In this document: piece after piece, positions 1 through 64,000 of the stretch
How positions within the stretch are numbered: position 1 is the first letter of the stretch
Layout: each line of letters starts with the position of its first letter
Virus record (IMG/VR): IMGVR_UViG_3300017971_000027
Location: 1 to 64,000 of that record
Length of the DNA: 64,000 nucleotides
Direction: 5' to 3' (one strand)
DNA from: a virus
Made by a program: the position numbers and the translations under genes
The notes under the pieces: model-generated
The model's input: only the letters and a program-made list of their open reading frames with translations
The model's database searches: none
Told to the model about the DNA's origin: nothing

Positions 1-298
1 ATGTACCGCCTGAATAGGTTTCCTGCCACGAGCCAGCGACGAACCTTACGCTATATGTTAGTCCGTCAGAATCATCCGCAAAATCGAACGCTGTCAATCC
101 ACCATTGTGAGCGTTCCAGAACGCGAGATGCGCAGCGTACTGAGTCGAAGTGAGCGGTGGTGACTTGTACTGCCATGTGATGACTTTCTTCTTGACCTTG
201 AGCCTGCGCTGCTCGGACTCGTTTTCAAAGGTCGAGGTGAGCGTAGGCCAGTCGACGTTACGTGTAATGGTTTCTGGATCATAAGCCCAAGTAGCCAT
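1..298 (-). CDS. Minor/distal tail protein (partial, runs off left edge)
   Basis: An open frame starts at an ATG preceded by GGAG and runs off the window, giving 99 visible residues. The visible part reads FENESEQRR near residue 25 and ends in FADDSDGLTYSVRF, a pattern I associate with small minor tail proteins encoded just after the tape measure in siphoviruses (DUF2460-like or distal-tail type). It lies 10 nt downstream of the tape measure stop, so it is in the same tail operon. The family call rests on position and this short pattern; the C-terminus is not visible. Confidence 0.6.
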   Translation of the reverse strand, partial: MATWAYDPETITRNVDWPTLTSTFENESEQRRLKVKKKVITWQYKSPPLTSTQYAAHLAFWNAHNGGLTAFDFADDSDGLTYSVRFVAGSWQETYSGGT

Positions 299-308
299 AC
301 TTTATCTC

Positions 309-3300
309 CTACCCTCGTGCTGCCATTGCGATAACTTGTCGCGTCGGACCGTTCATTAGGACATCCTGCGTAAATGTATTGACGATTACTCGACGACCCT
401 CTTCGCTGCCCATGAGAGAAGCGACTGTTGCGGGGTCGAACGAGTTGATGATTGAAATGTTTCCATCTCCGCCTTGTTGTGCTTCCCGATCGACTTCACC
501 TTTGGTCAGAACTCGCTCTCCTTTGTGGAGCTGATATAATCCGTCAGATGGAAGTATCGGAGTTCCGACAGCAGCAGGCGTTGGCTTGAAGAAATTACCT
601 ATACCTGCAAAGAACCCGCCACCCGTCAACGCCGATATCGTACCGACTATCAGAAGTTGTGCCATCAGTTCAGCGAGTATATTAAGGACCATCTCTCCAA
701 AACTTGCGAACATATCTTCTGCTTTCATAACTTCGCCATGAAGCATACCGGAGAATATCTCCTTGAACGTAGACGTCATCGTCGAGCGGATGCTGTTGGC
801 TGTTTTCTTTGCGAACTTGTCGAGATTTTCAAGTTCACCGAACAGACCGCCCTTCTTGGCTTCAGGTGGATCTAGCAGCGCGTCCCTTCTCCGGTTCAGT
901 GTTTCGATCTCTTTTCGAACAGACGCTTCCAAAATCTTATCTCTCTTTGCTAAAGCTTCGCCGAGCGCGTAATTCAGCTTGTTGTATTCCTCGTTGAATT
1001 TAGCTGTCGAGAAGAGTCCGATATCCTCTTCCTCTTCATTCATGAACGAATCTCTAGTTTCCTGAATCAGTTTCCTGATATTTTCAGCGTCAACGGACTT
1101 GCCAACCTTTTCGAATGCGTCTGCAAGTTTCTCAAGTTTCTTGATCGCTTTCTCGTGCGCTCGTACCGTTGTGATACCAATTAGTTCAGCCTGCTCTTCA
1201 AGAGTCGGTTTGATCTCGCCAATAGATATACGAAGTTCGCGGATCTTTTTCTCCATGTCCTTGATAGTATCTTTGTACTGGTCGCCAGATATTCGCACCT
1301 CTTTCAGCTTCGTGATATACCCTTCGTAGTCGGATATCATCTTCTGGACGTCGTGGGTAAATGTGAAACCAGCGTCTCGGATTTGGTCGAAAACTGTTTT
1401 CTCTTTCGGCTTGAGAAAATCTTCGAGCATCTCTTCTGCCTGTTTCAGCGCAGCACTGTCACCGATGTCTCGCGCAGCCTGAATACCTTTCTGGATTTCG
1501 TCGTATGCTTTTTCCCATGCTTTCGTCGACTGGATTCCGAGATCTTCGAGAATCTCTTCGGCGGTACGCATGTCTTTGCCGGTTACGGTACCGAGCATTT
1601 CTTTGATAGCTTCGTTGACCGCGTTTAGTATCCTTGTAATTCTCGGGTCCGTGTCGCCGAGAGTCAGCATCGTTGCCAGTCTTTTCTGGATAGCATCGAG
1701 TGCTTGAAGTCTCTCTTGCGCGGATTCTGATATGCCTGTCTTGACGCCAATCTTGTTAAGGGCTTCACCGATAGCGAGCAGTTCGCCTTCGAGACCGGGG
1801 CCTGTTCTGGCTCCAAACTCGCCCATAATCACATCTGCTTCAGCCTTCAGGTTTCTCAACTCGGCAATCAACCCAATCAGTATATTCTGGTCTGCTTCGG
1901 CTGTCATACCGATTTCCTTGAACCATTTTACCAGCTCTTCAGCGTTATCGATGTTTTCTTCTGGGAAGATTTCGGTATGTGTTAAGAAACGTATCCACGA
2001 CAACTGATCTTCGAATTCTCTATTAACTCTCGCCATTTCGTTTTCAAGCCTGTCGAGAGACATGTCTTTCAACGAAGAGACCCAGTCCTCATGGGCTACT
2101 CTAGCTTCGTCAAGAGATTCGGTCATTTTTTCAAGAACACGCTGATGCTGTTCGACCTGTTCTATCGCAGCTTGTTTGACCTTGAACGTTGCGCCAAAGA
2201 CATCAGCTTCTGCCATAGCTTTAGAGGCTACAAGAGAAAATAGTGTACCAATCGTTCCAAGACCAACAACAATAAGAGCAAGTGGTCCTGATAATGCTGC
2301 AAGAGCAGTGATGCCAGCCCCGAGCAATCCGATTGAGCCAACCACCTTAAGCACAGATGATTCAAGAGCTACAAACGTTCCAACAAATTCGGCGGTCTGT
2401 TCATTTTTTTCCAGCATATCATTAAATGAACCAACAGCTTTACCTGTTTGTGTCGCAAACAGATCCATTATAGGAATCATGCTTTCGCCGATGGTGATCT
2501 TGAGTCTTTCGATCTGTTTGTCAAGTCTGCCAAACTCTTCGATTGTCGGTTTCAGAACCTTTTCCTGCATGTCGTTCAGGACTTCGCTTGAATTCTCAAC
2601 GTGGTCCGCGAAACGGCCAAGCTCGGTAGCACTCACGTCAATCAGTCGCACGGCACCTGACAATGTGCGTACTCCGAAGACGTTGGCAAGAACTGTGTTT
2701 CTCACTGCCTCGGATTGGCCTTGAAGGGCGACGGCAAGGTCTTTGATGATTTTGGTCAGCGGTCTCATCTTGCCACTTGCTTCATCGTATACGTCAACCC
2801 ATTCAGAGAGTATTTTGTAGTTCTTTTTGCTTGTGTCTGATATGTTGGCTAAAGCTCGACGCATTGCTACACCAGCTCGCGATCCGCGAATACCAACATC
2901 GGCCATTAGCGATATGATCGTAATGGTGTCGCCAAGCGTATTGTTCGCGAGCTTCGCCGAACCAGCAACGTAGCCCATAGCCTCGGCGATATCACTCATC
3001 TCCTGTTGAGATCTCGTGAAACCGGCTGTCATTTTGTTGACAACCTCTCCAACCTTACTGAACGGCAACTGGAAAGCGTTCATGATCGAGATGACGCCCT
3101 TTGTCGCTTCGGCGTAATCGACCATACCAACTTTGGCGAACCTTACGACAGGTTCAAGGGCTTGTAACTGTTGGGTCGCCGATTTACCAGCGAACGATAG
3201 CTGTCTTACAACCTTTGCAACATCACCCGTTGCAATGTTGAGTGCTACAGACAGATCCTTTGTTGTGCTGGTCAGTTGCTCGAATTGCTTGTCGGTAAAC

Positions 3301-3557
3301 TCGGTGGCTGCGCTTGCTCGCGCCATATCTCGTTCGAATTCGAGAGCCGTTTTCGCGATATCCTTAAACGCTCTCAAACCAGCATTTCCAAGCCGGTTGA
3401 ATGCAAGGCCAGTAATGGCAAGGCCAGCGGACAGACGCATAAGTTTCTGTCGAGTCCGTTCACTGCTCTTCTCAACTTGCGTCAAGCCAGCAACGGCCTG
3501 TGATGCATCTAGTGTTATTTTGATTTCTATCGCACCAACGTTAAGAGAGCCTGCCAT
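309..3557 (-). CDS. Tail tape measure protein (TP901 family)
   Basis: This 1,082-residue protein sets tail length and is packed in the tail tube. The first 350 residues match the TP901-type tape measure core (FERDMARASAATEFTD, then GVISIMNAFQLPF and GSRAGVAMRRALANI). Residues about 390-450 form a long hydrophobic glycine/alanine-rich stretch, and a second lies near residue 1,000 (LLIVGTISALTGGGFF). Long charged helical, coiled-coil-prone regions lie between. At the usual rule of about 0.15 nm per residue the tail would be near 160 nm (inference). It directly follows the G/GT chaperone genes, as in siphoviruses. Confidence 0.95.
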   Translation of the reverse strand: MAGSLNVGAIEIKITLDASQAVAGLTQVEKSSERTRQKLMRLSAGLAITGLAFNRLGNAGLRAFKDIAKTALEFERDMARASAATEFTDKQFEQLTSTTKDLSVALNIATGDVAKVVRQLSFAGKSATQQLQALEPVVRFAKVGMVDYAEATKGVISIMNAFQLPFSKVGEVVNKMTAGFTRSQQEMSDIAEAMGYVAGSAKLANNTLGDTITIISLMADVGIRGSRAGVAMRRALANISDTSKKNYKILSEWVDVYDEASGKMRPLTKIIKDLAVALQGQSEAVRNTVLANVFGVRTLSGAVRLIDVSATELGRFADHVENSSEVLNDMQEKVLKPTIEEFGRLDKQIERLKITIGESMIPIMDLFATQTGKAVGSFNDMLEKNEQTAEFVGTFVALESSVLKVVGSIGLLGAGITALAALSGPLALIVVGLGTIGTLFSLVASKAMAEADVFGATFKVKQAAIEQVEQHQRVLEKMTESLDEARVAHEDWVSSLKDMSLDRLENEMARVNREFEDQLSWIRFLTHTEIFPEENIDNAEELVKWFKEIGMTAEADQNILIGLIAELRNLKAEADVIMGEFGARTGPGLEGELLAIGEALNKIGVKTGISESAQERLQALDAIQKRLATMLTLGDTDPRITRILNAVNEAIKEMLGTVTGKDMRTAEEILEDLGIQSTKAWEKAYDEIQKGIQAARDIGDSAALKQAEEMLEDFLKPKEKTVFDQIRDAGFTFTHDVQKMISDYEGYITKLKEVRISGDQYKDTIKDMEKKIRELRISIGEIKPTLEEQAELIGITTVRAHEKAIKKLEKLADAFEKVGKSVDAENIRKLIQETRDSFMNEEEEDIGLFSTAKFNEEYNKLNYALGEALAKRDKILEASVRKEIETLNRRRDALLDPPEAKKGGLFGELENLDKFAKKTANSIRSTMTSTFKEIFSGMLHGEVMKAEDMFASFGEMVLNILAELMAQLLIVGTISALTGGGFFAGIGNFFKPTPAAVGTPILPSDGLYQLHKGERVLTKGEVDREAQQGGDGNISIINSFDPATVASLMGSEEGRRVIVNTFTQDVLMNGPTRQVIAMAARG

Positions 3558-3563
3558 TACGGT

Positions 3564-4189
3564 TTATCCCTTCTTCATTTTCTTCAACCTGTTCCACATA
3601 TCATCATGCATATCTTCGTGAGTTTTGTTTGCGAGAATCCTATTCCGCTCTTGCTCTAATGGATATATAGCACGTTTGTAATCGCTTGTCTTGGCAATCT
3701 GAGATATCCGGTAATTCTGTATGTCACGCAGATTGTCGGTAATGACGGCGAGACTGGCCTCCCTTGTCCAGAAGGCCAAGTCCCGTTCGTCAAGATTATC
3801 CAGATACTCGAAACAGAACAAGCCGGGGAACGCCCTACTTATTCTTCCGATACGTCTGCATCGGAGTCTGATTCTTTTCCCTCGTCACCCTTGCCACCTA
3901 TCTGATCGTTCAAAGTATCGGTGATGAACCTCACGATGTCGCGCTTCCATCGAATATCGAGTCCTGAGAATTCAGATGGGTCGGCAGATAGGAATATGCC
4001 GAGCTGCCTGTCGAGAACTGAAGACGACTCTTTAATATCGCTATCCTCCATGTTCTCTTTATTGAGGCTCGTTGCTTCCGCGATCATTTCAGACGTAACC
4101 TTTGAAATCACATACTGCTTACCGTCCTCATCTTCGACAACGATATCTTCGTACTTCGATCTCAGGTCACTCATTTTGATTGTTGGCAT
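3564..4189 (-). CDS. Tail assembly chaperone GT fusion made by -1 frameshift
   Basis: The frame that ends at 3564 has no good start of its own (only a TTG at 3821) but is open upstream through the end of the G gene. It is reached from G by a -1 shift at the heptamer at 3875-3881. No stop lies in the -1 frame between the heptamer and 3564, so a product of about 208 residues results, with 105 from G and 103 from T. This copies the lambda G/GT arrangement just upstream of the tape measure. The T part is very charged and ends in MWNRLKKMKKG. Confidence 0.8.
3839..4189 (-). CDS. Tail assembly chaperone G-like protein
   Basis: A 116-residue acidic protein between the tail tube and tape measure genes. 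Position and the frameshift into the next frame identify it as the short (G) form of the tail assembly chaperone, which binds the tape measure during tail building. The C-terminus is Asp/Glu-rich (GKESDSDADVSEE). The ATG at 4189 is preceded by AGGAG. There is no sequence motif beyond this, so the assignment depends on synteny and on the slippery site. Confidence 0.8.
   Translation of the reverse strand: MPTIKMSDLRSKYEDIVVEDEDGKQYVISKVTSEMIAEATSLNKENMEDSDIKESSSVLDRQLGIFLSADPSEFSGLDIRWKRDIVRFITDTLNDQIGGKGDEGKESDSDADVSEE
3875..3881 (-). promoter_or_regulatory. -1 ribosomal frameshift slippery heptamer
   Basis: On the minus strand the sequence is G GGA AAA in the zero frame of the G gene, an ideal X XXY YYZ heptamer and close to the lambda GGGAAAG site. 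Slipping back one base joins the G frame to the long open frame ending at 3564. Confidence 0.8.
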
Positions 4190-4257
4190 TTCTTCTCCTT
4201 TAGGAGGGGCTTCCCCGCACCTGTTTGTTACTCGTATCTAGTTGTTGTTAGTTAAAC

Positions 4258-4836
4258 CTATGACGGCGATCCGCCACCGTAACCGATTGCGAACAGTGCG
4301 CCAACACCCATGTCTTCGCCTGAAGGCTGAGTAGCCACAGGGAAGCCTATGAACGTAACTTCGGCAACACGCTGTTCTGACTCGTCGAACACCCAGTTGA
4401 TGTTTGGTTGCGGAGCTGCCACGAACACTGTCAAAGTTTCGTCAGAAGTAGACGACGCCTGAACGGTGCCACCTTTAACTCTGCGTACTTGAAGCAGTCC
4501 ATAGTTGTCCGTTACCATGCTGTTACCAACGGCGTTCGAGACAATAATCTCGTCACTGTCGGCCACGGCATTCGGGAACGCCAACTTCAACTGTGCGAAC
4601 GTTGGTTGTGTCATCGATACCACGACAGAAACAGACGATCCGGTATAGATCATGTCTTTTGGCGCGGTACCTGTTTTGGCAGTCTTGACCGGTGCTACGT
4701 CTTCACTGTACTGGAAGTTCACACTCAGGTTCTCGCCCAAGGTGTCCGTCGTTACAGAAAGCAACGTAGCGTCTGTTGTTGCAAGCTTGAACAACACTTC
4801 ACACGGTCCAAGATCACCCATTGCAAATTCAGCCAT
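4258..4836 (-). CDS. Major tail tube protein
   Basis: A 192-residue beta-rich protein placed directly before the G/GT chaperone genes, the standard position of the major tail protein. The N-terminus holds MGDLGPCEVLF, a pattern seen in tail tube proteins where the first strand reads GPCxVxF. The rest is rich in Val, Thr and Ser with few helices. A shorter stretch reading DLGPCEVIF also occurs in the gene at 20708-21270. The start ATG follows AGGAG. No collar or Ig-like extension is visible. Confidence 0.8.
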   Translation of the reverse strand: MAEFAMGDLGPCEVLFKLATTDATLLSVTTDTLGENLSVNFQYSEDVAPVKTAKTGTAPKDMIYTGSSVSVVVSMTQPTFAQLKLAFPNAVADSDEIIVSNAVGNSMVTDNYGLLQVRRVKGGTVQASSTSDETLTVFVAAPQPNINWVFDESEQRVAEVTFIGFPVATQPSGEDMGVGALFAIGYGGGSPS

Positions 4837-4858
4837 TATGATTTTCTCCTATGGCTTG

Positions 4859-5281
4859 TTATGGGTTTTTTTGACCCTCAATTAGGTAGTTTGCAGAGAA
4901 CTCGGAACGTTCACTCGCATCATCGGCGAGATAGGCTGGTCCGTCGCCGGTTGCGATGTTCATCTGATAGATGTCGCCCCCTGAATTCAACGGCCCGAGA
5001 GTTTCTCCTGCGTGATCCCTTCCGAATATAACGTCATGAACATCCTCAGCGATTGCTTTCGCAGAGAAATAGTCAGTCGACCGAACCAGAACTTGGACGG
5101 GTTTTAAGAATGAATCGCTAAGGAGTGGCATAGGTATGGACGGTACCCGCTCCATAATAGTGATACATTCGTCTGGTGCATCAAGAGGCCTTTTACCGGC
5201 AAATAGATTCGTTCCGATAACCGGCGTGATGTTTGTCGTCGACAGGTTCGTCTCGACGTATTCGGTAAGTTCCTTAATCAT
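4859..5281 (-). CDS. Tail terminator / minor structural protein
   Basis: This 140-residue protein lies between an HK97 gp10-like gene and the tail tube gene, the normal position of the tail terminator that caps the tube for head joining. It has the size and alpha/beta character of that family (NLFAGKRPLDAPDECITIME, then VLVRSTDYFSAKAIAEDV). I cannot separate a tail terminator from the related minor capsid family by reading alone. Confidence 0.6.
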   Translation of the reverse strand: MIKELTEYVETNLSTTNITPVIGTNLFAGKRPLDAPDECITIMERVPSIPMPLLSDSFLKPVQVLVRSTDYFSAKAIAEDVHDVIFGRDHAGETLGPLNSGGDIYQMNIATGDGPAYLADDASERSEFSANYLIEGQKNP

Positions 5282-5290
5282 GGTTGGTTC

Positions 5291-5785
5291 CTAGAATAAC
5301 TGTTGGAGTTTGTGCGCAAACGAAGTCGCTAGGATATTGAGATATTTCTGACGGTTATGGAGAAACGGTCGCTCAAGATATTTAGGTCCCGTTCCCGGCT
5401 GTTTGTGAATCAGCGGGTTGCCCGACTTGGAGATGCCCTCATGTTGATATGCAGCGTAGTCCATAGTAAAGGCTACGTTACATATGGCAATCTTATTAAA
5501 GTCTCGGCGACGTGTAGGCTGCTGGCCACGATGGGCAGAGGTCTCGGCTGTCACGACGCCCCACGGCGAGTTAAACGTGTTTATGTTGTTTACCCACACC
5601 GTACCACTACCTCGAAGGAAACTATCCTGTAGAGGCGTTTTGGGGTTCTCATGGACCGCGTCAGTGAGTACCTGTTGGCCAACTGGCTTCAAACTCTCTT
5701 CCATCACTTTCGGGAAGATTTGTTTCAACCTTGACATCCCTCTACGGAACGTGGCGTCGTTTATCTGAACTCCATTGTTAGCCAT
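5291..5785 (-). CDS. HK97 gp10-like head-tail joining protein
   Basis: A 164-residue protein with the pattern of the HK97-gp10 family. It has an N-terminal helix, a middle strand region, and the conserved YAAYQHEG segment followed by GPKYLERPF near the C-terminus. These proteins act at the head-tail connection or tail completion. Gene order (adaptor, gp10-like, terminator, tail tube) supports the call. Confidence 0.75.
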   Translation of the reverse strand: MANNGVQINDATFRRGMSRLKQIFPKVMEESLKPVGQQVLTDAVHENPKTPLQDSFLRGSGTVWVNNINTFNSPWGVVTAETSAHRGQQPTRRRDFNKIAICNVAFTMDYAAYQHEGISKSGNPLIHKQPGTGPKYLERPFLHNRQKYLNILATSFAHKLQQLF

Positions 5786-5789
5786 TTCT

Positions 5790-6110
5790 CTACTCCACGA
5801 ACACCTCGATCATTCTATCCTGAAAATCCTTATGCTTATGCACCGCAATAACGCCCCAGTCAGTTCCATCAAATCGAATTCTATCATCATGGCCGATAGC
5901 AGACCTCGCGTCCTGCGAATATTTCTTTTCGAGAATGACACTGGCAGTTGAACGCAGAGTACGACCGCCTTCGTCTTGGACCTCGCGGATTTTGTAGTTG
6001 ACCCGACCGCGCACGGTCCTTGAAGTTGCAGGAGTCGTGATTGTACCCCATTTGTCTTTTACAGGGTCCTGTTTCAACGTAATGCTATCGACTAGATATG
6101 CTTCAATCAC
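5790..6110 (-). CDS. Head-tail adaptor / stopper protein
   Basis: A small beta-rich protein (106 residues from the GTG at 6110) with RTVRGRVNYK and a C-terminal GTDWGVIAVHKHKDFQDRM, typical of head-closure stoppers next to gp10-like genes. A longer version could start at a GTG at 6152, but the 6110 GTG overlaps the TGA of the upstream gene (GTGATTGA) and has GGAG at a good distance, so I prefer it. No catalytic motif is present. Confidence 0.6.
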   Translation of the reverse strand: MIEAYLVDSITLKQDPVKDKWGTITTPATSRTVRGRVNYKIREVQDEGGRTLRSTASVILEKKYSQDARSAIGHDDRIRFDGTDWGVIAVHKHKDFQDRMIEVFVE

Positions 6111-6483
6111 TTTCGGTCTCCGATTCTTCGTCAGACTCTTTACCGTCCACACGCTCTACAAGCGGTTCATCGAGGAACGGGATTATCTGGCCAACCATAA
6201 CGGTTTTCCCGTACTTGCCCACCATATCTCTAATAAGATCCCGCTGTTCTGATGTGATTTCGTGGACGCCACCTTCGTAAATCTTCTTGGCAAGCTCGTA
6301 CCGATCAATCTTGTCCTTGGCGTTAAGCCCCTGTTCGTCGGTTAGAAGACAGTCGGCACAAACAGAACCTACTGTAAGTTCGACCTGTTCGACTTGCTGA
6401 TCTTCACCGATACCCGTAACCCTGTTGGTCAGGAAAATCTGATTGTTCATATTGACCAGTGGTTGGCTGAAATTAAACTTCAT
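6103..6483 (-). CDS. Hypothetical protein within head-tail region
   Basis: A 126-residue protein starting at the ATG at 6483 behind AAAGGAGCG; an upstream in-frame start would overlap the methyltransferase gene and is unlikely. It has SVCADCLLTDEQG (a CxxC pair) and an acidic tail ending ESDEESETESD. It lies between the glycan cassette and the head-tail adaptor. I do not recognise the family; a structural or chaperone role is possible from position only. Confidence 0.65.
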   Translation of the reverse strand: MKFNFSQPLVNMNNQIFLTNRVTGIGEDQQVEQVELTVGSVCADCLLTDEQGLNAKDKIDRYELAKKIYEGGVHEITSEQRDLIRDMVGKYGKTVMVGQIIPFLDEPLVERVDGKESDEESETESD

Positions 6484-7450
6484 CGTTCCGCTCCTTTGTT
6501 GTTTGTTGTCGTTTACACACCCATGTTCCGCGAAGATGTGGGTCCGTCGTTGGGGTATCGCCCACATATTTCGCGCTAAATCCGCAGTCGCCTAACACGC
6601 TCTCAACCCATACGTGCGTTGGTAGCGTCTGTCTGCCAACTTTTTTAAGTTCAATCTTGTCGCCCTCAACCATTCGCATTTCGATTAGCAATAAATCGTC
6701 TGCCATACTAGCAAGCGACGCTACGTTGTTCTTGTACTCATCAATTTGGAAATAATGTAACAGACCCATGCAAAAAACTATATCAAACGTGTCGTTAAGT
6801 TTGCGGAAATCCGTATTGACAAATACAACATCTTCACTGGCGAGTGCGCGACTCGCAATCTCGTTTGTAATATTAACCATATCTTGACGAATTTCGATTC
6901 CGGTACATTGACTAGCTCCGCGATACCATGATTCTAAGCATGTAAACCCGAGCTGTGATCCAACGTCAAGAACTGTTTTGCCGGTGAAGTCTATATTGTT
7001 AAAGTGTTTCCATTTATTCTTTCTACACGAACGTAGCCATTTCCGCTCTTTGTTGTCGTTAAACGTTTTGCCATTCCACTGCAAATTGTTGAACTCTGCG
7101 TGAACGCGAGCTGCTACGGCATCCTTATATGCACACACAGGGTCGACATAAATATCTATCAACCCGTCACGGTACCGCTCTGAATATTCCATTCGATGGG
7201 TTCCATCGTCAAGATCTTGACACGACAAACAATAATGGGCTGGCATGAATTTTGACGGGTCATAAGATTCTCGCATCCATTGTATCTTCTCCTCCCGTCT
7301 TGTAAGCCTATTGCCGTCGTGGCCAAGTATGTATTCGCGCACAGAGTCGAACACTTTATCGCTAGTTGGCACATCGCGAACTATTGTATGCGGGTCAACT
7401 TTTGATATTTCAAGACCTTCATACCAAGCCATCTCTTTTCTTTTAATCAT
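6473..7450 (-). CDS. SAM-dependent methyltransferase
   Basis: A class I methyltransferase of about 325 residues. Motif I (TVLDVGSQLGFTC) lies near residue 160, followed by an acidic residue at the end of the next strand (CTGIEIRQDM) and FDIVFCMGLLHYF as the motif IV/post region. The best start is the ATG at 7450, which overlaps the upstream stop as ATGATTAA; a TTG at 7459 and an ATG at 7432 are alternatives. It is the last gene of the glycan cassette, so a sugar or glycan methyl ether is the likely product (inference). The N-terminal 120 residues hold a CLSCQDLDDG segment of unknown role. Confidence 0.8.
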   Translation of the reverse strand: MIKRKEMAWYEGLEISKVDPHTIVRDVPTSDKVFDSVREYILGHDGNRLTRREEKIQWMRESYDPSKFMPAHYCLSCQDLDDGTHRMEYSERYRDGLIDIYVDPVCAYKDAVAARVHAEFNNLQWNGKTFNDNKERKWLRSCRKNKWKHFNNIDFTGKTVLDVGSQLGFTCLESWYRGASQCTGIEIRQDMVNITNEIASRALASEDVVFVNTDFRKLNDTFDIVFCMGLLHYFQIDEYKNNVASLASMADDLLLIEMRMVEGDKIELKKVGRQTLPTHVWVESVLGDCGFSAKYVGDTPTTDPHLRGTWVCKRQQTTKERNDEV

Positions 7451-8441
7451 TACCAGCAACCAGCTCCATAATTCTTTTTATGCGGTCTGAATATTTGTAG
7501 TTAGTGAGCGTCCGTTTTCTACCGGCATTCCCGATTGACTCGGCAACGTCTGGGTTGTTAAGAAGAAAGCTAATCTTCTCACAGGCATCTCTCGTATCGG
7601 TAAACGTAAGTATTTCTCTTCCAACCTCAAACTCATTCTCTATTCCGTCTACATAACCAACAACACACGGCCTGCCGGTAGCGGTAATAAGGTATAGCCT
7701 ATTGCTCCAATAGTTTTTAACGCCATCATATCCGAGTGGCATGAGGGCAGAACGTGCCGACCGGTAAAGATCGCAGAAATCTTGTCCATACTGCCTTGGA
7801 ACAAACTTGTCAACTCTCGGAAACTGTCTTAACTTAACCTCGCCACCTTCGCGGTAGAACCTGTTGCATATTATTGAAAACTGGTTCGACACACCCTGAA
7901 TGAGCTGAATCCTCGGACTATGCCTGCCATTCACCATGCCAGTAAACACGGTATCGTAAATCGGCTGGATGGATTCGTTGATTACAAACTCGTCCTCCTC
8001 GACACCTTGGAATAAATGCACAAAGTTTGCGCCATGTTGTGACCAGTCATAAGAACCGTCGGTCGCGAAAAAGAAATCGAATTTATGGCAGTTTCTTTTG
8101 ATGTCTTTATGTTTTCTTTCGCTGCCGGGATCATATGGGTTACACGAGTCAAAGGCCCAGCATATAAATTTTGATGATGGCGACCTTTGACTGTCTATCA
8201 TATCAATAAGATGTTCTCGCTCTTCGTGCATTAAATGTTGGTTTGTGTGTATGACATCATACGCAGAAAAGTCTGGCATTATCAGATCGCGTTTATTGTA
8301 TCTGCCGTGTTTGTATGCACCGTAGAAATCGACGTCGTATCCGAGCTTTCTGTATGCGTCAAAAATCCTTACGTTGTTGGATTTATCTCCGGTCAACGCA
8401 ACCCTACATGCGACTACAAGAACCCTAGGTCCATTTTTCAT
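7443..8441 (-). CDS. Glycosyltransferase, CgeB/GT4-like (GT-B fold)
   Basis: This 332-residue protein has a Rossmann-like N-terminus (RVLVVACRVALTG) and a C-terminal donor-site region YWSNRLYLITATGRPCVV followed by FEVGREILTF, the pattern of CgeB-type and family 1/4 glycosyltransferases. It would transfer a sugar from a nucleotide donor to a glycan on the virion or host envelope. It overlaps both neighbours by a few bases and is translationally coupled in the cassette. Donor and acceptor cannot be told from sequence. Confidence 0.8.
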   Translation of the reverse strand: MKNGPRVLVVACRVALTGDKSNNVRIFDAYRKLGYDVDFYGAYKHGRYNKRDLIMPDFSAYDVIHTNQHLMHEEREHLIDMIDSQRSPSSKFICWAFDSCNPYDPGSERKHKDIKRNCHKFDFFFATDGSYDWSQHGANFVHLFQGVEEDEFVINESIQPIYDTVFTGMVNGRHSPRIQLIQGVSNQFSIICNRFYREGGEVKLRQFPRVDKFVPRQYGQDFCDLYRSARSALMPLGYDGVKNYWSNRLYLITATGRPCVVGYVDGIENEFEVGREILTFTDTRDACEKISFLLNNPDVAESIGNAGRKRTLTNYKYSDRIKRIMELVAGND

Positions 8442-9171
8442 TTTTAAAGAATTCTTTCACATAGTCGTCGCGGGTCTTCCAAAAATCAGGCATCTGCGAT
8501 ATGCTCGTCTCGTCGTTTGCGTTTTCTGCATTTTTCCACTCAGGTGTTGGAACGCAAAACATCTTTACACAGTATCGCGATATAAGCTCTCTGCTCCACG
8601 CTAAATCGTCAAGCCTCGTATCGTCTACACCTTTCATCGGTAACGAGAAAAATTCCTTTCTACCGAAATACATTCTGCCGAGAAAATCGACAGGTACAGG
8701 TTCGTCTATATTCCATCCACGTATAGTTTTTGCGTTCGAATACGACGGACCTGAAAACTTCCTACCCCAACAACCAACAACTATATCATACATGTTGTTT
8801 TTGCTGAGCTGAACATAGTTATTGACAAGCGACTCTACGACACCGTTAACTGTAATAATGTCATCGTCTGCTACGAGAATGTAATCGGTCGTAACGGAAT
8901 TGCCCATCATGAACTTTGACTGACCACCGTAGTTCCGATTCGACATTATGACGTCAACGTTTGGGTTGCACATAAACCAATTTACACACTCGTCGTAATC
9001 ATAAATACCACCACCGTTATCCCATACAAGGACACGCACCCCGTTATCGATCCACTGCTGGGCAACACGAACTATCGTATCGTATCGTTTCCACACCGGA
9101 ATAAGGACGGTGATATTCTTTTTGTTCAACAATATACCAACGCTCGGACCGCACACTGTTACCTCACCCAT
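8425..9171 (-). CDS. Glycosyltransferase family 2
   Basis: A 248-residue GT-A fold enzyme. The N-terminal motif is ITVLIPVWKRYD, followed by VLVWDNGGG and the metal-binding ADDD motif in YILVADDDIITV near residue 105. It overlaps the epimerase stop by 8 nt and the next glycosyltransferase start by 17 nt, so it belongs to the same translational unit. Length is typical for a single-domain GT2 without a membrane anchor. The acceptor is unknown. Confidence 0.85.
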   Translation of the reverse strand: MGEVTVCGPSVGILLNKKNITVLIPVWKRYDTIVRVAQQWIDNGVRVLVWDNGGGIYDYDECVNWFMCNPNVDVIMSNRNYGGQSKFMMGNSVTTDYILVADDDIITVNGVVESLVNNYVQLSKNNMYDIVVGCWGRKFSGPSYSNAKTIRGWNIDEPVPVDFLGRMYFGRKEFFSLPMKGVDDTRLDDLAWSRELISRYCVKMFCVPTPEWKNAENANDETSISQMPDFWKTRDDYVKEFFKNEKWT

Positions 9172-10099
9172 ATTGTAACTCCACTAGTTTTTCTAACCCT
9201 TCTTTCACACCTGTCGACGGCGTCCATATGACCTTGTTGCAAATATCGTTCTCTGCGACAAAAAATCTCTGGTCAGCAGGTCGCTCGTCTGCCTGTTTGA
9301 TTTTCTTGAACTTCTTGCCGGTGACTTTCGGTATCATATCGATAAGCTCGTTGACGGATACTTTGTTCTTCTCGCCACCGCCGACTACATAAATGCCTGT
9401 TAGTCCGTTGTCGATGCATTGTAGGTATAGAGCCACGAGATTGTCGATGTATAATATGTCTCGAACTTGTTCTCCGTCACCACATACCGTTATCGGTTGA
9501 CCGGTCATGTTCGCATGGACTAACCACGATACCCAGCCCTGATGAAACGAACCGCTTTGCGATGGACCGTAGATACAAGACTGTCGAAGCGTACACACGT
9601 TCATTCCGATCTCGGGTTTACCGTACTCTCGGACGTATAAATCGCCACAGAATTTACCGACACCGTATGGAGTCGCAGGATCGGGATACTCGTTATCGTC
9701 GCACCGTTCACCAGCGAAATCTTTGTTACCGTATACCTTGTTCGTGCTGGCGTATACGAAATATCCGACCTCATCTTTCCGCGCCCATTCAAGCGTGTTG
9801 AACAATCCGTCGACGTTGTCCTGAAAGTCCCGTCGGATGTCGTCGTAGCTTTTTGTTACCGCTGTTTGTCCTGCGAGGTGTACAACAACATCAGTGCTAC
9901 GAAAATCAAGGTCGTCAACCGAGATGTCACGAACCATTATGTTGCATTCTGGATAACCAGATTTGATGTCGTCTGCCCGTTCCTGCGACCCTTCCCGAGA
10001 CATATTGTCGATTATGGTCACGCTATCGCCACGTTCGAGCAATGCTTTGCATAAATGGTACCCAATAAACCCCGCACCGCCTACTGCTGCAATGTTCAT
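9164..10099 (-). CDS. NAD-dependent sugar epimerase/dehydratase (extended SDR)
   Basis: A 311-residue extended short-chain dehydrogenase. The cofactor motif GGAGFIG is at residues 7-13, VVHLAGQTAV follows, the serine region is YASTNKVYG, and the YGVGK catalytic Tyr-Lys pair lies near residue 148. The STNKVYG segment recalls CDP-paratose/tyvelose 2-epimerases, but UDP-sugar 4-epimerases are close relatives, so substrate stays open. It most likely makes a nucleotide sugar used by the adjacent glycosyltransferases. Confidence 0.9.
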   Translation of the reverse strand: MNIAAVGGAGFIGYHLCKALLERGDSVTIIDNMSREGSQERADDIKSGYPECNIMVRDISVDDLDFRSTDVVVHLAGQTAVTKSYDDIRRDFQDNVDGLFNTLEWARKDEVGYFVYASTNKVYGNKDFAGERCDDNEYPDPATPYGVGKFCGDLYVREYGKPEIGMNVCTLRQSCIYGPSQSGSFHQGWVSWLVHANMTGQPITVCGDGEQVRDILYIDNLVALYLQCIDNGLTGIYVVGGGEKNKVSVNELIDMIPKVTGKKFKKIKQADERPADQRFFVAENDICNKVIWTPSTGVKEGLEKLVELQYG

Positions 10100-10836
10100 T
10101 TTTTTTGCATCCTCGCAACGTATTCGGAATCTATACCAAACTCGCTAAACACTGATTCCGGTTTCTCGGGTATCTTATTGCGATGTTCTAGTAGGTTCAT
10201 GTCGTCACGATCACACCACACATATGACACATTTGAATCTCCCCTTACAGACAGTATCATTTTTTCCGGTAGCGAATAAATTTCTTTGGCGAGTCCTCTA
10301 AGCTTAAACCCATGCATCAGCCTTACAGCCGATATGAACTCTTCGTAATTGCTATAACATGACCGTGGGAATATTTTAGTCACAGTCTGAGGGTAGAAGT
10401 CTTGATAGTTCAACCGGTATAGCGTATCGGTTGGTTGATGCCAGCACAACCATCTGTGGAACGACAACGCAACAATATGATCGTTTTTTAATCGTTCAGT
10501 TTCCGATATAACATACTTAAACGCATCTTTATGGTATGCATCGTCGGAATCTATTCTGCTTACGGCGATATGGTCTGGATTATCTTGCACCAAGCTTTCC
10601 CACACAGCATACCCGTTATCGTATACCAGTGTGATGTTGTCGAGCGTAGCAAGCTCATCGGTGAGTACCTTATTCTTGTTCCCACAGAACAACCATATTT
10701 CAGGAGGTTCGTCCTGTTGCATGATACTGTTGTAACAGCTATGCACAAACATATGGATACGAGTTTTAACCCACGCTGCCGGTGGGCCATAGTCGCGATC
10801 AAGCGTAAACGGAATATAAACTACATGTTTAGTCAT
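10096..10836 (-). CDS. Rhamnosyltransferase-like glycosyltransferase
   Basis: A 246-residue protein resembling the putative rhamnosyltransferase family (PF11316-like). It has an aromatic-rich N-terminus (VYIPFTLDRDYGPP), then EIWLFCGNKNK, and the acidic metal motif SRIDSDDAYH near residue 92. It starts 4 nt inside the end of the radical SAM gene and overlaps the epimerase start. Rhamnose as donor is a guess from the family name only. Confidence 0.7.
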   Translation of the reverse strand: MTKHVVYIPFTLDRDYGPPAAWVKTRIHMFVHSCYNSIMQQDEPPEIWLFCGNKNKVLTDELATLDNITLVYDNGYAVWESLVQDNPDHIAVSRIDSDDAYHKDAFKYVISETERLKNDHIVALSFHRWLCWHQPTDTLYRLNYQDFYPQTVTKIFPRSCYSNYEEFISAVRLMHGFKLRGLAKEIYSLPEKMILSVRGDSNVSYVWCDRDDMNLLEHRNKIPEKPESVFSEFGIDSEYVARMQKK

Positions 10837-11891
10837 ATGAAATTGATGTGCTTCGGGTCGGAAGATATGCAGTAGTTAATGAAGTGGTTTTTGTTCTCGT
10901 ACATGCATGGAATTCTACATGCCCACATAGGAGAATGGTTTATGAACATACCGCGCTTCTCTCGACTCTCCCACAGCTCCTTGTAAGTTTGGTCCTTGAT
11001 AGAACCGACCAAGCCTTTCTTGTTATAGGCCAATGTGCAACAGGTGTACACGTTGTAATCCGCACCGACGTAGGATATGAGATCTTTGCTCGGACACCTG
11101 CCGTAATCCTGCGTCCCGTCGAACATGTCGTGGATACGGTCGTCGAAGAGGTTGAACACATGGAAATAGTCGTCGGACAGCTCTTGTGCAGCTTGTGCTA
11201 AATCGTGAGCCTCGTCAAAAAACGGCTTGAAGTACGCTGCACCTTGTGGTACGAACGCTGCTGAGATGCGGAGGTTGTCGACTCCAATATCTTTGAACAG
11301 GCGAGCTGCTTGGACTATTTCGCTGTAGTTCTCTTTGACAACAACGAACCCGATACCGATGATGTTCTTGTTCTTATACTCAACCAGTTTCTCGACGTTG
11401 CTGACTACTTTGTCAAACTCGTTCGGGCCGGTGTTACGAAGTGCCGAATAGGTTTCGCTGTTGCCTGAATCCACCGAGACGCGAACCCATGAACTGTCAG
11501 CGAGGATAGCGCACATGTCCGGTGTGAGTCTGGACCCATTTGTAACAAGTGCCAAATCGAGTTCGCTGTTGAGTATGTAGTCAAAGATATGCGTGATGTC
11601 TGGATGGACTAAAGGTTCACCACCACCGGTCACATGGATAGCTTTCCCGCCCATCTCAGCGAAACAATCGACTGTCTCATAAACCTTCAACGTGTCCAAC
11701 ATCTGGCGCGGATCGAATATCTGGCTAGACGGACTGCCCTTGATCCGGTACGCGCAAAAACTGCACCCTTGGTTACACACGTTCGATGGCACCAGTTGAA
11801 TCTGTATCGGCACCGTTTGTTCGCCCCGTTTTAATTGTTCAAGTCTATCGCAATGATGAACAATCTTGTAAGGGCTGTATTCATCTTTAAT
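10833..11891 (-). CDS. Radical SAM enzyme with C-terminal cysteine cluster
   Basis: The CxxxCxxC cluster that binds the SAM 4Fe-4S centre is in SNVCNQGCSFCAYR, followed by a glycine-rich VTGGGEPLVHP and SVDSGNSETYS. The C-terminal third has more cysteines (GRCPSKD, YTCCTL, CRIPCMYE), consistent with a SPASM/twitch-type auxiliary cluster. The TTG at 11891 overlaps the upstream stop as TTGATTAA and is the likeliest start; another TTG lies at 11945. Within a glycan cassette it could act on a sugar (dehydration, epimerisation or C-methyl chemistry), but the substrate is not readable. Confidence 0.85.
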   Translation of the reverse strand: MKDEYSPYKIVHHCDRLEQLKRGEQTVPIQIQLVPSNVCNQGCSFCAYRIKGSPSSQIFDPRQMLDTLKVYETVDCFAEMGGKAIHVTGGGEPLVHPDITHIFDYILNSELDLALVTNGSRLTPDMCAILADSSWVRVSVDSGNSETYSALRNTGPNEFDKVVSNVEKLVEYKNKNIIGIGFVVVKENYSEIVQAARLFKDIGVDNLRISAAFVPQGAAYFKPFFDEAHDLAQAAQELSDDYFHVFNLFDDRIHDMFDGTQDYGRCPSKDLISYVGADYNVYTCCTLAYNKKGLVGSIKDQTYKELWESREKRGMFINHSPMWACRIPCMYENKNHFINYCISSDPKHINFI

Positions 11892-12561
11892 CAAGTGGCC
11901 ACACCTTTCCGTCTTTTTTCCGCTGCTCCAGCTTGCCGAAGTCAAAGGGTTTTTTCATCCTCGCGTCCCAATGAGTCTGGTCAATATCGCCATCATCTTT
12001 GCGAGGCACCTTGTGATGTACTTCCGAGTCGGGACTCTGGAAGAATTTGTCATACTTTTCTGCCAGCCACAAAATCTCAGGGCAGGCGAAATGGAAATAG
12101 TCTGGATTGTACAACCATCTGTTCGGGTACCGGTCGAGGAACTTAGCTCCGACCAGACATACGCCGGTCTTGTGAAACTTGTTCGGCTCTTGCGTAAACC
12201 CGATCACGCCGTCACCGTCGGGGAACTTCTCGTTCATCCACCATCGCGCCATCTCGATACTGTTCATGTGAAACTCGACGTCGTCGGTCGCCATCAGTGC
12301 GCTATCGAGCACGAGATGTTGGGTCGCCCAGTTTCGGCAGTGGACAGAGCCGGAATGCTGCTGGATCAGTGCTGAGAATCTATTCGGTCTCTGGATGGTG
12401 CTGTAACCAAACTCAAGCATCAACCGTTCGTGGGTGATACCATCAGCATCACATACAACACAGACCTTAATCCAGTCATGCGCCGGTATACTGTCAAGAC
12501 ACCGCACCAGCTTGTCCCACCGGTTGCGGGTCGGAATCACTATAAGTACTTCGTTTACCAT
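11887..12561 (-). CDS. Glycosyltransferase family 2-like
   Basis: From the ATG at 12561 (224 residues) the protein begins VNEVLIVIPTRNRWDKLVRC, the classic GT2 opening, and has a metal-binding acidic pair in LMATDDVEFHM near residue 94. The longer open frame upstream of 12561 lies inside the sulfotransferase gene and is not used. It ends KDGKVWPLD at the start of the radical SAM gene. Donor and acceptor are unknown. Confidence 0.75.
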   Translation of the reverse strand: MVNEVLIVIPTRNRWDKLVRCLDSIPAHDWIKVCVVCDADGITHERLMLEFGYSTIQRPNRFSALIQQHSGSVHCRNWATQHLVLDSALMATDDVEFHMNSIEMARWWMNEKFPDGDGVIGFTQEPNKFHKTGVCLVGAKFLDRYPNRWLYNPDYFHFACPEILWLAEKYDKFFQSPDSEVHHKVPRKDDGDIDQTHWDARMKKPFDFGKLEQRKKDGKVWPLD

Positions 12562-13235
12562 CCGTAGTCCACTCCGAGCAGATCGTACAGTTCTTGGTTT
12601 GGTTTTCTGTAGAAGTCTTCTGCGATTTCCCTGATATCTTCCGGCATTGGAAACTTCTCTCGACCAACGCCTGCACACGGGTCGACGACAGGGTAATGTT
12701 TATGTTCGATTGCGTAAAGATCCAGTTTCCAGAATATGTTTTTCATGACTTTGCCTGTGAGAATGTAGAACGCCTCGCTCGGGTAGATCATGAAATGGTC
12801 ACGTTTGAAATGCGTGAACCATAACTTGAGATGTTGCGCATAAAGACCTTGCTGGTATGGCTCAATACTTGTATCAGTCATATCGCCAAAATCAACATCC
12901 TTGCACATGCGACGACGACAGTAGTGGCTCCATACCCTCTCAACCGGATCGCGTAGCAGCACGATGAATTTTGGGTCGTCGATATCTGCTTTCAACCGTT
13001 CAGGCACCCAGTCTCTCACAAGATAATGTGGAGTTGCCTCGACAATGTATCTCTCGCCGTTCGCGTTAAATCGTGCCTTATAGTAATCGATACCATTGTC
13101 ATAATAGGAGTCGTAGTAGTGCGTCTCTTTCGGATTTGAACCTGATATTTCAGGATGCTCGCAAAGGTACTGGAACATCGAGCTGGTCCCGCCACGCTGG
13201 ACGCCAAGCACGAATAGGTTAGGTAAGCCGTTCAT
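12555..13235 (-). CDS. PAPS-dependent sulfotransferase 1
   Basis: A 226-residue enzyme with both PAPS-binding elements of carbohydrate sulfotransferases. The 5'-phosphosulfate loop is VQRGGTSSMFQYL near residue 13, and the 3'-phosphate motif is LLRDPVERVWSHYC near residue 95. A conserved catalytic-region segment reads KETHYYD. It resembles bacterial relatives of heparan sulfate N-deacetylase/sulfotransferase domains. PAPS would come from the host. It is followed within 6 nt by a glycosyltransferase and preceded by a second sulfotransferase, so sulfation of a glycan is the likely job. Confidence 0.88.
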   Translation of the reverse strand: MNGLPNLFVLGVQRGGTSSMFQYLCEHPEISGSNPKETHYYDSYYDNGIDYYKARFNANGERYIVEATPHYLVRDWVPERLKADIDDPKFIVLLRDPVERVWSHYCRRRMCKDVDFGDMTDTSIEPYQQGLYAQHLKLWFTHFKRDHFMIYPSEAFYILTGKVMKNIFWKLDLYAIEHKHYPVVDPCAGVGREKFPMPEDIREIAEDFYRKPNQELYDLLGVDYGW

Positions 13236-13839
13236 ATATCTCTACACCGACACAGTTATTAGGTCGTCTGACCTTCTTTGTGAGTCGTTCCATCTTCGGC
13301 GGTCTGAACTCGAGATAGTCGTAGACCGGCATCATGGCGTCGAGCGGTTGTGTTACAAGATGCTCGAATTCTAATATAACGCCACCGTGTATGTTAACAA
13401 ACTTCGCCCACTTGCGATACATCGCCATTGTTATGTCGTAATGGGCTTTCGTTGAGACTACTCCGCGTTCGGTTTTATTATCCAGCTTAAACAACGATGA
13501 ATACACGTCAGACAAATGTCTCACGATAAACACATATCGAGCCTTTGGAAACCGCATCGGAATCTTGTGAATGTCGAACGCTTCTGTCGACGCATTGAAC
13601 GCGAACTTGGCCCCGCTGTTTCTGGGAAGCTCGTTGAACCGTTTTAGGATTGACTGAACTTCAGGAACCTTCTCGTACCGTCGAATCTCGGCCACGTATA
13701 TCGCGAACCAAAGTTCATGTGGCTCGAAGAGTATGGTCCCGCAGTCAGGAGACATCTGCACGAGTTCACGAAGGATGGTCGTTCCACCTCGCCGTGGCCC
13801 TATTATGAATATCGGGTTGTCGTTCATTTGTCCACTCAC
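13219..13839 (-). CDS. PAPS-dependent sulfotransferase 2
   Basis: A 206-residue protein with an N-terminal 5'-PSB-like loop (FIIGPRRGGTTILREL) and a 3'-PB-like strand (YVFIVRHLSDVYSSLF). The sequence differs clearly from its neighbour at 12555-13235, so the two are not a recent duplication. It starts with GTG at 13839 overlapping the upstream TGA; an ATG at 13827 is an alternative. The two enzymes may add sulfate at different positions of the same glycan (inference). Confidence 0.82.
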   Translation of the reverse strand: MSGQMNDNPIFIIGPRRGGTTILRELVQMSPDCGTILFEPHELWFAIYVAEIRRYEKVPEVQSILKRFNELPRNSGAKFAFNASTEAFDIHKIPMRFPKARYVFIVRHLSDVYSSLFKLDNKTERGVVSTKAHYDITMAMYRKWAKFVNIHGGVILEFEHLVTQPLDAMMPVYDYLEFRPPKMERLTKKVRRPNNCVGVEIYERLT

Positions 13840-15212
13840 TGGTATCTCAGTTTTCGTGAAGCCTGTTTTTGCTGCACCACAGTCTTACCTTCGCCCATCT
13901 GATCGGTTCTGCAATATGGCTCTGGCAAAACCATCGTCCGTATAGTGTCAAATTTAGTTTCTAAGACACTTTCTAGGTTCTTCTGACCCCACGGTACGTC
14001 TTGGTTGTCTATGTTCTTAGCGTTCAATTCTGTCCACTCGTCAATCAGGTCGCGAACATGCGGTTCGTTGACTAATAACAGCGTTCCAGACATTAGTTCG
14101 CGGCCTCGACGATCAGGCCAATCGTGATAATGGACAGCCAGATCGTAGTCTGGATTATCAAACAGATCAGGATAAGCGAGAAGCTCAGAATCAGCGTCAA
14201 GCCATAGAATGTTCCTGCCAGAATGTTTTTTAAGCATCTCGGCCAGAAACGAGGCTTTGTGGTACGTGTTCGCTTTCCACGACCCACGCGATGGGATTTC
14301 CTGTACATCGGTCTCCAGTCCAAACTTGATAGCCGACTGTTCCATCACATCAGCAAACTTCTTATACTCATTGCTAGTGTAATATGACACTACAATCGGT
14401 CTCTCGGGTTTACTTGTGATTTCAGTATCCCAGTCTGACAGCCTGAAACATTTGAGCGATGATTCGGGGTTAAGGTTAACGATATCAGCTCGGGCCTTCG
14501 CAGATTCCGAATACTTATTGAAATTTGTTACGAACTGTTTATAGACAGCGGAATCCTGACGTTGTGGGTAACCGGAATGGAAATGTTCCTGTTTCTCGCC
14601 TTGTTTCGAGTGTAGGTCAAATCCCAACATATAGATTGGATTTGCACCAAGGTTCAGCGCGATGTTCAATGCGCCGAGACCTGAGTTGCCACCATGAAGG
14701 ATACCTTCGCTGAACTTCTCGGTCAGCTTTTCTTTGTTGGCTTGTAGAACTATTGTGTTACGTGGAATTCTTTCAGTGCCGTCACGCATGTAGACTATCG
14801 GACAACGAAGATCCATGTACTTTTGCTTGATAATCCTTGCCTGAATCTTGTCTTCCGCCGTCGGGAGCTTCGACCCTTCAGACCGATACATAAGCTCTTT
14901 GTCGATCCAATTAAAATACCTGCTGTCCATACCAAACATGATGCTTGGAGGAAACGTCTCGTAAGACCGGTTAATACCGATTACGAGTTCACCTTTCAAA
15001 AGTTCCCAGTCGAATCCTTCGAGGCTCTTACCGCCCCCGACAACGAAACACCGCCTCCCTTCCCACATTCCGTCCCATATCTTACCGACAGGGTTTTGCC
15101 GTGGTTTAAGTGGCGGTGGTGCTTTGAGGACAGAAACTTCAGGATTCACTCTGTGCTTTACTTTCGTTCTTGGCATAAGCTTGGAATACTGTCTTTTACG
15201 AGCGGGTATCAT
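13836..15212 (-). CDS. Bifunctional protein: DUF115/MptE-like domain plus GT-A glycosyltransferase domain
   Basis: A 458-residue fusion. Residues about 50-250 carry GRRCFVVGGGKSLEGFDWE, VIGINRSYE and GGNSGLGALNIALNLGA, the pattern of the DUF115/MptE-like group related to Maf and sialyltransferase-like proteins. Residues about 265-440 read IVVSYYTSNEY, then LWLDADSELLAYPDLF with a DxD motif, a nucleotide-sugar transferase fold. It is the first gene of the glycan cassette and begins 2 nt after the stop of a head protein gene. The pairing suggests two coupled sugar-transfer steps, but neither substrate is readable. Confidence 0.75.
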   Translation of the reverse strand: MIPARKRQYSKLMPRTKVKHRVNPEVSVLKAPPPLKPRQNPVGKIWDGMWEGRRCFVVGGGKSLEGFDWELLKGELVIGINRSYETFPPSIMFGMDSRYFNWIDKELMYRSEGSKLPTAEDKIQARIIKQKYMDLRCPIVYMRDGTERIPRNTIVLQANKEKLTEKFSEGILHGGNSGLGALNIALNLGANPIYMLGFDLHSKQGEKQEHFHSGYPQRQDSAVYKQFVTNFNKYSESAKARADIVNLNPESSLKCFRLSDWDTEITSKPERPIVVSYYTSNEYKKFADVMEQSAIKFGLETDVQEIPSRGSWKANTYHKASFLAEMLKKHSGRNILWLDADSELLAYPDLFDNPDYDLAVHYHDWPDRRGRELMSGTLLLVNEPHVRDLIDEWTELNAKNIDNQDVPWGQKNLESVLETKFDTIRTMVLPEPYCRTDQMGEGKTVVQQKQASRKLRYQ

Positions 15213-15213
15213 A

Positions 15214-15888
15214 CTACTCCGAATCGAATTTGAAACCTTCTCCGAATTCTCGATAACTCTTGAGCGCGTTGGCAGCTTTCAGACTTATAGGTATATCGCC
15301 AGCCATCACGTAACGCTCTTTTACGATACCAGCCCACGAGACGCCCATAGCTTGTAGAGCGGGTCGCTGATCAATGCCCTGTTCGTGTTGCATACGCATC
15401 AATGCTTGTTCACAGACCGCTGTCTTGATCTGGTCAGGCACTGTTCCACCAGAAGCCGTATTCGGCAATATCCATTTGCCTGCATCGATAAGGTCGCGCT
15501 GGGCGGTAGTGAGAATCTTAGCATGGCTTGCCCCCGAAGTCCACCAATCGTCCGCGCCGTAACGTCTTTGCATATACGCATCGGCTACCGCGTCAGTAAC
15601 CCATTGAGTGTTGTGGGTCAGGGTGCCGGTCGTGAACGTAATTGTACCGCTGTTATCTGCCTCGATTGAATAAGCGTAGTTTAACCCTTCTTCAGGAACG
15701 GTAAACGTGTATTCATATATACCTGTCGCGACCCACGTCATACCCGCACCATCGGCAACTACGACAGCGTTTGTATCGGATCGTTTTACACCGTAGTCGC
15801 CACCTGAATCAGATAGCACTATCGAGTCAGCGTCAGTGTTGACAGCTGCAACTTGATTGGTATGTCGTATTGTCCATGTTGTAGGCAT
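15214..15888 (-). CDS. Head completion/connector protein with N-terminal Ig-like extension
   Basis: A 224-residue protein. The second half has VADAYMQRRYGADDWW and an all-helical segment with AVCEQALMRMQHEQ, the pattern of phage head-completion proteins annotated as DnaT-like connector proteins. The first 95 residues are beta-rich (IVLSDSGGDYGV, YEYTFTVPEEGLNYAYSI) and look like an Ig-type domain. It separates the capsid block from the glycan cassette. Confidence 0.65.
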   Translation of the reverse strand: MPTTWTIRHTNQVAAVNTDADSIVLSDSGGDYGVKRSDTNAVVVADGAGMTWVATGIYEYTFTVPEEGLNYAYSIEADNSGTITFTTGTLTHNTQWVTDAVADAYMQRRYGADDWWTSGASHAKILTTAQRDLIDAGKWILPNTASGGTVPDQIKTAVCEQALMRMQHEQGIDQRPALQAMGVSWAGIVKERYVMAGDIPISLKAANALKSYREFGEGFKFDSE

Positions 15889-15897
15889 CGTTCATTC

Positions 15898-16098
15898 CTA
15901 TTGCGGGTTGCCGTCTTTCTTGAATTCTTCACACACGTCGGGGTTGCTGCCGATAACTTTTGGGAAATGCGCGATCATCGGGCTTGTGACAACGCTCGGC
16001 GGTGGTAGTTCGCTGGGATGCGATGCTATACAGTAGCCCCACTTCTCAGTGCATCTAACGTAATAGTCGCAGTCACTGCACTTCCAAGGTGCAGCCAT
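15898..16098 (-). CDS. Small cysteine-rich protein in capsid operon
   Basis: A 66-residue protein with CSDCDYYVRC near the N-terminus, GYCIA in the middle and a single Cys near the end, so five cysteines in total. The spacing suits a metal site. It lies between the connector gene and a decoration-type gene. I do not recognise a function. Confidence 0.6.
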   Translation of the reverse strand: MAAPWKCSDCDYYVRCTEKWGYCIASHPSELPPPSVVTSPMIAHFPKVIGSNPDVCEEFKKDGNPQ

Positions 16099-16128
16099 CT
16101 ACACCACCCCCTTAAAAGTTTGTTTCTG

Positions 16129-16536
16129 TTAGCTCAAAACTGTGTATATAATGTCGCACACCCAAGTCTTTGCTGCGTCAGCTGAAGGTGCGGTCCACGC
16201 TACCGTAACTGTCTCGCCAGATGGAATGACAATCGGTCGCGTCGGCTGGAACTGGTAACCGGATAGGCCTGTCATATCCTGAGCTGCAACGAGCGGGATC
16301 GTGTACGTTACAGATCCGACCGTTCTGCCAGCCGTGATAGTCAGGTTACCGGATGTCAATGCAGCACTCGCGCCAACCCAAATCTGGTCAATCGAAAAGC
16401 AGTTGTTGGCCTGCGGTGCCGAAAGGCTGACCGTCGCACTGATGTCGCCGGTACCGTTCGTTCTCTTGATCTTCGTAGGCGCAGCTTCTCTTGGAGTGCG
16501 TTGTTGCGGAATGTTATCCGTGATTGAAGCAGCCAT
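16129..16536 (-). CDS. Hypothetical beta-rich virion protein
   Basis: A 135-residue Thr/Ser/Ala/Val-rich protein, predicted mostly strand (TVSLSAPQANNCFSI, PIVIPSGETVTVAWTAPS). It sits between the connector and a second beta-rich protein downstream of the major capsid gene, a usual place for capsid decoration proteins. That role is inferred from location and composition only. Confidence 0.6.
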   Translation of the reverse strand: MAASITDNIPQQRTPREAAPTKIKRTNGTGDISATVSLSAPQANNCFSIDQIWVGASAALTSGNLTITAGRTVGSVTYTIPLVAAQDMTGLSGYQFQPTRPIVIPSGETVTVAWTAPSADAAKTWVCDIIYTVLS

Positions 16537-16558
16537 TTGTTTCCTTTCTTCTACGTTT

Positions 16559-16596
16559 GAGCCGAGGCAAGGCGGTGCGAGACCTCACCTCGGCTC
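16559..16596 (-). other. Intergenic hairpin
   Basis: A 9-bp perfect inverted repeat (16559-16567 with 16588-16596, gagccgagg/cctcggctc) lies between two capsid-operon genes. There is no T run after it on either strand, so it is more likely a processing or stability hairpin than a full terminator. Confidence 0.45.
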
Positions 16597-16627
16597 TTCT
16601 CCACATCTTTCAGGCTAGTTGGTTAGG

Positions 16628-17248
16628 CTAACCCCTTGATGGAGCTGTGGAGCGGACGTAAAGGTTCAGCAATTTTGAACCATCCGGTGTACCAGCAATA
16701 GCGTATGTATTTTTGGTTACCGAGATTGTTCCCGCATCTGCTGCGCCGTTAAAGTTACTGATTAAGACGTCGCCAGAACGTGCAATCGACTGGCCAAGTC
16801 CGTAAGTTTTTGCGAATCCGAGGATGTATGTATCGGAACTGTCTGCTGCCGTGCCACCGGTCTTTGTGAACGTGATCGAGACGAGCGAACAGAACGCTTG
16901 CGTAAACGTGCATGTCCAAGTGTTTGAATCGACGCCAGCAACAGTTTCTGTAATTGTCTGGCCAAACTGGTCAACGCCAGTAAGCTCTGCCGAAACAGAG
17001 GTCCATGCAGTTTCACCTGTTGCCACATCGTTTGTGATAACGAGAACCGGACATACCGGATAATACGGAGCCACGGATTTCGTCATTGAAGCAGCTGCCA
17101 GCGTTGTCGTGTCAGCAGCCAACGCGGTCGACGTTTTGAAATAGTCGTCGTCCGCTGCTGGCGGTGCGAATTCAATCGCGTTTACGACACACTGTTTGAA
17201 CGCTTCGCGAATCTTCGGATTGCTGATGTAGGATTTACCTATACCCAT
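16628..17248 (-). CDS. Hypothetical virion protein, likely decoration protein
   Basis: A 206-residue protein rich in Thr, Ala and Ser with repeated strand-like segments (ELTGVDQFGQTITETVAGVD). It follows the major capsid gene directly, separated by a hairpin. The N-terminus (GIGKSYISNPKIREAFKQC) is helical. Position and composition suggest a capsid-associated protein. Confidence 0.6.
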   Translation of the reverse strand: MGIGKSYISNPKIREAFKQCVVNAIEFAPPAADDDYFKTSTALAADTTTLAAASMTKSVAPYYPVCPVLVITNDVATGETAWTSVSAELTGVDQFGQTITETVAGVDSNTWTCTFTQAFCSLVSITFTKTGGTAADSSDTYILGFAKTYGLGQSIARSGDVLISNFNGAADAGTISVTKNTYAIAGTPDGSKLLNLYVRSTAPSRG

Positions 17249-17290
17249 TGGTTTTACCTTCCTTATTTAGACTCTCATGATGGGAGTATG

Positions 17291-17318
17291 TGGGGTGAGC
17301 CAGATAGTGACCCACCCC
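17291..17318 (-). other. Hairpin downstream of major capsid gene
   Basis: Inverted repeat ggggtg...cacccc lies in the 100-nt gap between the major capsid gene and the next gene. No T run follows on the minus strand, so it may act as an attenuator or transcript-end stabiliser rather than a strong terminator. Confidence 0.4.
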
Positions 17319-17349
17319 TTGAGTGTTGCGTTAAAGGAGCCAGCTAGGC

Positions 17350-18315
17350 CTATAGAGACGTAGCCAAGTCCTTGATGTATCCGTGCAAGTCGGCATTCGT
17401 ATAGTCGACACCAAACTGGCAATACAACTGTTCGGATTCACCCGCGCCAGTCGTGCCAAGAGGTTCGAAGAATACCGTGCCTTTGCCCGGTACCGGCATG
17501 AACACGGGAGCGATCTTTGCGACGTCAAGCAACGCCAAATCGTCTGTCGCCATTACCGGATCGTAAACTACACCACACGGGCCGATTGTGGGTAGGTTGA
17601 TTGTGCGTAGAGTAACGCCACCAACGTTCCACGAATCAGGCGCATAGCCGTAGATGTCTACGAGCTGCTGGATCTGGAACGCGCCAGCAAAGATAACAGG
17701 AGTCTGCATCGAGCCGGTTTGTCCAAGGACCGCAACTTCGAGCTGGTTCATCAGGTCTTTCGACAAAACGCCACTTGCGCCGTCGATTTCGGTCGAACCA
17801 TCGTTGACCATCGCCGTGATGACACCAGTTGTTTTACCGTTTGTACCCGCTGTTGTCGGGTCGGTACCTGCGCCAAGCAACATCGAGTATTCAAGGTCAA
17901 TAGCGAGCTGCGCTAAGTGAATATCACGCTGCTTCTGCATGTCGCCCATGTTGACCACGCCTTCGCCCACGATAGCTTCCCCGCCAATCGCGTTCATCAT
18001 TGAACGTTTCTTATAGGAGAACGTGAAACGACGCTGGTGCAACTCAATGTAATTGGTTTTCTGTGCTGGTGCATAGATGTCGGACGCTGGGGCCGTCAAC
18101 GATCCAGTTTCAGTCACAGTGTAGGTCTGTGATGCTGCGTCCAACGTGATAAAGTTACCCATAACGAAGGTATCCGTTCCCGTTGTACGTCCACCAGTCA
18201 AACCACCCGTCATCGAAAGCAACGGGGTTTTGCGGTATTGATTACCGATTACAAATAGCTCTCCCGCGTAATTTGGAAGTGCTACAGTGTCGGCATTGCC
18301 GTCTGTGTGAGCCAT
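17350..18315 (-). CDS. Major capsid protein (HK97 fold, DUF5309-like)
   Basis: A 321-residue protein placed after a scaffold gene and before decoration-type genes. The segments NYIELHQRRFTFSYKKRS, QLAIDLEYSMLLGAG and VYDPVMATDDLALLD are typical of the SU10/DUF5309-type major capsid group, including the long helix with DLEYSMLLG. Gene order (terminase, portal, scaffold, this gene) fixes the identity. No fused protease is seen, so the separate scaffold may be removed by another protein or by exit. Confidence 0.85.
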   Translation of the reverse strand: MAHTDGNADTVALPNYAGELFVIGNQYRKTPLLSMTGGLTGGRTTGTDTFVMGNFITLDAASQTYTVTETGSLTAPASDIYAPAQKTNYIELHQRRFTFSYKKRSMMNAIGGEAIVGEGVVNMGDMQKQRDIHLAQLAIDLEYSMLLGAGTDPTTAGTNGKTTGVITAMVNDGSTEIDGASGVLSKDLMNQLEVAVLGQTGSMQTPVIFAGAFQIQQLVDIYGYAPDSWNVGGVTLRTINLPTIGPCGVVYDPVMATDDLALLDVAKIAPVFMPVPGKGTVFFEPLGTTGAGESEQLYCQFGVDYTNADLHGYIKDLATSL

Positions 18316-18344
18316 TTTGCTCTATCTCTCAGAACGCGATGACA

Positions 18345-19070
18345 CTAGCCACGCAGCATGGATGGGTTTTTCCGAATGAGTTCTTGCAACTCGTATTTCT
18401 TCATACGAATCTTATCTTGAAGAGTTTGTCTTTCGACCGGATCTGTAGTTGACCACATTTTCTTTTCAAGAGCAGCAATCTCAGCAGACGGATTACCCGC
18501 ACCAACTGCGGTCTCTTCATCGCGAACTTTGCCCTTCGGCGGTGGGTCAGACTTCATTTGTTCTTTGACTTGAGCCTGAACTCTTTCTGTTTCTGACTTC
18601 TTGAAGTCGTCGATCACACCCGAAAGCTCTTCGAGTTCCCCCGGCATCTTCAAGAATATCTTGCGCATTGCGGGGTCCGTAATCTCCTTGTTATCAAGAA
18701 GCTGGTTAATCTGATCTTTTCTGAGGTACTCTGCCAAAGCGTTTTGTGAAGTCTGTGCCTGTTCGCGAAGCTCTGCAATGAGTTCTTTCTCTTTGCCCTC
18801 TTCAAGAAGACGTTTTTCGCGAGCCTCTTTCTTGGCCTGCTCTTTCGCAGCCTTGATTCTCGCTTCCTCTTCTTTCTGGCGAGTTCTGACAGCTTCGTTA
18901 GCCCGTCTGTCGCCCTCGCGCTGTAGCATATCTTCAAGTTTGGCCTTAACATCGTCACGCTCGAAAAAAGCATCAATGTCAATTTCGCCTATTTCCCCGT
19001 TAGTTCCAGCATCCGGCTCGACAGTTTTTGGCGGGTCGTCTACATAGCCCTCTACGTTTGAATCTGGCAT
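18345..19070 (-). CDS. Capsid scaffolding protein
   Basis: A 241-residue, strongly charged protein with a long coiled-coil-prone middle (residues about 45-130, repeated KEEEARIKAAKEQAKKEARE-type text) and a basic C-terminus. This is the usual look of a phage scaffold. It lies between portal and major capsid genes. There is no serine-protease motif. Confidence 0.85.
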   Translation of the reverse strand: MPDSNVEGYVDDPPKTVEPDAGTNGEIGEIDIDAFFERDDVKAKLEDMLQREGDRRANEAVRTRQKEEEARIKAAKEQAKKEAREKRLLEEGKEKELIAELREQAQTSQNALAEYLRKDQINQLLDNKEITDPAMRKIFLKMPGELEELSGVIDDFKKSETERVQAQVKEQMKSDPPPKGKVRDEETAVGAGNPSAEIAALEKKMWSTTDPVERQTLQDKIRMKKYELQELIRKNPSMLRG

Positions 19071-19098
19071 TTTTTATTCCTTACTTCTTACAGCACCT

Positions 19099-20523
19099 TT
19101 AGTCGGTACTTTGTTGACCTTCACCGGAATCGTCATCATCCCCAGACTCTTCCTTCTGTTCGTTTGCCCGTCCTGCAAACTCGAGTTGGAGTTCCATCTG
19201 GTTAAGCTGCTCTTTCCGTTTAAGATCGGCTTCCTCGTTCGGATCTTTGATCGATGGGATATGTCTCAAGATTGATTCCAGCGACATGAACGGAGCGATA
19301 AGTGGAAGTGCTTTCCAGATCTCCATCTCGTCTACCGGGATGTTGAGATCGAATTTCACCTCGTAATCTTCAAGAACCGGCATCTGCAATACTGACCAGA
19401 CTCTGTTTATCAGGTTGATCCTAGAGCGCAGACCCATCTCGAAGTATTTGGTGAATATTCCTGCCTGCTCGATTTGTGGCTGGAGTTTCAACTTGAGGGC
19501 GATACCACTCGCTCGACCAGTTGATCCGACGATAGTATGGATATCTGCAACGCGAGCCATCATGTGAATGTCACTACGGGTGACCTTCATATCAAACTCT
19601 ACTTTTTGTGGCGCGTTGCCTCGATCCAAGAATTTTACGACAGCATCCTCGCGATTGGTGGTTATGATTTTGTCCTCCCGCATCTTCTGGATATACGATT
19701 TGCCATCGTTGTCCAGCTGATACAGCGCGTTAGGACTGTAACCGTTAATCCACAGTAGACTGTCGACGTTAAAAATAACATCGTCCGCATTAGAAGAACG
19801 TACTGAGTTCCAAATATCCTGCTGGCTGATTATGTCTTCGCCAATAAATGAACGGTCATCACTCGAGACAGAAAAAACCACTATTGGCATCTGGCCATAT
19901 TTATGTTCTGTTATTTCGATATTGGAAGGTTGCGCAAACCTGTGTTCTGGGCTTTCGATCATGAACGACACAATTTTACGGTCGTCGTATACGGTGTAAT
20001 GATCGATAGGCTCTTGGGTGATGCGACCTCGGAAAAGGGTCCCTTCTTCTATCTCAACTTTAAGTATCGCGCCTTGCATGACGCCGTCTTGGTCGTAGAC
20101 GAAAGCCCATCCTTGAGGGCCATAAATGTCAATGCCGATATTCTCGCCGTCAAATGAATGCACCTCGACCGAGAAACCTTCGAGCACACAGTTGAGATAA
20201 TGCTCCATGTCGAGCGCACTGATTCCTGAGTCTCGAACCATCTTCATGAACTCACGGAGGGCGGTTTGGTCTGCATCTACTTTCGAGAGGGTATACTTCA
20301 CGGGGTTGGTCATACAGAACCCGACATGAGAATCGACGATATACTTGATCCAGTTTGTTATTACCTTGTTTTTTGTCTCGCCGTCAGTTTTGCGGGTACC
20401 GGCTTCCTCAAGGATAGCTTGGATGCCGTTGTAGTAGTCCACGCGCCCTTTTTGCACGTTACGACGGTCCTGCTTACTATCCCAAAGCTTGATTACCTCG
20501 TCTACAGTTAAATCGATACCCAT
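19099..20523 (-). CDS. Portal protein (SPP1 gp6-like)
   Basis: A 474-residue protein of the SPP1 gp6/DUF1073-type portal family by length and order. Segments include VDSHVGFCMTNPVKYTLS, YGPQGWAFVYDQDG and IVGSTGRASGIALKLKLQP, the last matching the conserved portal stem/wing region. The C-terminus is acidic (SGDDDDSGEGQQSTD). It would form the dodecameric ring through which DNA is packaged. Confidence 0.9.
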   Translation of the reverse strand: MGIDLTVDEVIKLWDSKQDRRNVQKGRVDYYNGIQAILEEAGTRKTDGETKNKVITNWIKYIVDSHVGFCMTNPVKYTLSKVDADQTALREFMKMVRDSGISALDMEHYLNCVLEGFSVEVHSFDGENIGIDIYGPQGWAFVYDQDGVMQGAILKVEIEEGTLFRGRITQEPIDHYTVYDDRKIVSFMIESPEHRFAQPSNIEITEHKYGQMPIVVFSVSSDDRSFIGEDIISQQDIWNSVRSSNADDVIFNVDSLLWINGYSPNALYQLDNDGKSYIQKMREDKIITTNREDAVVKFLDRGNAPQKVEFDMKVTRSDIHMMARVADIHTIVGSTGRASGIALKLKLQPQIEQAGIFTKYFEMGLRSRINLINRVWSVLQMPVLEDYEVKFDLNIPVDEMEIWKALPLIAPFMSLESILRHIPSIKDPNEEADLKRKEQLNQMELQLEFAGRANEQKEESGDDDDSGEGQQSTD

Positions 20524-20526
20524 TCG

Positions 20527-20706
20527 TTAGCCTACCTTCTGACCTCTTTGTTTTTGCGATTCCTTGATGGCCGAACCTTGAAGGTGGGCCTTTTGTTTTG
20601 CACGTTTGCGTGAAGACTCGTTGCCGGGAGTGTAGGTGTAACAGAATCCACTATCACCGTACTTGTACCCCGGTCGACCATTTTTTCTGCACCGTTTGAC
20701 TGGCAT
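20527..20706 (-). CDS. Small conserved basic phage protein
   Basis: From the ATG at 20706 the product is 59 residues: it begins MPVKRCRKNGRPGYKYGDSG and ends in a Lys/Arg/Gln-rich tail. Short proteins with this P-x-K/Y-x-C...GYKWG-like start are common between terminase and portal genes of tailed phages; their function is unknown to me. The longer frame above 20706 overlaps the next gene and is unlikely. Confidence 0.7.
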   Translation of the reverse strand: MPVKRCRKNGRPGYKYGDSGFCYTYTPGNESSRKRAKQKAHLQGSAIKESQKQRGQKVG

Positions 20707-20707
20707 T

Positions 20708-21270
20708 TTAACACCTCGCAGCCGGAGACTGTCGCAATGAATTGCGATACAGTCTGCCATATTCGTCATATGGTCCGCGAAAACCATTGTTGATTTCGTT
20801 TTGGTACCGCCCCTTCATGCATAGATACACGTTTTTCATTCTCGGCGCGATTACCCATTGAGAACCGGCATCACGAGAAGCACGTTCCTCTTTTTCTATC
20901 TCACTTTCAATCCACTTGAACCGCTCTCTCCAGTTTAATGGTTTGAGCCATTTCCAGATTTCAGCGTCTGACATTTTATACGCTGGTTTGGTACCGGCGT
21001 CGATAGCTGCCTTGATCTTGCTCGTGTCGGCTTTGATTTCAACATTAATCTTCCCGACTATATATTCGCTCAAGTCTTTTTTGTCGAATATGACTTCGCA
21101 CGGGCCGAGATCTTTAACAGGACCCTCACATACCGCCTGCGCAACATTTTTTGTCGCGCCTTTCTTTGCCGGTGGCAGTTTGATTCTCGGTTCAGCTCCT
21201 GCTTTTTTCGAAGCCAGCCCGAGTATTGCACCTGCTCCGCCGAAATCTTCAGAAAATCTGCTCTGTTCAT
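20708..21270 (-). pseudogene. Frameshifted ORF, N-terminus resembling tail tube start
   Basis: An ATG at 21270 with GGAG upstream opens MNRADF, but the frame that continues as SEDFGGAGAILGLAS...KDLGPCEVIF and runs to 20708 is one base off. The two join if the four-T run at 21253-21256 (minus strand) is read with a -1 shift. The downstream part on its own would have to start at a TTG at 21073. It shares DLGPCEV(I/L)F with the tail tube protein at 4258-4836. Either an assembly error in the T run, a true mutation, or a second programmed frameshift would explain it. Function unknown. Confidence 0.55.
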
Positions 21271-21282
21271 TCGCACCTACTC

Positions 21283-22851
21283 CTACGCGCCGATATCAGT
21301 CCTGCTCATGAACCCCAGCCTCGGGTCCAGATCCCAGTCAGGGAAATACGTCAGTGCCAACGCATCGGCTTTGTCTGGTGAACGGCCTATCCGTTCTTTA
21401 ATATCTTTCTTTTTCTCCATCTGAATCTTGCCAGACGAATTCGTCTCATACGCCATCTCGCATAATTCTTCGAGCAGTTCATCGTCCGGCGGTAAACACA
21501 ACGTCGCGCCAAATGCAGGGTCTAAAGCATCCCGTAATTTCCAATAACATGCTGCGCGAACATTTAAGAATTGTCGCTGTCCAGTCTCGTCAGAAACGTG
21601 CCGTGCATGAGCGGAGAATTTAACTGGTATACAGTTCGTGATTCCTTGCTCTTCAATTCGCGCATAGACACCGGCACCTTCGCCGATAGCGTCAATAAAC
21701 CCTATCGCAGTCTTGTCACGGCCAAGAATGTTTTTCAGCTCCCCTGCATGTTTCATGTGGGGATTGCCAAGACCTCGACCGGGGATTTCGAATTCGGTCA
21801 CAATATCCCCGTATCGGTGGCAATATACCGAAGAGTCTGACCCCATACCAGCGATGTCCGCACCGAGTCGAAGCGAACCGTTTGTTTCCTTCTCATCATC
21901 TTCGTTCCAATTTGACCATCGTTTGAATGCCGCTTCGACCCAAGTGCGGGGAATGAGACAGTCTTCGGATTGGCGCGGAAATTGGCCAAGTACTTTGCCG
22001 AGCATAATATCTGAAGGTCGGTACCATTGGCCTTTATAACAGAAGTCGAATTCTGTGTCTGGTTTCGCGTCGATCTCTTTGATCTTCGTACACCACGACG
22101 GCATAAGAAGACGTTCTTCAATCCACGTCTTATCGACCTGACCCGGAATATTATTCTCGCCCGTCAGCACGTTCGGCGCGTTCAGACAGTTCAGAGTGAA
22201 TTTGGCGTAGAGGGGATCGAAGAATGATTTATAAAACCCGCCCGTTATCCGAACGGGGTTGCCTACGATCAATAGGCGGGAGTTACCGGTAAGAAGACCC
22301 TCTATCGCCCTAAATGTATCGTCCGTTATGCCGGAGGCCTCGGACATGACTACCAGAACATTTTCGCTGTGGTATCCTGTCCATGCCTCGGCTGATTTGT
22401 CAGCTGCTTTGAATCCTTCGAGATAATGGTTCGAACCTGAGATTTTGCCTTTTTCCGGCAATGTCAGACGTTGCGTCAGTAGCCGACCTTCCAACTCTAT
22501 GCCAAGGCTGGCCAACTTTTCGTTGGCGTTGTTCCACATGCCTGCAATCTCGGTCATCATGATCGACTTAACCTGACGCAGAGTTGGAGCGGTCGAGACT
22601 ACTTTAGAAGGAGAATTGAGGTACAAGAACGCCAGTGATATGGCAGCAGCAACGTAATCTTTACCTCGTGCGTGACCAGAACGGACAGTTGTGCGCCGAT
22701 GATCTTTGCAACACTGCACAGAATCGACGATTTCCTGTTGTTCAGGATCAAGATTTACGTGGAGAACGTCTCGAATCCATTCATTCCAGTGACCATCCTC
22801 GAAGTCGTTTTCGGGCGTTCCACGGTAGTATGTCTTAGATTTTATTTGCAT
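21283..22851 (-). CDS. terL: Terminase large subunit
   Basis: A 522-residue packaging motor. The ATPase P-loop is a variant, VRSGHARGKDY at residues 57-66, followed by a hydrophobic strand ending VLVVMSEASG (Walker B) near residue 170. The nuclease half carries acidic residues in LRLGADIAGMGSDSS, FIDAIGEGAG and RSPDKADALALTY, matching the RNase H-like fold. It starts 14 nt after the small terminase stop. The packaging type cannot be set by reading alone. Confidence 0.93.
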   Translation of the reverse strand: MQIKSKTYYRGTPENDFEDGHWNEWIRDVLHVNLDPEQQEIVDSVQCCKDHRRTTVRSGHARGKDYVAAAISLAFLYLNSPSKVVSTAPTLRQVKSIMMTEIAGMWNNANEKLASLGIELEGRLLTQRLTLPEKGKISGSNHYLEGFKAADKSAEAWTGYHSENVLVVMSEASGITDDTFRAIEGLLTGNSRLLIVGNPVRITGGFYKSFFDPLYAKFTLNCLNAPNVLTGENNIPGQVDKTWIEERLLMPSWCTKIKEIDAKPDTEFDFCYKGQWYRPSDIMLGKVLGQFPRQSEDCLIPRTWVEAAFKRWSNWNEDDEKETNGSLRLGADIAGMGSDSSVYCHRYGDIVTEFEIPGRGLGNPHMKHAGELKNILGRDKTAIGFIDAIGEGAGVYARIEEQGITNCIPVKFSAHARHVSDETGQRQFLNVRAACYWKLRDALDPAFGATLCLPPDDELLEELCEMAYETNSSGKIQMEKKKDIKERIGRSPDKADALALTYFPDWDLDPRLGFMSRTDIGA

Positions 22852-22865
22852 GTAGATTCTCTGGC

Positions 22866-23342
22866 CTACATGTCAATCAGTTTCTGCACGTCTTTTTCAG
22901 TAGCTTTAACGGGTGTCTCGTCATCGAGATCGAGCCAACCGACTGTCTTCTTCTCGGTCTTGTCGACCTTAATTGCGTGGGGTTCCTTTTTCCAGTCTTC
23001 ACGTTTGCGCTGAAGCAGTTCCCACCAATATTTCGCGTCTTTGCCACCCGCCTTAACCTTTCGCAGTGCTTCGAGTTCAAACTCGGCACCGGCTTTCTCG
23101 ACGTCGCCGTAGAAGTTGTAATGTTCTATTTCAGATGGCGACAGCTCGGCTACAAGACGTTCTCCAGACTGCACTGCTTCCCAAATCTTCTTGCCACGAT
23201 TCACGAAATGATTTATTCGTCTCGCATCTACACCTATAGCCTTTGCGCCAACAGAAGGAGTAACCCCTTGGCGAATATGGTCTATGATAAGCTTTCGCTG
23301 GTTAGGGCTAATTGACGTTCGCGGCTTTCGTGGCGTGGCCAT
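22866..23342 (-). CDS. terS: Terminase small subunit
   Basis: A 158-residue protein with an N-terminal helix-turn-helix (RQGVTPSVGAKAIGVDARRINHF) and a central helical part with YWWELLQRKREDWKKE. This is the usual arrangement of the small subunit that binds the packaging site. It lies directly upstream of terL. The C-terminus is charged. Confidence 0.8.
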   Translation of the reverse strand: MATPRKPRTSISPNQRKLIIDHIRQGVTPSVGAKAIGVDARRINHFVNRGKKIWEAVQSGERLVAELSPSEIEHYNFYGDVEKAGAEFELEALRKVKAGGKDAKYWWELLQRKREDWKKEPHAIKVDKTEKKTVGWLDLDDETPVKATEKDVQKLIDM

Positions 23343-23395
23343 GTATGAATCCTTACAGTGTATGTGATGATTGTTAGATGTCTAACAGTCTGGTT

Positions 23396-23487
23396 AAAAA
23401 AAAGATAGTCGAGAGAACAGGTTGACGCTTGACATCTGAACCCTGTTATTTCCATTATGTGGTCGGCAAACACGCACCTGTTCCCTC
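23396..23487 (-). terminator. Rho-independent terminator with long loop
   Basis: On the minus strand a 12-bp stem with one G-U (23476-23487 with 23411-23422) is followed by a run of eight T (23396-23403). It lies in the 216-nt gap between the sigma-like regulator and terS, so it can separate the regulator operon from the packaging genes. The loop is about 53 nt, unusually long. I see no gene in this gap. Confidence 0.55.
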
Positions 23488-23558
23488 ACTAGATGAGGTA
23501 TAGTCAACTATCGAGACTGTAAGGCGTTGGCTGGCGTGACTTTACGCAAAAAAGGTTG

Positions 23559-23885
23559 TCAACTTTTGTCAAGTTTTTGTCTCGCATCACGCAAGACACG
23601 GGATACCCAAGCCTTATCGACCCCAACATCTGCTGCTATCTCCTGCTGGGTCTTGCCATCGAAAAGGTACATCAGGATGATCTGCTCTTTCTTCTTCAGG
23701 AAGGTGTCGCCCCAATCCATCGGCGGGATTGGAAGCTCGTTCTCTTCAAACACATCGATGACGTCGCCGGTGCGGTATAATAGTTCGCGCTGCGGGACGT
23801 AGTCCTGACCGGCGTATTTCTCGGCCTCTGGACAGAGTTTCTCGCAGATATCGCGTTTTTCACACTTTTCACACAGATTTTTCAT
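23559..23885 (-). CDS. Sigma region-4-like transcription regulator with N-terminal cysteine cluster
   Basis: A 108-residue protein from the ATG at 23885 (TAATG overlap with the upstream stop). Residues 1-20 hold four cysteines (LCEKCEKRDICEKLC), a likely metal site. The C-terminal half reads IILMYLFDGKTQQEIAADVG...WVSRVLRDARQKL, a clear helix-turn-helix of sigma region 4/LuxR type. Its place just upstream of terS suits a late-gene activator. The promoter it would act on is not identified. Confidence 0.75.
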   Translation of the reverse strand: MKNLCEKCEKRDICEKLCPEAEKYAGQDYVPQRELLYRTGDVIDVFEENELPIPPMDWGDTFLKKKEQIILMYLFDGKTQQEIAADVGVDKAWVSRVLRDARQKLDKS

Positions 23886-24070
23886 TACTTTATCATATCC
23901 TTGCTGCATTGCGGTTGAATCCGCTTGTTATACTCCTTGAGTTCACGTTCATATTGCATCCTTTCGGCTGGAGTGCGTAATCTGAGTGGCTTGGAAAGGT
24001 CTTTTGGCCGGTCTGGCTTTTCATTGAACCCAGCAAGCCACCCAGAGCTTATAACTACACATCTGCTCAT
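23885..24070 (-). CDS. Hypothetical small protein
   Basis: A 61-residue basic protein (RCVVISSGWLAGFN, then TPAERMQYERELKEYNKRI). It overlaps its downstream neighbour as TAATG and its upstream neighbour by 4 nt, which supports expression. No family recognised. Confidence 0.6.
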   Translation of the reverse strand: MSRCVVISSGWLAGFNEKPDRPKDLSKPLRLRTPAERMQYERELKEYNKRIQPQCSKDMIK

Positions 24071-24357
24071 GATATTACCCCTTCAAGCGTATTCTCAAGC
24101 ACTTTTTTCGCATAATCGGCACATCGTGCGCACATTTTGGCGTATTTTGACCATTTTGTGCCTTTGTACCGTTCGATTGGGCCAATTTTGATGTCTAAAA
24201 CCATCGTCTGCTCGTTGCCGGTGATTCTATTGCCACAAATGGCGCAATAATCGGAATAATGGTCAGAAAACTCCAAATCTGGCCGTCCAGTACGTGAAAT
24301 TGGACTATTTTCGTCTATTTTCAGCCTTTTTTCGGGCTTTGTTCCGTTTTCGCTCAT
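24067..24357 (-). CDS. Hypothetical zinc-ribbon protein
   Basis: A 96-residue protein from the ATG at 24357. It has CAICG and CARCAD pairs about 42 residues apart, a zinc-ribbon layout, and a helical C-terminus. It overlaps the next gene as ATGA. Part of the run of small genes between tatA and terS; function unknown. Confidence 0.65.
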   Translation of the reverse strand: MSENGTKPEKRLKIDENSPISRTGRPDLEFSDHYSDYCAICGNRITGNEQTMVLDIKIGPIERYKGTKWSKYAKMCARCADYAKKVLENTLEGVIS

Positions 24358-24505
24358 CTTTGAACTTTCTCCATGTACCATTGCGATCTACCTCGTATGC
24401 GATTGACTCGTCGTGGTCTAAAAACTTCATCAAGGGCCGGTCAGTACGTTGATCGAGAGGTATTTTCGGGCTGTTTTTTGGCTTATTCCGGTGTTTTTTC
24501 GACAT
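24305..24505 (-). CDS. Hypothetical basic protein
   Basis: A 66-residue, very basic protein from the ATG at 24505 (SKKHRNKPKNSPKIPLDQR; ends RKRNKARKKAENRRK). It overlaps the downstream gene by 53 nt in another frame. Nucleic-acid binding is possible from charge alone. Confidence 0.5.
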   Translation of the reverse strand: MSKKHRNKPKNSPKIPLDQRTDRPLMKFLDHDESIAYEVDRNGTWRKFKDERKRNKARKKAENRRK

Positions 24506-24797
24506 TATCAACCTCGCAACTCGATTTTTCATCAATCTTACCCTCCATTTGCTCGGCTAACTCGCCCATGACAAGGTCTGAGAGCATCTTCAGGGCCAGC
24601 GCATAGTGGACCGGTTCAGGCTCGATTTTACGTTTTTTGGCCTCTTCCATGACCTGCTCCAAAACCTCGCGATTCGCCGTGATCCCGATGCCCTGCTCGC
24701 TAATATCGAGGAAAAACTTCGAAATCGTGCAATATCCTTGGATCTGGTCGTCGGTACAGGCGTCCAGATTGTCGATTAGGTCTGTAAATTCACTCAT
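24483..24797 (-). CDS. Hypothetical helical protein
   Basis: A 104-residue acidic, mostly helical protein (QVMEEAKKRKIEPEPVHYALALKML). The ATG at 24797 is preceded by AAAGGATAG. No motif recognised. Confidence 0.65.
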   Translation of the reverse strand: MSEFTDLIDNLDACTDDQIQGYCTISKFFLDISEQGIGITANREVLEQVMEEAKKRKIEPEPVHYALALKMLSDLVMGELAEQMEGKIDEKSSCEVDNVEKTPE

Positions 24798-24808
24798 TTT
24801 CTATCCTT

Positions 24809-24886
24809 TCAGTCGCACAGCATCACGTAAAGGCCGTAAGCAACCAGCCCAACCAGCAGGACTATATACAATACTTCTTCGCTCAT
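24809..24886 (-). CDS. Very small membrane protein (25 residues)
   Basis: An ATG overlapping the upstream stop (ATGA) opens MSEEVLYIVLLVGLVAYGLY and ends after VMLCD. The middle 17 residues form one hydrophobic membrane span. Coupling to the upstream zinc-ribbon gene and the clean hydrophobic profile support it. Confidence 0.55.
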   Translation of the reverse strand: MSEEVLYIVLLVGLVAYGLYVMLCD

Positions 24887-25173
24887 TCGTCAATCCTCAA
24901 CTTTCGCCTGATTTGTCGTTGCTTGTTTTCCAGTTCAGATATTCTTTCCTCGAACATGGCGTCATTCGATTGCTGTTTTTCCCTTTCTTCAGGAGATTGC
25001 AGCAATACCTCGAACTTACCACCCTCAACCATCTCCGCCATTATCGCGGACTTGGAATTACACGAGCCACACATCCACATAGAACTTCGCCTATTATGAT
25101 ATGCGTATCCGTTAATTATTGACCCACAGTCGCAACATTTCTGATTCGTGGCGTAACTCATATCGCTACTCAT
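24883..25173 (-). CDS. Zinc-ribbon protein with coiled-coil tail
   Basis: A 96-residue protein with CCDCG and CGSCN pairs around GYAYHNRRSSMWM, followed by a charged coiled coil. AGGAG precedes the ATG. The zinc-ribbon half is a clear paralogue of the gene immediately upstream (25174-25314), so the two arose by duplication. Confidence 0.7.
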   Translation of the reverse strand: MSSDMSYATNQKCCDCGSIINGYAYHNRRSSMWMCGSCNSKSAIMAEMVEGGKFEVLLQSPEEREKQQSNDAMFEERISELENKQRQIRRKLRIDE

Positions 25174-25314
25174 CTACTTCTCCTGTTTCCTTACCACCAT
25201 CGCGCATTCCGTACACATCCATTCTTTCGTCGCGTGATCGTAATACGCATGTCCGTTCAGTTCAATACCACACTCGCAACATTCACGACGCACGGCGATG
25301 CTTAAACATTTCAT
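25174..25314 (-). CDS. Small zinc-ribbon protein (46 residues)
   Basis: The ATG at 25314 overlaps the upstream stop (ATGA). The product has CCECGIELNGHAYYDHA and WMCTECAMVV, paralogous to the N-terminal half of the next gene (CCDCG...GYAYHN...WMCGSC). Two CxxC pairs suit one zinc ion. Confidence 0.65.
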   Translation of the reverse strand: MKCLSIAVRRECCECGIELNGHAYYDHATKEWMCTECAMVVRKQEK

Positions 25315-25472
25315 TGGTTACATTTCTTTCGTTTTTTTATGAGCAGCTCATCAACCTCTTTCTTTGATAGATATTTTTTGCGCTGGCACTTTGACTTTTG
25401 TTTTTCTTCTTCAATCCACTCTTGAACACGCGCTCGACCTTCCTCTTTTTCTTCTGGCGTTGGCTCGCTCAT
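25311..25472 (-). CDS. Hypothetical charged protein (53 residues)
   Basis: Opens MSEPTPEEKEEGRARVQEW and continues with Lys/Glu-rich helix to KKRKKCNQ. The stop overlaps the next ATG (ATGA), indicating translational coupling. No family recognised. Confidence 0.6.
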   Translation of the reverse strand: MSEPTPEEKEEGRARVQEWIEEEKQKSKCQRKKYLSKKEVDELLIKKRKKCNQ

Positions 25473-25477
25473 ACTCT

Positions 25478-26077
25478 CTATTCATCTCCAATCTTGTATG
25501 TCTGGAACACTCTCCATGAAGTCACTGCGAACGGCTTAAAACACTTCGCGCACATCACGTCAGGATCGTTCCACACATCGGTGTACCCCCACGAACTTTG
25601 ACCAATATTAAGTCTAGCCTCGTCGTCGCAGAACATATCATGTGGAGTGCCTTTTAGTTCTTGTGGAAGCGTTCTCTCCCCGCAATATGGACAGACGATA
25701 TATTTGCCACGAAGTCTCCAGCAGTTATTATAACTTTGTATGGCTGGACATTTATCACGAGTGGTTTCATAGCACTCGATACACAAATCATGCATCTGAT
25801 ATATTAAGTTGCCTTCGTCTGTGGCTTCTATTCTTGCTCCACATTTTTCACATTCGTTTCCCATATTCACATCCTCTGGCCCATACCATTCTACAGGTTC
25901 ACAAGTATCATTATCACAATACGGACATTCTTGATTGTCCTCTTCATCAATAGCAACCGGATAACAACTTATATGCCATTGACCACATATTCTACAAACT
26001 ACTTTTGCTACCAGCCACCCTTGACCGCCGTTAGGTATATCTTCACAGCTAAGGTCTTCCATTTCATTCAACCACAT
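25478..26077 (-). CDS. Multi-zinc-ribbon protein
   Basis: About 199 residues with at least five CxxC pairs: CRICG, CPYCD, CEKCG, CIEC, CPYCG and CAKC. This layout suits three zinc ribbons in a row, as in rubredoxin-like or transcription-factor-like proteins. The start is uncertain between ATGs at 26077 and 26062; both overlap or abut the upstream gene. Role unknown. Confidence 0.65.
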   Translation of the reverse strand: MWLNEMEDLSCEDIPNGGQGWLVAKVVCRICGQWHISCYPVAIDEEDNQECPYCDNDTCEPVEWYGPEDVNMGNECEKCGARIEATDEGNLIYQMHDLCIECYETTRDKCPAIQSYNNCWRLRGKYIVCPYCGERTLPQELKGTPHDMFCDDEARLNIGQSSWGYTDVWNDPDVMCAKCFKPFAVTSWRVFQTYKIGDE

Positions 26078-26330
26078 ATTTTCTAGCAGACTTTTTGGCA
26101 ACAGCAATCAACCTGCACATCAAGGGCCACGCCTCCTCTGGACACTCTGCGGTTTCTTCAGTGTAGTCCTTTGCTATATCCGCATCAACCTCTTCGAGAA
26201 CGTCTAGCAAAACATTTTTCCAATCTATGTTTTCTACAGCTAACTCATTTCTCAATTTCGCGTTCACGGCTCTCTCCCTTTTTATCTGACCTCGCAACCT
26301 ATCTTCAATTGTTTCTTCCGACTTGTTCAT
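26064..26330 (-). CDS. Hypothetical helical protein
   Basis: An 88-residue charged helical protein (EDRLRGQIKRERAVNAKL). The ATG at 26330 overlaps the stop of the upstream small gene as ATGA, which decides the start over two in-frame upstream ATGs. Confidence 0.6.
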   Translation of the reverse strand: MNKSEETIEDRLRGQIKRERAVNAKLRNELAVENIDWKNVLLDVLEEVDADIAKDYTEETAECPEEAWPLMCRLIAVAKKSARKYVVE

Positions 26331-26473
26331 ACACATCGCTCTACACTCCATGTAGCACCAATAATAAACGGAATTGGATCTTCGAGAAACAAATTCATTG
26401 TTTCCTCGTCAGACGCGCCTTCACTACAACCCCATAGCTGGTAGTTTGGTTCGACTTCGATTATAATTTTCAT
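26327..26473 (-). CDS. Small hypothetical protein (48 residues)
   Basis: Opens MKIIIEVEPNYQLWGCSEGA and ends IGATWSVERCV. Both ends overlap neighbouring genes as ATGA. Composition is that of a normal folded protein. Function unknown. Confidence 0.55.
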   Translation of the reverse strand: MKIIIEVEPNYQLWGCSEGASDEETMNLFLEDPIPFIIGATWSVERCV

Positions 26474-26673
26474 TCATCGTCCTCGTCCGGCATCGCGATT
26501 TGTTGGCTCGTAGACCGTAGCCAATCCTTATACGCAGCATCGTCAGAGCCGTCGGATTTGTACACGCTGAGAATCCCATCTTTAATCCCGCAGTCGTACT
26601 CGCCAGTAAACTGGTCCGAGACCACTTGGTTTGCGTTTTTGTCGAAATAGAATACTTCGATATATCTGTGCAT
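26470..26673 (-). CDS. Hypothetical protein
   Basis: A 67-residue protein with an acidic end (AMPDEDDE) and a strand-rich start (RYIEVFYFDKNANQVV). It follows the Tat-signal protein gene without a gap, so it may be co-expressed with the Tat pair. Confidence 0.6.
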   Translation of the reverse strand: MHRYIEVFYFDKNANQVVSDQFTGEYDCGIKDGILSVYKSDGSDDAAYKDWLRSTSQQIAMPDEDDE

Positions 26674-27080
26674 TAGTATCTCCCTGCCAGACTGATCTGG
26701 CTTCCTGAATAACTCAGATACTCACGATGAATATCCATAGTTAGCGTGCTGTTTGTCGGTATCACGACTGCACCAATCTCGTCTCGCTTGAGTACAGGCA
26801 CATTCTCGATCTTGAAATGCCACTCTTCGATTGGGAACCGACATATCTCCATCCCGTTCGTCACATCGCGAAGGATACATTCTGTATACCTGCTCGGAGC
26901 AACCGGAATCTCTCTAACCGGTACTACTTTCGGCTCAGCCAGCACGACTTTCTTCTCGTCCGCATCAACTATCTTCGCCTCGACCTGTGGCATCTTCTCG
27001 ACCGGCCCGACACCTATTGTCTTGATCGTCGCACCGCCGATACCGAGCAGGCCGAGAAAGCCACGCCTATCAGTTTTCAT
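26673..27080 (-). CDS. Secreted protein with twin-arginine (Tat) signal peptide
   Basis: A 135-residue protein beginning MKTDRRGFLGLLGIGGATIK. DRRGFLG fits the Tat consensus (S/T)RRxFLK, followed by a short hydrophobic h-region and Gly/Ala residues. The mature part is beta-rich with no cofactor motif I can name (PSRYTECILRDV, EICRFPIEEWHFKI). Its start codon lies 11 nt inside the end of tatA, so the two are translated together. It would be exported folded to the periplasm. Function unknown. Confidence 0.75.
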   Translation of the reverse strand: MKTDRRGFLGLLGIGGATIKTIGVGPVEKMPQVEAKIVDADEKKVVLAEPKVVPVREIPVAPSRYTECILRDVTNGMEICRFPIEEWHFKIENVPVLKRDEIGAVVIPTNSTLTMDIHREYLSYSGSQISLAGRY

Positions 27081-27246
27081 CGTTGTCCTTTTTTTCCTTG
27101 TCGCGACCAGTCAACCCTCGCCTGAACTCGGTCATGCCTTTACCTAAATCGCCCATCACTCGCGGAAGTTTACCGGCACCAAAAAGTACCAGTACAATAA
27201 ACGCGATTATGACCATTTCCCACGGTCCTACTCCACCACCAATCAT
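27070..27246 (-). CDS. tatA: TatA-type twin-arginine translocase subunit
   Basis: A 58-residue protein. The N-terminal membrane helix (about residues 9-23: PWEMVIIAFIVLVLF) is followed by the hinge and amphipathic helix GAGKLPRVMGDLGKGMTEF and a charged tail ending in KDNDEN. This matches TatA length, the FG hinge and the KLP...DLGKG...EF pattern of bacterial TatA (E. coli has FGTKKLGSIGSDLG). AAAGGAG precedes the ATG at 27246 and a strong sigma70-type promoter lies 50 nt upstream. No tatB or tatC is present in the window, so it must work with host TatC. TatE is an equivalent name. Confidence 0.88.
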   Translation of the reverse strand: MIGGGVGPWEMVIIAFIVLVLFGAGKLPRVMGDLGKGMTEFRRGLTGRDKEKKDNDEN

Positions 27247-27293
27247 ATCTTTCTCCTTTCGTAAATTGGTTGCCGTTCAATTACCATAATACC

Positions 27294-27323
27294 ATTATAC
27301 CACAAATGAGGAACCTTTGTCAA
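27294..27323 (-). promoter_or_regulatory. Sigma70-type promoter for tatA operon
   Basis: TTGACA (27318-27323), 18-nt spacer, TATAAT (27294-27299) on the minus strand, with TGTGG just before the -10. It is the mirror of the rightward promoter 30 nt away. Confidence 0.8.
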
Positions 27324-27352
27324 GAGGTTTTGAGAAAGTTTGTGAAAACCTC

Positions 27353-27382
27353 TTGACAAGCAGTGTGGAGCTATGGTATAAT
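27353..27382 (+). promoter_or_regulatory. Sigma70-type promoter for rightward small-gene operon
   Basis: TTGACA (27353-27358), 18-nt spacer, TATAAT (27377-27382). The upstream text AACCTC is also found before other promoters of this phage. The first gene begins 46 nt after the -10. Confidence 0.82.
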
Positions 27383-27427
27383 GGAAGTGGTATGAACAAG
27401 CGGGTAAATACAGAAAGGAGATGCGAA

Positions 27428-27628
27428 ATGAATAATTACCCACCGGGAGTAACAGGTAGCGAGCCACAGATAGTAGGTGATGAAGAGTTTGAAGAACTGT
27501 GTGAATGGATCTACAAGACGATGGCGATGTATGGTATCACAATTTGTGATATCAAGTGTTCGATAGCTGATTCGATAGGTGATGATGAAATGAACATGGG
27601 GAAAGTGAGGTGGCAGGATGTATATTGA
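27428..27628 (+). CDS. Hypothetical acidic protein
   Basis: A 66-residue protein opening NNYPPGVTGSEPQIVGDEEF, with AAAGGAGATG upstream of the ATG at 27428. It is the first gene after the rightward promoter; an in-frame frame extension upstream would begin before the transcript. Function unknown. Confidence 0.65.
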   Translation: MNNYPPGVTGSEPQIVGDEEFEELCEWIYKTMAMYGITICDIKCSIADSIGDDEMNMGKVRWQDVY

Positions 27629-27806
27629 AAACCTCGACGAAAGGTACGAAGCCGTCCAACGTTTAGACGACGTCGAAAAGTTCATCTTCTACTTCATGGG
27701 TAAGTCGGAATGGACGTGGCAGGAAGAATGGACCCACGGACAGCTGGCCCGAGAGAAGGAAGAGCTGGAAGCTGTTATAGAAGAATGGGACAAGGTAAAC
27801 TCTTGA
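27618..27806 (+). CDS. Hypothetical acidic helical protein
   Basis: A 62-residue protein rich in Glu and Trp (GKSEWTWQEEWTHGQL). It overlaps the previous gene by 11 nt. No family recognised. Confidence 0.65.
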   Translation: MYIENLDERYEAVQRLDDVEKFIFYFMGKSEWTWQEEWTHGQLAREKEELEAVIEEWDKVNS

Positions 27807-27854
27807 CACCGGTGATCGGGTTCACCGCAAAAAAAATAAAAAAAGGAACGACGA

Positions 27855-28139
27855 ATGAAACTGACACAAGAGCAAGTCGACAACATAAACGAATTCTTCT
27901 TCTTCGACATGGAGCCAACGTTGGTAACTGGGACAAGAAGCGTCAACGAATTGGGTATAAAACCACTGTGCGACGCCTGCGGACAACGCGCCGATGTCGT
28001 AGTAACTCTTGATGATAATCCAGCATGGTTTGAAGAAGAGGAAGAAGAAGCCGAAGCCACCCAAACATTCATCTGCGGCACCTGCCTGCAAAACATGATC
28101 GCGATGATCGAGAAAAAGCAAAAAGAGCCGTGCATATAA
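27855..28139 (+). CDS. Zinc-ribbon protein with acidic insert
   Basis: A 94-residue protein with CDACG and CGTCL pairs separated by a poly-Glu stretch (EEEEEEAEATQ). AAAGGAACG precedes the ATG. First of a series of small CxxC...CxxC proteins in this operon; perhaps regulators or adaptors. Confidence 0.7.
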   Translation: MKLTQEQVDNINEFFFFDMEPTLVTGTRSVNELGIKPLCDACGQRADVVVTLDDNPAWFEEEEEEAEATQTFICGTCLQNMIAMIEKKQKEPCI

Positions 28140-28555
28140 AACAGAAGCCGAAAGCAATTCCAAAACATCTGTGTAAATCATGCGCGATATGGATAGGTTG
28201 CAGGTGGGTCTCGACTCGAGATATGGAAACTGAACCTATTGCAACGAACCATCTGCTCTGCCAAGAATGTTATAGGAAACGGTTCCTAGTTTACGCGCAC
28301 ATGATGATGGACGACGGGTTCGGACGACCTACGATTAAACAGTGGCTCGACGGACAGGAACACGGAAACACCGATTGGCCGGTCGATTTCGATATGGACA
28401 GGCCGGTCGAACAGGAAAAAATGGAACAGCCGTATCAGGTCACGTTGGCCGGTGCGGAACTGGACACGCCGATAATGGAGATCGTGGACCGGTGGCGGTG
28501 TCTGGATGTATTTGTCGGGGAAGATAGTAAACGATATGAAAGGTGCAGAAAATGA
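28130..28555 (+). CDS. Hypothetical zinc-binding protein
   Basis: A 141-residue protein with CKSCAIWIGC and CQECYRKRFL, then a segment LVYAHMMMDDG that recurs in altered form at 50326-50766 (CLECYEKRYLAYVDMCIEAG). The two are distant paralogues. The C-terminal half is acidic. Function unknown. Confidence 0.7.
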   Translation: MHIKQKPKAIPKHLCKSCAIWIGCRWVSTRDMETEPIATNHLLCQECYRKRFLVYAHMMMDDGFGRPTIKQWLDGQEHGNTDWPVDFDMDRPVEQEKMEQPYQVTLAGAELDTPIMEIVDRWRCLDVFVGEDSKRYERCRK

Positions 28556-28821
28556 ACTACGCTGTACAGGCAATGCAGGAAAAACCTTCAGACAAGAATG
28601 CGGAACTTATAAACGAAGGTATTGTACAAATACTCTGTCCAGACATTGTGACTGCAACCACATACGGAAAACTGCTCTCTCTACCAATCGGGGAAGTACA
28701 CAACGTCGTGGATAAAATCAGGGTCATCGAGTTCAGAATTATCATGGAACTCGAAAAAAACGAAGAAGGCATATGGCATGAGCCGACACAGATCGACAGA
28801 ATGATCGAAGAGGTAGAATAA
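28552..28821 (+). CDS. Hypothetical protein
   Basis: An 89-residue protein from the ATG at 28552 (AAAGGTG upstream). It has KLLSLPIGEVHNVVDKIR and an acidic helical end. It overlaps both neighbours by a few bases. No family recognised. Confidence 0.65.
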   Translation: MNYAVQAMQEKPSDKNAELINEGIVQILCPDIVTATTYGKLLSLPIGEVHNVVDKIRVIEFRIIMELEKNEEGIWHEPTQIDRMIEEVE

Positions 28822-29048
28822 TGGAAGCCGTGACAGCTGACAAGAAAAAAATAACAACAGTATATTACGAAACCACGGTATACTCGTCGGGTGAAGCGTT
28901 CGAGATATTAGAGGCGCAGAATTTCGAGGGCGACAACGTAACAACAGAAGTCGCGAGCTATGCCTATGGACTACACTTGATTGTCTACGACGGCAAACAG
29001 GTCGTGGGCCGGTTCCGTCGCTGGGTGGGAGTCGTGGTGACGCCGTGA
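28821..29048 (+). CDS. Hypothetical beta-rich protein
   Basis: A 75-residue protein, strand-rich in the second half (YGLHLIVYDGKQVVGRFRRW). The ATG overlaps the upstream TAA (TAATG). Function unknown. Confidence 0.65.
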   Translation: MEAVTADKKKITTVYYETTVYSSGEAFEILEAQNFEGDNVTTEVASYAYGLHLIVYDGKQVVGRFRRWVGVVVTP

Positions 29049-29335
29049 AGATAGCCGACCACAAACACGCCTACTGCATCGAATGTCTCTCGCACACCGG
29101 CCCGTTCATCGAGTTTGGCGACGAGTTTAGCACACACGAAATGTTCTGCTGGGACTGTATCAAAAAGGCCAACCGGATGCTGGGCGAGGATGCAGCTGAT
29201 AAAGACGAGAAGCTGGCCCGAACCATCGAACAAGTCAAAAAGGCAGGCTGGGGCGAAGATCTTGAACAGGATATAATCGACATGCTGCTCGAAGGCAAAG
29301 AGCTTACAATGAAGTTCAGGGAGCTTGGGCGATGA
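29045..29335 (+). CDS. Zinc-ribbon protein with helical tail
   Basis: A 96-residue protein (GTG start overlapping the previous TGA) with CIECLSHTG and CWDCIKKAN pairs, then a charged helix. Same layout as 29332-29565 and 29567-29773, so these are a diverged duplicated set. Confidence 0.7.
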   Translation: MKIADHKHAYCIECLSHTGPFIEFGDEFSTHEMFCWDCIKKANRMLGEDAADKDEKLARTIEQVKKAGWGEDLEQDIIDMLLEGKELTMKFRELGR

Positions 29336-29565
29336 TTGAAATAGTAGGTGGCGGGTACGAATATGGCGAATGCGACTGCTGTAAGAAAAAAGTCGGCAAG
29401 GCTGTAAGGTATATGAAGTCGTTCAAAGCGTGGGCCACACCAATGTATTACATCTGCGAGGACTGTATCGTGGAACATATAATCAGCAGGATTCCAGCAA
29501 AGGAAGAGTCGTTCACAGGTGGGGAAGGTGGCCATATACAAGACTGGCACGGAAGGGAAGGTTGA
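29332..29565 (+). CDS. Zinc-ribbon protein
   Basis: A 77-residue protein with CDCCKKKVG and CEDCIVEHI pairs 30 residues apart. ATGA overlap with the upstream gene. Same family shape as its neighbours. Confidence 0.68.
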   Translation: MIEIVGGGYEYGECDCCKKKVGKAVRYMKSFKAWATPMYYICEDCIVEHIISRIPAKEESFTGGEGGHIQDWHGREG

Positions 29566-29566
29566 G

Positions 29567-29773
29567 ATGATCGAGATAGTCAAAGACGATACAATACAGC
29601 GATGCGATAGCTGTGCAGGATGGTTCCGCTTGATGGCGGTGATAACCAAGTACGACGAACACTATCCAGACAGCCATAGGGACCGCCCACAGATATGCGC
29701 CGACTGTCTGGCAGCTGGTAATAGGAAGATGCTGGCAGCGGAGATCGTGGCAAGACTGAAGGAGGGAAGCTGA
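29567..29773 (+). CDS. Zinc-ribbon protein
   Basis: A 68-residue protein from the ATG at 29567 (GGAAGG upstream). It begins MIEIVKDDTIQRCDSCAGWF and has CADCLAAG later. The first residues (MIEIV) repeat those of the previous gene, again pointing to duplication. Confidence 0.68.
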   Translation: MIEIVKDDTIQRCDSCAGWFRLMAVITKYDEHYPDSHRDRPQICADCLAAGNRKMLAAEIVARLKEGS

Positions 29774-30012
29774 TGGAAGTCACAATGATACCGGACGCGA
29801 ACATGAAAACCTTCAAAGACGGCTCGCGATACCCGTACTGTGACAACTGCGAATCCAACGGGCCGGTGATAGTAATTGACCAAGAAACGGAAGACGATAG
29901 CACGACCACGCTGATGCTATGCGCCCACTGCCTAAAGAAAGCGATGTACGCAGTCGAGGCCGAAGAGATGCGGGTCAGGGCGATACGGAGAAAGGCGAGG
30001 AAAGGCAGATGA
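29773..30012 (+). CDS. Zinc-ribbon protein with basic tail
   Basis: A 79-residue protein with CDNCESNG and CAHCLKKAM pairs and a basic end (RAIRRKARKGR). It overlaps the next gene by 4 nt. Confidence 0.68.
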   Translation: MEVTMIPDANMKTFKDGSRYPYCDNCESNGPVIVIDQETEDDSTTTLMLCAHCLKKAMYAVEAEEMRVRAIRRKARKGR

Positions 30013-30278
30013 AGACCACAGTCGTCAACCGGCACAAGGAACAGTTCGACGTCTACATAGGCCGAGGCTCGAAGTGGGGCAACCCGTTCGTAATAGGCCG
30101 AGACGGTAACCGCGAACAGGTAATCGAAATATATCGTCAATGGATAAAAGGTCAACACAAGTTGCTGGCCGACCTGCACGAGCTGAAAGGCAAAAGACTC
30201 GGGTGTTACTGTAAGCCGAAAGCGTGTCATGGAGATGTGTTAGTGGAGTTGGTGGAGGCCGGTTTTTCTGAAAAATAG
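30009..30278 (+). CDS. DUF4326 family protein
   Basis: An 89-residue protein with the family pattern: RGSKWGNPFVIGRDGNREQV near residue 20, a middle helix, and LGCYCKPKACHGDVL near residue 65. The Cys-x-Cys...CHGD cluster may bind a metal or take part in catalysis. DUF4326 proteins are common in phages and of unknown function. It ends FSEK* with the same 3' sequence as the gene ending at 30790. Confidence 0.88.
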   Translation: MKTTVVNRHKEQFDVYIGRGSKWGNPFVIGRDGNREQVIEIYRQWIKGQHKLLADLHELKGKRLGCYCKPKACHGDVLVELVEAGFSEK

Positions 30279-30290
30279 GAAAAAATAAAA

Positions 30291-30614
30291 ATGGACAAGC
30301 TCAAAAAACTCGAAGCTGCCTTGGTGTGGATTCGCAAAAACGCCGAGTGGATCAAACTATACGACCGAACAGCTCAACTATGTAAACAGTGTGGCCGTAC
30401 ACGCAATATCCCAGACGATGAACCGTGCGGAATCGAGATGAAACGAAAAGGACGGTACGGGTGCGACTTAAGCTGGCACACGCTCCACGGTAAAGGCGAA
30501 ACATACATCGACGCAATACTCGACCTGTACAATAGGAAATGTCATAGCAAAAACAAGATCAAACTTCGCAGGCTGGTTAATGGCGAAGCTGAGGAGAAAG
30601 AATTGTGGCCGTAA
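30291..30614 (+). CDS. Hypothetical cysteine-containing protein
   Basis: A 107-residue basic protein with LCKQCGRTR, EPCGIEM and YGCDLSWH, four to five cysteines that may form one metal site. No strong family call. Confidence 0.65.
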   Translation: MDKLKKLEAALVWIRKNAEWIKLYDRTAQLCKQCGRTRNIPDDEPCGIEMKRKGRYGCDLSWHTLHGKGETYIDAILDLYNRKCHSKNKIKLRRLVNGEAEEKELWP

Positions 30615-30790
30615 GACACTGCTGTTGGAACTGCCATGAGTACTGGGTAATCCCGCCAGAAGGATGGAACGGCAAAACGGCTCTGGTCTGCTCCGAGGAA
30701 TGTGCGGAGGAGTATAGAAATCGGGCGTGGGCCAAGAAAGTATACGCTGCACTGGACGGAGATGGTAGGAGCGATTTTTCTGAAAAATAG
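30605..30790 (+). CDS. Zinc-ribbon protein
   Basis: A 61-residue protein (GTG start) with CCWNCHEYWVIPPEGW and CSEECAEEY, resembling an MYM/FCS-type zinc ribbon. It ends DFSEK*, like the DUF4326 gene. Confidence 0.65.
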   Translation: MAVRHCCWNCHEYWVIPPEGWNGKTALVCSEECAEEYRNRAWAKKVYAALDGDGRSDFSEK

Positions 30791-30860
30791 GAAAAATTGT
30801 GTGACACCCAAACACCCAGAACTACACCCCCCTGTCAAGCATATACCCCGCCCTTTGCAC

Positions 30861-30977
30861 ATGTTCACTTTTCTGAACACGCACGTTTAATTTTCTGAAC
30901 ATCGGCCTTTTTTATGTTCACTTTTCTCAACATCGGCATGTTTAATTTTGTGAACGTATGTTTAATAATGTGAACGT
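30861..30977. repeat. Five-copy iteron array
   Basis: Five related 20-nt units start near 30861, 30883, 30914, 30938 and 30958. The unit is close to atgttcacttttctgaacac with half-sites TGTTCA and TGAACA, so each is an imperfect inverted repeat. They lie downstream of the rightward operon and next to the GATC-rich block. Replication-initiator or repressor binding is the likely use. Confidence 0.65.
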
Positions 30978-31372
30978 CAACCTAGTTGCATTGCCCCGGA
31001 TCCCGGCTCTCGATGCCCCGGAGAGAGCCCAAATAATGCCCCAAATAATGCCCCAAATCAGACCGGGAGAGAGCCGGGATCCGGGAGCCCCGGAGAGAGA
31101 GCCCCGGAGAGAGAGCCCAAATTTGCCCGGAGAGAGCCGATCCGATCCGGGGTATACCTTGCCCCAAATCCCGGATCGGATCGGATTATACCCCTAATTT
31201 GCCCCATTACGCCCGGGATGGAATACCCCGGAGAGAGCCGGGATCCGGATCGGGATTTGCCCCGGCTCCGGGGCTCCCTCATAATGCCCCAAATTTGCCC
31301 GGAGAGCCCCAAATAATAAGAGCCCCGATCCATGTTACCGGATCGGGGCTCGATGCCCGGGATGGGGCTCTA

Positions 31373-32161
31373 TTAGACGGATCGTGCTATACTCTCCCGG
31401 GCTCTATTGGATCGGCTCCCATGGACCGGAATTACCATACCCCGTAGCGCGCCTATAGTCCGGAGCCGGGGGGATTCCAAATCCGGGATCGATCCCATGA
31501 ACGGTTTCACAACTCCCCTGCACAACTGACAATCTGCACACTCTCTCCCGGAGAGAGCCGGACACACAGTCTCCCATGGGAGCAAATCTGATTTTATCAA
31601 TTCCAAATCAGACCGGGGATCCGTTCGGAAGGTATTCCATCCCATGGAATGAGCCCGGGCGCATTCGTCCAAATTGTCAACACTAGCACATACCAGATAC
31701 CGGAGCCGGGGATCGGCGCTCTCCCATGAATGAGTGTACCCCGTCCACCCGATCTTTGGTCTTGCTCTATACCGGAGCAAATCCATCAAGACATTGATCG
31801 GGAGAGCGGCGGGATCCCCATATGAGCCGATCCGGATCGGTTTGTTATTTGGAATGAGCCGGGGATCCGTGAAATCATATGAGCCCCGTTTATAAGCTCT
31901 ATAAACGGATCCGGGCGCTTGGTGGGGGAGCACATAACATCCGGATCCGGATCGGAATTTACACTCCCCACACACACTCCGATCCGCTCCGGTCTTGACG
32001 GCTTGGCATGGACTCATGTCAGACCGTATGATCCAACTCTGCACCATATCCCCGGTCTTGATATTTTGGGATTTGCTCTCTAATCCGGAGAGCACACACA
32101 GGATCTTGTTTCCATCTATTTGGGATTTGCCATTGTAAACTATCGTGCTATTCGCATTCAT
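31373..32161 (-). CDS. DUF7227-like cysteine-rich phage protein
   Basis: A 262-residue protein from the ATG at 32161 (AAGGGG upstream). It has KTGADRSVCGECKFR, GCYVLPHQAPGSVYRAYKRG, RIGSYGDPAALP, GYTHSWES and a second cysteine cluster CPALSGRECADCQLC. This pattern is known to me from phage proteins of the DUF7227 type (CGDCP...GCYV...VWRAY...GDPA...GYTHQW), of unknown function; the cysteines may hold a metal or iron-sulfur centre. Its DNA shares the odd GATC-rich word use of the block. Confidence 0.75.
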   Translation of the reverse strand: MNANSTIVYNGKSQIDGNKILCVLSGLESKSQNIKTGDMVQSWIIRSDMSPCQAVKTGADRSVCGECKFRSGSGCYVLPHQAPGSVYRAYKRGSYDFTDPRLIPNNKPIRIGSYGDPAALPINVLMDLLRYRARPKIGWTGYTHSWESADPRLRYLVCASVDNLDECARAHSMGWNTFRTDPRSDLELIKSDLLPWETVCPALSGRECADCQLCRGVVKPFMGSIPDLESPRLRTIGALRGMVIPVHGSRSNRARESIARSV

Positions 32162-32367
32162 GATTTTATCCCCTTTACGTAATCCATCCCGTATACGGCG
32201 GGACGATGCCAATCCACCCGACACAACTCATCGATCGCCAAATCCAACTCATCAAGGGACCGTACCGCTCGAAACATCCGGACGATCCGATCCCGGTCTG
32301 ATACGCTCCGGACCCGCTCCCGGGCAAATCCGATCCATCTCATAGATTCCGCAAATACTGATATCAT
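32158..32367 (-). CDS. Hypothetical protein
   Basis: A 69-residue basic protein (FARERVRSVSDRDRIVRMFR). It overlaps the downstream gene as ATGA and the upstream gene by 4 nt, so the three are one operon. No family recognised. Confidence 0.6.
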   Translation of the reverse strand: MISVFAESMRWIGFARERVRSVSDRDRIVRMFRAVRSLDELDLAIDELCRVDWHRPAVYGMDYVKGIKS

Positions 32368-32546
32368 GATACGGCCCCCTCATCAACTCCGATCCCGTAG
32401 TTGTCCAACAACTCATCGATCCACCCCATGAGCGCGACATATCCCGGATCGACGCTATCCCGGAGCCCTATAGACGGATCGTCCGGAGCGGATCCCTCAT
32501 CTATCAACTCATCCCATCTCTCTATCAACTCATAGACTGTCAACAT
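32364..32546 (-). CDS. Hypothetical acidic protein
   Basis: A 60-residue protein from the ATG at 32546 (GGGAG upstream): it opens MLTVYELIERWDELIDEG. The longer frame to 32855 passes through the low-complexity flank and lies partly upstream of the promoter, so it is not used. Confidence 0.55.
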   Translation of the reverse strand: MLTVYELIERWDELIDEGSAPDDPSIGLRDSVDPGYVALMGWIDELLDNYGIGVDEGAVS

Positions 32547-32610
32547 GGTCTCAACTCCCGGGGCTCTGCCCCTTGACGGCTCCCACCATGGGAGCCCCAT
32601 TAACACCGTG

Positions 32611-32639
32611 ATCTTATCATATCCCCGGGCCCCTGTCAA
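32611..32639 (-). promoter_or_regulatory. Sigma70-type promoter in the GATC-rich block
   Basis: TTGACA (32634-32639), 17-nt GC-rich spacer, TAAGAT (32611-32616) on the minus strand, 65 nt before the first gene of the three-gene operon. Confidence 0.65.
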
Positions 32640-32994
32640 GAACAAAAATAAGTAATAAATCCGGAGCCCGATCCGGAGCCCGGGATCCCGGGGCAAATCA
32701 GGGGCAAATCCGGGGCAAATTATGAGCCGGGGATCGGGGCTCCGGGAGAGCCGATCTGGGAGCCGGGATCCGGGAGCGGGATCGGGCTCATAATAAGACC
32801 ACGCGCCTACACGTACAATTCCCATGCCATGTAGCAAAAAGTAAACATGTCTCATTAAGCGTTTAAATTCTAAACGAGACAGTCCGATTACAATTCTGTA
32901 ATTTTAAACATCCGATCTGGCATGAATCTTGCGTGGGGGATATCACGCACTGAACATATGTTCAGTACCCCCTCTATATATGGGCAGATATCGC

Positions 32995-33044
<50 letters not shown>

Positions 33045-33059
33045 GCAAAATGAAACACT

Positions 33060-33185
33060 GGGTGAAATCACGCAGGCAAGAATCGTGCCAGACTGGCCAG
33101 AAATCGCGCAACGTCCGATAATGTACGTTATGTAACGTTATCTGGACACAAAGTGGGGTATATCACCCGATTTTGGGGCATTTCA
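33060..33185. repeat. Short TCAC(G/C)C repeats
   Basis: Related words (aaatcacgca at 33065, tatatcaccc at about 33166, atttcaccca at about 33180, plus atatcacgca upstream near 32940) recur around the TG tract, as expected for protein-binding repeats. No gene is seen here. Confidence 0.4.
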
Positions 33186-33198
33186 CCCAGCAAAATCA

Positions 33199-33214
33199 AC
33201 GCAAACGTTTGCGT
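33199..33214. promoter_or_regulatory. 16-bp perfect palindrome
   Basis: acgcaaacgtttgcgt is a perfect palindrome; a second partial copy (aaacgtttgcg) lies at about 33239-33249. This suits an operator for a dimeric protein. Confidence 0.5.
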
Positions 33215-33302
33215 GGCCTGAATTACAATTTCGAAAGTAAACGTTTGCGCCCCAACAGCCCGGCTTTGTGATGCAAAGTGCGAATAATGAGGTCGGCTCG
33301 GG

Positions 33303-33356
33303 TGTGTGTACATCCAGCGTACATGTGTGTGTGCGTGTGTGTCCGCGTGTGTGTCA
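33303..33356. repeat. Second GT-rich, interrupted tract
   Basis: Several short GT runs broken by gtacatccagcgtac and cgcg steps. It is probably a decayed relative of the perfect TG tract 260 nt upstream. Confidence 0.6.
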
Positions 33357-33517
33357 GAAATCCTACCAAAATGTATGAATTACGAAATTGTAATCGGGAA
33401 AACTGGCCGAAAATTTGCAAAAACCCCTTATTTTCGCACTTTTTGTCAACAGAAAAATTTGCACGGAGCGCATATTCCCACCTTCCAGACCGTCTGTACA
33501 TTCGATGTACATACCCT

Positions 33518-33598
33518 GTACACTGAGTGTACGTCATTATTGTATACGACTGTATACATTTTGTATACACTTTGCCGTAACCTGTTGATTAGCAACAG
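33518..33598. repeat. Cluster of palindromes and hairpins
   Basis: Contains the perfect hairpin gtacac-tga-gtgtac (33518-33532), three copies of TGTATAC (33541-33569) and the hairpin ctgttg-attag-caacag (33582-33598). No gene is evident between 32,870 and 33,940; the region looks like a control or origin region. Confidence 0.6.
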
Positions 33599-33941
33599 TT
33601 AGCAGATATGTGGCAGATATAGGAACCATTGCTTTTTGAAACGACTGCTCAGATGTTTGTCTGAATCGTTCCGATCTTTTCCCTGTTCCGGTAGCTTGGA
33701 TTGTGGTTACCATTTCCCGTCAGGCTTTCGAGAATCGTTTCTAACGGACGGGATTACTCTGGACGACTCTCGGGTAGGGTACCACCTTGGTCGGGCCTTA
33801 GAAGCGAAATTTGGAGGCCTCTGGTTGGTTCTGGTTGACCTTGGACTGTTGGTGATGCTGATGCTGGCTCGAAAGGCGGTAAAATTGGCGTGTAACGGGC
33901 GAAGTGATCGTGGGGCAGGTCTTGGTATACCTTGGATATAA

Positions 33942-33976
33942 AAAAGGCCCCCTGAACGTTGTACTGTCCAGAGGGC
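33942..33976 (-). terminator. Rho-independent terminator
   Basis: On the minus strand GGCCCTCTG...CAGGGGGCC (one G-U) is followed by TTTTTT. It lies 16 nt after the stop of the gene at 33992 and ends the leftward early operon set. Confidence 0.85.
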
Positions 33977-33991
33977 CGAGCCTGATGCCGG

Positions 33992-34390
33992 TTACAGGGA
34001 CTGTTGCCTTTTGATGCTGCCCATCCACCGGTTGGCGAATGTTGCGAGGTCTTTCTGAAGTTTCGGGCGGACGAGCGTTTTGCCGTTGTCGAACTGGACT
34101 GCGACTTGATACATACCGAGGCTGTCCTGCCGGTACGTCATCGGGTAGACTTCGCCGTTGAGGTCTGCCAGCAGGAACGTCATATCAGGGTCGCTCATGA
34201 GGTCGCCGTTCTGTTCGAAGTAGTGGGTGACGCTGTAGACTTTGCCGAGGGGCGTTTGGGTCAGCAGGTGGACTGAGACCGGCATGTAGGTACCGTTGCT
34301 GTTGTCGACCTTCCGGCCTTCGCCGTACTCGGTGATACCTGCGATTAGTTTCTGGAAAGTCTTGGTTGCGGTCTTGCTCAAGCTTTTCAT
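33992..34390 (-). CDS. Hypothetical protein, DUF6908-like
   Basis: A 132-residue protein with THYFEQNGDLMSDPDMTFL and YPMTYRQDSLGMYQ. These match my memory of the DUF6908 family found in phages and plasmids, function unknown. It has its own promoter upstream and a strong terminator downstream, so it is a single-gene unit. Confidence 0.7.
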   Translation of the reverse strand: MKSLSKTATKTFQKLIAGITEYGEGRKVDNSNGTYMPVSVHLLTQTPLGKVYSVTHYFEQNGDLMSDPDMTFLLADLNGEVYPMTYRQDSLGMYQVAVQFDNGKTLVRPKLQKDLATFANRWMGSIKRQQSL

Positions 34391-34433
34391 TCTGTCTTCT
34401 CCTTGGCCGTTGTTGCGTTTGCCTGTTGATGGT

Positions 34434-34463
34434 AATATAGCATACTTGGCTATGATTTGTCAA
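34434..34463 (-). promoter_or_regulatory. Sigma70-type promoter
   Basis: TTGACA (34458-34463), 18-nt spacer, TATATT (34434-34439) on the minus strand, upstream of the gene at 33992-34390. Confidence 0.72.
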
Positions 34464-34741
34464 CCCCCTTGTCGAAGGCAAAAGAATGGCCCCCGAGTCG
34501 ATGTTGAACCCGAGGGCCGAGGTTGTTCTTGATCGGCCTCGATCTGCACGTCCTCAACAGTCCATGAAAGATCGGCGTAGGTCTGCTCTTCCTGCTCGAG
34601 TTCGAGCATCTCTTTCCAGAGGTCGTTGCGGACTGCTCGGAGAGTGTTATCTTTTGTGGTGGGATCGACTTCGTTGTCGATAACCGTGTCGAGGGTTTCT
34701 GCCAGCTTGCCAATTCTTTCTGCGAGTGTCGTTGCGTCCAT
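34460..34741 (-). CDS. Hypothetical helical protein
   Basis: A 93-residue acidic protein (AERIGKLAETLDTVIDNEV) with AAGGAGG before the ATG. The last 25 codons run through a terminator-like hairpin at 34488-34521, so the true end may be encoded by DNA selected partly for RNA structure. Confidence 0.65.
   Translation of the reverse strand: MDATTLAERIGKLAETLDTVIDNEVDPTTKDNTLRAVRNDLWKEMLELEQEEQTYADLSWTVEDVQIEADQEQPRPSGSTSTRGPFFCLRQGG
34488..34521 (-). terminator. Terminator-like hairpin overlapping gene end
   Basis: Minus strand GGCCCTCGGG...CTCGGGGGCC with ATTCTTTT after it. The stem is nearly the same as that of the terminator at 33942-33976 and the hairpin at 36308-36336, so this phage reuses one hairpin type. 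Confidence 0.6.
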
Positions 34742-34786
34742 GATCGTGCCTCCTTAACTGCGGGTTTCGGTTACTGACTCTGACAT

Positions 34787-34816
34787 ACTATACCACAAGT
34801 CACTACCAAAAGCCAA
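34787..34816 (-). promoter_or_regulatory. Sigma70-type promoter
   Basis: TTGGCT (34811-34816), 18-nt spacer ending TTGTGG, TATAGT (34787-34792) on the minus strand, before the gene at 34460-34741. Confidence 0.68.
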
Positions 34817-34841
34817 GAACTTTTTCGATTGAATGCCACGG

Positions 34842-35207
34842 CTATCCCTCGGGCTGGTCGAGTTTTGGTAGTTCGTCGATGAGCCTGTCCACCAGCTTGT
34901 CGGACGGCATGACTTCGTCAACCTGAATTTCTTGCCGGTTAGCCTTCAGGTTGCTTTCAGTCCTGTGAATTTCCCATACCGTCATGATGTTATACATGAA
35001 CTCGCAGAGCTGGTCATCTGCCATAACGGTATCTGGACTAAGGTCGTCAATGCTGATGCCATTTTCGAAAACAACCATAATGTCGGCGTCTGCATAGACC
35101 ACCGCCTCGAGTATCCGGTTGTTTATTTGCTGCTTGAACGACCAGACCTGCAAAACGAGGTCGGCTACGGGAATGTTGTAATTGGTACGTTCGATTTTAG
35201 CTTCCAT
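34842..35207 (-). CDS. Hypothetical protein
   Basis: A 121-residue acidic protein from the ATG at 35207 (AAGGAGAATCACA upstream). Alpha/beta character (VVYADADIMVVFENGISIDD). First of a leftward run of small genes from about 36.2 kb; function unknown. Confidence 0.7.
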   Translation of the reverse strand: MEAKIERTNYNIPVADLVLQVWSFKQQINNRILEAVVYADADIMVVFENGISIDDLSPDTVMADDQLCEFMYNIMTVWEIHRTESNLKANRQEIQVDEVMPSDKLVDRLIDELPKLDQPEG

Positions 35208-35226
35208 TGTGATTCTCCTTCGTTCG

Positions 35227-35472
35227 TTAGCAACTTCCTGCACAATCATACTTCAGGCCTTCGGATGAACTCGCGATTTTGCTGATTAAACTGAACAGCC
35301 TCTCGACACGCTCATAATCGCCGTCACGAGCGTTGTCGTCATCGATACGAGCCTGAATAGCGGTAGCCGTATTCCACATCCTGTCGACAATCGTACTGAG
35401 CTGGCTGAGTTGCTCTTGAGCATCATCCGCAGCTTTCCATAATTGGCTAATACGTTCACTTTGCGTTGCCAT
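35227..35472 (-). CDS. Hypothetical coiled-coil protein
   Basis: An 81-residue helical protein (ERISQLWKAADDAQEQLSQL) from the ATG at 35472 behind GGAGGG. It ends DCAGSC. No family recognised. Confidence 0.65.
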   Translation of the reverse strand: MATQSERISQLWKAADDAQEQLSQLSTIVDRMWNTATAIQARIDDDNARDGDYERVERLFSLISKIASSSEGLKYDCAGSC

Positions 35473-35486
35473 GATCTTACCCTCCA

Positions 35487-35750
35487 TTAGCAGATGGCCT
35501 CGTCTCGGGTCTCTGCCCGTTTCCGATGCAGTGCATACTGCCAGACCGAATCCCAGTGCCTTTCGTTGTCCCTGAGTGCCATGTAGATTGCATCGCCCAG
35601 CTCGATGGTCTCGTTTTCCAGCATGTCGTTTATCACGTTCGTGTAGTGGGACGACTTGACAGATGCCTCTTCCATGAGCTGGTCCGGTGTCATGTGGCCC
35701 GTCTCGATGACCATGTCGAGCAGGTCGATTTCATGTTGGGTTAGTACCAT
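35487..35750 (-). CDS. Hypothetical winged-helix-like protein
   Basis: An 87-residue protein whose first 60 residues (QHEIDLLDMVIETGHMTPDQ, then SHYTNVINDMLE) have the helix spacing of a small winged-helix domain. That is a shape-based guess. Confidence 0.6.
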   Translation of the reverse strand: MVLTQHEIDLLDMVIETGHMTPDQLMEEASVKSSHYTNVINDMLENETIELGDAIYMALRDNERHWDSVWQYALHRKRAETRDEAIC

Positions 35751-35762
35751 CGTTCTTGTCTC

Positions 35763-35954
35763 CTATAGCACGTTCGAGAAACCAACTGCGACTACTTTGT
35801 ACTTGCAGATGACGGTGTCTGATTTGCCCCACTTGTTCCTGACGATGTTCTTGGCGTACCTGTCGGCCTTAGCTTCGGACAGGAACGTCTTGGTAACTTC
35901 ACCATCTCTCACATCCACGTATTCGATTTCCCATCTGACTCCTAGCTCGGCCAT
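35763..35954 (-). CDS. Hypothetical protein
   Basis: A 63-residue protein (RWEIEYVDVRDGEVTKTFLS, then KADRYAKNIVRNKWG). Strand-strand-helix layout. Function unknown. Confidence 0.62.
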   Translation of the reverse strand: MAELGVRWEIEYVDVRDGEVTKTFLSEAKADRYAKNIVRNKWGKSDTVICKYKVVAVGFSNVL

Positions 35955-35957
35955 TAC

Positions 35958-36224
35958 TTAGCCCTCCACTTCGGTATATGCGTTCTTGCGTTTGCCAGAG
36001 TATGCGTTCATGTCCATTTCGAGGTGGTCAGCCTTACACCATACGCCGGTCGCCCGTTCGAGGTTATACACATAAGGGCGTACCATAATGCCGACCAAAA
36101 AGTGGGCCTTCATCTTGCCATCTTTCCCCTCAAAAACATCACGGGCCAGAACGATAGCGCGTCTGCCACCAAACAGCCCGTCGAGGTCTTCCTTGATTAC
36201 TACCTGTTCTCCGATGTCGTACAT
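35958..36224 (-). CDS. Hypothetical protein
   Basis: An 88-residue beta-rich protein (YDIGEQVVIKEDLDGLFGG). The start resembles small SH3-like barrels (Y-x-x-G-E-x-V-V). Function unknown. Confidence 0.62.
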   Translation of the reverse strand: MYDIGEQVVIKEDLDGLFGGRRAIVLARDVFEGKDGKMKAHFLVGIMVRPYVYNLERATGVWCKADHLEMDMNAYSGKRKNAYTEVEG

Positions 36225-36235
36225 TGTATAGTATC

Positions 36236-36301
36236 CTATGTTGCCTCGCTGTTAATCCGTTCGATGTTGACCTTGACTATCTCTGGCATGTCGTATCTCA
36301 T
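36236..36301 (-). CDS. Possible 21-residue peptide
   Basis: ATG at 36301 opens MRYDMPEIVKVNIERINSEA and stops after one more residue. It fills the gap between two small genes and follows a hairpin. Ribosome site is weak, so this is tentative. Confidence 0.3.
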   Translation of the reverse strand: MRYDMPEIVKVNIERINSEAT

Positions 36302-36307
36302 GAACCA

Positions 36308-36336
36308 ATGCCCCCGAGCACATGCCCGAGGGCGAC
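36308..36336 (-). other. Terminator-type hairpin without T run
   Basis: Minus strand GCCCTCGGG-CATGTG-CTCGGGGGC, the same stem type as the terminators at 33942 and 34488, but no T run follows. It lies just after the stop of the gene at 36347. Confidence 0.5.
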
Positions 36337-36346
36337 CAATGCCACC

Positions 36347-36532
36347 CTAGCTTATGCGGGTAGCATCGACCTGAGTGTCGCCCAACTCGATCAGAACGCT
36401 CTGACCGAGGGCTACGTCTTTGGGATTGCAGACGTAGCGGAACGCTTTAGGCAGCCGATCAATATCGACCACCTGCGGGTCGGCGACCAGTTCGCCACCG
36501 ACGAAGTAGGAAATGAGGAAAGTCTTTTTCAT
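36347..36532 (-). CDS. Hypothetical protein
   Basis: A 61-residue protein from the ATG at 36532 (AGGAGGACATT upstream). It opens KKTFLISYFVGGELVADPQV. A promoter lies 55 nt upstream. Function unknown. Confidence 0.65.
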   Translation of the reverse strand: MKKTFLISYFVGGELVADPQVVDIDRLPKAFRYVCNPKDVALGQSVLIELGDTQVDATRIS

Positions 36533-36587
36533 AATGTCCTCCTTGCTTTCGGTCGGGAGCCAATCTCCCAACCACCTAACGATACAT

Positions 36588-36616
36588 ACTATACCACATC
36601 TCGGGCTGAAAGTCAA
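36588..36616 (-). promoter_or_regulatory. Sigma70-type promoter
   Basis: TTGACT (36611-36616), 17-nt spacer ending ATGTGG, TATAGT (36588-36593) on the minus strand. Confidence 0.75.
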
Positions 36617-36807
36617 GGAAAAAATGACAGCCATTTCGACCAATGTTTATAGGGGTTTTGTGAGGTGACGTCCATTTCGGCCTAATATAGCTGGCTAAAA
36701 TAGATCGCCACCTCGAAAAACCTGTTTCAACCTGTCCTGTCGGCCCTGTCGGAGCGGTTCTTTGTGGCAGGGGTTGGGGCGACTGCGTCGCATGGCCTCA
36801 TGCCGGC

Positions 36808-37530
36808 TTAGTCGTCGCCACGTCCCCTGTCACGCACTTCGATCATCAGGTCTCGGCAAACTATCCTCGGGTTGCAATATTGCCAGTCAGGCCGGTTGTC
36901 CAGAGCATCGAGAAGTTTGAAATAGACTTCCCGTGCCTCGTCGAGTGTCATATAGTATTTGGTTGCAAAGGGAGAATAGATACCGCCATTAGGCCCCAGT
37001 ATCTTATAGTCAAACTCGAGACTGCATACATCTGGACTCCTTTCGGTACAACCACGCCAGACATTAGCGTAATTCCCTATACCGTCAGTCATGACTAACC
37101 ACTCCTTGGCTTCAGCCGGTGCAGCGATGGCGTAGTAACCGACATCTAACAGGTAACGAGCCTTCTCTGTAGCTTCCTCTTTAGTGACCAGAACAGGCTT
37201 ATCACAAAAGGTTCCTGAGTCTGGTTTACTATATATAAGACTTCGTTTATGTGGCATTACGACAACCCATTTCTTCGCACTATCGGCCCACTCGAATATC
37301 GTCTTGCCGGTGATGTTGAAGACCAGATTGGCGACAGTTCCCCGTGCGTCCATAAGGTCTCTTTGCGATTCGCCGAACATGCCATATGCGCTCCGATCTA
37401 TGTCATTATAGACCTTGGCAAGATCGTGTAGGTCGAAAATTTTACACCCGACGATGATAAATGTTTCGTACAGCTCGATGGAATACTTGAGCCTGTCGCT
37501 CGAGTTGACTCGTGCAAGTAATCTCTGCAT
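36808..37530 (-). CDS. Hypothetical protein
   Basis: A 240-residue protein from the ATG at 37530 (AAGGAGCAAAGCA upstream). It has an N-terminal alpha/beta half and a C-terminal half with SLEFDYKILGPNGGIYSPFA and an Arg/Asp-rich end. No motif known to me. It follows the 475-residue gene by 30 nt. The 190 nt between 36617 and 36807 hold no gene. Confidence 0.7.
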   Translation of the reverse strand: MQRLLARVNSSDRLKYSIELYETFIIVGCKIFDLHDLAKVYNDIDRSAYGMFGESQRDLMDARGTVANLVFNITGKTIFEWADSAKKWVVVMPHKRSLIYSKPDSGTFCDKPVLVTKEEATEKARYLLDVGYYAIAAPAEAKEWLVMTDGIGNYANVWRGCTERSPDVCSLEFDYKILGPNGGIYSPFATKYYMTLDEAREVYFKLLDALDNRPDWQYCNPRIVCRDLMIEVRDRGRGDD

Positions 37531-37559
37531 TGCTTTGCTCCTTATCACTTTCGTTCCTG

Positions 37560-38987
37560 TTACCTTACCCTCGTTACCCTGTTGACCTTCGTGGTCTCTT
37601 CACCGTTATACATGTCATGCGCCTTGATGGTCAGCTTGACTCGGATAAATTCTTCTCGAGCATCGCCATCTTCGTCTGTCCATGCCGGTGCGTTGCTGGC
37701 GAACCACGTCAGCTTCTGGCCCTCTGGCGTTACCATCTTAACGAGCGTGGGGTCGCCCCATTCGCTGAAAGACCTCACAGTCGCCGTGTAAACGACTTTT
37801 ACGTCGACCTCGACCCTCTTACCCACCTCTCCGAAGAACGTGGACGCTGGGGCCGGTGAGGCGAGTTCTGAGGCTTTTCTGTCTGCACGTTTGACCGCCA
37901 TAGGCACCGAGGCGATAATCCCGAGCGTCCGGTCGGTCACCATACCGGCATCGGCGCAGGTGCGGACGTTGTGCAGGTAATCGTTCGACGCATCTTTCGA
38001 TATATCCGAAACCCACGCCTTGACCTTCTCGACACGCCCGTTCAATCTCGTGCGAGTTGCCTCGTCCAGAGCGTTGAATTCTTTGCCGAAGTCGAGCCAC
38101 CGTTTGCCGTTCGTGACAATATCCCACGCCTCGTACTTTGTAGCCTCGATGTTCTGGAAGGCGTCACTGGCTTTGTGGTAACCTTTAGTCTCGACGAGTA
38201 TGGTCGCAACCATCAGGAACCGGTCGAAGTCAACGGCGTCGATGTTGCACCCGCTGAAGTTGTAGTCCTCGAATTCAGTGAAATATCTTTCCAGACGGAG
38301 CAGTCTGCTCGCCGAGAATACCAGCGTTTCAGGAGAATGTCCGAGGAAATCTTTAAGGCAGGTCTTGCCGACTTGCTTGTACTCGCCGGTCTGCTCGTTG
38401 AAAAGCACATAAGTGTTCGAGCGTCGACGATTATGGCCGCAGTGTTCGCAGGTGTTGTCGGCTGTCCGGTATTCGATGGGGCATTCCCTGTTGGGAACCG
38501 TGTTAACTATGTTGCCAGCACCGCCGCCGGAAACATGGTCGATACGTGCGACGATTTCCCAACCCGCCACGACGATTGGCTCGGGGGTCGTGATGGTTAC
38601 TTCACGGCATGCTATGTAGACGACTGGTATCTGATAGAACCCGCAGTCGGCTACTCTGGCCAGTTCGTCGACAACATAATCGCCAGAGGTCTGGTAGTAT
38701 TCTACTTTGGTGATTTCGTCCGATACCGTGACCTGAATTTCTGGCAGTCCAAGTCGACGTGCTTTGCGGTTCAGGGTCTCGATACGATTGGCGAGGTAGG
38801 CCATACGCTCGACCGGCACCATGATAGTACGGGGCTGGTTCTGTTCATCTTCGTGGCAGTACGTGCAGATGACATCGCCGTTCTCGCCGTATTCATAATC
38901 GAGATCGGAAATGTCTTCGTGGCACTTGCTGCATTCTACTTTTGGTTCGGCGTGGTTGCCGTTTAGGTACTGCGTGAAGTCCGTCAT
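37560..38987 (-). CDS. Large zinc-binding phage protein with predicted OB-like C-terminus
   Basis: A 475-residue protein with three cysteine clusters: CSKCHED and CTYCHED near the N-terminus, then CEHCGHNRRRSNTYVLFNEQ followed by QVGKTCLKDFLG near residue 185. The C-terminal 100 residues are strand-rich (VDVKVVYTATVRSFSEWGD, WFASNAPAW, VKLTIKAHDMYNGEE) and look like a nucleic-acid-binding barrel. Proteins with this CxHCG...NTYV...VG..CL pattern are frequent in phages and plasmids. DNA binding is plausible; function unknown. Confidence 0.75.
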   Translation of the reverse strand: MTDFTQYLNGNHAEPKVECSKCHEDISDLDYEYGENGDVICTYCHEDEQNQPRTIMVPVERMAYLANRIETLNRKARRLGLPEIQVTVSDEITKVEYYQTSGDYVVDELARVADCGFYQIPVVYIACREVTITTPEPIVVAGWEIVARIDHVSGGGAGNIVNTVPNRECPIEYRTADNTCEHCGHNRRRSNTYVLFNEQTGEYKQVGKTCLKDFLGHSPETLVFSASRLLRLERYFTEFEDYNFSGCNIDAVDFDRFLMVATILVETKGYHKASDAFQNIEATKYEAWDIVTNGKRWLDFGKEFNALDEATRTRLNGRVEKVKAWVSDISKDASNDYLHNVRTCADAGMVTDRTLGIIASVPMAVKRADRKASELASPAPASTFFGEVGKRVEVDVKVVYTATVRSFSEWGDPTLVKMVTPEGQKLTWFASNAPAWTDEDGDAREEFIRVKLTIKAHDMYNGEETTKVNRVTRVR

Positions 38988-39028
38988 GGTCTGTCTCCGT
39001 GTTGCCTCTTCTCAACCTGTCTGTACTT

Positions 39029-39058
39029 AGTATACCACAAATCCACCCAGTTTGTCAA
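39029..39058 (-). promoter_or_regulatory. Sigma70-type promoter
   Basis: TTGACA (39053-39058) preceded by AACCTC, 18-nt spacer ending TTGTGG, TATACT (39029-39034) on the minus strand, 42 nt before the 475-residue gene. Confidence 0.82.
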
Positions 39059-39077
39059 GAGGTTTGTTAATACGTTT

Positions 39078-39122
39078 GACGGGCATCTCAAGGCCGACTC
39101 AAGAAGCCCCGAAATGCCCGTC
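39078..39122 (-). terminator. Terminator-like hairpin
   Basis: Perfect 9-bp repeat gacgggcat/atgcccgtc (39078-39086 with 39114-39122) between the stop of the gene at 39144 and the promoter at 39029-39058. The T run is poor, so efficiency is uncertain. Confidence 0.5.
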
Positions 39123-39143
39123 GGGTTGTGGAGGTATATCATG

Positions 39144-39473
39144 TTAGCTTGGCGGAATATCGAGCTGATGCACTCCGTTCTGGTAACCGTCCGTAATGAC
39201 CAGTTTGCCGGTCGAGCAGTTGTACACGAGCAGACCAGCGTCACCGTCTGGGCCGTTGCCGTATGGCAGGACACCAAGTCCACGGTTACCATCGATCTGT
39301 TCATGACAGTGACCGATCAGTCGGGCCATGCTGTAGTCCTCATCGCCTTCGCGCATCCGAGGAATTGCACCTCTGACCAACTCTATTGACCGACTCCCTG
39401 CGCCGTGCAGGTACATCTCGCACGGGGCATGTCCATACTTGCTCTCGACTCTCACTACCGCTCTGTCGCCCAT
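39144..39473 (-). CDS. Hypothetical protein
   Basis: A 109-residue protein (HGAGSRSIELVRGAIPRM, GDAGLLVYNCSTGKLVITD). Alpha/beta with no known motif; similar short proteins occur in phage early regions. Function unknown. Confidence 0.68.
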   Translation of the reverse strand: MGDRAVVRVESKYGHAPCEMYLHGAGSRSIELVRGAIPRMREGDEDYSMARLIGHCHEQIDGNRGLGVLPYGNGPDGDAGLLVYNCSTGKLVITDGYQNGVHQLDIPPS

Positions 39474-39503
39474 TGCATGTCTCCTTATGGTTTGCCGTAC
39501 ATC

Positions 39504-39812
39504 CTATATGCACGGAAGTTTCCAGTAACCTTTGCCAGCACCGCCCAGCACATCCATACATTTTATAGCTGCATCTCTGGCGTACTCGTTCCGACCGTCA
39601 ATGTTTGTGTTGGTCGCCATAGTGTCGAGCCAACATAGGCACAGTTGCGTGAACGCCTGTTGCAATGTCCGGTGCTTACCCTTCATTGCGAATGCGAAAT
39701 CATCCATGTCAGGTCTGCTCGACAGATTCACGAAGTCTGCCATAACATTCGCAACATCTTTCGGGTCGCTCAGGTCGACCGATACGTTCTCATACCATTT
39801 CTTGTCAGCCAT
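39504..39812 (-). CDS. Hypothetical helical protein
   Basis: A 102-residue protein from the ATG at 39812 (AAGGAGAATTGACA upstream), helical (DVANVMADFVNLSSRPDMDD). Function unknown. Confidence 0.66.
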   Translation of the reverse strand: MADKKWYENVSVDLSDPKDVANVMADFVNLSSRPDMDDFAFAMKGKHRTLQQAFTQLCLCWLDTMATNTNIDGRNEYARDAAIKCMDVLGGAGKGYWKLPCI

Positions 39813-40017
39813 TGTCAATTCTCCTTTCTTCAACAGACAGTTCATCTATGAACCGTTTCTGCCAGTGCGCAGATGCTTTGTTTGCCAGAAGCATAAACTC
39901 GTCATGTGGCAACATACCCTCATCCGATAGCGTCTCTAGGATGAAACGTACCTTTGCCCTGTATGCGTTCTTGGCTGCACGTTCGACCTGTTCTCCTGTC
40001 AGCGTTTCTATCATCAC
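39805..40017 (-). CDS. Hypothetical helical protein
   Basis: A 70-residue basic helical protein (GEQVERAAKNAYRAKVRFIL). It overlaps both neighbours by a few bases. Function unknown. Confidence 0.62.
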   Translation of the reverse strand: MMIETLTGEQVERAAKNAYRAKVRFILETLSDEGMLPHDEFMLLANKASAHWQKRFIDELSVEERRIDNG

Positions 40018-40208
40018 ACACCTTCCTTCCTACCGGCGAACAACGCCAGTTCTTCTGCTCCGACCTCGAACCGTTTGCCGGTCAGAGTGTCACGAAATAC
40101 GACTGCCTTGACCTGCCGACCGAGCTTCACGTACCCGATACGCTCGAGGTACATGTACTCGGAAAGGATTCTGTCAACCGCTCGGGCTGCTTCAAAGATG
40201 TTCAACAT
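40014..40208 (-). CDS. Hypothetical protein
   Basis: A 64-residue protein from the ATG at 40208 (AAGGAGACAGACT upstream). It opens MLNIFEAARAVDRILSEYMY and ends in a strand pair. Function unknown. Confidence 0.64.
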   Translation of the reverse strand: MLNIFEAARAVDRILSEYMYLERIGYVKLGRQVKAVVFRDTLTGKRFEVGAEELALFAGRKEGV

Positions 40209-40219
40209 AGTCTGTCTCC

Positions 40220-40669
40220 TTATGCTTCTTTGTAACCTGTTGCCAATGGCCCACGACGACCGCACATGATGCAGTAGCCGTCTGGGTCAGTATAAGCGTC
40301 ACAGTTCTTGTGCAGGTACCCTCGGATGGCCCTGTCGAAACTGAACTGGACGTATTCCCATCTGTCGGTACCGGAACCTGTGACCACGTCCGGTTCCCCG
40401 TCGACCGGTTCCAACATGCATTCAGGAACGGCCAGAAGATCCATACCGTACGAGTCGTGTCGGACAGCGATTGACCGTTCGACTGGGTACACCGGCAGAC
40501 CGTTCTCTTCGGCCATGTGGAAGTGTACCATCCACTTCTCGAAATGTATGCCACCTTTGTACGGGATGGCACCCAACCGTTCAACCAGAACTGCTTTGCC
40601 TTCGTGCTGAAGTTGCATCGGAATGTCTTTATATATGCTGACCGTCTGTCCTGTTTCGAGCACTGCCAT
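40220..40669 (-). CDS. Hypothetical protein
   Basis: A 149-residue protein from the ATG at 40669 (AAGGAGGCCAAGACA upstream). Beta-rich, with a CIMCGRRG pair near the C-terminus. Function unknown; it has its own promoter. Confidence 0.68.
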   Translation of the reverse strand: MAVLETGQTVSIYKDIPMQLQHEGKAVLVERLGAIPYKGGIHFEKWMVHFHMAEENGLPVYPVERSIAVRHDSYGMDLLAVPECMLEPVDGEPDVVTGSGTDRWEYVQFSFDRAIRGYLHKNCDAYTDPDGYCIMCGRRGPLATGYKEA

Positions 40670-40718
40670 TGTCTTGGCCTCCTTGTTGTTTCCGTTATTC
40701 CCAACCTGTCTGGCACCT

Positions 40719-40748
40719 AATATATCACAAACAGGTACCACTTGTCAA
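40719..40748 (-). promoter_or_regulatory. Sigma70-type promoter
   Basis: TTGACA (40743-40748), 18-nt spacer, TATATT (40719-40724) on the minus strand, before the gene at 40220-40669. Confidence 0.74.
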
Positions 40749-41006
40749 GGACTTTTTTCGCGCTTGTTTCAAGCAGGTTTTACAGTATGAACCAAACACT
40801 GCCTGATGCACGTCAAGTTCCAATGGATTACACGGTACGCTCACCCAGACATGAGCGTTATACCTCTGGACGTACCCGCCACGCTCATACTTCTTATTCT
40901 TCTCACAACCACACAGTGTAACTGTCTTGCCTGCTTCGTTCCGATAACATATGTGAGTCTTCGTGGACTCTTCGCCAATCCAGCATATGCGATATTCTGT
41001 AGCCAT
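40725..41006 (-). CDS. Hypothetical cysteine-containing protein
   Basis: A 93-residue protein from the ATG at 41006 (AAGGAG upstream). It has THICYRN, LCGCEK and YCKTCLKQA, enough cysteines and histidines for a metal site. First leftward gene after the divergent region. Confidence 0.66.
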   Translation of the reverse strand: MATEYRICWIGEESTKTHICYRNEAGKTVTLCGCEKNKKYERGGYVQRYNAHVWVSVPCNPLELDVHQAVFGSYCKTCLKQARKKSLTSGTCL

Positions 41007-41044
41007 TGTCATTCTCCTTCTGTTGATTGCCTCACTGTGATCCT

Positions 41045-41073
41045 AGTATACCACATCCAGACGGAAAAGTCAA
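41045..41073 (-). promoter_or_regulatory. Sigma70-type promoter (leftward)
   Basis: TTGACT (41068-41073), 17-nt spacer ending ATGTGG, TATACT (41045-41050) on the minus strand, feeding the leftward early genes. Confidence 0.76.
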
Positions 41074-41160
41074 GAACTTTTTTCACTTTCATTCTACTGG
41101 CCATTTTCAACCGTGGTTGAAAGCGTTGAAACCTAGGTTGAAACTTGCTTGTCCAGCACC

Positions 41161-41196
41161 TATCTTATATACTATCTTATATACTATCTAATATAC
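41161..41196. repeat. AT-rich 12-nt tandem repeat, three copies
   Basis: TATCTTATATAC twice and TATCTAATATAC once, head to tail. Such easily melted tracts are typical of replication starts. Confidence 0.85.
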
Positions 41197-41226
41197 TATA
41201 GTTATGTGCCAGCTAGGTGGGCCACC

Positions 41227-41258
41227 TGTCACACTGTCACACTGTCACACTGTCACAT
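41227..41258. repeat. 8-nt tandem repeat, four copies
   Basis: tgtcacac repeated three times and a fourth copy ending tgtcacat, head to tail. Confidence 0.9.
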
Positions 41259-41696
41259 AACTCTGAACCACCCTTAAGACTATGGCGTTGCACGACTTAC
41301 AGACGAAATTCAAAATGGTTAATTATTTACATGCAGATTTTTCATTATTCGCATTAGCTGTCAGACTTGCCTTTATCCATTGGACTTACGACTTCTGTGC
41401 CATATAGCCTAGGTCGTGGTAGGCCACCTTGTGAATAGTGAGACCAAGCTGGACTTTGTCAACTCCATACCTTAGCACCTATAGCATTATCAGCATTATT
41501 AGTCAACCGACTTCGAAAATTTAAATAAATCCTAGCAAACTCGAACATTTCTGTTGGAACGTGCTGGGCTGGCTGGGTTTCTGACTGGCCAAAAAGCGAA
41601 GTAATAATAATGCTAACGGCCCGTTTGGCCCGTTTCTGACACCTTGGCACGGGTCTTGCTTATACATATGCATCTGATTTGAAAGGAGGTGATTCG

Positions 41697-41927
41697 ATGA
41701 AGCTGAAAGCAAAACTGGACAGGGAAGTTGGCAACCTCGGAGACGTTCAATATTACGTCCTGAAAGTCGAGACTGACAAAGGCGTAGAGTTCACCTTCCG
41801 TCTGTCTTGCAACGATTACAGGCCGATTGCCGAACTGGAAAACGGTTCTCTTGCACGTCTGTCACACTATGAGGCCCGTGACGCTATGGATTTGATGGCA
41901 CGTCTCATCAATAAAGAGATAGCGTGA
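41697..41927 (+). CDS. Hypothetical protein
   Basis: A 76-residue protein (QYYVLKVETDKGVEFTFRLS) with an almost perfect ribosome site (AAAGGAGGTGATT). First rightward gene after the divergent region; it ends 90 nt before the promoter of the structured RNA. Function unknown. Confidence 0.7.
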   Translation: MKLKAKLDREVGNLGDVQYYVLKVETDKGVEFTFRLSCNDYRPIAELENGSLARLSHYEARDAMDLMARLINKEIA

Positions 41928-42018
41928 TCGGCATTTCTCGGCAAAACTGGGGTAGAATTTGAGGTCGGTCTACACGCCGATCTCATTTTACCCCTATAAA
42001 CATTGGCTAAAAAAGTTC

Positions 42019-42047
42019 TTGACTTTTGTCTCGAATTAGTGTATAGT
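42019..42047 (+). promoter_or_regulatory. Sigma70-type promoter for the structured RNA
   Basis: TTGACT (42019-42024), 17-nt spacer, TATAGT (42042-42047). The start would be near 42054. No ribosome site or start codon follows for about 890 nt, so the transcript is non-coding at its 5' end. Confidence 0.82.
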
Positions 42048-42645
42048 ATGTATGCAAGGTTGGGACAGTAAGTACAGCCAAGCAGAACGGCAGTCTGGAG
42101 ATTGAGGCTCCGATAAATGCGAACGGCAGGACTGCCAAGCTCATTGACAGTTGAATAAATACGAAACATGCGACAAGATTCAGATGCCATACCACTGAGT
42201 GGATTCGAGCTGAGATAGGCAATGTTTCGTTGCGCCGGTGCTGGTGTAGCCCCGTGGAGAACCATTTGGGAGATAAGCCGACATGAACGTGTCGCAAAGG
42301 CACCAGCACCGGCAGGTCGGCGCACACATAGTAAGTCGCCAGAGTAAAGCGAAAGGAGCGGGTTGATCGCCGTGTACTGGGACTGGGTGCTGGCGCAGGC
42401 GCGATGCGAAAGTCCGCGAGTAGGTCGCATATGTGTGTGTCGACCATATAAAGTTTTCGAGTGGCCGCACGAGCTGGCAGTTTCACCCCAATCTGGAAGG
42501 TCTGCGAAACAGGCCATATAGGGGAGTATCGGGAATTGATCAGTCCGACTGAGACGCTGACGAAACTAATCGGGAATTAACTCGTAGATGGCGTATGGCG
42601 CGAGGGGTTGAGTCCTCGGGCTGTCAGTACTCGTCGAGCCACTTT

Positions 42646-42791
42646 TAAGCACTGGATGTCGACGTTGGTTCGAATCCAACCGTAGCGGCCGCTGGCATAA
42701 CATTAAGCCCTGTCCTACTGAAAAGGTAGTAAGGCTGTCAGCATATGAGATCACTCGGCGTAGCTCAGAGGTCAGAGCGGTTCAGTGCTTA
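42646..42791 (+). ncRNA. Circularly permuted tRNA-like domain with capped acceptor arm
   Basis: The 3' half of a tRNA comes first: a T arm (42664-42680) with stem gttgg/ccaac and the canonical loop ttcgaat. The 5' half follows: TA (positions 8-9) and a D arm (42761-42778) with stem gctc/gagc and loop agaggtca. The two halves are joined by a 12-bp helix in the anticodon-stem position (42646-42657 with 42780-42791, 9 bp perfect at its core), with a 6-nt variable loop. The acceptor side pairs 5 of 7 (42681-42687 with 42754-42760) and is closed by a capping helix (42691-42697 with 42736-42742). No CCA end and no anticodon loop exist, so it is a tRNA mimic, not a tRNA. Confidence 0.78.
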
Positions 42792-42803
42792 TAGAATTTG
42801 GCT

Positions 42804-42880
42804 GGACGTTACCGTCTGTTGCCGAGACCCCGCTGGTAACGGCGGGAGCGGTGAAATTCCGTGGTAACGTCCGAACGAAA
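42804..42880 (+). ncRNA. 3' four-way-junction module of the structured RNA
   Basis: The closing helix ggacgttacc/ggtaacgtcc holds three hairpins: gtct/agac (7-nt loop), cccgc/gcggg (8-nt loop) and cgg/ccg. The loop tggtaacg of the second hairpin copies the 3' strand of the closing helix, so an alternative pairing is possible. A T-rich stretch follows (42881-42890), so this may also be the transcript end. Confidence 0.65.
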
Positions 42881-42888
42881 TTTTCTTC

Positions 42889-42918
42889 TTGACAAACGAT
42901 ATTGACTTGTGGTATACT
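42889..42918 (+). promoter_or_regulatory. Sigma70-type promoter
   Basis: TTGACA (42889-42894), 18-nt spacer ending TTGTGG, TATACT (42913-42918). It starts right after the structured RNA and drives the next small-gene operon. Confidence 0.84.
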
Positions 42919-42944
42919 AGGTTCAGAAGATAAGGAGATTGAAC

Positions 42945-43160
42945 ATGGCACTTCAAATTGAACAAGAAAGAGTCAACCGGATAGCTCGGCGGGTACGGAA
43001 GTCTAATCTGGACTTTGTCGAGGGCCAGCTCGAAGCGATACAGCTTCTGGCTGAAAGCATCGTGCGAAATGACCCTGACCGGCAGGGTCTCGTTGCCCAG
43101 CACATTGTCAATCGGGTTGGTCGTGCGCTGAGGAATTTGGACGCAGCACGTAACGCATAA
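42945..43160 (+). CDS. Hypothetical helical basic protein
   Basis: A 71-residue protein from the ATG at 42945 (AAGGAG upstream), entirely helical and Arg-rich (QERVNRIARRVRKSNLDFVE). First gene of its operon. Function unknown. Confidence 0.68.
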   Translation: MALQIEQERVNRIARRVRKSNLDFVEGQLEAIQLLAESIVRNDPDRQGLVAQHIVNRVGRALRNLDAARNA

Positions 43161-43171
43161 GGAGACAGATT

Positions 43172-43441
43172 ATGTTTATGACCAAGGCTGAAGCATGGAA
43201 ATATGAAAACACGGTCACCTGCGGGTTCTGTAAAGATTGGATCGACCCGAACGAATGCGACGAGAATTCCGAGTTGCTCGATTGGATCGGCGACGAGAAG
43301 GATGCCGACTACGAACTGTGTGATCGGACTGACGAATTGCATGTGTGCTACGATTGCGCAAAAGAGTTGAAGGTCGAGATGGAAGCACGGAAGTCCAACT
43401 GGGACGAGGTGGCAGAAGGAATGGCGTGGCCCTACAAGTAA
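43172..43441 (+). CDS. Zinc-ribbon protein
   Basis: An 89-residue acidic protein with TCGFCKDWIDP, LCDRTDE and VCYDCAKEL. AAGGAGACAG precedes the ATG. Function unknown. Confidence 0.68.
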   Translation: MFMTKAEAWKYENTVTCGFCKDWIDPNECDENSELLDWIGDEKDADYELCDRTDELHVCYDCAKELKVEMEARKSNWDEVAEGMAWPYK

Positions 43442-43479
43442 GGGTCGCGCTGTTTCTATGTGTGTGTGTGGAGGTGAAC

Positions 43480-43656
43480 ATGAACAGCGTTGTTGCTAAA
43501 TGTCCATATGATGGATGTCAGAGAAAGATGGAACTGTTCTTCGATATATTCGAAGGCCAGTACGCAACGTGCGAGCATTGTGGCAAACTTTTCTGGCTCG
43601 AGTTGGAAGTCGCCATAATCAGCACATCAACACATAAGCTGAAAGGATATGAATAG
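43480..43656 (+). CDS. Zinc-ribbon protein
   Basis: A 58-residue protein from the ATG at 43480 (GGAGGTGAAC upstream). It has CPYDGCQRKMEL and CEHCGKLFWLEL, a standard zinc ribbon of the transcription-factor type. Confidence 0.68.
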   Translation: MNSVVAKCPYDGCQRKMELFFDIFEGQYATCEHCGKLFWLELEVAIISTSTHKLKGYE

Positions 43657-43657
43657 C

Positions 43658-43879
43658 ATGTACCATAAAGAACTTATCGAACAGTTGGAAGATTACTCGT
43701 TCAGGTCGGGTTACCTGAAGTCGAGTCTGGTACTGTTGGTCAAGGCTATTGAGTCGCATCTCGATTGCAACGACACAGAACCTGATAGCTGGCTCAGACG
43801 GCAGCTCGAAAGAGAACGCAAGACCCTTGAGCTTATCGCCGAGGCTGACAAAAGGAGAATGGCATGTATTGGAAGATAA
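43658..43879 (+). CDS. Hypothetical helical protein
   Basis: A 73-residue charged helical protein (YHKELIEQLEDYSFRSGYLK). AAAGGA lies 10 nt before the ATG at 43658; an in-frame ATG at 43649 is too close to that site. Confidence 0.6.
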   Translation: MYHKELIEQLEDYSFRSGYLKSSLVLLVKAIESHLDCNDTEPDSWLRRQLERERKTLELIAEADKRRMACIGR

Positions 43880-44169
43880 TGTTACCTGCAATCGTGATCG
43901 CGGTGTTCGTCTGCTGTATGGCATGTGTTGTGCAGTACGAGCGGAATGACATAGAACGTATCGAGAAGGCCGACAGGCTGCATATGATAGAGCCACCTGT
44001 ATTCGAACCGGCCAACACGACAGAAGTGGCCCATATGGCGAATTCGGGCGACGAGCCGGTGTACATGGTAGTACGGTATGAGGTGGCTGAGTCGGAGACG
44101 GGCTGGGAGACGGCTGCGGTCTTCGAAGTCGGCACGGGCCAGAAACTGAAGATAGAGGTTAGTGAATAG
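43864..44169 (+). CDS. Membrane-anchored or lipoprotein-like protein
   Basis: A 101-residue protein with an N-terminal hydrophobic segment (LPAIVIAVFVCCMACVV) and a soluble C-terminal part ending in strands (VYMVVRYEVAESETGWET). The cysteines at the end of the segment could be lipidated, but the box is not typical. Inner-membrane anchor is the safer reading. Confidence 0.62.
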   Translation: MYWKIMLPAIVIAVFVCCMACVVQYERNDIERIEKADRLHMIEPPVFEPANTTEVAHMANSGDEPVYMVVRYEVAESETGWETAAVFEVGTGQKLKIEVSE

Positions 44170-44184
44170 GAGAGGACAAGTGAT

Positions 44185-44406
44185 ATGCTACTCAACCAAT
44201 CACACGTCAAACAGTATGCGAAGTCGCTCAGGCCGAACCTTCGAGTCAGCTCGTCGTACATGGCTGCACTCAACGCCAAAGTTGCAGAGTTGATCGAAGC
44301 GCATGTCGGTGTTAACGGGTCGAGGAAAACTATGACCGATGCCGTGATAGATTATTGTTCGCAGGCGAAGGCATTGTCGAACGTGGACAGAAAGAAAGTC
44401 AGATAA
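44185..44406 (+). CDS. Small DNA-binding-like protein
   Basis: A 73-residue basic protein opening LLNQSHVKQYAKSLRPNLRV. This opening is typical of small phage proteins (MLLNxSxVKKxAL...) seen near replication or early genes; I take it to be histone-fold-like, but function is unknown. Confidence 0.62.
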   Translation: MLLNQSHVKQYAKSLRPNLRVSSSYMAALNAKVAELIEAHVGVNGSRKTMTDAVIDYCSQAKALSNVDRKKVR

Positions 44407-44411
44407 ACCTC

Positions 44412-44441
44412 TTGACAAACACCACCTGTTTGTGGTATAAT
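44412..44441 (+). promoter_or_regulatory. Sigma70-type promoter for ardC
   Basis: TTGACA (44412-44417) preceded by AACCTC, 18-nt spacer ending TTGTGG, TATAAT (44436-44441). The best match of all to the shared promoter form. Confidence 0.86.
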
Positions 44442-44518
44442 AAATCAGAAGGTTAGAAAAGGTTGACATAGGGTCGACCTAAAATGCTCGGCAGAGTCCG
44501 AGGGTAAAGGAGCCAATC

Positions 44519-45448
44519 ATGGCCAGAAAAATCAGCGCAGCAACGAGAGCAAAGAGAGCTAAAGAATCGAAAGAAAGAGTCCGAGGCGTGATGGACACTA
44601 TCATCTACGCTTTCGAGAACGGGACAGTAGCACCGGCATTAGCCCAGCGATGGCTCGTTCCTGCGGACGTACCGCAACGCAAATGGTCAATCCGAAACCA
44701 GATGCTCTGTGCGCTGGCTGGTGCGACTGATGCCCGTGGCTACAAGCTATGGCGTGATATGGGCCGTGAAGTGGTTAAAGGTAAATCTATCCGACTGCTT
44801 CGTCCGAACATGGTTCCTGTCGAGGAAGTCAATCCCAATACCGGCGAACTCGAAAAGAATTATGTCATGCGTGGGTTCAGATGCTTCGCAGCGTGGGACG
44901 TTTCCAATACGACCGGTCCTGAAGAAACTCTTCCAGCATACCTTGCCGAACATAAGAAATTCGTCGAGTCCCTACCTCTGGTCGAAGTGGCACAGAAGTG
45001 GGGCATCAACGTCATTGTCGGTGGCGGGAACGATAACAGCTCGACTATGGGATGGTTCCAGCCACGTACGCAGACTATCAAGCTGAACGTGGAGAATCTT
45101 TCGACGTGGACGCACGAGCTGATACATGCTGCCGACTACCGGCTTGGAAATCTAATCCACGACGACGAAACATGGCTGACCGAAGCAGTAGCTGAACTGG
45201 GCGGTGCGGTTCTTCTGAGCCTGATAGGCTACAAAGATGACGCCGACCTCGGTGGGGCTATGGAGTATATCAAAAAGTACGCTACGAGCGCAGATAAAAG
45301 GTTAGGGAACGCATGCGACCTCGCCATGAAACGTGTCGAAGCTGCTATCGACCTTATTATGGACGCTGCGGGATTGAGTGTTGACCTGTCCGGTGAATTG
45401 GAGGCTGAAGCTGCAGATGGCTCTGAGGACGAGCTGGTGGCTGCGTAA
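44519..45448 (+). CDS. ardC: ArdC-type antirestriction protein (ssDNA-binding plus zincin)
   Basis: A 309-residue protein. Residues about 25-130 match the N-terminal ArdC single-strand DNA-binding domain (RWSIRNQ-like KWSIRNQMLC, then YKLWRDMGREVVKGKS, GFRCFAAWDVSN). The C-terminal half has the metalloprotease HExxH motif THELIHAAD (H199, E200, H203) and a downstream WLTEAVAELGG with the third-ligand glutamate. ArdC of plasmids protects incoming single-stranded DNA from restriction. It follows its own strong promoter with AAAGGAGCC before the ATG, fitting an early defence-evasion role. Confidence 0.88.
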   Translation: MARKISAATRAKRAKESKERVRGVMDTIIYAFENGTVAPALAQRWLVPADVPQRKWSIRNQMLCALAGATDARGYKLWRDMGREVVKGKSIRLLRPNMVPVEEVNPNTGELEKNYVMRGFRCFAAWDVSNTTGPEETLPAYLAEHKKFVESLPLVEVAQKWGINVIVGGGNDNSSTMGWFQPRTQTIKLNVENLSTWTHELIHAADYRLGNLIHDDETWLTEAVAELGGAVLLSLIGYKDDADLGGAMEYIKKYATSADKRLGNACDLAMKRVEAAIDLIMDAAGLSVDLSGELEAEAADGSEDELVAA

Positions 45449-45461
45449 GCCACTTTTATGG

Positions 45462-45500
45462 GCGGGGTAAGGTATTCTTCTCTCCGGTACCTTACCTCGC
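45462..45500 (+). other. Strong intergenic hairpin
   Basis: About 13 bp (ggtaaggta/taccttacc extended by cgg/tcg pairs with a G-U) directly after ardC. No T run follows, so it is likelier an RNA-stability or partial termination signal. Confidence 0.5.
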
Positions 45501-45545
45501 CTTAGACGGGAAATTTGGAAGTCGAATAGCGAAGGAGTACCGTGT

Positions 45546-45800
45546 ATGTCAAAGTTCTTCTGTGAGATTGACACCGAGACAATGCCGACTTCGCCGAAAG
45601 GTCAAGCTAAAGAGATTGCCAACACGCTCAGACGAACGTCTAGGCGCATCGAAGCAATGGCTAAGGCCGTCGAAGAAAACGGCAACTGGGAAAGCAAAGA
45701 GATACCACTGTACGATAACCTAGGGAATGTAGTTGGACGAGGCGCGTTCGACTTCGCAAACATGATTCGGATATCATGGGAGAAAAGGATGAGAATATGA
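45546..45800 (+). CDS. Hypothetical helical protein
   Basis: An 84-residue basic helical protein (AKEIANTLRRTSRRIEAMAK, then GNVVGRGAFDFANMI). Ribosome site GAAGGAG lies 10 nt before the ATG. Function unknown. Confidence 0.65.
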   Translation: MSKFFCEIDTETMPTSPKGQAKEIANTLRRTSRRIEAMAKAVEENGNWESKEIPLYDNLGNVVGRGAFDFANMIRISWEKRMRI

Positions 45801-46117
45801 TGCAAATTTTATTTACGTGCGAAATATGCAACCACACATGGGATGCCGGTGATAGGTACCTTATGTACGAAGACCTGAAGGACGACGATCGTCAGTTGTG
45901 TCCAGAGTGTGGCGGTCATGGCGACAGGAGCACGGGCGATTCTGGCGAAATGCTGAAGTATGAGTGTGACGTGTGTGGTTGTCGGTGGACTGCGCAGGAA
46001 TATCAAGCCGACTGTGCTATATGTCCGACATGCGAAGAGGAAGGAAATGTGGTAGATGCTGATGTAGCTGGAGAGGATAAACACTGGGAACGTGAAGGAT
46101 GGCAAGATGGATGTTGA
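45797..46117 (+). CDS. Double zinc-ribbon protein
   Basis: A 106-residue protein from the ATG at 45797 (AAAAGGATGAG upstream). It has CEICNHTW, CPECGGHG, CDVCGCRWT and CPTCEEEG, two zinc ribbons in tandem, each starting with a C-x-x-C-x(3-4)-W pattern. Function unknown. Confidence 0.7.
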   Translation: MMQILFTCEICNHTWDAGDRYLMYEDLKDDDRQLCPECGGHGDRSTGDSGEMLKYECDVCGCRWTAQEYQADCAICPTCEEEGNVVDADVAGEDKHWEREGWQDGC

Positions 46118-46319
46118 GATTGTATTCTGGTTAAAGTCCATATCATGGTGGCTGTGTGTCTTAGCCATGTGCGACTTACATGAAACTCTGGCAAAGATAC
46201 TGAAAGGAATGAAGAATGGCGAAAAAACAGAAAGAAGCAAGACATATACACGGGTGCCGGTTGACTGCTCGGGTACAGAATGTAAAGGCTCGGATATTCC
46301 CCGATACAGAATGCGCTGA
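46107..46319 (+). CDS. Possible small membrane protein
   Basis: From the ATG at 46107 (GAAGGA upstream) the product begins MDVEIVFWLKSISWWLCVLA, a short hydrophobic segment, then a charged tail. It overlaps the next gene by about 100 nt in another frame, so only the first half is under clear protein selection. Confidence 0.42.
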   Translation: MDVEIVFWLKSISWWLCVLAMCDLHETLAKILKGMKNGEKTERSKTYTRVPVDCSGTECKGSDIPRYRMR

Positions 46320-46902
46320 TGGACAAGCGATTATCGCCGAGCTGCAAGATATACTGGACCTAGTGGCCAAAGGCGAAAAAGAGAGACCGGCTGGATTGGC
46401 CGACAGCAACACGATCAACTATCACGGTATCAGTGTTCGTGGCGGTCTGGCGGTCGTGAGTATACTCGACGGGAAACAACCACACTATATTCGGCGAATA
46501 CCAAGAAACATCATCGATGCGAATGTAACATACCGATGCGAGTGGTGTCGTGAAAGTTGGGTGGCTTCATTTGCAGACGGCAGCGATACGTGTCCTGCGT
46601 GTGGTCGCCTGAATGCCGGTCAGGTCAAAGAAGTCGCAGACATAGGGTCAGACATAGGGACGCCGGTAGAAAAGCCGGTAGAAGCGAAAACTGATATCCC
46701 TGAACCTGTATCTGAACCGGTACCAGCCACGGAAGTCACACTGGAAGTCACACCGGAAGCTAACACGGAAGTCGAGATGACCGTGTCGAAACCGGAAGAT
46801 AAACCGAAACCGAAACGTAGAAAGCGTGGGAAAAAGCTCAAGCGTGTCCCGAGGAAAAAGGCTAACGTAGACAAACTAAAGAAGGATAAGAAAGATGCGT
46901 AA
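46216..46902 (+). CDS. Zinc-ribbon protein with Pro/Glu linker and basic tail
   Basis: A 228-residue protein. Residues about 105-135 form one zinc ribbon (CEWCRESW...CPACGRL, same W position as in 45797-46117). A 60-residue linker of VEKPVEAKTD-type text leads to a Lys/Arg-rich C-terminus (KPKPKRRKRGKKLKRVPRKK) like a histone-type tail. Nucleic-acid binding is likely; the target is unknown. Confidence 0.7.
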   Translation: MAKKQKEARHIHGCRLTARVQNVKARIFPDTECADGQAIIAELQDILDLVAKGEKERPAGLADSNTINYHGISVRGGLAVVSILDGKQPHYIRRIPRNIIDANVTYRCEWCRESWVASFADGSDTCPACGRLNAGQVKEVADIGSDIGTPVEKPVEAKTDIPEPVSEPVPATEVTLEVTPEANTEVEMTVSKPEDKPKPKRRKRGKKLKRVPRKKANVDKLKKDKKDA

Positions 46903-47404
46903 ATACAAAGTAACTGACTGGCTGTTCGCTATTGCGTTCATTGGCACTATATTAGCTGCGTGTTGTGGCGGGTGCCTTGAACATGTCCATGCTCAGGAGA
47001 CGGTTTTGAAAACGAACGACTGGTTCGACATCACGATCACGCTTCCGAGCGAACCAGATGTCGCTGGCGTATATCTCATGTACCGACTCGAGAGTGCAGC
47101 CGACGACGACCCGTGGACGCTGGCTGGTAAAGTAGATGCTGGCCCTAACGAGTTCGTGACTGTCCGCGTGTCTGATGCAGTGTCTGGAGTGTTCCGATGT
47201 TCATCGATTATATATGATAACGCCGGTTCCGGTAACCTGTCAGACCGAGGGCTAAGTTTGAAGCTGGTCGAGGTCGACAAGGTACCGCCGTCTGGTGCTG
47301 TGCCTGATATTAGTGTGCCGTTAAAGGGCGACGTGAATGGTGACGGTCTGGTTAATTCGTCTGATATACAGGCTGTCGTTAATGCTGTGCTGGGAATTGC
47401 GTAA
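46895..47404 (+). CDS. Exported lipoprotein with dockerin-type calcium repeat
   Basis: A 169-residue protein with an N-terminal signal (LFAIAFIGTILAACCGGC) ending in a lipobox-like LAAC. The middle is an Ig-like or fibronectin-like strand domain (FDITITLPSEPDVAGVYLMY). The last 25 residues read GDVNGDGLVNSSDIQAVVNA, one dockerin type I calcium-binding motif with Asp/Asn ligands in place. Dockerin tails of this kind are abundant in Planctomycetota and related bacteria. Likely made early and placed on the host envelope. Confidence 0.75.
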   Translation: MRKYKVTDWLFAIAFIGTILAACCGGCLEHVHAQETVLKTNDWFDITITLPSEPDVAGVYLMYRLESAADDDPWTLAGKVDAGPNEFVTVRVSDAVSGVFRCSSIIYDNAGSGNLSDRGLSLKLVEVDKVPPSGAVPDISVPLKGDVNGDGLVNSSDIQAVVNAVLGIA

Positions 47405-47460
47405 GACAGCATGGCAAGAGCATGACTGAGCGTGGAGCAAGGCGTGGAAGGAGGCGAGTG

Positions 47461-47697
47461 ATGGGAAATTGGCATATAGAAAAAGCGATACGCTATCTTG
47501 CTGAAGAAACAAAGTGCCTCACCGCCGCTGTGGAAGCGCAGACGGCGATGCAGAGAAAAGGGCTGGCGTTGGTGTCCGCGTCCATATTGACGGACACCAA
47601 TCACGATGGGTGTAGAACCGAAGCGTGGGAAGATATTATCGCCTTCCGCGCAGACAGCGCACCGGCGCAGGACGAACAGGAGGTGGATGATGAGTGA
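47461..47697 (+). CDS. Hypothetical helical protein
   Basis: A 78-residue protein from the ATG at 47461 (GGAGGCGAG upstream), helical (NWHIEKAIRYLAEETKCLTA), ending in AQDEQEVDDE. The 3' end recalls the EVDE ends of genes near 49.2-49.5 kb. Confidence 0.63.
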   Translation: MGNWHIEKAIRYLAEETKCLTAAVEAQTAMQRKGLALVSASILTDTNHDGCRTEAWEDIIAFRADSAPAQDEQEVDDE

Positions 47698-47893
47698 AAA
47701 ACCACTGGAGGTAAGATGTGACGACTGTGACGCGCTAATCGAAATGGTACATGAGCACGAATCAACTTGTTGCGTCAATAAGCAAATGTGGGTTCGCCCA
47801 TGTCCGGCGTGTGTCAAAAAGAGGGCGTTGGCTATGTTTATGAAGGACAAATTCAAGACTGACGAACAGGAGGCCGACGATGGCGCAGAGTGA
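47690..47893 (+). CDS. Zinc-ribbon protein
   Basis: A 67-residue protein with RCDDCDALIE, TCCVNKQ and PCPACVKKR. It overlaps its neighbours by a few bases. Part of the array of related zinc-ribbon genes at 47.7-50.8 kb. Confidence 0.66.
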   Translation: MSEKPLEVRCDDCDALIEMVHEHESTCCVNKQMWVRPCPACVKKRALAMFMKDKFKTDEQEADDGAE

Positions 47894-48086
47894 GCGGAAG
47901 ACGGAGAATACAACGCGACCAATTTGTCCACATTGTTATTCAGCGATAGAAGGAACGCTATGGCTATATGGAGCATTCAACATAGAACATTTAACGTGTG
48001 ATAAGTGTGGCGAGGAGTGTTACTACACACACTCATTACCATCTGGCTACACGACGCGCAAGCTGACCGAACAGGAGGGCGGGTAG
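47880..48086 (+). CDS. Zinc-ribbon protein, array member A
   Basis: A 68-residue protein beginning MAQSERKTENTTRPICPHCY with a second pair CDKCGEECYYTH. The end, YTTRKLTEQEGG, is identical to that of 48493-48684, encoded by a 44-nt exact repeat. Confidence 0.7.
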   Translation: MAQSERKTENTTRPICPHCYSAIEGTLWLYGAFNIEHLTCDKCGEECYYTHSLPSGYTTRKLTEQEGG

Positions 48087-48089
48087 ATG
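48046..48089. repeat. 44-nt direct repeat, copy 1
   Basis: Exact copy of 48644-48687. It covers the last codons of one zinc-ribbon gene, its stop and the ATG of the next gene, so recombination between copies would swap whole genes in frame. Confidence 0.95.
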
Positions 48090-48269
48090 GCGAAGAGTGA
48101 AATAGACGTTACTGGAAAAGGAAAGAAGTGTAACGCGCTTGTCAGAACGCCACCCAAAAAGGAAGGTAGCCCACACGGGTTAGCGAAATGTGGGAAACCG
48201 GCGACGAGACAGTATGGCGAATATTATATGCGCTGTGACGAACATAGAATTATAGGATGGGCAAGCTAA
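48087..48269 (+). CDS. Hypothetical cysteine-containing protein
   Basis: A 60-residue protein with KKCNALVR, AKCGKPATRQYG and MRCDEHRII. The C-x(n)-C-G-x-PA-T-R...C-x-x-H layout is a zinc-finger-like pattern (also seen at 48269 as CGEPATHWC). Function unknown. Confidence 0.66.
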   Translation: MAKSEIDVTGKGKKCNALVRTPPKKEGSPHGLAKCGKPATRQYGEYYMRCDEHRIIGWAS

Positions 48270-48496
48270 TGGCGCAGAGTGAACAGAAAAGCGGGCCGCG
48301 ATGGACTGACGTATGTGCGATATGCGGCGAACCTGCAACGCACTGGTGCGCCGGTTGCGATACAGAGTTCTGTTGCGAATGCGGGCAAGAACACGAAACA
48401 AAGAATCCATGTGACCATGCGAAGACCCATTCTGTTGATTCCAAAGAGGCTATCGAGGATTGGATGGACGGATGGCGACGGATGGCGGGTAGATGA
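48269..48496 (+). CDS. B-box-like zinc protein
   Basis: A 75-residue protein from the ATG at 48269. It has VCAICGEPATHWCAGCDTEF and CCECGQEHETKNPCDHAK, a dense Cys/His pattern close to a B-box or double zinc finger. It begins MAQSE like array member A. Function unknown. Confidence 0.68.
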   Translation: MAQSEQKSGPRWTDVCAICGEPATHWCAGCDTEFCCECGQEHETKNPCDHAKTHSVDSKEAIEDWMDGWRRMAGR

Positions 48497-48684
48497 GTGA
48501 GAACACAACGAACACTGAATGGCCTGTCTGCCCGTTGTGCGGGCATACTAATGATAGTTATGGATTTATTGGCCGAACCATAAACCCGGTAACGTGGCAT
48601 TGTGAACGGTGTGGCAAACAATACATGGTTGAGTGTAGATATTGCTACACGACGCGCAAGCTGACCGAACAGGAGGGCGGGTAG
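48493..48684 (+). CDS. Zinc-ribbon protein, array member B
   Basis: A 63-residue paralogue of 47880-48086 (CPLCGHTND...CERCGKQYM) with the same C-terminus YTTRKLTEQEGG. Overlaps the previous gene as ATGA. Confidence 0.7.
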   Translation: MSENTTNTEWPVCPLCGHTNDSYGFIGRTINPVTWHCERCGKQYMVECRYCYTTRKLTEQEGG

Positions 48685-48687
48685 ATG
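48644..48687. repeat. 44-nt direct repeat, copy 2
   Basis: Exact copy of 48046-48089, again spanning gene end, stop and next ATG. Confidence 0.95.
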
Positions 48688-49191
48688 AGTGATGGATGGG
48701 CAGATTGTGAGCGATGGTGTTCCTTGCGGATAGCGCACATGAAGAAACACGAAGCATCCGACCAGCGCGACGGCGTGGTGTGTGGAGAATATATGTATAC
48801 GTGCTGTGGTGGGAACATAGTTCCGAAATGTTGTGGCGATGAAGGTGTTGGCATTTGTCATTCTTGCGCGTCGAAGCTGGAATCTGAGCGGGACGAGTTG
48901 CGAGGTCGGTTAGTTCTGGCGGTCGATAGATTTAAGAAAGCAGAGGCCGAGCGGGACGCGCTAAAATGGGTTGCGTGTAACCGTTACAAGGTCCAGCGAG
49001 ACATAAGACACCCAAACGGCTACGTGGTTATAGGTGACGGGCTGACACTTGGCGTTGGTGATACGTGGAATGATGCGGTCTTGAACGGATACGGGCGGAT
49101 GAAACGTGAGTCAGACCCACTCCCGATAGACGATTACGAAGAAGATCCCGGTGCATGTGGATTTGATGGGAAACACGTAGACATAACATAG
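48685..49191 (+). CDS. Cysteine-rich protein with coiled coil
   Basis: A 168-residue protein. The first 65 residues hold nine cysteines (WCSLRIA, TCCGGNIVPKCCGDEG, CHSCASKLE), then a coiled coil (LESERDELRGRLVLAVDRFK) and a C-terminal strand domain ending in VGDTWNDAVLNGYGRMK. The end domain (GD...W.DAV..) recurs in the next two genes as SDNVSDALVAAFRAKK. Confidence 0.68.
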   Translation: MSDGWADCERWCSLRIAHMKKHEASDQRDGVVCGEYMYTCCGGNIVPKCCGDEGVGICHSCASKLESERDELRGRLVLAVDRFKKAEAERDALKWVACNRYKVQRDIRHPNGYVVIGDGLTLGVGDTWNDAVLNGYGRMKRESDPLPIDDYEEDPGACGFDGKHVDIT

Positions 49192-49200
49192 GAGTGCGCA

Positions 49201-49254
49201 ATGTATCAAGTATCACAAAAGACATACCCGCTCCCGTCGGAGGTGGATGAATGA
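49201..49254 (+). CDS. Possible 17-residue peptide or gene remnant
   Basis: ATG at 49201 opens YQVSQKTYPLPSEVDE and stops. Its end matches the EVDE end of the following gene, so it looks like the leftover of a deleted array member. Confidence 0.3.
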   Translation: MYQVSQKTYPLPSEVDE

Positions 49255-49535
49255 GTGAGATTTGGTTGTGTGGCAAGGCGATAAAATGCGACCTGTGCAG
49301 AACGGACGGTAAGTGTGTTGGATGTAGAGAACTCCGCGCCGAGTTTGCCGAGTTGCGGGCGGCTAATGACGCGAGCGTGATTGGCGAATGGTATATAGAT
49401 GCCGGTTCATATGGGAATGAACCAGTATGCGTGGTAAGAGATATTGAGGGCAACGAGCTTGGGCGCAGTGATAACGTGTCAGACGCGCTTGTCGCCGCGT
49501 TCAGGGCGAAGAAAGCGCAGGAGGTGGATGAATGA
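49251..49535 (+). CDS. Array protein: zinc knuckle plus C-terminal domain
   Basis: A 94-residue protein with CDLCRTDGKCVGC, a short coil (ELRAEFAELRAAND) and a C-terminal domain WYIDAGSYGNEPVCVVRD ... VSDALVAAFRAKKAQEVDE. The last 33 nt before EV are exactly repeated in the next gene. Confidence 0.68.
   Translation: MSEIWLCGKAIKCDLCRTDGKCVGCRELRAEFAELRAANDASVIGEWYIDAGSYGNEPVCVVRDIEGNELGRSDNVSDALVAAFRAKKAQEVDE
49492..49524. repeat. 33-nt direct repeat, copy 1
   Basis: Exact copy of 49812-49844, encoding AAFRAKKAQE in both genes. Confidence 0.95.
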
Positions 49536-49861
49536 AGATAATAGATAATGACGATGATTATATCGCCCATCTTGAAGAGCAAGATAAAAGACGGCGCGAC
49601 CGAGTCCAAGAGCTACTCAAGGAAACACGCGAACTCCGCGCCGAGAACGAACGGTTACGCGCCGAGCGCGATGAACTCAAAGAGGCGGTGGAGTGGTGGA
49701 ATACCCGTCCAGACTATCGTGTCCCCGAAATCGTGTGGAATGATGCGCCGGGCGCACAGAACTATCGCGTTGAAAACGGCGGCGATTTCGATACGTTCAC
49801 AGAAGCGCTACTCGCCGCGTTCAGGGCGAAGAAAGCGCAGGAGGAAACAACCGATGGATGA
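49532..49861 (+). CDS. Array protein: leucine-zipper-like coil plus C-terminal domain
   Basis: A 109-residue protein. The first 50 residues are a charged coiled coil (ETRELRAENERLRAERDELK); the C-terminal domain (VWNDAPGAQNYRV...ALLAAFRAKKAQE) is shared with the previous gene. Confidence 0.68.
   Translation: MKIIDNDDDYIAHLEEQDKRRRDRVQELLKETRELRAENERLRAERDELKEAVEWWNTRPDYRVPEIVWNDAPGAQNYRVENGGDFDTFTEALLAAFRAKKAQEETTDG
49812..49844. repeat. 33-nt direct repeat, copy 2
   Basis: Exact copy of 49492-49524. Confidence 0.95.
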
Positions 49862-50333
49862 CGTTCTGTTCAGCAGCAAGTCAGGAGAATGGGAAACGCC
49901 ACAAGAGTTGTTCGACATACTGGACGAAGAGTTCCACTTCACACTCGATGTATGTGCTTCAGCAGACAATGCCAAATGCAAGACATTCTATAACGAGAAG
50001 ATAAATGGCCTCGACAAACCATACGGTGACTTCGTCTGCTGGATGAACCCGCCTTACGGTCGTGGCATAGGGGCGTGGATCGAGAAAGCCTACAAAGAAG
50101 CACAGGCCGGTGCTACGGTCGTATGTCTCGTACCAGCCAGAACAGACACACGCTGGTGGTGGGACTGGGCGACCAAGGCTCATGAGATTCGGTTTCTCAA
50201 AGGCCGGTTGAAGTTTGGTGGAGCACCGGCGTCGGCCCCATTCCCATCCGCTGTACTTGTATTCGAAAGTTGTAAATGTAGTTTTGGTCCACATACATCG
50301 TGGTGGAATTGGAAGGAGGATGAGTATGTATGA
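49854..50333 (+). CDS. Phage Dam-type DNA N6-adenine methyltransferase
   Basis: A 159-residue protein from the ATG at 49854. It shows the phage Dam pattern: SSKSGEWETPQELFDILDEE at residues 7-26, FTLDVCASADNAKC, the catalytic motif IV WMNPPYGRG (NPPY at 65-68), VVCLVPARTDTRWWWDW and IRFLKGRLKFGG. The target in this family is often GATC, which is striking given the GATC-dense block at 31-32.8 kb. It overlaps the end of the array gene by 8 nt. Confidence 0.9.
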   Translation: MDDVLFSSKSGEWETPQELFDILDEEFHFTLDVCASADNAKCKTFYNEKINGLDKPYGDFVCWMNPPYGRGIGAWIEKAYKEAQAGATVVCLVPARTDTRWWWDWATKAHEIRFLKGRLKFGGAPASAPFPSAVLVFESCKCSFGPHTSWWNWKEDEYV

Positions 50334-50766
50334 ATGCCCGTCATGTGAACGACAGTACGAAAGACCAGAACCAACAAAATCCAGACCACGGCCTCGGCTG
50401 TGCCTAGAATGCTACGAGAAGCGATATCTCGCGTACGTTGACATGTGTATCGAGGCCGGTGATAAAATCCCGTCTGAGTTAAAATGGGAACGGTTTGGCG
50501 CAAGAAACTCGACTACAACAACAAAGACTATAGAACGTGAAGAGGCAGAACTGGTAGGCGGTCTCTCGAAACGTCATGTTGTGGCGGCGTTGAAAGCTAT
50601 GTTCTTGGAGAAACCGTCATTCGACACAATGGCACCATACAGGATCGCGTTGCCACAGTCATCTTGTGTGTCGAACGATTCTGCATCAGAGATGGTTGCT
50701 GTGCTGGACGTCTGGCCGACAGAAAGCGATCTCGGGCCGTTGGAGGACGCGCTCGAACCTGCGTAA
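50326..50766 (+). CDS. Zinc-ribbon protein
   Basis: A 146-residue protein from the ATG at 50326 (AAGGAGG upstream). It has ECPSCERQYERP and CLECYEKRYLAYVDMCIEAG, related to 28130-28555. The C-terminal half has no motif. Last gene of the rightward operon, followed by a terminator. Confidence 0.7.
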   Translation: MYECPSCERQYERPEPTKSRPRPRLCLECYEKRYLAYVDMCIEAGDKIPSELKWERFGARNSTTTTKTIEREEAELVGGLSKRHVVAALKAMFLEKPSFDTMAPYRIALPQSSCVSNDSASEMVAVLDVWPTESDLGPLEDALEPA

Positions 50767-50777
50767 GGCATAAGAAT

Positions 50778-50834
50778 AGCCCTGTTACAATACCTAGGTT
50801 TTTGCAATCTTCCCCTAGGTTGCGTAACAGGGCT
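50778..50834. terminator. Terminator between convergent operons
   Basis: An 11-bp perfect stem (agccctgttac/gtaacagggct) with an inner acctagg/cctaggt stem, followed on the plus strand by TTTCTTT. It sits exactly between the convergent genes ending at 50766 and 50839. Confidence 0.8.
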
Positions 50835-50838
50835 TTCT

Positions 50839-51168
50839 TTATCTCGCGTTTCCTTCGTGTCGCTGTTCCGGGGTCTGAATACATCCAAATTCATGGAGCA
50901 TGTCGGCTATGTCCATCTGTCCGGGGTGCTTTTTCTTTGCCCTATACCGGTCATGCCGTGGTACCGACTGGCTCTTTTTAATAGCTGCCAGCCGTTGTTT
51001 CTGGACCCATTCCTGACACTCGCCGTGAGCTAGACCGGAATGCTCTTTATACCACGTCTTAAGTACCCAGTCGACTTCGGACTCAGGTACTCGCACGCCT
51101 TCTGGACCACCTAGAGCAGCACCACATCGGCAAAATCGTTTTAACCATACCATCTTTTCGCCGTTCAT
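50839..51168 (-). CDS. Hypothetical zinc-binding protein
   Basis: A 109-residue basic protein with FCRCGAALGG, GECQEW and a final cysteine. It overlaps the next gene by 4 nt. Last gene of the long leftward operon. Confidence 0.65.
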   Translation of the reverse strand: MNGEKMVWLKRFCRCGAALGGPEGVRVPESEVDWVLKTWYKEHSGLAHGECQEWVQKQRLAAIKKSQSVPRHDRYRAKKKHPGQMDIADMLHEFGCIQTPEQRHEGNAR

Positions 51169-51419
51169 TCGTTCAACCGTCCTTCATTTCTTATCTTGGA
51201 GTCGTATACATTTTGTTCAGCACCACCGCCAAACACAGTCTTTCTTATATGTCCACAACACATACATACCCATTCACCATACCCATCTTTAACTCGCCAT
51301 ACTTTTTGCGTGTCGCATTTAGGGCATTTCGGCCAGCTGACGATAACTTTAATCTCTGTTATCTTAGACTCTATTTCAGACAACAGCATCATAACTTTTG
51401 TCATATCGTTCATGGTCAT
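51165..51419 (-). CDS. Zinc-ribbon protein
   Basis: An 84-residue protein from the ATG at 51419, which overlaps the reductase stop as ATGA. It has CPKCDTQKVW and CMCCGHIRK pairs after an N-terminal helix. Function unknown. Confidence 0.68.
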   Translation of the reverse strand: MTMNDMTKVMMLLSEIESKITEIKVIVSWPKCPKCDTQKVWRVKDGYGEWVCMCCGHIRKTVFGGGAEQNVYDSKIRNEGRLNE

Positions 51420-53383
51420 ATCGCACACGTATCCCCATCACAGAACTTCTCTTCGACCTCATGAGTGTTCAACATTGACCAGTCTATTGGCTTGAGCTTG
51501 GCTATACACTTCTCGTACTCGTTCTGGCTAATTGCTTGGAACGGTGCCTGCTCAAAAAGATGGTCTTCAAGCGGTAGAAATGAGAGGGATTTAAGATCGG
51601 CCTCGAACATTGAAATAGCTCGGGCAATATCTTTTTTTTCTTCTGGCCTGAAGGTGATAGTGACAGACACCTGATTATCACTCCACCATCTCTGGACTTG
51701 TGAAACAAGAGCGAGCTGTTCCCACATCGACACATCTTCTCTCGAGCGCGAGAAATACGCATCTTCTTTGATTGGGAAATAGACGACATGCGTCGAGTCT
51801 TTTGCTTTACTCTTCTCAATTCTGTACCCTGCCTTTCGTAATGGCTTAAGGAGCGGAGAATGTTTCGAAAACCGCACCGTCCTATAGTAATACTCCGCGT
51901 ATGGATAGTGGATACCGAAGTTCGCGCCGGGAAGCATCGACACTGTTCCTGACGGTTTGACCGTAGTAGTCTTAATCGACCTCGGTATACACAACCAATC
52001 CGAATACATCTTATCGAGCTGTTGGATATAGTTGTACCCCTTGTCGCACCATGTCAGATACTCCCGCAGACCGAGCCTATTCACCGCCTGCACAATTCCA
52101 GACTGCGACAGACCTATTCGCCTGTTCCGCAACATAAGAGCATTTGTTCTCTCATAGTGCGTTGGTATGAGCGTAACTGTCTTTGCGTAGAGATATGCAA
52201 ACTTTAGTGTTCGCCGGTATTCGTCAATGCTTTCGTGCCGTGCAGGAAAAGACTCGACGACGTTACACATCTCGTAAGACTCAAGGGTCTGTTCACCGCA
52301 TGGATTCGTTCCTCTTGCCTTTTCATCTCGCCAATCAGCTTCGTCAACGGTACGACCGTATTTCTGTGCGTTCTCAAGCCAGAACAATCCCGGCTCACCG
52401 TTCTTTGACAGCATACCGACAACGCGCTCGTAGTCCATGCCAACCTCAGCCATAACCGAGTTGTTAGACGCCCACCTGTGATGCTGTAGTTCGTCGCCGT
52501 GTTTCTCAGGGTCCTTTAACGAGAGATACGCTTCATCGTCTGGAGACCCAAGAGCCAGTCCCGCCGACCGTCTAACCCCTCCGCTTACCACACACTTTCC
52601 TATCATGTTCATTATGTCGACGATATCGACAGATCTGATAGACGTGTCGATCCTGTCGCATAATATTGACTCGATATCTTCGAGTGCTTGTTTAAGTGGC
52701 CCCGGCCCCGGCGCAATCCCGCCAAACGTCTTGATCGGAGCGCCTGCCGGTCGAATCGCACTGAAGTCGAACGACTCTGGCAACCCGCCATCCCCAGCAT
52801 ATGCGTCCAGAAGGGTCTTAACGGCTTCTACCCAGCCTTCTTTCGAGTCTGCTATGGTCATACTACCCTTAAGCTCGATTGGACGTTGTATGGCGATTTT
52901 GCCAGCACCTTTGGTATCAAACGCAACGCCAACACCCAGCAGAGACATGTCCATCGCGAAACAGAATGGCTCAGAGAAACCAACCTTGTCGAAATCTTCA
53001 GTAGACACGAACGCACAGTTGTTCAAAGCTGCTGAACCCCTCATATAAATATAGTCCGTTCCCATCATCCAGAGGCCACGACCGGGGGGCAGGAACTTGA
53101 ACTCGAACATAAGGTCGAACATCTCCTGTGCCGACCTTTGTGCTTTGAGCGGGTTCCACGGCAGATGGTATGTCAGACAATGGTTCCATTGAATAGTATA
53201 ACATCCTTCTACTACCCTTCTTAATGTCTCATACCATTCCTCGGTCCTGTTCTCGTTCTGGATCTCGCGAGCGTAGGTGCGTTTGTATGTCACGTACCCG
53301 AGCGGACCCCAATCTGGTTCCCGTTCTTTGTACTGTTCGATAAACGAATCGTCGAGCTGGAATTTCTGTTGTATGTTTAACAA
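51416..53383 (-). CDS. nrdJ: Class II (adenosylcobalamin) ribonucleotide reductase
   Basis: A 655-residue enzyme of the monomeric triphosphate reductase type. Key residues are present with the right spacing: C123 in LNNCAFVST, C362-x-E364 and C373 in TNPCGEQTLESYEMCNV, and a C-terminal redox pair in FCDGDTCAI (C648, C653). These correspond to C119, C408/E410/C419 and C731/C736 of the Lactobacillus leichmannii enzyme. It converts ribonucleotides to deoxyribonucleotides for phage DNA and needs host B12. A TTG start overlaps the upstream stop behind AAGGAG. Confidence 0.92.
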   Translation of the reverse strand: MLNIQQKFQLDDSFIEQYKEREPDWGPLGYVTYKRTYAREIQNENRTEEWYETLRRVVEGCYTIQWNHCLTYHLPWNPLKAQRSAQEMFDLMFEFKFLPPGRGLWMMGTDYIYMRGSAALNNCAFVSTEDFDKVGFSEPFCFAMDMSLLGVGVAFDTKGAGKIAIQRPIELKGSMTIADSKEGWVEAVKTLLDAYAGDGGLPESFDFSAIRPAGAPIKTFGGIAPGPGPLKQALEDIESILCDRIDTSIRSVDIVDIMNMIGKCVVSGGVRRSAGLALGSPDDEAYLSLKDPEKHGDELQHHRWASNNSVMAEVGMDYERVVGMLSKNGEPGLFWLENAQKYGRTVDEADWRDEKARGTNPCGEQTLESYEMCNVVESFPARHESIDEYRRTLKFAYLYAKTVTLIPTHYERTNALMLRNRRIGLSQSGIVQAVNRLGLREYLTWCDKGYNYIQQLDKMYSDWLCIPRSIKTTTVKPSGTVSMLPGANFGIHYPYAEYYYRTVRFSKHSPLLKPLRKAGYRIEKSKAKDSTHVVYFPIKEDAYFSRSREDVSMWEQLALVSQVQRWWSDNQVSVTITFRPEEKKDIARAISMFEADLKSLSFLPLEDHLFEQAPFQAISQNEYEKCIAKLKPIDWSMLNTHEVEEKFCDGDTCAI

Positions 53384-53640
53384 CCGGCATCTCCTTCAAC
53401 ACACGCATCGTAAATTTCTTCTGGTTTGACATCTTCGTGCAACACATGTCGGCACCATTCGCGAACCTGCTTAACCGCTGCCATGTTCATTTTGATTTTG
53501 ACAGTCGGGTCGTCCACGACCGGCAATACCACCTCGACACATCTGGTCGGTATCTCGACATTACAGTCACCTCGAATCTCAGGCGACAAGACCACCTTGT
53601 ACTTGCATTCATCTGTTATCGGCACACCGCATTCAACCAT
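53377..53640 (-). CDS. Hypothetical cysteine-containing protein
   Basis: An 87-residue protein from the ATG at 53640 with seven cysteines scattered (VECGVPITDECKYKV, DCNVEIPTRCVEV, end GDAGC). It lies between the radical SAM gene and nrdJ and overlaps the latter by a few bases. A redox role with the reductase is conceivable but not shown. Confidence 0.62.
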   Translation of the reverse strand: MVECGVPITDECKYKVVLSPEIRGDCNVEIPTRCVEVVLPVVDDPTVKIKMNMAAVKQVREWCRHVLHEDVKPEEIYDACVEGDAGC

Positions 53641-53641
53641 C

Positions 53642-54439
53642 TTATCCAAACTCCATCATGTTAGCGCAGTCTGTTTCTACGCCATTGTCCCAGTTATATG
53701 TTTTCGCTTTGTCGGGTTTCTGCCTTTCGATTGTAGCAAAGTATTCGCGCAGACAGTTCCCACAATGTTTACACGCATGTGTATTGGCGTCTTTTCCGCA
53801 AGTATAGACGAGCGGATGGTTGCCAACAGCGTCAAGAACTACAGACCACCCGAGGTTGGTGATTGCCCAGTATTCGTTTGTTGTCCGTTTCTTTCTTTCG
53901 TAGTACGCGAGCCTCGGTATCTCTGGAATATCCTCGGCCTTGTGATACGCCATGAATGTCAGGACAACCGGTACGCCAAGACCATTGGCATAGTAGTTGA
54001 CCGCTGCACTTGCTAAACTTAAGTTCCATGTGTTAACCCTGAACCGGACAAACATCAGGTTCGGAGGCACACCGTCGACCTTGTAAAAATCTTCGTTGGT
54101 CATATCGCTCGGATTGACTGTCAACACGACAGGGTCTTCGAACTCGCTCAAGTCTGGTATCGAGGTATTGTAGAACTTCCTCGGGTACCGTTTGGTCGCT
54201 TTGATCACGTCGACCTTATCGTTGTTGCTATCATTACCGTCGTTCACCCTGACCACGTATTGGTTCGCGTGGCGGCAGTTGTAAAACATCGGCATGTTTG
54301 GCAAGTTCTCATCGAGTGGTTCCAAATACGAACGGCCCGATGTAAAAAAGCAATCTGCGCACCCTATGGGACACGTACTGTCTTGCGGGATACAACATAG
54401 TATACCGCTGCCCTTTGTTTTTGGATTCTCGATGTACAC
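53642..54439 (-). CDS. Radical SAM-like protein
   Basis: A 265-residue protein with STCPIGCADCFFTSG (CxxxCxxC) near residue 23 and a second cluster ACKHCGNCLREYF near residue 220. The middle has VVLTVNPSDMTNEDFYK and LMFVRFRVNTWN, strands of a partial barrel. The GTG start at 54439 is preceded by AAGGAA. Next to a class II reductase no NrdG-type activator is needed, so its substrate is open. Confidence 0.75.
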   Translation of the reverse strand: MYIENPKTKGSGILCCIPQDSTCPIGCADCFFTSGRSYLEPLDENLPNMPMFYNCRHANQYVVRVNDGNDSNNDKVDVIKATKRYPRKFYNTSIPDLSEFEDPVVLTVNPSDMTNEDFYKVDGVPPNLMFVRFRVNTWNLSLASAAVNYYANGLGVPVVLTFMAYHKAEDIPEIPRLAYYERKKRTTNEYWAITNLGWSVVLDAVGNHPLVYTCGKDANTHACKHCGNCLREYFATIERQKPDKAKTYNWDNGVETDCANMMEFG

Positions 54440-54444
54440 TTTCC

Positions 54445-54711
54445 TTACACCTCTCGCAATTTAACACCTGTCATTTCTTTGACTCTTTGTATGCGAATCC
54501 ACCCGGTCATCGCATAGTTTATGATATCCAAATACTCCTCGGATATCTCATCGAGGTTCTCGGCGACAGTTCTCTTGAGATATGCTCCGCTGCCGTATTC
54601 ATGTTCGCCCTTCTTCAGCCTTGCCATAGACTCGGCCAGACAGTTGATCACATCGTCTGCCTGTATGTCGCTCGGCATAGACTCCATCAGTTTTTCTATC
54701 GCGTTTTTCAT
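54445..54711 (-). CDS. Hypothetical protein
   Basis: An 88-residue protein from the ATG at 54711, overlapping the helicase stop as ATGA. Two halves: helical N-terminus and a part with YGSGAYLKRTVAENLDEISEE. Its neighbourhood (deoxynucleotide and hypothetical small enzymes) suggests a role in dNTP supply or modification, but no motif proves it. Confidence 0.62.
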   Translation of the reverse strand: MKNAIEKLMESMPSDIQADDVINCLAESMARLKKGEHEYGSGAYLKRTVAENLDEISEEYLDIINYAMTGWIRIQRVKEMTGVKLREV

Positions 54712-56285
54712 ATCGTTATAGCCTCTTTGAACCACGCTGGGATGTCAGATGCACTGGACCCCATCGCCTTTATGATCTGCTTATCGAGAATATAGGTAAC
54801 GCACCTGTCCTCAGCAGATCGCATTCCACGTCCTACTCCCTGTATTACGGTCTGTATCATGTTCGACCGATACCACAACTCTCCAATCTTACCACCCCCA
54901 TATAGCCGGTTACTGGTTAACTTGTCGCCCAAATTTAAGAACGGTGCCTTGGCCCATATTATGAACCGGCACTTGTCTTCCTCGAGACTGACTCCGCGCT
55001 CGGTACTCGGGCTTACCAGAACGAGCGGTTGGCTTGATTCCATGAACATCTCGACTTGTGCAATCCGGTTTTGCGCATCGTGCGTTATCAGTCGGTCGCT
55101 GTGTATCCGGTCCATAATATCGTTTGCGACTCGATAACTGGTTGTGTGAATCAGTCCCTTCTCGTTCGGGTGCTTATCCATAACCTGTCGAATACCAGCA
55201 ACCAGTTTGTCGATCTCTTCATCGTGCGTCTTCTTTGTCATATTCGCGCATGGCTTAAATATAACCGGTCGACGTTTCGGATCAAAATTCGACGGCACGT
55301 ACATGTAATCTATGTCGCCAACATTCAGTCCGTTCAGCTTTGCCAGAGATGGCATCGGTTCCATAGTCGCGGACATTAGCACAAACTTCAGCCCGTGTCG
55401 AAAGAAATATTGATAAGCCAACTCTTCACTGACCCACGTTGGCCTGAATAGGTAGCCACCCATTCTTTCGCGGTCGAATATCCATGTACCGTCTACATGT
55501 TTCTCGAACATTTCCAGCTTACCCATCAGACCATCGAGCCGTTTCTTCATCTTATTCTCGGCAGCGACTTTTTTCTGCGGGTCTTTATACCGTCTTCCGA
55601 CCTCGGAGATGATGCTCGGACCTCTCTGAATAACTGCAACGCCAACTTCTTCGGCCCATTCTTTCCAACAAGCCAGCCCGTTCTTCTCGGTCGGGGTCAC
55701 ATATTTCGGCTCCTCGATACCGAGCGACTTGATCAGCTTGAACGGAAGCTGGAGCGAGATGAACCCGCTTAAAATCCGTTCCAGCGTATCGGATTCGTCA
55801 CAGATGATAACATCTCGACCGGACATACGACCGACGTAATTACACTCAAACAGAAAGTAGTCGTAATTCAGTATACCGAGCGAGTTACCCAGCACTTTCT
55901 GTTTCGCAGTTTCATATGGACAGTAACTGAACCTGAATTCGCACGGTGTAGCTTTCGAGTGCATACACTCAGCAGCTGTTCCGAGAGGGTTCTGAAGACA
56001 AGCATAATTCGACCGGCCCCACAACTTGTCGGCTTCGGGAAAATCGTCGATGATCTGCTGTTGTAGATGTCTTGTATGGCATAGATAGAACATGTTGCCA
56101 GACATCTGACCGGTCACCATTCCTATGAGAGATTTACCGGCACCGGTAGGGGCTTCGATACAGACTATAGGCTTGTCGGACTCGAATGCGAACTCGACTG
56201 CTTCTTGTTGGTATGGTCTGAAATCTCTGTTCCGAAACTTCGCAAATACGTTCTTATGATGTATCGGGCTTGTACTCGGATTCAT
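54708..56285 (-). CDS. XPD/DinG-type superfamily 2 helicase with Fe-S cysteines
   Basis: A 525-residue helicase. Walker A is EAPTGAGKS (K51), motif II is IICDESDTLE (DESD in place of DEAH), and VLMSATMEP is motif III. The C-terminal half has SPSTERGVSLEED and QGVGRGMRSAEDR (motif VI). Four cysteines between motifs Ia and II (NYACLQNP, AAECMHS, ATPCEFR, FSYCPYE) match the iron-sulfur cluster of XPD/DinG helicases. It unwinds DNA 5' to 3' in that family. The start at 56285 follows AAAAGGTG; an upstream TTG-type extension is unlikely. Confidence 0.9.
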   Translation of the reverse strand: MNPSTSPIHHKNVFAKFRNRDFRPYQQEAVEFAFESDKPIVCIEAPTGAGKSLIGMVTGQMSGNMFYLCHTRHLQQQIIDDFPEADKLWGRSNYACLQNPLGTAAECMHSKATPCEFRFSYCPYETAKQKVLGNSLGILNYDYFLFECNYVGRMSGRDVIICDESDTLERILSGFISLQLPFKLIKSLGIEEPKYVTPTEKNGLACWKEWAEEVGVAVIQRGPSIISEVGRRYKDPQKKVAAENKMKKRLDGLMGKLEMFEKHVDGTWIFDRERMGGYLFRPTWVSEELAYQYFFRHGLKFVLMSATMEPMPSLAKLNGLNVGDIDYMYVPSNFDPKRRPVIFKPCANMTKKTHDEEIDKLVAGIRQVMDKHPNEKGLIHTTSYRVANDIMDRIHSDRLITHDAQNRIAQVEMFMESSQPLVLVSPSTERGVSLEEDKCRFIIWAKAPFLNLGDKLTSNRLYGGGKIGELWYRSNMIQTVIQGVGRGMRSAEDRCVTYILDKQIIKAMGSSASDIPAWFKEAITI

Positions 56286-56430
56286 GCACCTTTTTCCCTT
56301 TGCTATGCTCGTCGTTCCACACACTACAATCATGTTGCTCGCACACGTATAACCAGTCCGTGTACTTGCTCCGACCTTTCGGCCAGCGGTACCGAGCTAC
56401 TGCCGGTTCGTCACAATCATCGGTATCCAC
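56254..56430 (-). CDS. Small zinc-finger-like protein, start uncertain
   Basis: The frame ending at 56254 has DTDDCDEPAVARYRWPKG and DWLYVCEQHDC; an earlier Cys lies in HRCDYG just upstream. A GTG at 56430 is the only usual start after the membrane-protein gene, but the Cys at 56460 suggests a longer form. The overlap with the helicase start is 32 nt. Confidence 0.45.
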   Translation of the reverse strand: MDTDDCDEPAVARYRWPKGRSKYTDWLYVCEQHDCSVWNDEHSKGKKVHESEYKPDTS

Positions 56431-56455
56431 GTTACCATCAACATGAGAGCCATAA

Positions 56456-56710
56456 TCACATCGATGTGTTATCAGGTCCTGTCTCTCTATCTTCCTCAGT
56501 TTCTTCACGTTTCTTGCGTTCCCTCTCTTCCATCCATTGTATCCAATACGGCTCAAGACTGGCAAGCATAAACGATACAAACAACACGCCCCATGTCGGA
56601 GCCACAACCCATATCCAGTGCCAGCCTATATTGCCCGTAAGTTTCAGTATCAGAAACGCCATCTGTAACATTAAAAAGTAGGACGGCGCATTGCTATTCG
56701 CTTCATTCAT
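56456..56710 (-). CDS. Small membrane protein with two spans
   Basis: An 84-residue protein with two hydrophobic segments (YFLMLQMAFLILKLTG and HWIWVVAPTWGVLFVSFML) and a charged tail (EERERKKREETEEDRETG). Its start overlaps the upstream stop as ATGAATGA. It resembles 60697-60912 in layout (GALNIMF... and ...WIPWLVVLGLG). Function unknown. Confidence 0.66.
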   Translation of the reverse strand: MNEANSNAPSYFLMLQMAFLILKLTGNIGWHWIWVVAPTWGVLFVSFMLASLEPYWIQWMEERERKKREETEEDRETGPDNTSM

Positions 56711-57227
56711 CTTCCACTCCTGTTTGCAGGTTATGGATAGACTCGTTCATCCTGTCGATAGTCTCCGATAAACGGTCCATCTTTTTCGATGGGTCGCCCT
56801 TGGTCTGTGCCATCTTTTTCTGTAGCTCGGCAGCATACTGGGCCAACTCCAACCTGCGTTCCGTCTCGCCAAGGACGGAAAGATCCCGACACGCCTTGTC
56901 AAGTTCTTTAACATCTACATTGTAATCTGATAACAGTTTCAAGAACATCCGCATACCGCATTTCAGGGCTGAGTTCCAGAACGCATTGATCGTGTGGTTG
57001 TTCCTGTTCTTCGGCGTGAACCAATCGTGCGGTGCTAGTTCAAGAACCTGATTCGCCATATCGATTGTCGTCGGGTGAATTCTTATTCGTATCTGTGAAC
57101 TGTGACCGTGCTGATCGGACGTGCCGATACCCCACAGCAAATCTTTCATTAACTCTTCTCTGGTAAAATGAACATCGAATGCCGGTGGTGTTTTGCTTGT
57201 GTTTGTTTTACCCTTTTCGAGTGGCAT
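56703..57227 (-). CDS. Hypothetical helical protein
   Basis: A 174-residue protein with IRIRIHPTTIDMANQVLELA, CGMRMFLKLL and a coiled-coil C-terminus (RLSETIDRMNESIHNLQTG). The beta segment with NHTINAFWNSALKCG resembles ribbon-helix-helix or DNA-associated proteins; this is only a resemblance. Confidence 0.62.
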   Translation of the reverse strand: MPLEKGKTNTSKTPPAFDVHFTREELMKDLLWGIGTSDQHGHSSQIRIRIHPTTIDMANQVLELAPHDWFTPKNRNNHTINAFWNSALKCGMRMFLKLLSDYNVDVKELDKACRDLSVLGETERRLELAQYAAELQKKMAQTKGDPSKKMDRLSETIDRMNESIHNLQTGVEDE

Positions 57228-57239
57228 GGACTTCTCCTT

Positions 57240-57881
57240 CTAACTCATTTCAATTTCTTCTGGACGCATATTAACCTCGTCCAGTGCTTCAAGAATTTCC
57301 TCCATCACGTCCTTCATAACCGGCTCAACATCTTCTGTGTACCGTTGCGGTAAAATCCTTTCGAATTTCTCGAGCGCATTGTTTGCCAATGTTGAATACC
57401 GGTAATATTTCTCCAGCGACGTCATCGACCGGATCAATGCCTCGCACCGAGTGAGGTCTTGATCAAAGACATTAAACTCCATCATTCGAAAGAGAACAAT
57501 CAGGCCCATGATATAAACGGTGCCATGAAACTCTTCAAAGTTATCGAAGTACCCGTCAGGAAGTTTTCTGTAAGCGTCCTTGATGGTTGCGTCGAGTTGT
57601 TTTGTGAGATGCATTCTCACATGAACGGGCCAGTCAGCGTTCCTTCTATTGTATTTTGTCTTTCGTGCTGACGGTTGCGCGAGCATCCATACCTCTTGCA
57701 GGAAATCAAAGAACCCGTCATAAGTATATGTATCTTCTTCGCTGGTCCGCAACGGTAGCGGTTTTAGCTTTTGGCCTTGTGTTCTTTTCTTAGTTTTTCG
57801 ACCTCGCTTTTTACTTTTGACCCCACGTTGTCGCCCAGCGTCCACAGGCTTTTCACCCCCTGATTGTTTCCTTTCTGGCAT
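57240..57881 (-). CDS. Hypothetical protein with basic N-terminal tail
   Basis: A 213-residue protein. The first 45 residues are very basic (RGVKSKKRGRKTKKRTQGQ); the rest is helical with an aromatic core (TYTYDGFFDFLQEVWML). The first 118 nt overlap another gene in a different frame. Confidence 0.65.
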   Translation of the reverse strand: MPERKQSGGEKPVDAGRQRGVKSKKRGRKTKKRTQGQKLKPLPLRTSEEDTYTYDGFFDFLQEVWMLAQPSARKTKYNRRNADWPVHVRMHLTKQLDATIKDAYRKLPDGYFDNFEEFHGTVYIMGLIVLFRMMEFNVFDQDLTRCEALIRSMTSLEKYYRYSTLANNALEKFERILPQRYTEDVEPVMKDVMEEILEALDEVNMRPEEIEMS

Positions 57882-58261
57882 TTCAACACACCTCTTGATA
57901 TTAGCGATTTTGTTAGCGACTGCGACGAGAATGATTGTGAATCGAACATCCTATTAAAGTCAGCTCGTCCAAACGGTATCCAATCAGAGCCGGTACCAAT
58001 CATGCATTCAATGATAAACCTGACGAAAGTCTCAGCTCGAGTGATAAGTCTCCAGTCGCGACCTGTCTTCTCACTGACTGATCTCGATATCTCGATACTG
58101 AGCGGTTTCCATTGCGAGTGCGCGAACGCAAACGAGTTGAACCTTTTTATCTCGTCGGCAGATAGACTTCTGTTCTGGACAAGAGCAACGATAGCATCTT
58201 TGCTCGGCAGATCGCATTTCACCTCAATCGGCTCGTCGGCTATATCAACATGCATTCTCAT
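57764..58261 (-). CDS. Hypothetical winged-helix-like protein
   Basis: A 165-residue protein: IEVKCDLPSKDAIVALVQNR at the start, a central SQSLTKSLISRGVLKCQKGN that reads like a helix-turn-helix, and a basic end. The 118-nt out-of-frame overlap with the next gene is unusually long for this phage. Confidence 0.62.
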   Translation of the reverse strand: MRMHVDIADEPIEVKCDLPSKDAIVALVQNRSLSADEIKRFNSFAFAHSQWKPLSIEISRSVSEKTGRDWRLITRAETFVRFIIECMIGTGSDWIPFGRADFNRMFDSQSFSSQSLTKSLISRGVLKCQKGNNQGVKSLWTLGDNVGSKVKSEVEKLRKEHKAKS

Positions 58262-59046
58262 AGGTTAATCGCCTCTTGTTTCTGTATCGCGAGAGGAGCC
58301 AATACCGGACCCCAATCCTCCAATTTTCCATCGTAAACGTCGAACCAGACAAACCCGAAGTGTACCGTGCCAGAACAGAGACGTGAGCCGAAACGCGAAC
58401 CTTGACCCTGTAGGGCTGGCGTTGTCATACCGAGCCATATCTTTTCACCAGCACCGTCAGGACCGCCACAGAATTGATGGTAGTGGACGTGTGACCTGAT
58501 GATCACATCGGCTTTTGGAGACGCACCATGCTTCGACCATTCGTCGTTCCATATTTTCTCTCGAGCCGTGGCCGTATGTCGACCGTATGGTACCGAGCTG
58601 GACGATATTGCGTGTTTAGCGTCAAAGCAGACACCTTCGATATTGAACCATGCGTGGTCTTTACAGGCTTTTGCATTGACGTTTTGTGCTATGACGTTTT
58701 CAAAGTCTTCTTTCGTGCCGGTGTGGTATGGTGTTCCTTTGATAATACCGACATTCTTACACTCGGCGACTTCGATTGCCTCGACTGCCATCTCGCACTG
58801 GACAAGCCGGTCAGTTGTAATCAGCTCGACACTACCGGAACGATCTCCTCGCCCGTCGATACAGTCACCGTTAACGAGCAGCGCGTTCACCGGTCGCATA
58901 GCTTTCATCTTGCGGACATAGAAGTCGTACAGCTCCGCTTGAGTATCGTTCTGTTGCCATGCCGGTGGAGTGAGACCTACTACATGACCGCAGTGAAGGT
59001 CCGAAATAACTACTACCCGTTTGTGTCTACCATTTCGCTTGTGCAT
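58258..59046 (-). CDS. Calcineurin-like metallophosphoesterase
   Basis: A 262-residue enzyme with all metallophosphoesterase motifs: VVVISDLHCGH (D-x-H), LLVNGDCIDGRGD (GD), KGTPYHTG (GNH-like), and VIIRSHVHYHQFCGG (H-x-H). Phage members act as phosphatases or nucleases. It sits in a cluster of DNA-processing genes and overlaps the ERCC4 nuclease gene by 34 nt. The substrate is unknown. Confidence 0.85.
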   Translation of the reverse strand: MHKRNGRHKRVVVISDLHCGHVVGLTPPAWQQNDTQAELYDFYVRKMKAMRPVNALLVNGDCIDGRGDRSGSVELITTDRLVQCEMAVEAIEVAECKNVGIIKGTPYHTGTKEDFENVIAQNVNAKACKDHAWFNIEGVCFDAKHAISSSSVPYGRHTATAREKIWNDEWSKHGASPKADVIIRSHVHYHQFCGGPDGAGEKIWLGMTTPALQGQGSRFGSRLCSGTVHFGFVWFDVYDGKLEDWGPVLAPLAIQKQEAINL

Positions 59047-59597
59047 TTATCACCTTTCAACACGTTGTATGCTTTGACCAGTCTGTCCAATGCCCATCGT
59101 TCACACGCTTGCCGGTTCCGGTTCGCGTAGACGTGAATCCCGTTTCGAACGTTGCAGCTTACCAGAAACCCGCGTACATGTTCAGGTGTAATCCTACCTC
59201 CGTACACCTGTGGCGCAACCAAGTCACTTTCGTTAGCTTCAATCAAAAGACCGGCAAAAAACATGGATTGTAAAATCTCTCGTTTCCTGTCGGTCTTCTT
59301 TCTCTCCTTGCCCACATAGCTTAGAAAGTCGCTTACTCTTTTTCTCTCGATACCTATCTGATTCTCGTACCCCTCGACCGTGTAATCGATAGCGGTCGGA
59401 CATGTGACACACTTGATTTCGAGACCTTTGTAGAGGCCTTTCTTGAGTATAATATGATCGCCTTTCTGGAGACGATGGTCTACAAACAATGGCAACTGCT
59501 CTCTGGAATCTATCAACAAGACAAACCCCTCTGGCAGCTTGGTGGGTTTATACTTGATTCTCGATGTTTTGATTCGTTGGTTCGATCTGGTTAACAT
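59013..59597 (-). CDS. ERCC4-type nuclease
   Basis: A 194-residue protein. VLLIDSREQLPLF near residue 27 and QIGIERKRVSDFLSYVG near residue 82 give the ERCC4 nuclease pattern (D-R-E ... E-R-K-x-x-x-D). A C-terminal NRNRQACERWALDRLV helix may bind DNA. A branched-DNA or recombination nuclease is likely. Confidence 0.85.
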   Translation of the reverse strand: MLTRSNQRIKTSRIKYKPTKLPEGFVLLIDSREQLPLFVDHRLQKGDHIILKKGLYKGLEIKCVTCPTAIDYTVEGYENQIGIERKRVSDFLSYVGKERKKTDRKREILQSMFFAGLLIEANESDLVAPQVYGGRITPEHVRGFLVSCNVRNGIHVYANRNRQACERWALDRLVKAYNVLKGDKCTSEMVDTNG

Positions 59598-59684
59598 GCA
59601 TCCTTCTTACTCACACCTTATAATGACTTGCTGGGGGCCGAACTGGCTAAGTAGTCCGACCCCCAGCATATTAGAAGCTAACGG

Positions 59685-60248
59685 TTACCCCCAATCTTCT
59701 CCGTCACCTTCACCTTCACCGGTATCGTCGTCGGCAGTATCGAACATGCCATCGACATACGGTTTGACCGTTGACGACATTGCAGGGAACACCCCGTTGT
59801 CGTTCTCGTCCTCTTTAAGGTATGTTGCAACCTTATTGTCAGGGACGCGAATTGTCAACAGACTCGCGATGCCTTCGTCAAACCAGCTATCGGCATCGTC
59901 GTGTTCTGCAATAATCAGGTCATGCAGAGAGTTTCCATCAGCGTCTTTGATGTTAGCGACGATATTCGCGACCGCTGTTTCGTTGTTTTTTGCCCACGCT
60001 TCGTCAGCCAGTTCATCTTTGGCGTGGTTGATGTTCCCGATAACCTTGCGACCGATGTACTGTTCGTTTTCTTCCAACTCACAGTCGCATATCTCGGCTT
60101 CGAAGTGGAACCGTCCCTGACATGCTTTCGTGTCAGCTTCGACGTATTCGAACTTCTTAAACAGGATACCGTAGTTGCCTGCGCCACCCTCGAAGCTCGC
60201 ACCACCGCCACCATACTGCGCGTTCTCTTGTCCTCTTGGTAGAGCCAT
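59685..60248 (-). CDS. Probable single-stranded DNA-binding protein
   Basis: A 187-residue protein with a Gly-rich start (GQENAQYGGGGASFEGGAGN), a strand-rich middle (ILFKKFEYVEADTKACQGRF, CELEENEQYIGRKVIGN) and an acidic tail ending TGEGEGDGEDWG. Acidic tails of this kind recruit partners in SSB proteins. The fold is not the standard OB SSB by simple reading, so this is a functional guess from tail and neighbours (nuclease, RecA-like ATPase). Confidence 0.6.
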   Translation of the reverse strand: MALPRGQENAQYGGGGASFEGGAGNYGILFKKFEYVEADTKACQGRFHFEAEICDCELEENEQYIGRKVIGNINHAKDELADEAWAKNNETAVANIVANIKDADGNSLHDLIIAEHDDADSWFDEGIASLLTIRVPDNKVATYLKEDENDNGVFPAMSSTVKPYVDGMFDTADDDTGEGEGDGEDWG

Positions 60249-60249
60249 T

Positions 60250-60443
60250 TCAGATTCTCCTTCTGTGTATTCTACCTGTTACCTGTTGACCACTTGAGTT
60301 GTGACTGTCCGAGCCACTTACCCACGTCATGACTACCAAGTCACAACGATTTGCCGTGCGGACCATGACCGATGACCCGCACTTATAACATTCTTCACGC
60401 CATATATCACCCCTTTCTGAAAAACAATGCGAACACGAGACAT
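60250..60443 (-). pseudogene. Possible broken zinc-ribbon gene
   Basis: In one minus frame the stretch reads SCSHCFSERGDIW and EECYKCGSSVMVR, a good zinc ribbon, open to just before the SSB-like gene, but it has no usual start in frame. An ATG at 60443 is two bases out of frame with it. A small insertion at the start would explain this. No other gene fills the 200-nt gap. Confidence 0.3.
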
Positions 60444-60451
60444 GGGTAAGA

Positions 60452-60685
60452 CTATGAGGTTGATTGCTCTTCCGCTTTGTCCTTGGAGTAGCGAGACAGG
60501 AACACGTTGATGTGTTCTACCATGCTGTCGTAACACTTTCTGCACATGTCGGGGAAGTTCTTGCTGACGTCAGCTCGGCCACCAATTCCACCCGCGAATT
60601 GAACACTGATACTCGCGTTCTGGAAGTAGTCGCCTGTACACTCTTTCCCGCACCTGTCACACCGTACTATTTCTTCTCTACTCAT
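60452..60685 (-). CDS. Zinc-ribbon protein
   Basis: A 77-residue protein from the ATG at 60685 (GGAGCGG upstream). CDRCGKECTG and CRKCYDSMV pairs flank FQNASISVQFAGGIGG, a compact layout seen in other phage zinc-ribbon proteins. Function unknown. Confidence 0.68.
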   Translation of the reverse strand: MSREEIVRCDRCGKECTGDYFQNASISVQFAGGIGGRADVSKNFPDMCRKCYDSMVEHINVFLSRYSKDKAEEQSTS

Positions 60686-60696
60686 TCGTCCGCTCC

Positions 60697-60912
60697 TTAG
60701 TCTAACGCTTTGTAAATAGCCAAGCACACTAATGCAAACACGCCTAATCCCAGCACTACCAACCAAGGTATCCATATCGGCGACATCACACGCCACCACG
60801 ACCAATTCGCAACTCGACCGACTTCGCCAAGCTTCATGCCTATGAACATGATGTTCAACGCACCGAGATACCCTAACCCAGCAAAGTTGATGTTAGGTTT
60901 ATTCTTCATCAT
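60697..60912 (-). CDS. Small membrane protein with two spans
   Basis: A 71-residue protein with NFAGLGYLGALNIMFIGMKL and WIPWLVVLGLGVFALVCLAI as membrane segments. AAAGGAGC precedes the ATG at 60912, whose codon overlaps the ATPase stop. Paired in layout with 56456-56710. A host-takeover or lysis-related role is possible but not shown. Confidence 0.66.
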   Translation of the reverse strand: MMKNKPNINFAGLGYLGALNIMFIGMKLGEVGRVANWSWWRVMSPIWIPWLVVLGLGVFALVCLAIYKALD

Positions 60913-61775
60913 CACGCTCCTTTCAACTCTCCGCTCGACATCTTCAACACCGCGCTGATATCCAGCGGACCGCCCACCGGCTTCACATTACCATCTTCAT
61001 CGCGCTGATGAACTCCAGCCCACTTACACGTAAACCGACCTTTGACTTTCGGGTGTTCCGAGAAGTATACCATAGGAGGAAACTTCTGGACCCTGCGTTT
61101 AATACCTTTCGCATCTTCGATCATCGTGAAGCTCTTACGAACCAGACCGATCAGGTCATACGCCTGTGGCATGTTCCGAGGATACTCCTGACCTTTAAGT
61201 AACGGTCCTGCGAAGACCTCGTCGTCCCATTTGGGATTCTCCTGCAAACCAGCCATACAGATTACAACCTTGCCGTGTTTACGAGCCAGAATCCCAAGGT
61301 TGTGGTCGAGTCGTCGCATCCAGCCGGAAAGTGCGCCGTACCCTTCGAGAGAAGTCTTCACGCGAGTTGTGATAGGTTTCTTCGAGTTAGGACTGGCTTC
61401 CGCACCTTCGTCTTCAATCTCGCGACCAAGCAGCTCGTTCATGATATAGCTGTGTGAGTCGATTATTATGCTGTTGAACCCCTCGAACTTTTCTGGCCGA
61501 GAGATACTGTGGAAGAAATCGAGCCACGTTTCCGGTTCCATGAACGCAACCTTGGTTGTATCCACACCGGACGCTATCACGTTATCGCGTACAGGCCGTT
61601 TCTCAAGACCTACATAGAGGCACGGTTTTGGGGCGGTCGCGATTGACGATGTCGTCTTGCCACCACCGGTCTCGCCGTACAGGAAGATCATCTTCCCGCC
61701 AGATTCCAAATCCTCGAATTTCTTGATCGGGACATCTTTCGCACCGTGGGCTTGTTTCTTTTTTGCTTTAGCCAT
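60912..61775 (-). CDS. RecA-fold ATPase, Sak4-like
   Basis: A 287-residue protein from the ATG at 61775. Walker A is LYGETGGGKTTSSIA near residue 33; FNSIIIDSHSYI is Walker B. The rest (ICMAGLQENP, LLKGQEYPRNMPQAYDLIGLV) matches the Sak4/AAA_24 group of phage recombination ATPases. It would act with the SSB-like protein and the nucleases around it in strand annealing or repair. Confidence 0.85.
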   Translation of the reverse strand: MAKAKKKQAHGAKDVPIKKFEDLESGGKMIFLYGETGGGKTTSSIATAPKPCLYVGLEKRPVRDNVIASGVDTTKVAFMEPETWLDFFHSISRPEKFEGFNSIIIDSHSYIMNELLGREIEDEGAEASPNSKKPITTRVKTSLEGYGALSGWMRRLDHNLGILARKHGKVVICMAGLQENPKWDDEVFAGPLLKGQEYPRNMPQAYDLIGLVRKSFTMIEDAKGIKRRVQKFPPMVYFSEHPKVKGRFTCKWAGVHQRDEDGNVKPVGGPLDISAVLKMSSGELKGA

Positions 61776-62097
61776 TTCGCACCTTCCATTCTTGTTCCCA
61801 TATGTCTCTGAGAATTCGCCTCGCCCCACCATCAACAACTTCGTGTGGACACATGTAGTTGTCAGCCATACCCGAGTCTGCTATATTATCGTACTTGACG
61901 GGTATATCACCAAGCACCTCAGATAGGAATTCCGCAACCGCTTCAGACTTCGGCCCACCACTATCATGATAATCGTCACCATACACAGCGATACATTCGC
62001 CGTTGAGATGCACTGACACGCATAATAGGTCACACATGCATTCAGGATCTTCGTCTCTATCGTGATGATGAATTACTTTGATAGTTGGTCTTTCCAT
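61768..62097 (-). CDS. Hypothetical protein
   Basis: A 109-residue acidic protein with His-rich start (TIKVIHHHDRDEDPECMCDL) and VYGDDYHDSGGPKSEAVAEF. Metal binding is possible. It overlaps the ATPase start by 8 nt. Confidence 0.66.
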   Translation of the reverse strand: MERPTIKVIHHHDRDEDPECMCDLLCVSVHLNGECIAVYGDDYHDSGGPKSEAVAEFLSEVLGDIPVKYDNIADSGMADNYMCPHEVVDGGARRILRDIWEQEWKVRNG

Positions 62098-62098
62098 C

Positions 62099-63103
62099 TC
62101 ACACCTTCTTCCTGTATTCGTACAGCTCCTCGTTCACACCATCTCCATCACAGATTTCTAAATAGTCGCACGGGTAGTTGACGCCGTATAGTTGACACCC
62201 ACTCCTGTTACGCACCCATTCTCCACGTCTAGCACAACCTCGTATATCTCCTGCCAGCGCAGTGTATCGGGCAACCTCAGCTTCAAGGTCAAACTCGTGC
62301 CGGTAAAACATTCGACCAAACTCAGAGCCACCTCGGTAACCGGGGAAGTAGTGTTTCGGTTTCGCGAGAATATCAGCCCTGACACGAGCCATAAACTCTT
62401 CATGTTCTTCGTCCTTGCGTTTCCGCATCCGTGCCGGTGAACGTACAACCTGCATCGTACAGGTCTCGGCTTCTGGCCAGAGCAGGAAGTATGTCCCGAT
62501 CTGGTTGTTCAGGTAGTGAACGTTGAAGAACCGGTCTGGCGACATGCTGAACTTCCGTTCGACGAAATCGCTATAGTATATTGACCGGCCATCATAGACC
62601 GCCTTTATAAACGGGCCTTCCGGTACGATTTGTTTTTCGACTTCGCATTGAGATTGATAATCACCAACACCGACATCGAGTCCGAGATGGTTCGCTGCGT
62701 CAACGACCGCCTCTACCATTGCAACAAACTTATCTGGCAGGTGCAGTTCAGCGCAGTATACCCTGTCAACTTGAAGTACGGCGTTTTCAGTCCCATCACA
62801 GTAATCGTTACACGCTTTGTCCCATACAAGTCCCATACGCATAGCTGAAGATTTGTACTGAATCTTCTTTTTAATCCCGCAGATGTATCGCAGGTAGTAT
62901 GCGTATCGGCACCGCTGCCAGACCATAGCCTGACTGTGCGACATGCGAGGGTACCGAGTTCGAGCAGCTTCGATGCATAGAAAATGAGACGGTTTCGTGC
63001 ATGTGCCGATACTGCCATTCTCGTCCTTGATATAATACTTGCATGGAGTGTTTTTGCCCTTAATCCTGTCAGGGCATGTTGCCTTGTAGATGTCTGTCAG
63101 CAT
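62099..63103 (-). CDS. RecB/Cas4-like PD-(D/E)XK nuclease with Cys cluster
   Basis: A 334-residue protein. SHSQAMVWQRCRYAYYLRY near residue 55 is the opening motif of the RecB/AddB/Cas4 nuclease family (S-x-S-x-x...C-P-x-x-Y...). A catalytic-type strand lies at IYYSDFVERKFSM. C-terminal cysteines (IRGCARR, RSGCQLYGVNYPCDYLEIC) with the early Cys resemble the iron-sulfur site of AddB and Cas4. Exonuclease in recombination is the likely role. Confidence 0.78.
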   Translation of the reverse strand: MLTDIYKATCPDRIKGKNTPCKYYIKDENGSIGTCTKPSHFLCIEAARTRYPRMSHSQAMVWQRCRYAYYLRYICGIKKKIQYKSSAMRMGLVWDKACNDYCDGTENAVLQVDRVYCAELHLPDKFVAMVEAVVDAANHLGLDVGVGDYQSQCEVEKQIVPEGPFIKAVYDGRSIYYSDFVERKFSMSPDRFFNVHYLNNQIGTYFLLWPEAETCTMQVVRSPARMRKRKDEEHEEFMARVRADILAKPKHYFPGYRGGSEFGRMFYRHEFDLEAEVARYTALAGDIRGCARRGEWVRNRSGCQLYGVNYPCDYLEICDGDGVNEELYEYRKKV

Positions 63104-63327
63104 GCGCTCATAAGCCTATTGGCAAGTCTTTGCAGCAATCCAGCTCGCTTAAACATTGGACAACCGTTTGGGTTCGTGTTCACCTCGTCACAGAATTCAT
63201 TATGGTCGACCCAGTAACCATGTTCTGGATTCCAAATCGATTTCACGACGACCTCTTTACACTGTGGGCCGCAATAGTTGCTATAAAGAACGTGGTCGCA
63301 TTCTATACAAGCGGACATATTAGGCAT
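63097..63327 (-). CDS. Cysteine-rich protein
   Basis: A 76-residue protein with CIECDHVLYSNYC, GPQC, FCDEVN and GCPMF, probably one or two metal sites. Small phage proteins with this layout are widespread; function unknown. Confidence 0.66.
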   Translation of the reverse strand: MPNMSACIECDHVLYSNYCGPQCKEVVVKSIWNPEHGYWVDHNEFCDEVNTNPNGCPMFKRAGLLQRLANRLMSAC

Positions 63328-63423
63328 CCTCTAAGAAACGCAGGAAACGGCAGAACGATAGGTTTGAATTATACGTCCCACCGCTTCCTCGCGCTCCGTG
63401 GGGGCAACTTCGACCGAGTCGGC

Positions 63424-64000
63424 CTATAGTTCGACCGCTTCGATCTTCCTGACCATCTCAGCACGTTTACCTTCGGTCATGTTAGACATGAACTCGAAGA
63501 TCTTTTCCGAGAAGCCAGCGATGCAGTAAGCTTTCCGTTCAGGGAACATCAGCTGACCATAACCCTGCAAGTCGAAACTATAGATTTCAGGGTCCGCATC
63601 GTATTTCTTGCAGTACTTGGCAAACGAGCTACGCGGGTTGCCACGCTCGTTGCCTATCCAGCCCTGCATGTCAGACAGGATAATCACCCTGTCGTACTTC
63701 TTGTTCGCAACTTCGAAAATTGCGTGGAAGTTTGTGCCACCAGCTTTGAATTGCATATTTTCAGCCAAGGTCAACACGTTTGCACTCGGGTCCAGATTAC
63801 GGTATTGCGCGTAACTCTGGAACGTCATGAAATCAGCGTTGTTCGACTTGAATAGCACGGCTGCGAACATCGCACCAATCTCTGCCGGTGTAGGTGCTGG
63901 CTTGCCGTTAGGCTGCGTTCCACCACCCCACTGCATTGAACCGGACACGTCCAGCACGACAAGTGTGTCACCGTCGAATACCGGCACGTTCTCAAGTGCA
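63424..64000 (-). CDS. TROVE/Ro60-type protein, C-terminal vWA domain (partial)
   Basis: The frame is open to the right edge; the GTG at 63987 is internal. The visible 192 residues form a von Willebrand A domain with a MIDAS site: VLDVSGSMQ, PTPAEIGAMFAAVLFK, KAGGTNFHAIFE (threonine ligand) and RVIILSDMQGW (aspartate ligand). PVFDGDTLVVLDVSGSM and YSFDLQGYGQLMFPE are the text I know from TROVE-domain (Ro60-like) proteins of phages and bacteria. Ro60 orthologues form rings that bind Y RNAs and misfolded RNAs. The TROVE ring domain itself is outside the window. Confidence 0.75.
   Translation of the reverse strand, partial: ALENVPVFDGDTLVVLDVSGSMQWGGGTQPNGKPAPTPAEIGAMFAAVLFKSNNADFMTFQSYAQYRNLDPSANVLTLAENMQFKAGGTNFHAIFEVANKKYDRVIILSDMQGWIGNERGNPRSSFAKYCKKYDADPEIYSFDLQGYGQLMFPERKAYCIAGFSEKIFEFMSNMTEGKRAEMVRKIEAVEL

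What the first reader, a model, noticed from the sequence alone, without database searches (positions are those of the whole stretch)
6473..15212. Glycosylation and sulfation cassette inside the virion operon
Ten genes between head-completion genes encode a methyltransferase, GT-B and GT-A glycosyltransferases, a sugar epimerase, a radical SAM enzyme, two different PAPS sulfotransferases and a two-domain sugar transferase. All overlap or abut, are on the virion strand and would be expressed late. This points to a sulfated, methylated glycan on the virion, which I have not seen described for phages.
Basis: partly seen in the sequence, partly recalled or inferred. Interest (0 to 1): 0.86.

Follow-up and report, generated by a model that had tools for sequence, protein, structure and literature searches.

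The report
Phage virion sugar-and-sulfate decoration cassette
Among the genes that build its shell and tail, this uncultured phage carries a ten-gene kit for making sugar chains with sulfate and methyl groups; related kits sit in the same place in dozens of other phages, which suggests that many phages coat their particles with elaborate sugars, some of them sulfated.

Summary
Ten overlapping or abutting genes (6473-15212, minus strand) lie inside the virion operon between the major capsid side and the head-tail adaptor: a methyltransferase, four glycosyltransferase-type genes, an epimerase, a radical SAM/SPASM enzyme, two distinct PAPS sulfotransferases (one resembles heparan-sulfate 3-O-sulfotransferase over its full length) and a two-domain transferase (D115GT). 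The arrangement recurs. A homology search with D115GT found at least 146 viral contigs; of 82 gene maps examined, most place it just downstream of the capsid gene, followed by exchangeable sugar enzymes. All five viral contigs found by sulfotransferase homology alone carry the sulfotransferase in such a cassette. None of the ten window enzymes has a membrane-protein-like segment, and no thymidylate-synthase-type base hydroxymethylase was found, which argues against O-antigen and DNA modification. The D115GT model resembles the GT that glycosylates the PBCV-1 capsid. Best reading: a cytosolic pathway that puts a sulfated, methylated glycan on a virion protein. Acceptor and product are not shown. 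Virion glycosylation itself is known (mycobacteriophages); sulfation and the D115GT-led virion island appear new. D115 homologues in cultured phages D3 and PAJU2 make the idea testable.

The parts
6473..7459 (-). SAM-dependent methyltransferase (MT)
   Evidence: Methyltransf_25 E 6.8e-9; homologue in L100 cassette
7443..8441 (-). GT-B type glycosyltransferase (GTB)
   Evidence: Glyco_trans_1_2 E 1.4e-18; cluster 53 found in only three other loci (L125, L149, L151), all with sulfotransferases
8425..9171 (-). GT-A family 2-like glycosyltransferase (GTA1)
   Evidence: Glycos_transf_2 E 3.9e-5; cluster 21 recurs in other virion cassettes
9164..10099 (-). NAD-dependent sugar epimerase/dehydratase (EPI)
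   Evidence: Epimerase E 3.4e-44; closest solved structure CDP-tyvelose 2-epimerase E 1e-41
10096..10836 (-). Rhamnosyltransferase-like GT (RHAM)
   Evidence: no Pfam hit alone; homologues in L010, L012, L114, L125; Rhamno_transf PF11316 in 7 of 138 cassette proteins
10833..11894 (-). Radical SAM/SPASM enzyme (RSAM); ORF may extend to 11945
   Evidence: Radical_SAM E 7e-24, SPASM E 1.5e-4; CxxxCxxC; alternative TTG start
11887..12561 (-). GT-A glycosyltransferase GTA2; ORF open to 12678
   Evidence: 42-45% identical to homologues in L010, L100, L104, L114; L010 homologue matches Glyco_transf_64 and GT2
12555..13235 (-). Sulfotransferase ST1, heparan-sulfate 3-O-sulfotransferase-like
   Evidence: Sulfotransfer_3/_1; PDB 1t8t HS3ST-3 E 5e-23 over residues 4-226; PAPS-site and E-x-H residues conserved
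13219..13839 (-). Sulfotransferase ST2 (PF13469 type)
   Evidence: Sulfotransfer_3 E 2.2e-13; GxRRxGTS/T and R107/S115 invariant with L104 and L125; homologue also in L187
13836..15212 (-). D115GT: N-terminal DUF115/sialyltransferase-like domain plus C-terminal GT-A domain; hallmark gene of the cassettes
   Evidence: PHROG4603 E 4e-24; AF2 model pLDDT 84.7; Foldseek hits to GT6 and to PBCV-1 capsid GT 2p6w/2p72; DxD D339/D341 invariant in 36 homologues
15214..15888 (-). Upstream flank: head-completion-like protein (HC)
   Evidence: cluster present in 38 of the 82 loci, in the head/head-tail gene block; no PHROG name
16129..16536 (-). Candidate decoration protein, possible acceptor (S+T 23%)
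   Evidence: between MCP and cassette; no match in L010
16628..17248 (-). Conserved putative decoration protein, possible acceptor (S+T 23%)
   Evidence: homologue in L002/L010 E 5e-75; cluster 42 in 5 loci
17350..18315 (-). Major capsid protein
   Evidence: SU10_MCP E 2.2e-36; 68% identical to L010 MCP
6103..6486 (-). Downstream flank: small virion-operon gene overlapping MT by 14 nt
   Evidence: start codon uncertain
5790..6152 (-). Downstream flank: head-tail adaptor (ADAP)
   Evidence: PHROG793 head-tail adaptor E 2e-6

Best explanation
The cassette is a cytosolic pathway, co-expressed late with the capsid and tail genes, that builds and modifies a short glycan on a virion protein. Proposed mechanism (inferred): D115GT acts first on the virion protein. 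Its DUF115 domain is related to the DUF115 domain of Maf flagellin O-glycosyltransferases and to GT42 sialyltransferases, and may attach the first sugar to Ser/Thr of the capsid or a decoration protein; its GT-A domain, folded like the PBCV-1 capsid glycosyltransferase, adds a second sugar. GTA2, RHAM, GTA1 and GTB extend the chain with sugars partly made by the epimerase and perhaps the radical SAM enzyme. MT caps by methylation, and ST1 and ST2 add sulfate from host PAPS. The glycan shields or changes the surface charge of the particle, and exchange of cassette genes between phages diversifies it. Shown: gene content, position, gene overlaps, recurrence in other virion operons, conserved catalytic motifs, purifying selection in homologues, predicted fold. 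Inferred: expression time, acceptor, linkage, order of steps, purpose.
For: Same slot in the nearest relative L010 (MCP 68%): HC-[D115GT, GTA2, deacetylase, two RHAM, GT2, radical SAM, GT2, Gfo/Idh]-adaptor, without a PF13469 sulfotransferase. D115GT homologues in at least 146 IMG/VR contigs. In 82 gene maps, 714 of 734 genes within +/-5 are co-directional, MCP lies within three genes upstream in 58 of 73, and virion genes lie on both sides in 32 of 38 assessable loci. In cassette-lacking relatives MCP and neck are about 1.1-1.2 kb apart (L015, L016, L020, L025), against 11.6 kb here. Test ascertained by sulfotransferases alone: all five viral loci found with ST2 or ST1 lie in D115GT cassettes; L187, not found before, has TerL-portal-protease-MCP-D115GT-ST2-GTA2-...-second sulfotransferase-HC-adaptor-neck-tape. 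No KD19 segment of 1.6 or more in the ten window proteins, highest 1.43. ST1 matches a carbohydrate sulfotransferase over its full length. The D115GT model resembles PBCV-1 capsid GT and GT6. dN/dS about 0.05-0.09 for D115GT and 0.1 for ST1 in close homologue pairs. Phages D3 and PAJU2 carry a D115 homologue and a methyltransferase among head-tail genes.
Against: No acceptor, product or expression data. PAPS synthesis is not encoded: no APS kinase match in G000 or the other sulfotransferase contigs, and the host is unknown. ST2 and RSAM belong to families that also include protein- and peptide-modifying enzymes, so part of the cassette may act on protein directly. The 82 loci were collected by D115GT homology, so they say where D115GT sits, not how common it is. 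Some cassette gaps in other loci contain genes with hydrophobic segments (24 of 351 at KD19 of 1.8 or more).
Confidence: 0.62

Rival explanations
1. Host-surface modification: the enzymes alter the host O-antigen or capsule during infection to exclude other phages, as proposed for the P-SSM2-type sugar clusters of cyanophages.
For: Similar gene classes (epimerases, several GTs, cupins) are interpreted that way in cyanophages and pelagimyophages (PMC7824862, PMC7029224).
Against: None of the ten proteins has a membrane-protein-like segment (highest KD19 1.43), and no initiating polyprenyl-phosphate transferase, flippase, polymerase or ligase was recognised among them. The genes are locked into the capsid-tail operon, and the slot recurs in many phages beside MCP.
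Confidence: 0.12
2. DNA hypermodification: the GTs, sulfotransferases and methyltransferase modify bases in phage DNA.
For: Iyer et al. 2013 is cited for glycosyltransferase- and sulfotransferase-based base-modification systems in phages (PMC10829341); GTA2 weakly matches the HMC-alpha-glucosyltransferase PHROG842, E 2e-4.
Against: No thymidylate-synthase-type base hydroxymethylase in G000 or six related contigs. The TET/JBP search also found nothing, but none of its controls rang, so it is uninformative. The cassette sits with virion genes, not replication genes.
Confidence: 0.07
3. Direct protein modification: the sulfotransferases (ST2 is in the Pfam family that, from general knowledge, also holds tyrosylprotein sulfotransferases) and the radical SAM/SPASM enzyme modify virion amino-acid side chains, in parallel with a separate, unsulfated glycan.
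For: ST2 best Pfam is Sulfotransfer_3 with no PDB hit; radical SAM best NCBIfam hits are largely peptide or cofactor maturases.
Against: ST1 is clearly of the carbohydrate (heparan-sulfate) type. GTB cluster 53 occurs only in loci with sulfotransferases (four of four), which ties sulfation to the sugar pathway.
Confidence: 0.13
4. Auxiliary metabolism or small-molecule glycosylation unrelated to the particle, placed in the operon by chance.
For: Phage sulfotransferases have been listed as auxiliary metabolic genes (PMC8290583).
Against: The recurrent position beside MCP in phages with several MCP families, and the sulfotransferase-ascertained result of five loci in five.
Confidence: 0.05

Closest known systems
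Mycobacteriophage virion glycosylation (Freeman et al. 2023, Cell Host Microbe; known to me through PMC12619734, PMC10877033, PMC13313380)
   Same: Phage-encoded glycosyltransferases (and, in Rhodococcus phages, a suggested methyltransferase link) modify capsid and tail-tube subunits
   Different: The original paper was not held. Here there is a ten-gene pathway with nucleotide-sugar, radical SAM and sulfotransferase enzymes, led by D115GT inside the head operon, in uncultured phages
PBCV-1 (chlorovirus) capsid glycosyltransferase (PDB 2p6w, 2p72)
   Same: GT-A fold similarity of D115GT (Foldseek E about 6e-7 to 1e-6, TM on target 0.65-0.70); virus-encoded decoration of a capsid
   Different: Eukaryotic virus; about 13% identity; the matched chains are about 200 residues and cover one domain only; the words sulfotransferase and sulfated do not occur in the giant-virus glycan review (PMC9614988)
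Maf/DUF115 flagellin glycosyltransferases and GT42 (CstII) sialyltransferases
   Same: D115 domain: MptE-like Pfam 0.002, PHROG4603 'alpha-2,3-sialyltransferase' E 4e-24, weak CstII profile hits; L011 cassette encodes NeuB and a CTP_transf_3 cytidylyltransferase
   Different: Fused to a GT-A domain; acceptor and donor unknown; Maf similarity is from general knowledge, not tested
P-SSM2-type phage polysaccharide clusters (PMC7824862)
   Same: Epimerases, cupins and many GTs in one phage locus
   Different: Those are proposed to alter host O-antigen; the window cassette has no membrane-like proteins and lies within the capsid-tail operon
Pseudomonas phages D3 and PAJU2 head-tail D115 genes
   Same: D115 homologue (PAJU2 gp10: hhalign E 3e-14) with a methyltransferase among head-tail genes
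   Different: Stand-alone D115 without the GT-A fusion, and no sulfotransferase in the stretch read

Membership tests
Phage virion glycosylation system | Glycosyltransferase genes encoded by the phage | tested here: met
   GT Pfam, PHROG and fold hits
Phage virion glycosylation system | Genes linked to virion genes in one operon | tested here: met
   Linkage and overlaps shown; expression itself not measured
Phage virion glycosylation system | Glycan present on a virion protein | not testable with these tools
   Needs MS or staining of particles
PAPS sulfotransferase (PF00685/PF13469) | 5'- and 3'-phosphate binding motifs and family score | tested here: met
   Pfam above cut-off; motifs conserved
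Heparan-sulfate-type carbohydrate sulfotransferase (ST1) | Full-length similarity with the E-x-H active-site segment | tested here: met
   1t8t E 5e-23, residues 4-226; E37/H39 aligned with E-x-H; activity not tested
O-antigen/capsule synthesis locus | Membrane initiating transferase, flippase, polymerase or ligase | tested here: not met
   No such domain or hydrophobic segment in the ten proteins
DNA base hypermodification system | Base hydroxymethylase (thymidylate-synthase-like or TET/JBP) | tested here: inconclusive
   PF00303 absent with ringing controls; PF12851 absent but controls did not ring
Maf/GT42 nonulosonate transferase (D115 domain) | DUF115/GT42 sequence and fold, use of CMP-nonulosonate donor | tested here: inconclusive
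   Sequence link below Pfam cut-off, PHROG4603 strong; donor not testable; NeuB and cytidylyltransferase confirmed in L011 only

The most novel reading that the evidence does not exclude
A widespread, previously unrecognised class of virion glycan islands, led by D115GT next to the capsid gene, decorates tailed-phage particles with exchangeable glycans, including sulfated and nonulosonic-acid-type ones: modular phage surface chemistry comparable to capsid glycosylation in giant viruses.
Probability: 0.5. Interest if true: 0.85.

Novelty: new variant of a known kind. Interest (0 to 1): 0.74.

Why it matters
If true, phage particles can carry complex anionic glycans made by phage-encoded pathways. 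That would affect adsorption, stability, recognition by protists and immune systems, and the reading of phage sugar genes as 'auxiliary metabolism' or O-antigen modifiers. It gives a clear marker gene (D115GT), a source of new sulfotransferases and glycosyltransferases, and a cultured entry point (D3, PAJU2).

Tried and rejected
Megablast against cultured phages: no match. tblastn of ST1 and ST2 against cultured phages: none at 1e-5; ST1 at relaxed E gave three weak hits. Single-sequence scans of IMG/VR with ST1 or D115GT found nothing; alignments were needed. First D115GT model with five sequences was poor (pLDDT 65.6) and was replaced. PAJU2 gp11 was compared with the D115GT profile: unrelated. 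Freeman et al. 2023 was not held; no held paper combines DUF115, phage and glycosyltransferase. TET/JBP search uninformative. Host of the phage not determined.
Full report
What was checked. The window is the first 64 kb of an 83.8 kb uncultured virus record. Corrected starts give overlaps of 4-17 nt, or a 1-nt gap to the upstream virion gene. Capsid, portal, terminase and tape-measure genes flank the block on the same strand. Promoter-like and terminator-like sites in the block are at shuffle level, which fits one operon; expression was not measured.

Comparative anatomy. The only close capsid relative, L002/L010 (MCP 68% identical), has the same backbone and a cassette in the same slot. It keeps D115GT and GTA2, has RHAM-like and radical SAM genes, and has other enzymes in place of both sulfotransferases, the epimerase and the methyltransferase. 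More distant MCP relatives in which a neck homologue was found have MCP and neck about 1.1-1.2 kb apart, against 11.6 kb here.

D115GT as marker. An alignment search with D115GT found at least 146 viral contigs, of which 80 were kept. Gene maps were made for 82 loci: the window and 81 others. Neighbouring genes are almost all co-directional (714 of 734 within +/-5). MCP is within three genes upstream in 58 of 73 assessable loci, and recognised virion genes lie on both sides in 32 of 38. The 42 closed cassettes have a median of five further genes (0-14) and 5.3 kb. A Pfam census of 138 cassette proteins finds GT2, methyltransferase, radical SAM, epimerase, rhamnosyltransferase and sulfotransferase families. 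L011 also carries NeuB, a CTP_transf_3 cytidylyltransferase and a split transketolase. These loci were found by D115GT homology, so the tally describes where D115GT sits, not how common it is among phages. Virion gene names in other loci rest on clustering with the window's genes and on PHROG hits of representatives, several of which had no named family.

Sulfotransferases. ST1 matches heparan sulfate 3-O-sulfotransferase over its full length. ST2 is a PF13469 protein with conserved PAPS-binding residues. Profile searches of the contigs reached through D115GT (about 78) gave matches over the cut-off in four, against none in 22 MCP-relative contigs without D115GT; the contigs differ in length and completeness, so this is a tally and not a test. 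As a test ascertained without D115GT, the collection was scanned with ST2 and ST1 alignments alone: five loci, all in D115GT cassettes. The alignments were built from members already known to lie in such cassettes, so four of the five were re-found; the fifth, L187, was new. It has an MCP of another family and two sulfotransferases, as in the window. For L149/L151 the virion context is weaker: a head-tail adaptor (Ad2) PHROG lies upstream. GTB cluster 53 occurs in four loci, all with sulfotransferases. PAPS must come from the host, since no APS kinase was found.

D115GT structure. With 36 homologues the model reaches pLDDT 84.7. Foldseek against PDB gives GT-A enzymes: GT6 alpha-1,3-galactosyltransferase (E 2e-7), PBCV-1 capsid GT 2p6w/2p72 (E 6e-7 to 1e-6) and xyloglucan xylosyltransferase. 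The tool gives no residue ranges, so assignment to the C-terminal domain rests on the invariant DxD at 339-341 and on the weak sequence hit of 308-395 to a xylosyltransferase. The N-terminal part matches DUF115-type proteins by sequence. Close homologue pairs evolve under purifying selection (dN/dS 0.05-0.09 for D115GT in four pairs with measurable dS, 0.105 for the ST1 domain).

Where it acts. Two rivals were tested. Host-surface synthesis would need membrane steps; none of the ten proteins has a hydrophobic segment near membrane threshold (highest KD19 1.43, in the epimerase's N-terminal nucleotide-binding segment). DNA hypermodification would usually need a base hydroxymethylase; the thymidylate-synthase family is absent with working controls, while the TET/JBP search is uninformative. 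Together with position, this favours a cytosolic virion-protein acceptor. The likeliest acceptors are MCP and the decoration proteins at 16628-17248 and 16129-16536; this is inference.

Cultured relatives. D3 orf7 follows the MCP and orf6.5 and precedes the head-tail adaptor, with a methyltransferase gene further on; PAJU2 gp10-gp12 lie between head closure and tail terminator. PAJU2 gp10 aligns with the D115 domain (hhalign E 3e-14).

Literature. Virion glycosylation is established for mycobacteriophages (Freeman et al. 2023, read only through PMC12619734, PMC10877033 and PMC13313380). Sulfotransferases in phages have been called auxiliary genes or linked to base modification (PMC8290583, PMC10829341). 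Phage sugar clusters are often read as O-antigen modifiers (PMC7824862, PMC7029224). I found no description of sulfated phage virions or of the D115GT island in the held library, which lacks most subscription papers.

Verdict. A real, recurrent virion-operon glycan cassette; a sulfated, methylated virion glycan is the best-supported but unproven product.

Noticed in passing
G000 about 66,010-74,030 (L009:1215-9238): 26 tRNA genes covering nearly all amino acids, with an HD-domain tRNA-nucleotidyltransferase-like ORF (L009:5052-5966) and an HNH-like ORF nearby, both judged by eye.
   Followed up: partly
L009:1691-2674 (-): A further Glyco_trans_1_2 glycosyltransferase far from the cassette, beside the tRNA array.
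   Followed up: partly
L149:14074-15438; L151:14074-15437: ST1-type sulfotransferase fused to an N-terminal domain that looks SGNH-like by eye; the same region is two ORFs in L151.
   Followed up: no
L011:11816-19049; L101: Virion-operon cassettes with NeuB, cytidylyltransferase, split transketolase and radical SAM genes (families confirmed in L011 only).
   Followed up: partly
L144, L145, L156, L158: Longer D115 proteins (711-1021 aa), possibly fused to further domains such as methyltransferases; not verified.
   Followed up: no
L094 (JAUSOZ010000207.1): D115GT homologue beside protease- and MCP-type genes on a contig binned as Deltaproteobacteria, a possible host lead for this gene family.
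   Followed up: no
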